NCBI GenBank assembly: GCA_019242465.1
Contig: JAFAVL010000603.1
Coordinates: 1-10,426 of the forward strand
Direction: 5' to 3'
From: Chroococcidiopsidaceae cyanobacterium CP_BM_RX_35
GTDB lineage: Bacteria > Cyanobacteriota > Cyanobacteriia > Cyanobacteriales > Chroococcidiopsidaceae
DNA length: 10,426 nt
A model generated the notes under the pieces. That model had not been told where the DNA came from. It did no database searches and worked only from the letters and a program-made list of their open reading frames with translations. Each line of letters opens with the position of its first letter. Positions within the stretch are counted from its first letter, which is position 1. The position numbers were made by a program, and so were the translations under genes. Shown piece by piece: positions 1 to 10,426 of this stretch.

Positions 1-1
1 T

Positions 2-154
2 TGGAATCGTGTTGATGCCTTGGGACCAACCTCTGAACGCGAACAGTGCGGTACCAATATGTGTGGTAAAGGTGAGCCAATTCAGCTTGCCCAAATGACC
101 CATGCCTATGTGCCAGTGCGGGTGCGTAATATTCAGATTGGGGGGGCACAATGA
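2..154 (+). CDS. tldD: TldD-family metallopeptidase, C-terminal end only (5' end outside window)
   Basis: Only the last 50 codons are present; the frame is open from base 2 to the TGA at 152-154. The translation contains CGKGEP followed by VPVRVRNIQIGGAQ. This matches the end of TldD proteins, where a CGK Gly-rich turn precedes a V-x-N-x-x-x-GG tail. In E. coli TldD a cysteine in this turn is a zinc ligand, and the equivalent Cys is encoded at 62-64. TldD is the catalytic half of the TldD/TldE heterodimeric protease, which unfolds and cleaves peptides, including modified peptide precursors and antitoxins in E. coli. The stop overlaps the start of the next gene (ATGA at 151-154), so the two are almost certainly translationally coupled. 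The HExxxH half of the zinc site lies outside the window and cannot be checked. Confidence 0.85.
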   Translation, partial: WNRVDALGPTSEREQCGTNMCGKGEPIQLAQMTHAYVPVRVRNIQIGGAQ

Positions 155-1491
155 TAGCAGCACCGATTTTGATGGGTGAAGACCAGGCACTGTCCCTAGT
201 AGAAACAGTTATCCAACAATCTGAGGCAGAGGGGGTTTTTGTGAGCCTGAGTACTGGGGAAGAAGCTCTCAGTCGCTACTCAGAAAACCAGATTAGTCAG
301 AATATTAGTCAAACGCGGTTTAATCTGACTATTACGAGTTATTTTGGCACTCGCAGTGCTTCTGCCGCAACGAGCGATACCGATCCAGAGGCGATCGCCC
401 AAGCAATTCGTCGCTCTGAAGAACTCGCCCGCATCGCTCCAGAAGACCCAGAGTGGGTACCGCTGCTCGAACCACAAGTTTACGAGCAGCGAACCCCAGC
501 CTTTGATCGAGCAACGGCTATGCTCTCGCCTCTAGAACGCGGCAAAATTGTCCAAGGGGTATGTGCCCGGAGCGATTGCGCTCGTGTTGAAGGTTCGGGT
601 ACTCTCAGTACAGAGGTGTTCCTACAAGCAGTGGGCAACTCACGGGGTTTGCGAGCTTGTAACCAGGGGACAGTAGCAGATTTCAGTTTTACCGCCCGAA
701 TTGGAGATGGCTCTAGCTGGAGTCATCGGACTGCCTGGGCTATAGACCAGTTGTCGATTGAGTCATTGACAGAGCAACTGATTAAACGGGCTATGCTATC
801 AACACATCCTCGTGAAGTGAAGCCGGGTATATATCCGGTTGTCTTCGACGGAGCTGCTTTTGCTGATTTGCTCAGCTGGGCAATCTGGAATTTGGATGCA
901 CGGGCAGCGGATGAGGGGCGATCGTTCATGTCTCGCACTGATGAGGCTGGCAAACCTATTGGGAATCGTTTAGGTGAGGCAATGTTTAGCCCCCTCGTGC
1001 AGGTGCAGCGTAATGCAGCGCATCCGTTGTTACAATTGGGGACTTTCAACAGCGGTGGGTTAAGCAATCGCTACCTGAAGCTGGCTGAGGATGGCATCCC
1101 TAAAAACCTATCCTACAGTCGTTATTGGGCAAAGCAGCAAGGCAAAGAGCCAACTGGTTCTCTGACTCCAATTGTTATGGACGGGGCAAACCAGAGTCTA
1201 GCAGACTTAATCGCGCAGACAGAGCGAGGGATCTTAGTGAATCGGGCTTGGTACGTTCGCTATGTCAATCCTCGAACTCTAGTAGTTACAGGTATGACCC
1301 GTGACGGCACTTTCTGGATTGAGGATGGTAAGATTGCTTACCCAATCAAAAATCTGCGTTTCAACCAAAGCCTGCCTGAGATGCTAAGGGAGATTGACGC
1401 TCTCAGTACAGCTCAGCGCTACGGTAGCAGTGTGGTGCCTGGGGTACGGGTACAGGCATTTAATTTTAGCAGTGTTACTGACAGCGTTTGA
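151..1491 (+). CDS. TldE/PmbA-like protein, probable non-catalytic partner of TldD
   Basis: The protein has 446 residues, a normal length for the TldD/PmbA family. Its central part (about residues 150-260) and C-terminal part (VNPRTLVVTGMTRDGTFWIE, and a final VPGVRV segment) fit the family fold. At the place where TldD proteins carry HEAxGH, this protein reads SWAIWN (residues 242-247). Both zinc-binding histidines and the catalytic glutamate are therefore absent, as in TldE/PmbA. The inferred role is as the structural or substrate-binding half of a TldD/TldE protease in the cytoplasm. The start is set by the ATGA overlap with the TldD stop, and a G-rich stretch (141-146) lies just upstream. 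The gene contains a HIP1 site at 391-398. Pairing with the upstream gene product is inferred from the overlap. Whether the substrate is a modified peptide cannot be told from this window. Confidence 0.85.
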   Translation: MIAAPILMGEDQALSLVETVIQQSEAEGVFVSLSTGEEALSRYSENQISQNISQTRFNLTITSYFGTRSASAATSDTDPEAIAQAIRRSEELARIAPEDPEWVPLLEPQVYEQRTPAFDRATAMLSPLERGKIVQGVCARSDCARVEGSGTLSTEVFLQAVGNSRGLRACNQGTVADFSFTARIGDGSSWSHRTAWAIDQLSIESLTEQLIKRAMLSTHPREVKPGIYPVVFDGAAFADLLSWAIWNLDARAADEGRSFMSRTDEAGKPIGNRLGEAMFSPLVQVQRNAAHPLLQLGTFNSGGLSNRYLKLAEDGIPKNLSYSRYWAKQQGKEPTGSLTPIVMDGANQSLADLIAQTERGILVNRAWYVRYVNPRTLVVTGMTRDGTFWIEDGKIAYPIKNLRFNQSLPEMLREIDALSTAQRYGSSVVPGVRVQAFNFSSVTDSV

Positions 1492-1494
1492 AGA

Positions 1495-1551
1495 AAGACA
1501 GCTGGCGGCTTTTCTCCCCACCCATTTAGGGATTGGGAATCCAGCCGTCTT
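1495..1551 (+). terminator. Imperfect hairpin downstream of the TldE-like gene, possible terminator or small repeat
   Basis: AAGAC-A-GCTGG (1495-1505) pairs with CCAGC-C-GTCTT (1541-1551), with a single A/C mismatch. The inner segment can extend the structure through a CCC-ATTTA-GGG helix around 1521-1531. No clear T-run follows, so it is not a textbook intrinsic terminator. Its place between the stop at 1491 and the next start at 1598 makes a transcription-end or mRNA-stabilising role plausible. Confidence 0.4.
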
Positions 1552-1571
1552 GGTTCATAGTTGATTGCAGT

Positions 1572-1599
1572 GAACCATGAACCGCGAACCATGAATTAT
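1572..1599 (+). repeat. Short tandem heptamer repeat, four degenerate copies, ending at the amylosucrase start
   Basis: The copies are GAACCAT, GAACCGC, GAACCAT and GAATTAT, each 7 bases, directly adjacent. Copies one and three are identical, and the others differ from them by two or three bases. The last copy supplies the AT of the ATG at 1598. Short tandemly repeated repetitive (STRR) heptamers are a known feature of filamentous cyanobacterial genomes. The assignment to that class is inference. Confidence 0.6.
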
Positions 1600-3577
1600 G
1601 CACAATATTTTACAGATGTCGAGCGCATCGCGCTCTGTTTTTGAGGCATTGAAAGAGCGGCTCGCCCCCGCATTAGCGGCACGCTGTGCGCCAAGAGATG
1701 TGGACGTATTTTTGCTGCGTCTAGAGAGCTACTTCGAGGATCTATATTTGCCGCTAGTGCAGCTCTATGGCGAACGGGCTGATTTCCATCAGCAGTTTGA
1801 GACTTTGTTTGACCAGATGCTCGACGCTTATGTTGCACGACCTGAAACACTGCGGTTACTAGATCTCGAACGACAATTCATGCCCGACTGGTTTCAGCGC
1901 CCAAACATAGTTGGCTATGTTTGCTACACTGACCTGTTTGCAGGTACGCTGACTGGGGTGCGCGAACATATCAACTATCTGCGCGAACTGGGAGTCACCT
2001 ATCTGCACCTGATGCCAGTACTCAAACCGCGTCCCGGTATCAATGATGGTGGCTATGCGGTCATGGATTATCGTGCTGTTGATTCGGCACTAGGTACCAT
2101 GGCTGATTTGCAGGCGCTTGCTAGAGAGCTGCATACCTCTGGCATCAGCTTATGTGTAGATTTGGTACTCAACCATACTGCCAAAGAACATGAGTGGGCG
2201 CAGCGCGCGCTGGCTGGTGAGGCAGAGTTTATGGATTACTACTATACCTTCCCAAATCGCACCTTCCCTGACGCCTATGAACGCACTCTACCAGAGGTGT
2301 TTCCTGATTTCGCACCAGGCAACTTTAGCTGGTATCCCGATATAGGTGGTAGCGGACGCTGGGTTTGGACAACCTTCAATGAATTCCAGTGGGATCTCAA
2401 CTATACGAATCCCACGGTATTTCGAGCGATGGTAGATATTATGTTCTTTTTGGCTAATCAGGGCATAGATGTCCTGCGGCTCGACGCCGTGCCCTTTATT
2501 TGGAAACGGATGGGCACTAACTGCCAGAATCAACCTGAGGTTTACTTACTGGTTGAGGCTTTTCGCGCTGTTATGCGAGTAGTGGCACCAGCGCTGATCT
2601 TTAAGGCTGAGGCGATTGTGCCGCCCGATTTTCTCCTCCCTTACCTTGGGATTAAAGCAACGGTTGGTAAACAGTGTGAGTTAGCCTACAACAATCAGCT
2701 CATGGTGTTGCTCTGGAGTACTCTCGCCAGCCGTAAGGTTAGGTTAATGACCTACGTACTCGATCACATGCCACGCATGCTGTTAGGCAGCACCTGGATC
2801 ACCTATGTCCGCAACCACGATGATATCGGTTGGGCTGTGACTGATGAGGATGCTGCCGCAGTGGGCGAGAATGGCTTCCTCCACCGCCGATTTCTCAACG
2901 AGTTCTACGATGAGACCTTTCCCGGCTCGTTCGCTAAAGGTGAACTCTTCCAGTACAACCCAGTTACTCAAGACGCCCGTATTAGTGGTACCACTGCATC
3001 GCTAGCAGGGCTGGAACAGGCAGTGGCTAAACAGGATGATTACGAAATCGACTTGGCAGTGCGCCGCATTCTGCTGCTACACAGTGTGATTATGACCTAC
3101 AGTGGTATTCCGCTGATCTACATGGGTGACGAGTTAGGGTTGTTCAACGATCACTCCTATGTCAGCGACGCTGTTAAAGCCGAAGATAACCGTTGGATGC
3201 ATCGACCGCCAATGGACTGGGTGAAGGCGAAGAGCCGCCACGACCCCACAAGTGTTGTGGGACGGATCTATCAGGGATTGCTAAGGTTGATCAGAGCCCG
3301 TAAGTCTGCGCCGATGTTACACTGTCTCGGTCTTATCCAGCCATTGTGGACTGATAATGAGCGTGTATTTGCTCTGTCCCGTTCGAATCCAATGGGGCAT
3401 CTGTTACTGCTGGCAAACTTTCATGAAACTGAGCAATTGGTAAAAGCCGAGCTTTTGCAGAATAGCGGTCTAGGTGTCAATATGTACAATTTGCTGACGG
3501 GGAAAATCTTATCACTAACTAACGGATACATCCACCTCGGACCGTATGAAAGTGTATGGCTGATTGATGTTGAGTAG
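1598..3577 (+). CDS. Amylosucrase (GH13 family sucrose glucosyltransferase)
   Basis: This 659-residue protein is of the size expected for amylosucrase. The enzyme transfers glucose from sucrose onto a growing alpha-1,4-glucan and releases fructose. All GH13 signature regions are visible. Region I is DLVLNHTAKEHEW (D188 to H193 and on). Region II is VLRLDAVPFIWKRMGT, with nucleophile D296. Region III is FKAEAIV, with acid/base E338. Region IV is YVRNHDDIGW, with H407 and stabiliser D408. The stretches around regions II and IV and the later GSFAKGELFQYNP-SGTTASLAGLE segment closely resemble Neisseria amylosucrase. That separates it from alpha-amylase, sucrose phosphorylase and trehalose synthase. 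The N-terminal helical domain (about 1-100) and C-terminal beta domain (about 575-659) are present. No secretion signal is seen, so it is probably cytoplasmic. There is no good Shine-Dalgarno site, and Met7 (1616) is an alternative start. No sucrose synthesis genes are adjacent. Confidence 0.92.
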   Translation: MHNILQMSSASRSVFEALKERLAPALAARCAPRDVDVFLLRLESYFEDLYLPLVQLYGERADFHQQFETLFDQMLDAYVARPETLRLLDLERQFMPDWFQRPNIVGYVCYTDLFAGTLTGVREHINYLRELGVTYLHLMPVLKPRPGINDGGYAVMDYRAVDSALGTMADLQALARELHTSGISLCVDLVLNHTAKEHEWAQRALAGEAEFMDYYYTFPNRTFPDAYERTLPEVFPDFAPGNFSWYPDIGGSGRWVWTTFNEFQWDLNYTNPTVFRAMVDIMFFLANQGIDVLRLDAVPFIWKRMGTNCQNQPEVYLLVEAFRAVMRVVAPALIFKAEAIVPPDFLLPYLGIKATVGKQCELAYNNQLMVLLWSTLASRKVRLMTYVLDHMPRMLLGSTWITYVRNHDDIGWAVTDEDAAAVGENGFLHRRFLNEFYDETFPGSFAKGELFQYNPVTQDARISGTTASLAGLEQAVAKQDDYEIDLAVRRILLLHSVIMTYSGIPLIYMGDELGLFNDHSYVSDAVKAEDNRWMHRPPMDWVKAKSRHDPTSVVGRIYQGLLRLIRARKSAPMLHCLGLIQPLWTDNERVFALSRSNPMGHLLLLANFHETEQLVKAELLQNSGLGVNMYNLLTGKILSLTNGYIHLGPYESVWLIDVE

Positions 3578-3634
3578 ATTCAGCGTCAAAACGCATCTTT
3601 GGGTAGAGCGAGTAGTTACCGGGTATAAGTTAGC

Positions 3635-3874
3635 TTGTTGCTACAACGTTATTGCCAAGAAAAACTAGTGATACATCAAATTGGCGACAAAGTTCAGACT
3701 CTCGATGGGCAAAGCGGAACAATTGTTCACGTCGAGACTATTGGTTCAGACGCATTGCCTATAGATGAACAGCTTGTGGTTATGCTTCATAATGGCTCTA
3801 CAGTGACAGGTTCCTCAGCAGATTTTAAAGCTGAGGAAGTCAGTCTTCTAGGACAGGAGCCCCCACTTTACTAG
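3635..3874 (+). CDS. Small hypothetical protein, possible SH3/KOW-like fold
   Basis: Starting at TTG 3635 this gives 79 residues. A GTG at 3668 would give 68 residues beginning just before IHQIGDKVQTLDGQSGTI, and is equally plausible; neither has a clear ribosome site. The segment GDKVQTLDGQSGTIVHVE has the hydrophobic, glycine and turn pattern of small beta-barrel (KOW/SH3-like) domains. A second half, VVMLHNGSTVTG to EEVSLL, could complete the barrel. There is no signal peptide and no membrane segment. It lies 57 bases after the amylosucrase stop on the same strand and could be co-transcribed. I do not recognise the family. The even codon pattern suggests it is real, but the function is unknown. 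Confidence 0.45.
   Translation: MLLQRYCQEKLVIHQIGDKVQTLDGQSGTIVHVETIGSDALPIDEQLVVMLHNGSTVTGSSADFKAEEVSLLGQEPPLY
3811..3838. repeat. Perfect 9-bp inverted repeat with 10-base loop
   Basis: TTCCTCAGC (3811-3819) and GCTGAGGAA (3830-3838) are exact reverse complements, within the 3' part of the small ORF at 3635-3874. There is no following T-run. It could be an operator, an mRNA hairpin or chance. Confidence 0.5.
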
Positions 3875-4093
3875 AGTCGCTAGCCACTTAGACCAGTGGC
3901 GGTCATTCGTTGTAGCCAAAATTAACGACCAGTTGGCACTAAAGGGGCTGGTGAGGATGCCTCTTGGTTAGTCCGCAATAACTTTCTCGTGATTTGGAGG
4001 TTTAGGCGAATTAGGGAAAATTTTGTCTTTTCAGCTAGTTTCTCATCTATTTATATAGCGATATTGCTCGATATTTATTAGTTTCCTACCCAC
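3875..4093. other. Intergenic region between convergent genes, with small hairpin and short direct repeats
   Basis: No gene is seen here. A perfect 6-bp stem GCCACT/AGTGGC with a six-base loop lies at 3883-3900, shortly after the small ORF's stop. It may mark the transcript end on the plus strand. CGATATT occurs twice ten bases apart (4059-4065 and 4069-4075) in an AT-rich stretch just beyond the end of the minus-strand gene. Neither feature has a convincing T-run. Confidence 0.3.
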
Positions 4094-4945
4094 CTACTTA
4101 TGATTCCAGGATATTTGGAGTTCTTTGTAAAGTTTCCAAGAATACAGCACTAATTCCAGCAGGGCGATCAATACCCAGATTGCAGTAGTAACTACTACAG
4201 GAAAGCTGAGGTCAGGGAACACACTTTGCAAACCTACAATACCAAACAATAGCAGAAACACTAGCGAGATACCCAACAGAAACGATAGCTTAGCGATCGT
4301 CATAATCATGAGATTCATGTCTAAAATGATGCTGTAAAGGCTAGAGAAAACCTCCAAGATTTCATCGACATTGTTTAAAACTAATAATATTTGTTGTAGA
4401 CGCAGACGTTCAGGGCGGGGAAGTCTTTGATTCATCCTAGCCGATGCATCTCTAAAAGTTTTTAAGGTCTGATTCCAACTTGATAAGTAGTATTCGGATA
4501 TCGAGCTGGGAAAATCTTTCATCTGCAAGGGGACAAAATAGTCAATAATCTCAGTTAGTTTGTCTGTAAAGAGCTGGAGTTCTAGGGGTAACTCTTGGGT
4601 GAGACGAATTAGTTGATCAATCTGGAGTTGTAGCGCCCGATAGTGATCGAGCCGCTCTGAAGTGATCGCCTGAATTCTAAAAGTTAGAAAGACAATCAAT
4701 AATCCTAACAAAGCAGCTAGAGACTGGGAGACAGCAGAAAAAAACTCGATCGCTACCTCTTTACGGATAATAATCCATGAAGCATTGTCCCTCAATGCTA
4801 AGGCGAGCGTCAATAGGAACACAAGCCCGACAATTGCTAGCTGATGATGAATTAAAGCAAGGGGAACTGTGCGCATGAAAAAATTGGTATTAAATTGAAC
4901 CAATGGCTGGGACTGCTTCTGTAGCCGAGGTTTTCTGGCTGACAT
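4094..4945 (-). CDS. Four-pass membrane protein of unknown function
   Basis: The protein has 283 residues. Hydrophobic segments lie at about 27-51, 66-89, 212-238 and 249-270. They form two membrane hairpins separated by a soluble region of about 120 residues (90-211). The soluble region is rich in Leu, Gln, Glu and Arg with amphipathic helical character (for example LQLQIDQLIRLTQELPLELQ), and probably forms a helical bundle or coiled coil. The basic N-terminus (SARKPRLQK) suggests it faces the cytoplasm, which puts the central domain in the cytoplasm as well. No enzymatic motif or signal peptide is visible and I do not recognise a family. It is transcribed on the minus strand like the methyltransferase, but 171 bases separate them, so a shared operon is uncertain. 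The start at 4945 lacks a strong ribosome site. Confidence 0.7.
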   Translation of the reverse strand: MSARKPRLQKQSQPLVQFNTNFFMRTVPLALIHHQLAIVGLVFLLTLALALRDNASWIIIRKEVAIEFFSAVSQSLAALLGLLIVFLTFRIQAITSERLDHYRALQLQIDQLIRLTQELPLELQLFTDKLTEIIDYFVPLQMKDFPSSISEYYLSSWNQTLKTFRDASARMNQRLPRPERLRLQQILLVLNNVDEILEVFSSLYSIILDMNLMIMTIAKLSFLLGISLVFLLLFGIVGLQSVFPDLSFPVVVTTAIWVLIALLELVLYSWKLYKELQISWNHK

Positions 4946-5036
4946 GGATAGAGCTATTAGCTTAGCGAGTGTGGGAGCGTAACAAATTAATATGGTTTGT
5001 GCTACATCAAAGTATAGCTTTCTTAAGTAGCCGTCT

Positions 5037-5089
5037 TAATGAGAATTGAGATGTTCAAATCCCAATTTTATCGTCGCTCATTTTCATTA
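5037..5089. other. Nested imperfect inverted repeat between two minus-strand genes
   Basis: An inner stem AATTGAGAT (5044-5052) pairs with ATCCCAATT (5059-5067), with one mismatch and a six-base loop. An outer TAATGA (5037-5042) pairs with TCATTA (5084-5089). It lies downstream of the methyltransferase gene on the minus strand and could end its transcript, although no U-tract follows in that direction. Confidence 0.3.
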
Positions 5090-5116
5090 AATCGGAAAGT
5101 TGAGGTCATCTAGAGG

Positions 5117-5929
5117 TTACTGCTTTTTTCCACAGACGATAAATCCTGTAAAAGAACAGAAAAATTCTTGGGATTGATCCATTTGTTGCAGTTCATGCAG
5201 CCAACCTTCTACCTCAGCTCGGCTGACTATTCCAGCTTCACAAGCTCTGTGAGTAGTCTGAACCAAATCAAATACTTGATTGGCTAATTCAAACTGAGTG
5301 ACAACCAGAGTCTCAGGAATCACCTGAATATCGGTTAATCCAACCCTGTGAAATTGTTTTGGCAAGTCTCTCCCTACCCAACCAGTTGGAAAGCTATCAC
5401 ACCAGAAATTGAGTAATTGACGGGTTAATGCATGATTTTCTGAATTTACAGTGAATGTTTCCCAGTCGGGCTCCATTGCCACAATATATCCGCCCGGACA
5501 AACAACTCGCGCCATTTCTGCGATCGCACGCTGTGGATCTGGAATGTGCTGCAATGTCCGATCAACCCTCGCACCCTGGAAGGTGTTGTCTTCAAACGGT
5601 AACTGTTGAGCCTTAGCCTGCACAAATTCAATCGGAAGGTTTAGCCCTTTTATGCCCTTTACAGCTTGATCCAACATTGCTTGACTATGGTCAATGGCAA
5701 CAACTTTACCGTGACTGCCAACTCGTTGTGCCAAAGCAATAGCATCTTTCCCCGTACCGCAACCTATCTCCAGCACGGAAGCTCCTGCATCTAAATGCAG
5801 CAACTCAAATGTCTTTTGCTTGTAGTTCTGAAAAAATTCCAAAGACGCAAGCACATTGAGACAATGCGTAAATTTTTCAACGGCATGAGTGCCATCAACA
5901 TCTTTAAAGCCACTTGCTAAATATGTCAT
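5117..5929 (-). CDS. Class I SAM-dependent methyltransferase (Methyltransf_11/UbiE-like)
   Basis: This 270-residue protein has the Rossmann methyltransferase motifs in order. Motif I is VLEIGCGTGKD (52-62), which binds SAM. The acidic end of strand beta2 is VVAID (D80). Next come AKAQQLPFEDNTFQGARVDR (106-124, motif II region) and LQHIPDPQRAIAEMARVVCPGG (126-147), followed by EPDWET. This pattern belongs to the small-molecule (type 11) group. The C-terminal 100 residues carry substrate specificity and contain no motif I recognise. The protein is soluble, with no signal peptide. The acceptor is unknown. A natural-product or lipid/quinone-like substrate is possible, but nothing next to it proves this. 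The start at 5929 is supported by a GGAGG just upstream. It contains a HIP1 site at 5520-5527. Confidence 0.85.
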   Translation of the reverse strand: MTYLASGFKDVDGTHAVEKFTHCLNVLASLEFFQNYKQKTFELLHLDAGASVLEIGCGTGKDAIALAQRVGSHGKVVAIDHSQAMLDQAVKGIKGLNLPIEFVQAKAQQLPFEDNTFQGARVDRTLQHIPDPQRAIAEMARVVCPGGYIVAMEPDWETFTVNSENHALTRQLLNFWCDSFPTGWVGRDLPKQFHRVGLTDIQVIPETLVVTQFELANQVFDLVQTTHRACEAGIVSRAEVEGWLHELQQMDQSQEFFCSFTGFIVCGKKQ

Positions 5930-6120
5930 GATCCTCCAGGTTCAAAAACAGGTTGTGTCGCAAAAACGAGTTAAGGACAGAAAATCCTTCTCAATTCCTG
6001 TTGCTTACTGGGCAATTCCAAAAATTTCAGACTCGAATTCTATCTGGGAATCGCACATCGCCTTTGTCAATAGAGACGACCTGTCCTTTGCGCAACATGT
6101 TCGTTGCTGCCATCTGAGAT
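5930..6120. other. Intergenic region between methyltransferase and TnpB element
   Basis: This is the 5' region of the divergent methyltransferase gene and the left flank of the TnpB element. Apart from the ribosome site I see no convincing gene. A 60-codon minus-strand frame (6027-6209) crosses the hairpin at 6121-6175 and is probably not a gene. Confidence 0.4.
5933..5937 (-). promoter_or_regulatory. Shine-Dalgarno site of the methyltransferase gene
   Basis: The minus strand reads GGAGG-ATC-ATG. The spacing is short (three bases from GGAGG), but this is the clearest ribosome site in the window and it fixes the start at 5929. Confidence 0.7.
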
Positions 6121-6175
6121 GCGGCAAGGGGACTCCCGTTTATACCCTTTGGGTTAGCGGGAGAGGAATTGCCGC
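6121..6175 (+). repeat. Long nested hairpin, probable left end of the TnpB (IS200/IS605-type) element
   Basis: The outer stem GCGGCAA (6121-6127) pairs perfectly with TTGCCGC (6169-6175). A middle stem CTCCCG (6133-6138) pairs with CGGGAG (6158-6163). An inner ACCC/GGGT stem closes on a TTT loop. IS200/IS605 ends are subterminal hairpins bound by the TnpA transposase, and this one lies 58 bases upstream of the tnpB start. The exact left boundary and the target-adjacent motif cannot be fixed without an empty site. Confidence 0.5.
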
Positions 6176-6232
6176 CAGCAAATAAATTGAGCAATAGTGA
6201 ATCATTCATGTTCTTAATGCTACAATAAAAGA

Positions 6233-7444
6233 ATGCTAATCACTTACCAGTACCGACTTTGCCCAACTTCTGCACAGACTGTCACAATGGAAGTCTGGGG
6301 AGAATTGCTACGTTGTCACTGGAACTATGCACTTGGTCAAAGATTAGACTGGTTGACCCGGACTCGGTGTCAGATTGACCGCTGCTCATTGGTAAGTGAA
6401 CCAATCGGCGGTGAGATAACAGAGAGGGTTGATTATTACACACAAGCATCGGAGTTAAAGCAAACCAAAGAATTATTTCCTGAGTACAAAAACATCTATG
6501 CTGACTGCCAACAGCAGAACTTGATGCGGTTGGACAAGGCATGGAAACGTTGGTTAACACCTGACAAGAACGGAAAAAAAGGAGGTAGACCGCGTTTTAA
6601 GAAACGAGGGGATGTTTGTTCATTTACCTTCCCGCGTGTTAACTCTTCAAAAGCAGGGGCGCACCTTATAGGAAGCAGTTTAAAGTTGTCTAAAATTGGT
6701 GAAGTTCCTGTTATCATGCACCGTCCAATCCCAGATGGCTTTGAAATTAAACAAGCAACAATTTTAAGTAAAGCAGATGGTTGGTACGTATCTTTTTCAC
6801 TAGAAGATAAGACCGTTCCTAATCCGATATCAGTTAACGATGTAAAAACTGCCACGGGAATAGATGTAGGTTTAGAGAAATTTCTAACAACGGCAGATGG
6901 ACAGAGCATAGAAGTTCCTCAGTATTACCGAAATGGTCAAATAGTACTAGCCCGTCAACAGCGTTTTCTCGCTCGTAAACAGAGTGGGTCTAACAACTAC
7001 AAAAGACAAGCGAATATTGTAGCCAGACATCATTTACATGTAGCTAGACAAAGAAAAGAGTTTCATTATCATGTCGCACATTGGTTGGTTAACTGTTATG
7101 ACTTGATTGCGTTTGAAGACCTTAGCATTAAAGGTCTGGCTAGAACCAGACTTGCTAAATCGATTCTTGATGTAGCTTGGGGTGGATTCCTTCAGATATT
7201 GCAAGCAGTTGCGGTAAAGCGCGGCAAATATATTGTAGGAGTCAACCCTAGAGGAACAAGTATTAATTGTTCTTCTTGTGGTCAAAGAGTTGAAAAAGAT
7301 TTGTCGGTTCGAGTTCATAGCTGTAGCTGTGGACTAGTAATAGATAGGGACTGGAATTCTGGAATTAATATCTTGAATCGAGTTCTTGGGGCGGTGGGAC
7401 TACCGCTTCCTGGCGCTCGGTGGGCTAGTGGTTACACACCCTGA
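6233..7444 (+). CDS. tnpB: TnpB RNA-guided endonuclease (IS605 OrfB family)
   Basis: The protein has 403 residues, full length for this family. The N-terminal helix-turn-helix domain begins with YQYRLCPTSAQ. The GGRPRFKKRGD-x-x-SFTFPR segment (117-135) is typical of OrfB. The RuvC-like nuclease residues are all present: D211 in TGIDVGLEKF, E295 in IAFEDLSIKGLA, and the DRDWNSGINIL motif with D371/D373. The zinc finger is C346-x2-C349 with C364-x-C366, a CxC second half instead of the commoner CxxC. It may still bind zinc. TnpB nucleases use an omega-RNA from the element's right end to cut DNA beside a short target-adjacent motif, which helps the element persist. The frame is uninterrupted, so activity is plausible. 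A TACAAT at 6221-6226 may be a -10 element. The ribosome site is weak. Confidence 0.93.
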   Translation: MLITYQYRLCPTSAQTVTMEVWGELLRCHWNYALGQRLDWLTRTRCQIDRCSLVSEPIGGEITERVDYYTQASELKQTKELFPEYKNIYADCQQQNLMRLDKAWKRWLTPDKNGKKGGRPRFKKRGDVCSFTFPRVNSSKAGAHLIGSSLKLSKIGEVPVIMHRPIPDGFEIKQATILSKADGWYVSFSLEDKTVPNPISVNDVKTATGIDVGLEKFLTTADGQSIEVPQYYRNGQIVLARQQRFLARKQSGSNNYKRQANIVARHHLHVARQRKEFHYHVAHWLVNCYDLIAFEDLSIKGLARTRLAKSILDVAWGGFLQILQAVAVKRGKYIVGVNPRGTSINCSSCGQRVEKDLSVRVHSCSCGLVIDRDWNSGINILNRVLGAVGLPLPGARWASGYTP

Positions 7445-7535
7445 GAAGCAGCAAGTCTCATTTGTGAATTTGAGAAGCCCTCACTATATTGCTTGCAATT
7501 AGTGAGGGAGTTGTCACAAGAGAATGTTTGGAAAA
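7380..7535 (+). ncRNA. Probable omega-RNA (right-end guide RNA) of TnpB
   Basis: In characterised TnpB systems the guide RNA scaffold covers the 3' end of tnpB and the element's right end. The guide is the roughly 16-20 bases just outside the element. Here the region holds the end of tnpB, a repeated TGAGAAGC (7442-7449 and 7471-7478), and a strong terminal hairpin at 7478-7508. If the right end is at 7517, the guide would begin at 7518. The 5' end of the RNA and the exact boundary are inferred. Confidence 0.4.
7478..7508 (+). repeat. Right-end hairpin of the TnpB element
   Basis: CCCTCACTA (7478-7486) pairs perfectly with TAGTGAGGG (7500-7508). After a single-base bulge, ATTG (7488-7491) pairs with CAAT (7496-7499) around a CTTG loop. 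GTTGTCAC follows directly and is the likely tip of the element. Confidence 0.65.
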
Positions 7536-7696
7536 TCTATAATTTAACTCAGTACAAATGAAGCTATTGATAACCTATGTTTAGCAAAAGGAACAAAATG
7601 GTCGTCAAGGCTGCAACCCTTATCTGACAAAGCTTTTGATTAGAGTTCTTGCATAAGTTAGGCAGTCTTGGGAAGACCCAACCCGTAGTTGTATAG
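7518..7696. other. Non-coding stretch between the TnpB element and transposase remnants
   Basis: No gene can be supported here. A short GTCTT-GGG-AAGAC hairpin lies at 7665-7677. The preceding GAGTTCTTGCATAAGT (7643-7658) resembles an insertion-sequence terminal repeat, but no partner copy was found. This is probably decayed IS sequence. Confidence 0.35.
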
Positions 7697-7858
7697 CCCA
7701 GCGATCAAAGAACAGGAAAGATGCAGTGGACTCGAGAGGGAGCACATCAGATTTTACAAGTTCGAGCCACGATGGTTGGTAATCAGTGGGAAGATATCGG
7801 GACACAGACCGTGTTATCTGCTCTAGTGGCTCAGACTTGGATGGTTTTGTCACGTTAA
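7697..7858 (+). pseudogene. C-terminal remnant of a transposase (ISKra4/ISLre2-like tail)
   Basis: The frame is open from just after a TAG at 7694-7696 to the TAA at 7856-7858. The translation contains RTGKMQWTREGAHQILQVRA, then a 25-residue tail ending VAQTWMVLSR. A G-M-x-W-T-x-x-GA-x-x-x-L-x-x-RA pattern is typical of the very end of ISKra4- and ISLre2-type transposases. Nothing of the catalytic domain is present upstream. The family is uncertain, but the remnant nature is clear because the frame is stopped directly upstream. Confidence 0.55.
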
Positions 7859-7878
7859 TCTGTTACGCTCCCATGTGT

Positions 7879-7977
7879 CATCGACGACTAACTATTGATT
7901 ATGAAGCTTTGCCTGCCACTGCTGAAGCTTTTATCTATGCTGATATGGTTCGACTTATGGTAAGACGATTAGCGTAG
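7879..7977 (+). pseudogene. C-terminal remnant of an IS5-family transposase
   Basis: The frame encodes HRRLTIDYEALPATAEAFIY followed by ADMVRLMVRRLA and a stop. This is the characteristic end of the short DDE transposases of cyanobacterial IS5-group elements: R-x-L-x-x-DYE-x-LP-x-T-x-EA-x-IY, then a final RLMxRRLA. The catalytic Asp/Glu blocks are missing. The upstream junction with the previous transposase tail lies between 7858 and 7879. So one IS was inserted into, or deleted against, the other. Confidence 0.7.
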
Positions 7978-7985
7978 CAATCTAT

Positions 7986-8002
7986 ACTTCTCAGACATCC
8001 TC
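7986..8002 (-). repeat. Putative right terminal inverted repeat of the IS5-family remnant
   Basis: ACTTCTCAGACATCCTC lies nine bases after the transposase stop, at the usual distance for the right end of a short IS5-group element. Its complement would read GAGGATGTCTGAGAAGT outward-in. No left copy was found in the window, as expected for a truncated element. Confidence 0.4.
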
Positions 8003-8145
8003 TGAACGCAAAATTAACTGTTCCAGAAACACCATTTGATGCAATGAGAGAGAGCAAATCTCTAGCAGCTTTGAGAAAGCACAAGCACAAAGAAATACGC
8101 TCAAACGCAACAACTCCCATACGTAACATGGAAATAAAAATATGA
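8002..8145 (+). pseudogene. Decapitated reading frame, overlapping the start of the terpene-cyclase-like gene
   Basis: From the presumed IS5 end the frame stays open for 47 codons. It reads through LTVPETPFDAMRESKSLAAL and a basic stretch to MEIKI, then stops at TGA 8143-8145. That TGA overlaps the ATG of the next gene (ATGA at 8142-8145), a typical bacterial operon junction. A likely explanation is that this is the 3' end of an operon partner whose 5' part was removed by the IS. The translation matches no family I recognise. Alternatively, a short 33-residue ORF could start at ATG 8044, but no ribosome site precedes it. Confidence 0.4.
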
Positions 8146-8777
8146 TACCTACAGTTCTAGCCATTCTCAGCGGCATCTTTTGGACAATCACTTACATATT
8201 GATCATCCGACGTGCGACCCAAGATCAAATCATTGGGATGCCAATGGTGGCACCATGTATGAATATCGCTTGGGAATTTATCTTTTCGTTCGTGTTCCCA
8301 AGCAGTAAGCCTCAGCTTTATATCAATTACATTTGGTTCTTTATAGATTTAATAATTGTTATTCAGTACCTTAAGCTCAACCAATCAGAATTCATGAGGC
8401 ATCTGCCCAAACAGTTCTTTTATCCTACTTTCTTCTCAGTACTGATAGTTAGCTTTTTCAATATGTTATTTGCCACTTATGAGTTTGGTATTGTAAAAGG
8501 CTCTTACTACACTGCATTTGAAGATAACTTAATCATGTCAATGTTATTTACTCATATGCTCCTATCACGGAACAATGTTAAGGGTCAGTCTATTTACATC
8601 GCGATCACAAAAATGATCGGCACTGCATGTGCTTCTATCGTTGGATTTTCGTTATTTCCATCATCGCCGCTTTTAAATTTTCTTTATTTAGCAATTTTGA
8701 TATTTGATGGAGTGTACACCGTTCTACTTTATAGAGAACTTAGAGAACAAGGCGTTCTTCCCTGGAAGAGAGCTTGA
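8142..8777 (+). CDS. Integral-membrane terpene cyclase-like protein (Pyr4/PaxB family)
   Basis: This 211-residue, very hydrophobic protein has about seven membrane segments. Residues 33-54 (GMPMVAPCMNIAWEF, then IFSFVFPS) closely resemble the conserved CNIAWE-x-x-x-SF-x-YP region of the fungal cyclases PaxB and Pyr4. Near the C-terminus, IFDGVYTVLLYRELREQG matches their VDG-x-Y-x-x-x-Y-x-R block. The two acidic residues reported as essential in Pyr4 correspond to E45 and D189, and both are kept. Fungal members protonate or open an epoxide on a prenylated aromatic substrate to build indole diterpenes and meroterpenoids in the membrane. A cyclase role here is inferred. The start overlaps the upstream stop, and a weak GGAA lies eight bases upstream. 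The gene is visibly more AT-rich than the flanking chromosomal genes and is bounded by IS remnants, which suggests transfer or a degraded cluster. Confidence 0.72.
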   Translation: MIPTVLAILSGIFWTITYILIIRRATQDQIIGMPMVAPCMNIAWEFIFSFVFPSSKPQLYINYIWFFIDLIIVIQYLKLNQSEFMRHLPKQFFYPTFFSVLIVSFFNMLFATYEFGIVKGSYYTAFEDNLIMSMLFTHMLLSRNNVKGQSIYIAITKMIGTACASIVGFSLFPSSPLLNFLYLAILIFDGVYTVLLYRELREQGVLPWKRA

Positions 8778-8915
8778 TCATAGACGGTGTGTTCATTGAC
8801 ATTGGAATTAGCCAGCATCAGGTGCAGTCTGATTTAAGCTTTATTTGCGCGGTTCATCTAACAGCATTTGAGTTTCTTGAAGGTAGGTCAGACGGAACTT
8901 CTAAGAACTGGCTAA
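8778..8915. other. Short non-coding or decayed stretch after the terpene-cyclase-like gene
   Basis: A frame starting at TTG 8774 remains open to 9013, but its composition and ending look non-genic. From 8916 a different frame holds protein-like sequence. I see no supported gene between 8778 and 8915. Confidence 0.35.
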
Positions 8916-9083
8916 TTCTCACTCCCACCCGTGTCAAAGCTGTTTGTGCTTTGGGAAGCCAGGTCTCGTATTGTCGATTCTCCACCTGTTCTTCCGCCCT
9001 ACCCGACAGTTAAGAAAGTCGGAAAAGGAGCCGTCAGAGAACGGGTGAAATTCATAGCCAAAAACTTTGGATTGGCTGCATAA
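8916..9083 (+). pseudogene. C-terminal remnant of a protein, probably a transposase
   Basis: The frame runs open from just after a TAA (8913-8915) to the TAA at 9081-9083. It encodes LFVLWEARSRIVDSPPVLPP, then YPTVKKVGKGAVRERVKFIA and KNFGLAA. The balanced codon use, the proline-rich linker and the basic helix look like the real end of a protein. They recall the tails of some cyanobacterial IS transposases, but I cannot name the family. No start or catalytic region precedes it. It ends nine bases before the ion-channel gene. Confidence 0.4.
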
Positions 9084-9092
9084 CTTGCTACT

Positions 9093-10175
9093 ATGATTAA
9101 TCAATCCCAAAAAACAATGCCCCGCCTGGTTCTGCGATCACTAGTTTTCATGTGTCTTACCCTCAGTTGCCTGGTCAGAGGAAATTCCAGTGTTGCCCAG
9201 GCTAAACCCCTGACCGTGCAGACGGGCATCCAATTGCGGGAACTGCGCCTAAGTGATTCCGACCCGGACAAATTCAGGGCTAATTTTGTTATTTGGTTTA
9301 GTTGGCAACCTCAGCCGGGGCACGAGTGGTCGGCAGACAAAGTAAAGTTCACCAATGCGGTGGGGGATGCGACCATTAAAGTGCCCATTTGGACGAAGCC
9401 AACTTATGCCACTTCCGGGCAACGCTTCCAGGCCATGATCTACGAAGGGGACTTTAAAACCTTCAACCGTTATGAAGCCTTTCCCTTTGATACTCACTTC
9501 CTAGGTATCCGGCTGTTCTGCCCCAAGGCGGACTGTGGTGATGTTACCTTTGTCAGCACACCTCAACGGCTCACCCTAGACAGCTCAGTGCCCCGCATTC
9601 TCAGCGGCTGGAAGATCACAGGCATGGGGTTTGCAGTTCGCCACCTGAAGCTGCCAGCGGAATTAAACCTGCCCAAGGATCCGATGCTGCGATTGCCTAC
9701 AGCAGAATCTACCCTCTACAGTTTTGTGCTGCGGATCGAGCGCGATCTCGTATTTGGCATCCTACAGATTTTCCTGCCCATGCTACTGATCTGGCTGCTG
9801 GCCTATTTGGGTTTGTACTGGGAAGATTCCAGTCCAGCTTCTCGGTTTGGTTCCTCCGCCCTGTTTGCAGCAATCGCCTTTAATCTGGGAGCCCGTTTTA
9901 TGGAACCGGCTGTCTCCTATATCACCCTGATGAGTCTGGCTTTTCTCAGTCTCTATATCAATATTTTGGTGATTCTCAGTATTACAACCTTGTCCTTCTT
10001 CTTGCGCTTCCAGAAGCAGAGCCATGAGCGGGTGGTAACTTTGGCAAGATGGCTGGCTCCGACCCTGTTACTCTTAAACATCCTTGTGCTACTGCCTGTG
10101 ACTCCTTTGGGAAAGGCATTTTACTCAGAAGGCAAACTGGAGCAAATGCAATTCGTAAGTAGGTCAACCAATTGA
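9093..10175 (+). CDS. Prokaryotic pentameric ligand-gated ion channel homologue (Cys-loop/GLIC-like)
   Basis: This 360-residue protein has the size and architecture of bacterial pLGICs. A hydrophobic signal peptide (about 10-36, ending near SVAQA) precedes a beta-rich extracellular domain (about 38-215). That domain contains the signature RYEAFPFDTHFLGIRL (126-141), including the FPFD loop (130-133) that couples ligand binding to the pore. Four membrane helices follow: M1 at about 218-241, with the conserved Pro229; M2 (pore) at about 252-268; M3 at about 274-300; and M4 at about 316-337. The M3-M4 loop is short, as in bacterial members. C143 and C148 sit just after the FPFD loop. Eukaryotic channels have a 13-residue spaced Cys pair there and most bacterial ones have none. 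The ligand and ion selectivity are unknown. An alternative start is Met9 (9117). It probably forms a homopentamer in the plasma membrane. Confidence 0.85.
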   Translation: MINQSQKTMPRLVLRSLVFMCLTLSCLVRGNSSVAQAKPLTVQTGIQLRELRLSDSDPDKFRANFVIWFSWQPQPGHEWSADKVKFTNAVGDATIKVPIWTKPTYATSGQRFQAMIYEGDFKTFNRYEAFPFDTHFLGIRLFCPKADCGDVTFVSTPQRLTLDSSVPRILSGWKITGMGFAVRHLKLPAELNLPKDPMLRLPTAESTLYSFVLRIERDLVFGILQIFLPMLLIWLLAYLGLYWEDSSPASRFGSSALFAAIAFNLGARFMEPAVSYITLMSLAFLSLYINILVILSITTLSFFLRFQKQSHERVVTLARWLAPTLLLLNILVLLPVTPLGKAFYSEGKLEQMQFVSRSTN

Positions 10176-10220
10176 AGGGGAGAGCGCATCAACATTAGCA
10201 TGATCTGTAGTATTACCGCG

Positions 10221-10280
10221 TCAGTTATTTATTGAGGGATAGAGGCGCTTGAGTTTGACACGAGCATCGCGAGTCGTAAA
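10221..10280 (-). pseudogene. Short coding-like fragment, possible transposase tail
   Basis: On the minus strand, 19 codons lie between two in-frame stops (CTA at 10281-10283 and TCA at 10221-10223, read on the plus strand). They encode FTTRDARVKLKRLYPSINN. The basic, Leu/Tyr-rich ending looks like a protein C-terminus and recalls some cyanobacterial transposases. It is too short for a firm call. Confidence 0.25.
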
Positions 10281-10291
10281 CTAGAGATCTC

Positions 10292-10426
10292 CTAAGAAAC
10301 ACTCCCCGCTACTGAGGATTGTGGAACGAGTTCAAAGCCTAATGACTGCGCTTTTTTCATGAGGTTTTTCACCATGCGCTCTTGATACTTCTGCTCATGG
10401 TAGTCAGTTCCTAGGTCAGAATAATC
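10292..10426 (-). CDS. C-terminal fragment of a probable IS transposase, running off the window
   Basis: The minus strand is open from the window edge to a TAG at 10294-10292, giving 44 residues. It begins DYSDLGTDYHEQKYQERMVK, continues through KKAQSLGFELVPQ, and ends AGSVS. A DLG-x-DY-x-E-x-x-Y block followed by a helix and LGFELVP is a typical ending of several cyanobacterial IS transposases. The catalytic part would lie to the right of the window. The IS family cannot be settled from this piece. Whether the gene is intact depends on sequence beyond 10426. Confidence 0.55.
   Translation of the reverse strand, partial: DYSDLGTDYHEQKYQERMVKNLMKKAQSLGFELVPQSSVAGSVS

Follow-up and report, generated by a model that had tools for sequence, protein, structure and literature searches.

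The window, as we call the whole stretch of 10,426 nt that was analysed, carries at 8142–8777 (plus strand) an intact ORF for a 211-aa protein, with an ATG start and a stop codon, which Pfam, its relatives and an AlphaFold2 model assign to the Pyr4-type transmembrane terpene cyclases. In a scan of Pfam-A with hmmscan, family PF25129 (Pyr4-TMTC; Pyr4-like transmembrane terpene cyclases) matched residues 2–197 with an E-value of 2e-29 and a score of 103.3 bits, where the curated cut-off is 27 bits, and so by its profile score the protein is a member of this family far beyond chance, as the original prediction of a Pyr4-family homologue had it. The sole further Pfam entry in the list to E ≤ 10 was a Myb domain (E 0.15, below cut-off) and NCBIfam returned just a chance-level entry (E 9.1). 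A protein search found 136 relatives at E ≤ 1e-3, and all the 120 that were listed carry PF25129. The closest named ones are cyanobacterial, from Chroococcidiopsis (P0009, 70% identical and named 'transmembrane-type terpene cyclase' by NCBI), cyanobacterium TDX16 (P0018), Nostoc (P0035) and Halotia (P0040), so that the gene is probably cyanobacterial, in agreement with the origin originally proposed. Searches of the PDB, with the single sequence and with a profile, and of viral contigs and phage records revealed no relative, while a one-sequence scan of genome contigs gave a single match, locus L001, 28% identical.

In a tree of 137 rows (rooted at its midpoint, built without proteins shorter than 195 aa and P0022, with trimmed segments for L028, L029, L031 and L043 and with the characterised cyclases absent) the window protein falls into a branch of 36 relatives with support of 100/98, which holds all four named cyanobacterial proteins. 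Long branches flagged as uncertain are found in a deep branch discussed below (L049, L050 and L043) and elsewhere. From the 136 relatives found, 120 of which were listed, a further alignment, A2, takes in 80.

Ten ORFs of the window were scanned against Pfam; four others have a match and six have none, including a 283-aa protein. The matched neighbours are a PmbA/TldD-type peptidase, an amylosucrase-like GH13 enzyme, a class I methyltransferase (Methyltransf_25/Ubie; 5117–5929, minus strand) and, between the latter and the cyclase gene, upstream of it, an IS605-type TnpB/OrfB gene (6233–7444, plus strand). No prenyltransferase, FAD epoxidase or polyketide synthase is found among the scanned ORFs, and the neighbouring UbiA, FAD epoxidase or polyketide synthase genes envisaged at the outset were not found in the window. 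A methyltransferase shared with the neighbourhood of a Nostoc homologue (C052) was considered and rejected, as the two are generic methyltransferases with 23% identity. The gap ahead of the cyclase gene (7445–8141) holds no Pfam-recognised gene; at its start, 73 bases are 82% identical to a Nostoc plasmid, and a small ORF at 7786–7977, also with no Pfam match, looks like a transposase tail.

Two homologues on Nostoc plasmids are 49% and 47% identical to the window protein, and the dN of 0.16 and dS of 0.78 between them indicate purifying selection. One of them (C057) lies 372 bases ahead of a gene annotated as isopentenyl phosphate kinase (AA_kinase by Pfam), and the plasmid stretch of the other contains NRPS-type genes. 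UbiA, FAD epoxidase and polyketide synthase genes are not annotated in these two neighbourhoods, where several genes are just 'hypothetical', and a search of both plasmid records over their whole length found no UbiA gene. Near two relatives on Streptomyces plasmids no prenyltransferase was seen, a weak result, with 8 of 18 crude ORFs scanned at one of them (L028, an unannotated record), 7 of these lacking a Pfam match.

Conserved residues and predicted fold

Seven of the nine residues important in the bacterial cyclase DmtA1 are matched in the window protein: W14, Y18, N41, W44, E45, D189 and Y192. Five of them occur at identical spacing (29-33-56-59-60 in DmtA1 and 14-18-41-44-45 here). On the plus strand, the codon of W14, counterpart of W29, lies at 8181–8183 (W in 133 of 137 aligned sequences) and that of Y18, counterpart of Y33, at 8193–8195 (136/137). 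The NIAWE block in helix 2 (residues 41–45, 8262–8276) has the early glutamate with asparagine and tryptophan ahead of it in the N-x-x-W-E arrangement, N41, W44 and E45 corresponding to N56, W59 and E60 and being kept in 135, 135 and 132 of the 137 sequences. The late aspartate with a tyrosine three residues on is found in helix 7 as D189 and Y192 (8706–8717; 133/137 each), counterparts of D214 and Y217. Both acidic residues that had been singled out from the DNA are therefore present, together with five further functionally tested residues of DmtA1, and the ORF, NIAWE and D189 all sit at the positions first given. The late acidic block, residues 188–199, reads FDGVYTVLLYRE; D189 was correctly placed in it, but the pattern first written for this block was not right, since its two tyrosines are separated by four residues and not three.

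In the reported mutagenesis of DmtA1, activity was abolished in E60A/Q, W29A, W59A, Y33A and Y33F, D214A retained very little activity and D214N more, and Y217A and N56A were poorly active while Y217F was better (PMC6173783). The remaining two important residues, D94 and E133, are described in the same source as unique to DmtA1-3 (PMC6173783). By analogy, E45 is proposed as the proton donor. In the 36-sequence branch with the named cyanobacterial proteins, 36/36 have E45 and 35/36 have D189, the exception being the Halotia protein P0040, which is divergent from just before D189 to its end. Two other features stand out. D69 in helix 3 (8346–8348, plus strand), identical in 137/137, is the lone invariant position among the twelve counted in the 137-member alignment. 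The GQS motif before helix 6 (residues 148–150, 8583–8591, plus strand; G in 125, Q in 130 and S in 134 of 137) is kept in the branch of the window protein, whereas the signalling-linked branch described below has lost its G and Q.

The AlphaFold2 model (pLDDT 95.4) contains seven main helices, at residues 2–28, 36–51, 58–79, 90–115, 117–142, 151–171 and 176–202, in accord with the roughly seven-pass protein anticipated from the DNA, and places E45 within helix 2 and D189 within helix 7. Unexpectedly, the predicted fold matches the KDEL receptor, cystinosin and SWEET sugar transporters, and has the 3+1+3 heptahelical arrangement of the PQ-loop/SWEET/KDEL-receptor superfamily. The same fold is predicted for L001, although the alignment behind that model shares 45 of its 46 rows with that of the window protein, so the two results are not independent. 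As sequence searches found no relative of the family in the PDB, the predicted fold provides it with a structural frame, which suggests where the pocket may lie and proposes an evolutionary origin of the family.

These proteins of known fold differ in function from the window protein, which has no detectable sequence relation to them. The PQ motif is absent from helices 1 and 5, the sole PQ being P57-Q58 at the start of helix 3, and the Pfam PQ-loop, MtN3_slv and ER-lumen-receptor families give no match in the list to E ≤ 10. A profile of 38 semiSWEETs (from 60 loci, 9 being skipped as the frame was not found and 13 for length or identity) was compared by hhalign, with P of 0.019 in register and 0.010 out of register. 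None of 100 block-shuffled profiles reached the in-register score of 15.9, and reversed profiles scored less than 12, but an out-of-register window did better with 16.9, and a sequence-level link to semiSWEETs was rejected. In a check for an internal repeat, local alignments of the two halves put D69 opposite D189 weakly (P 0.14 and 0.09), and the global mode gave P 0.36 over 4 columns.

A signalling-linked branch and other relatives

Among 395 genomes sampled from Bacteroidota, the phylum to which the L001 genome belongs, 24 contain PF25129, and neighbourhoods were fetched for 22 of them (that of G001 is L001 itself; G382, a fragment, was left out). Seven relatives form a deep branch with support of 100/100, in which some long branches are flagged. 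Next to them lie genes for SpoIIE phosphatases (L001, L048), for a guanylate/adenylate cyclase (L049), for kinase-AAA-GAF proteins with a cyclase (L050) or SpoIIE (L043) at their end, and for TPR histidine kinases (L046, L051). In a second sample PF25129 was found in 6 of 149 and 18 of 123 genomes, some of which repeat, and 18 new places were fetched, leaving out the fragments G490:C175 and G485:C43. All 18 score higher with a model of the deep branch than with one of the window branch (they are not on the tree). The longest-ORF caller missed the cyclase-like gene in L028, L029, L043, L137, L139 and L148, where it was found by six-frame search.

A signalling output gene adjoins or is fused to the cyclase-like gene in 16 of the 25 loci, which are related to one another, with adjacency counted without a formal control. 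SpoIIE is the neighbour in L001, L048, L132, L134 and L136, each time with a 4-base overlap, and in L043; a nucleotide cyclase in L049, L050, L139 and L143; and a histidine kinase in L046, L051, L140 and L142. The neighbours in L132, L134, L136, L139, L140, L142 and L143 were identified by BLAST to reference neighbours only. In L138 (4803–7292) and L141 (3798–6254) PF25129, HisKA and HATPase_c are, by Pfam, within one protein of 829 and 818 aa, respectively, with a middle region that lacks a Pfam match and with the counted cyclase residues intact. No signalling output gene was seen at L133, L135, L137 and L144–L149, three of which (L144, L146 and L149) are close to the end of a contig. In 14 of the 25 loci the cyclase-like gene adjoins one for an MPAB/Lcp-type oxygenase (L001, L043, L048, L050, L132–L137, L142, L145, L147 and L149, where the copy is incomplete), three of these calls being made by Pfam and the others by BLAST or clustering. 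Oxygenase, Pyr4-type gene and SpoIIE phosphatase stand in one row in L001, L048, L132, L134 and L136, the last two genes of which overlap by four bases. A separate arrangement is seen in L143, where an FAD amine-oxidoreductase-type gene (Pfam; 3190–4950) overlaps the start of the Pyr4-type gene, and in L146, where an ORF of the same 586-aa length (1679–3439) does so. A literature search gave no account of a terpene cyclase paired with a histidine kinase, the closest paper, as far as its accessible text goes, treating another transporter-receptor fold (PMC11109136).

Like the window protein, members of this branch match PF25129 above cut-off and keep the glutamate and both aspartates, in 25/25 loci, W44 being replaced in 3 and N41 in 1. 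Unlike it, they often have signalling output domains next to them or fused on, with an MPAB/Lcp-type oxygenase gene alongside, and GQS is mostly lost (G 0/7, Q 0/7 and S 5/7 in the deep branch); the identity of L001 to the window protein is 28%. Another branch, made up of 14 proteins from the first Bacteroidota sample, includes five (L037, L041, L044, L045 and L047) with alanine in place of E45 and with the aspartate kept. The proton donor is thus not kept throughout the Pfam family, and to judge from this substitution a change of function in these five is possible. The existence of this branch and of the signalling-tied one means that membership of PF25129 alone is no proof of catalysis. UbiA genes abut the cyclase-like gene in at least two (L040 and L042) of the 22 first-sample neighbourhoods, the genes of which were only partly scanned; in L042 the flank opposite UbiA holds an FAD gene that by similarity is geranylgeranyl-reductase-like.

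A probable cyclase and its rivals

The most likely reading, which we hold with good though not full confidence, is that the window gene encodes a working Pyr4-type transmembrane terpene cyclase acting on a prenyl chain. The near-full-length profile match, the seven residues shared with DmtA1, the conservation of E45 and D189 in the branch of 36, the purifying selection between the Nostoc plasmid homologues, the gene annotated as isopentenyl phosphate kinase after Nostoc C057 and the UbiA genes at L040 and L042 argue for it; the lack of any terpenoid gene among the 10 scanned window ORFs and, weakly, the negative result near the Streptomyces plasmid relatives argue against. If the mechanism of DmtA1 and Pyr4 can be transferred, the seven helices would form a pocket inside the bilayer, where E45 on helix 2, tuned by N41, W44, Y18 and W14, would protonate a prenyl chain dissolved in the membrane at its terminal alkene or epoxide. 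Helix 7 would assist this protonation-started cyclisation through D189 and Y192, and the cation would then close one or more rings. The acceptor bearing the chain would be made by enzymes which are presumably encoded elsewhere in the genome.

Such an enzyme would join a known class. The original prediction took it to be much less well described in cyanobacteria than in fungi, which is overstated: a 2026 survey of bacterial Pyr4-like cyclases, as far as its text was available, starts from 62 known members, six of them bacterial, collects 1107 bacterial candidates, retains the 264 that have terpenoid genes in their neighbourhood, and names XiaH, TylF (tolypodiol), GroF and ZigF in a compact family (PMC13307353). 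A tolypodiol cluster has been proposed for a Nostocales cyanobacterium, in a paper whose accessible part mentions neither TylF nor Pyr4 (PMC8073705). With these published bacterial members and the cyanobacterial tolypodiol, neither bacteria nor cyanobacteria are new ground for Pyr4-type cyclases. The window protein resembles Pyr4, PaxB, DmtA1, XiaH, TylF, GroF and ZigF in its near-full-length match to PF25129, and shares with the cyclases of this family the seven helices, the compact size, both acidic residues and the five further tested ones. Characterised clusters, however, usually have linked prenyl-transfer or epoxidase genes, whereas no prenyltransferase, epoxidase or polyketide synthase gene was found in the window. 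TylF, of the same enzyme class and very probably the same phylum, is tied to a pathway and a gene cluster, while the window gene stands alone. With it, a branch of cyclases that are probably cyanobacterial gains one more member. Genes of this kind can escape cluster-based mining, since the survey discarded candidates that lacked terpenoid genes in their vicinity.

The fold and the signalling branch make a non-enzymatic role the main rival: a receptor or other binding protein, shaped like the KDEL receptor or SWEET and holding a ligand via E45 and D189. The predicted match to KDEL receptor, cystinosin and SWEET would suit such a role, as would the deep branch, which keeps the glutamate and both aspartates while being fused to histidine kinase domains or adjoining SpoIIE, nucleotide cyclase and kinase genes. 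The window protein, however, sits in another branch, which keeps the seven residues shared with DmtA1 as well as the GQS mostly lost in the signalling one, and no kinase, phosphatase or nucleotide cyclase is found beside the window gene or annotated beside either of its Nostoc plasmid homologues; we consider a receptor unlikely here. Still less probable is a passenger of mobile DNA heading for decay, with no current function in this genome. The position downstream of a TnpB gene and a gap free of Pfam-recognised genes, the GC content of 0.37 for the cyclase gene against 0.46 for the window and the two homologues on Nostoc plasmids point that way, but the ORF is intact, all counted family residues are kept and conservation within the branch of 36 relatives is good. 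Most improbable of all is a SWEET/PQ-loop-type transporter, given helices 1 and 5 without a PQ motif, the lack of PQ-loop, MtN3_slv and ER-lumen-receptor matches to E ≤ 10 and a semiSWEET profile comparison no better in register than out.

We also put forward a tentative, wider proposal, somewhat less likely than not. PF25129 would then comprise cyclases built on the SWEET/KDEL-receptor fold and a second kind, a seven-helix input module wired to signalling, with its Glu/Asp intact and serving histidine kinases, nucleotide cyclases and SpoIIE, often with an MPAB/Lcp-type oxygenase. If this is true, prenyl lipids would be the ligands, and perhaps also the substrates, of this family, in signalling as well as in natural-product formation, and the unlinked cyanobacterial branch of the window protein could serve lipid metabolism rather than a classical gene cluster. 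Fusion to kinases in its relatives makes it testable whether this scaffold also senses lipids.

Downstream of the cyclase gene, the region at 9093–10175 (plus strand), which has no Pfam match up to E 1, encodes a relative of the proton-gated pentameric channel GLIC (phmmer E 3e-10, PDB 6hz0).
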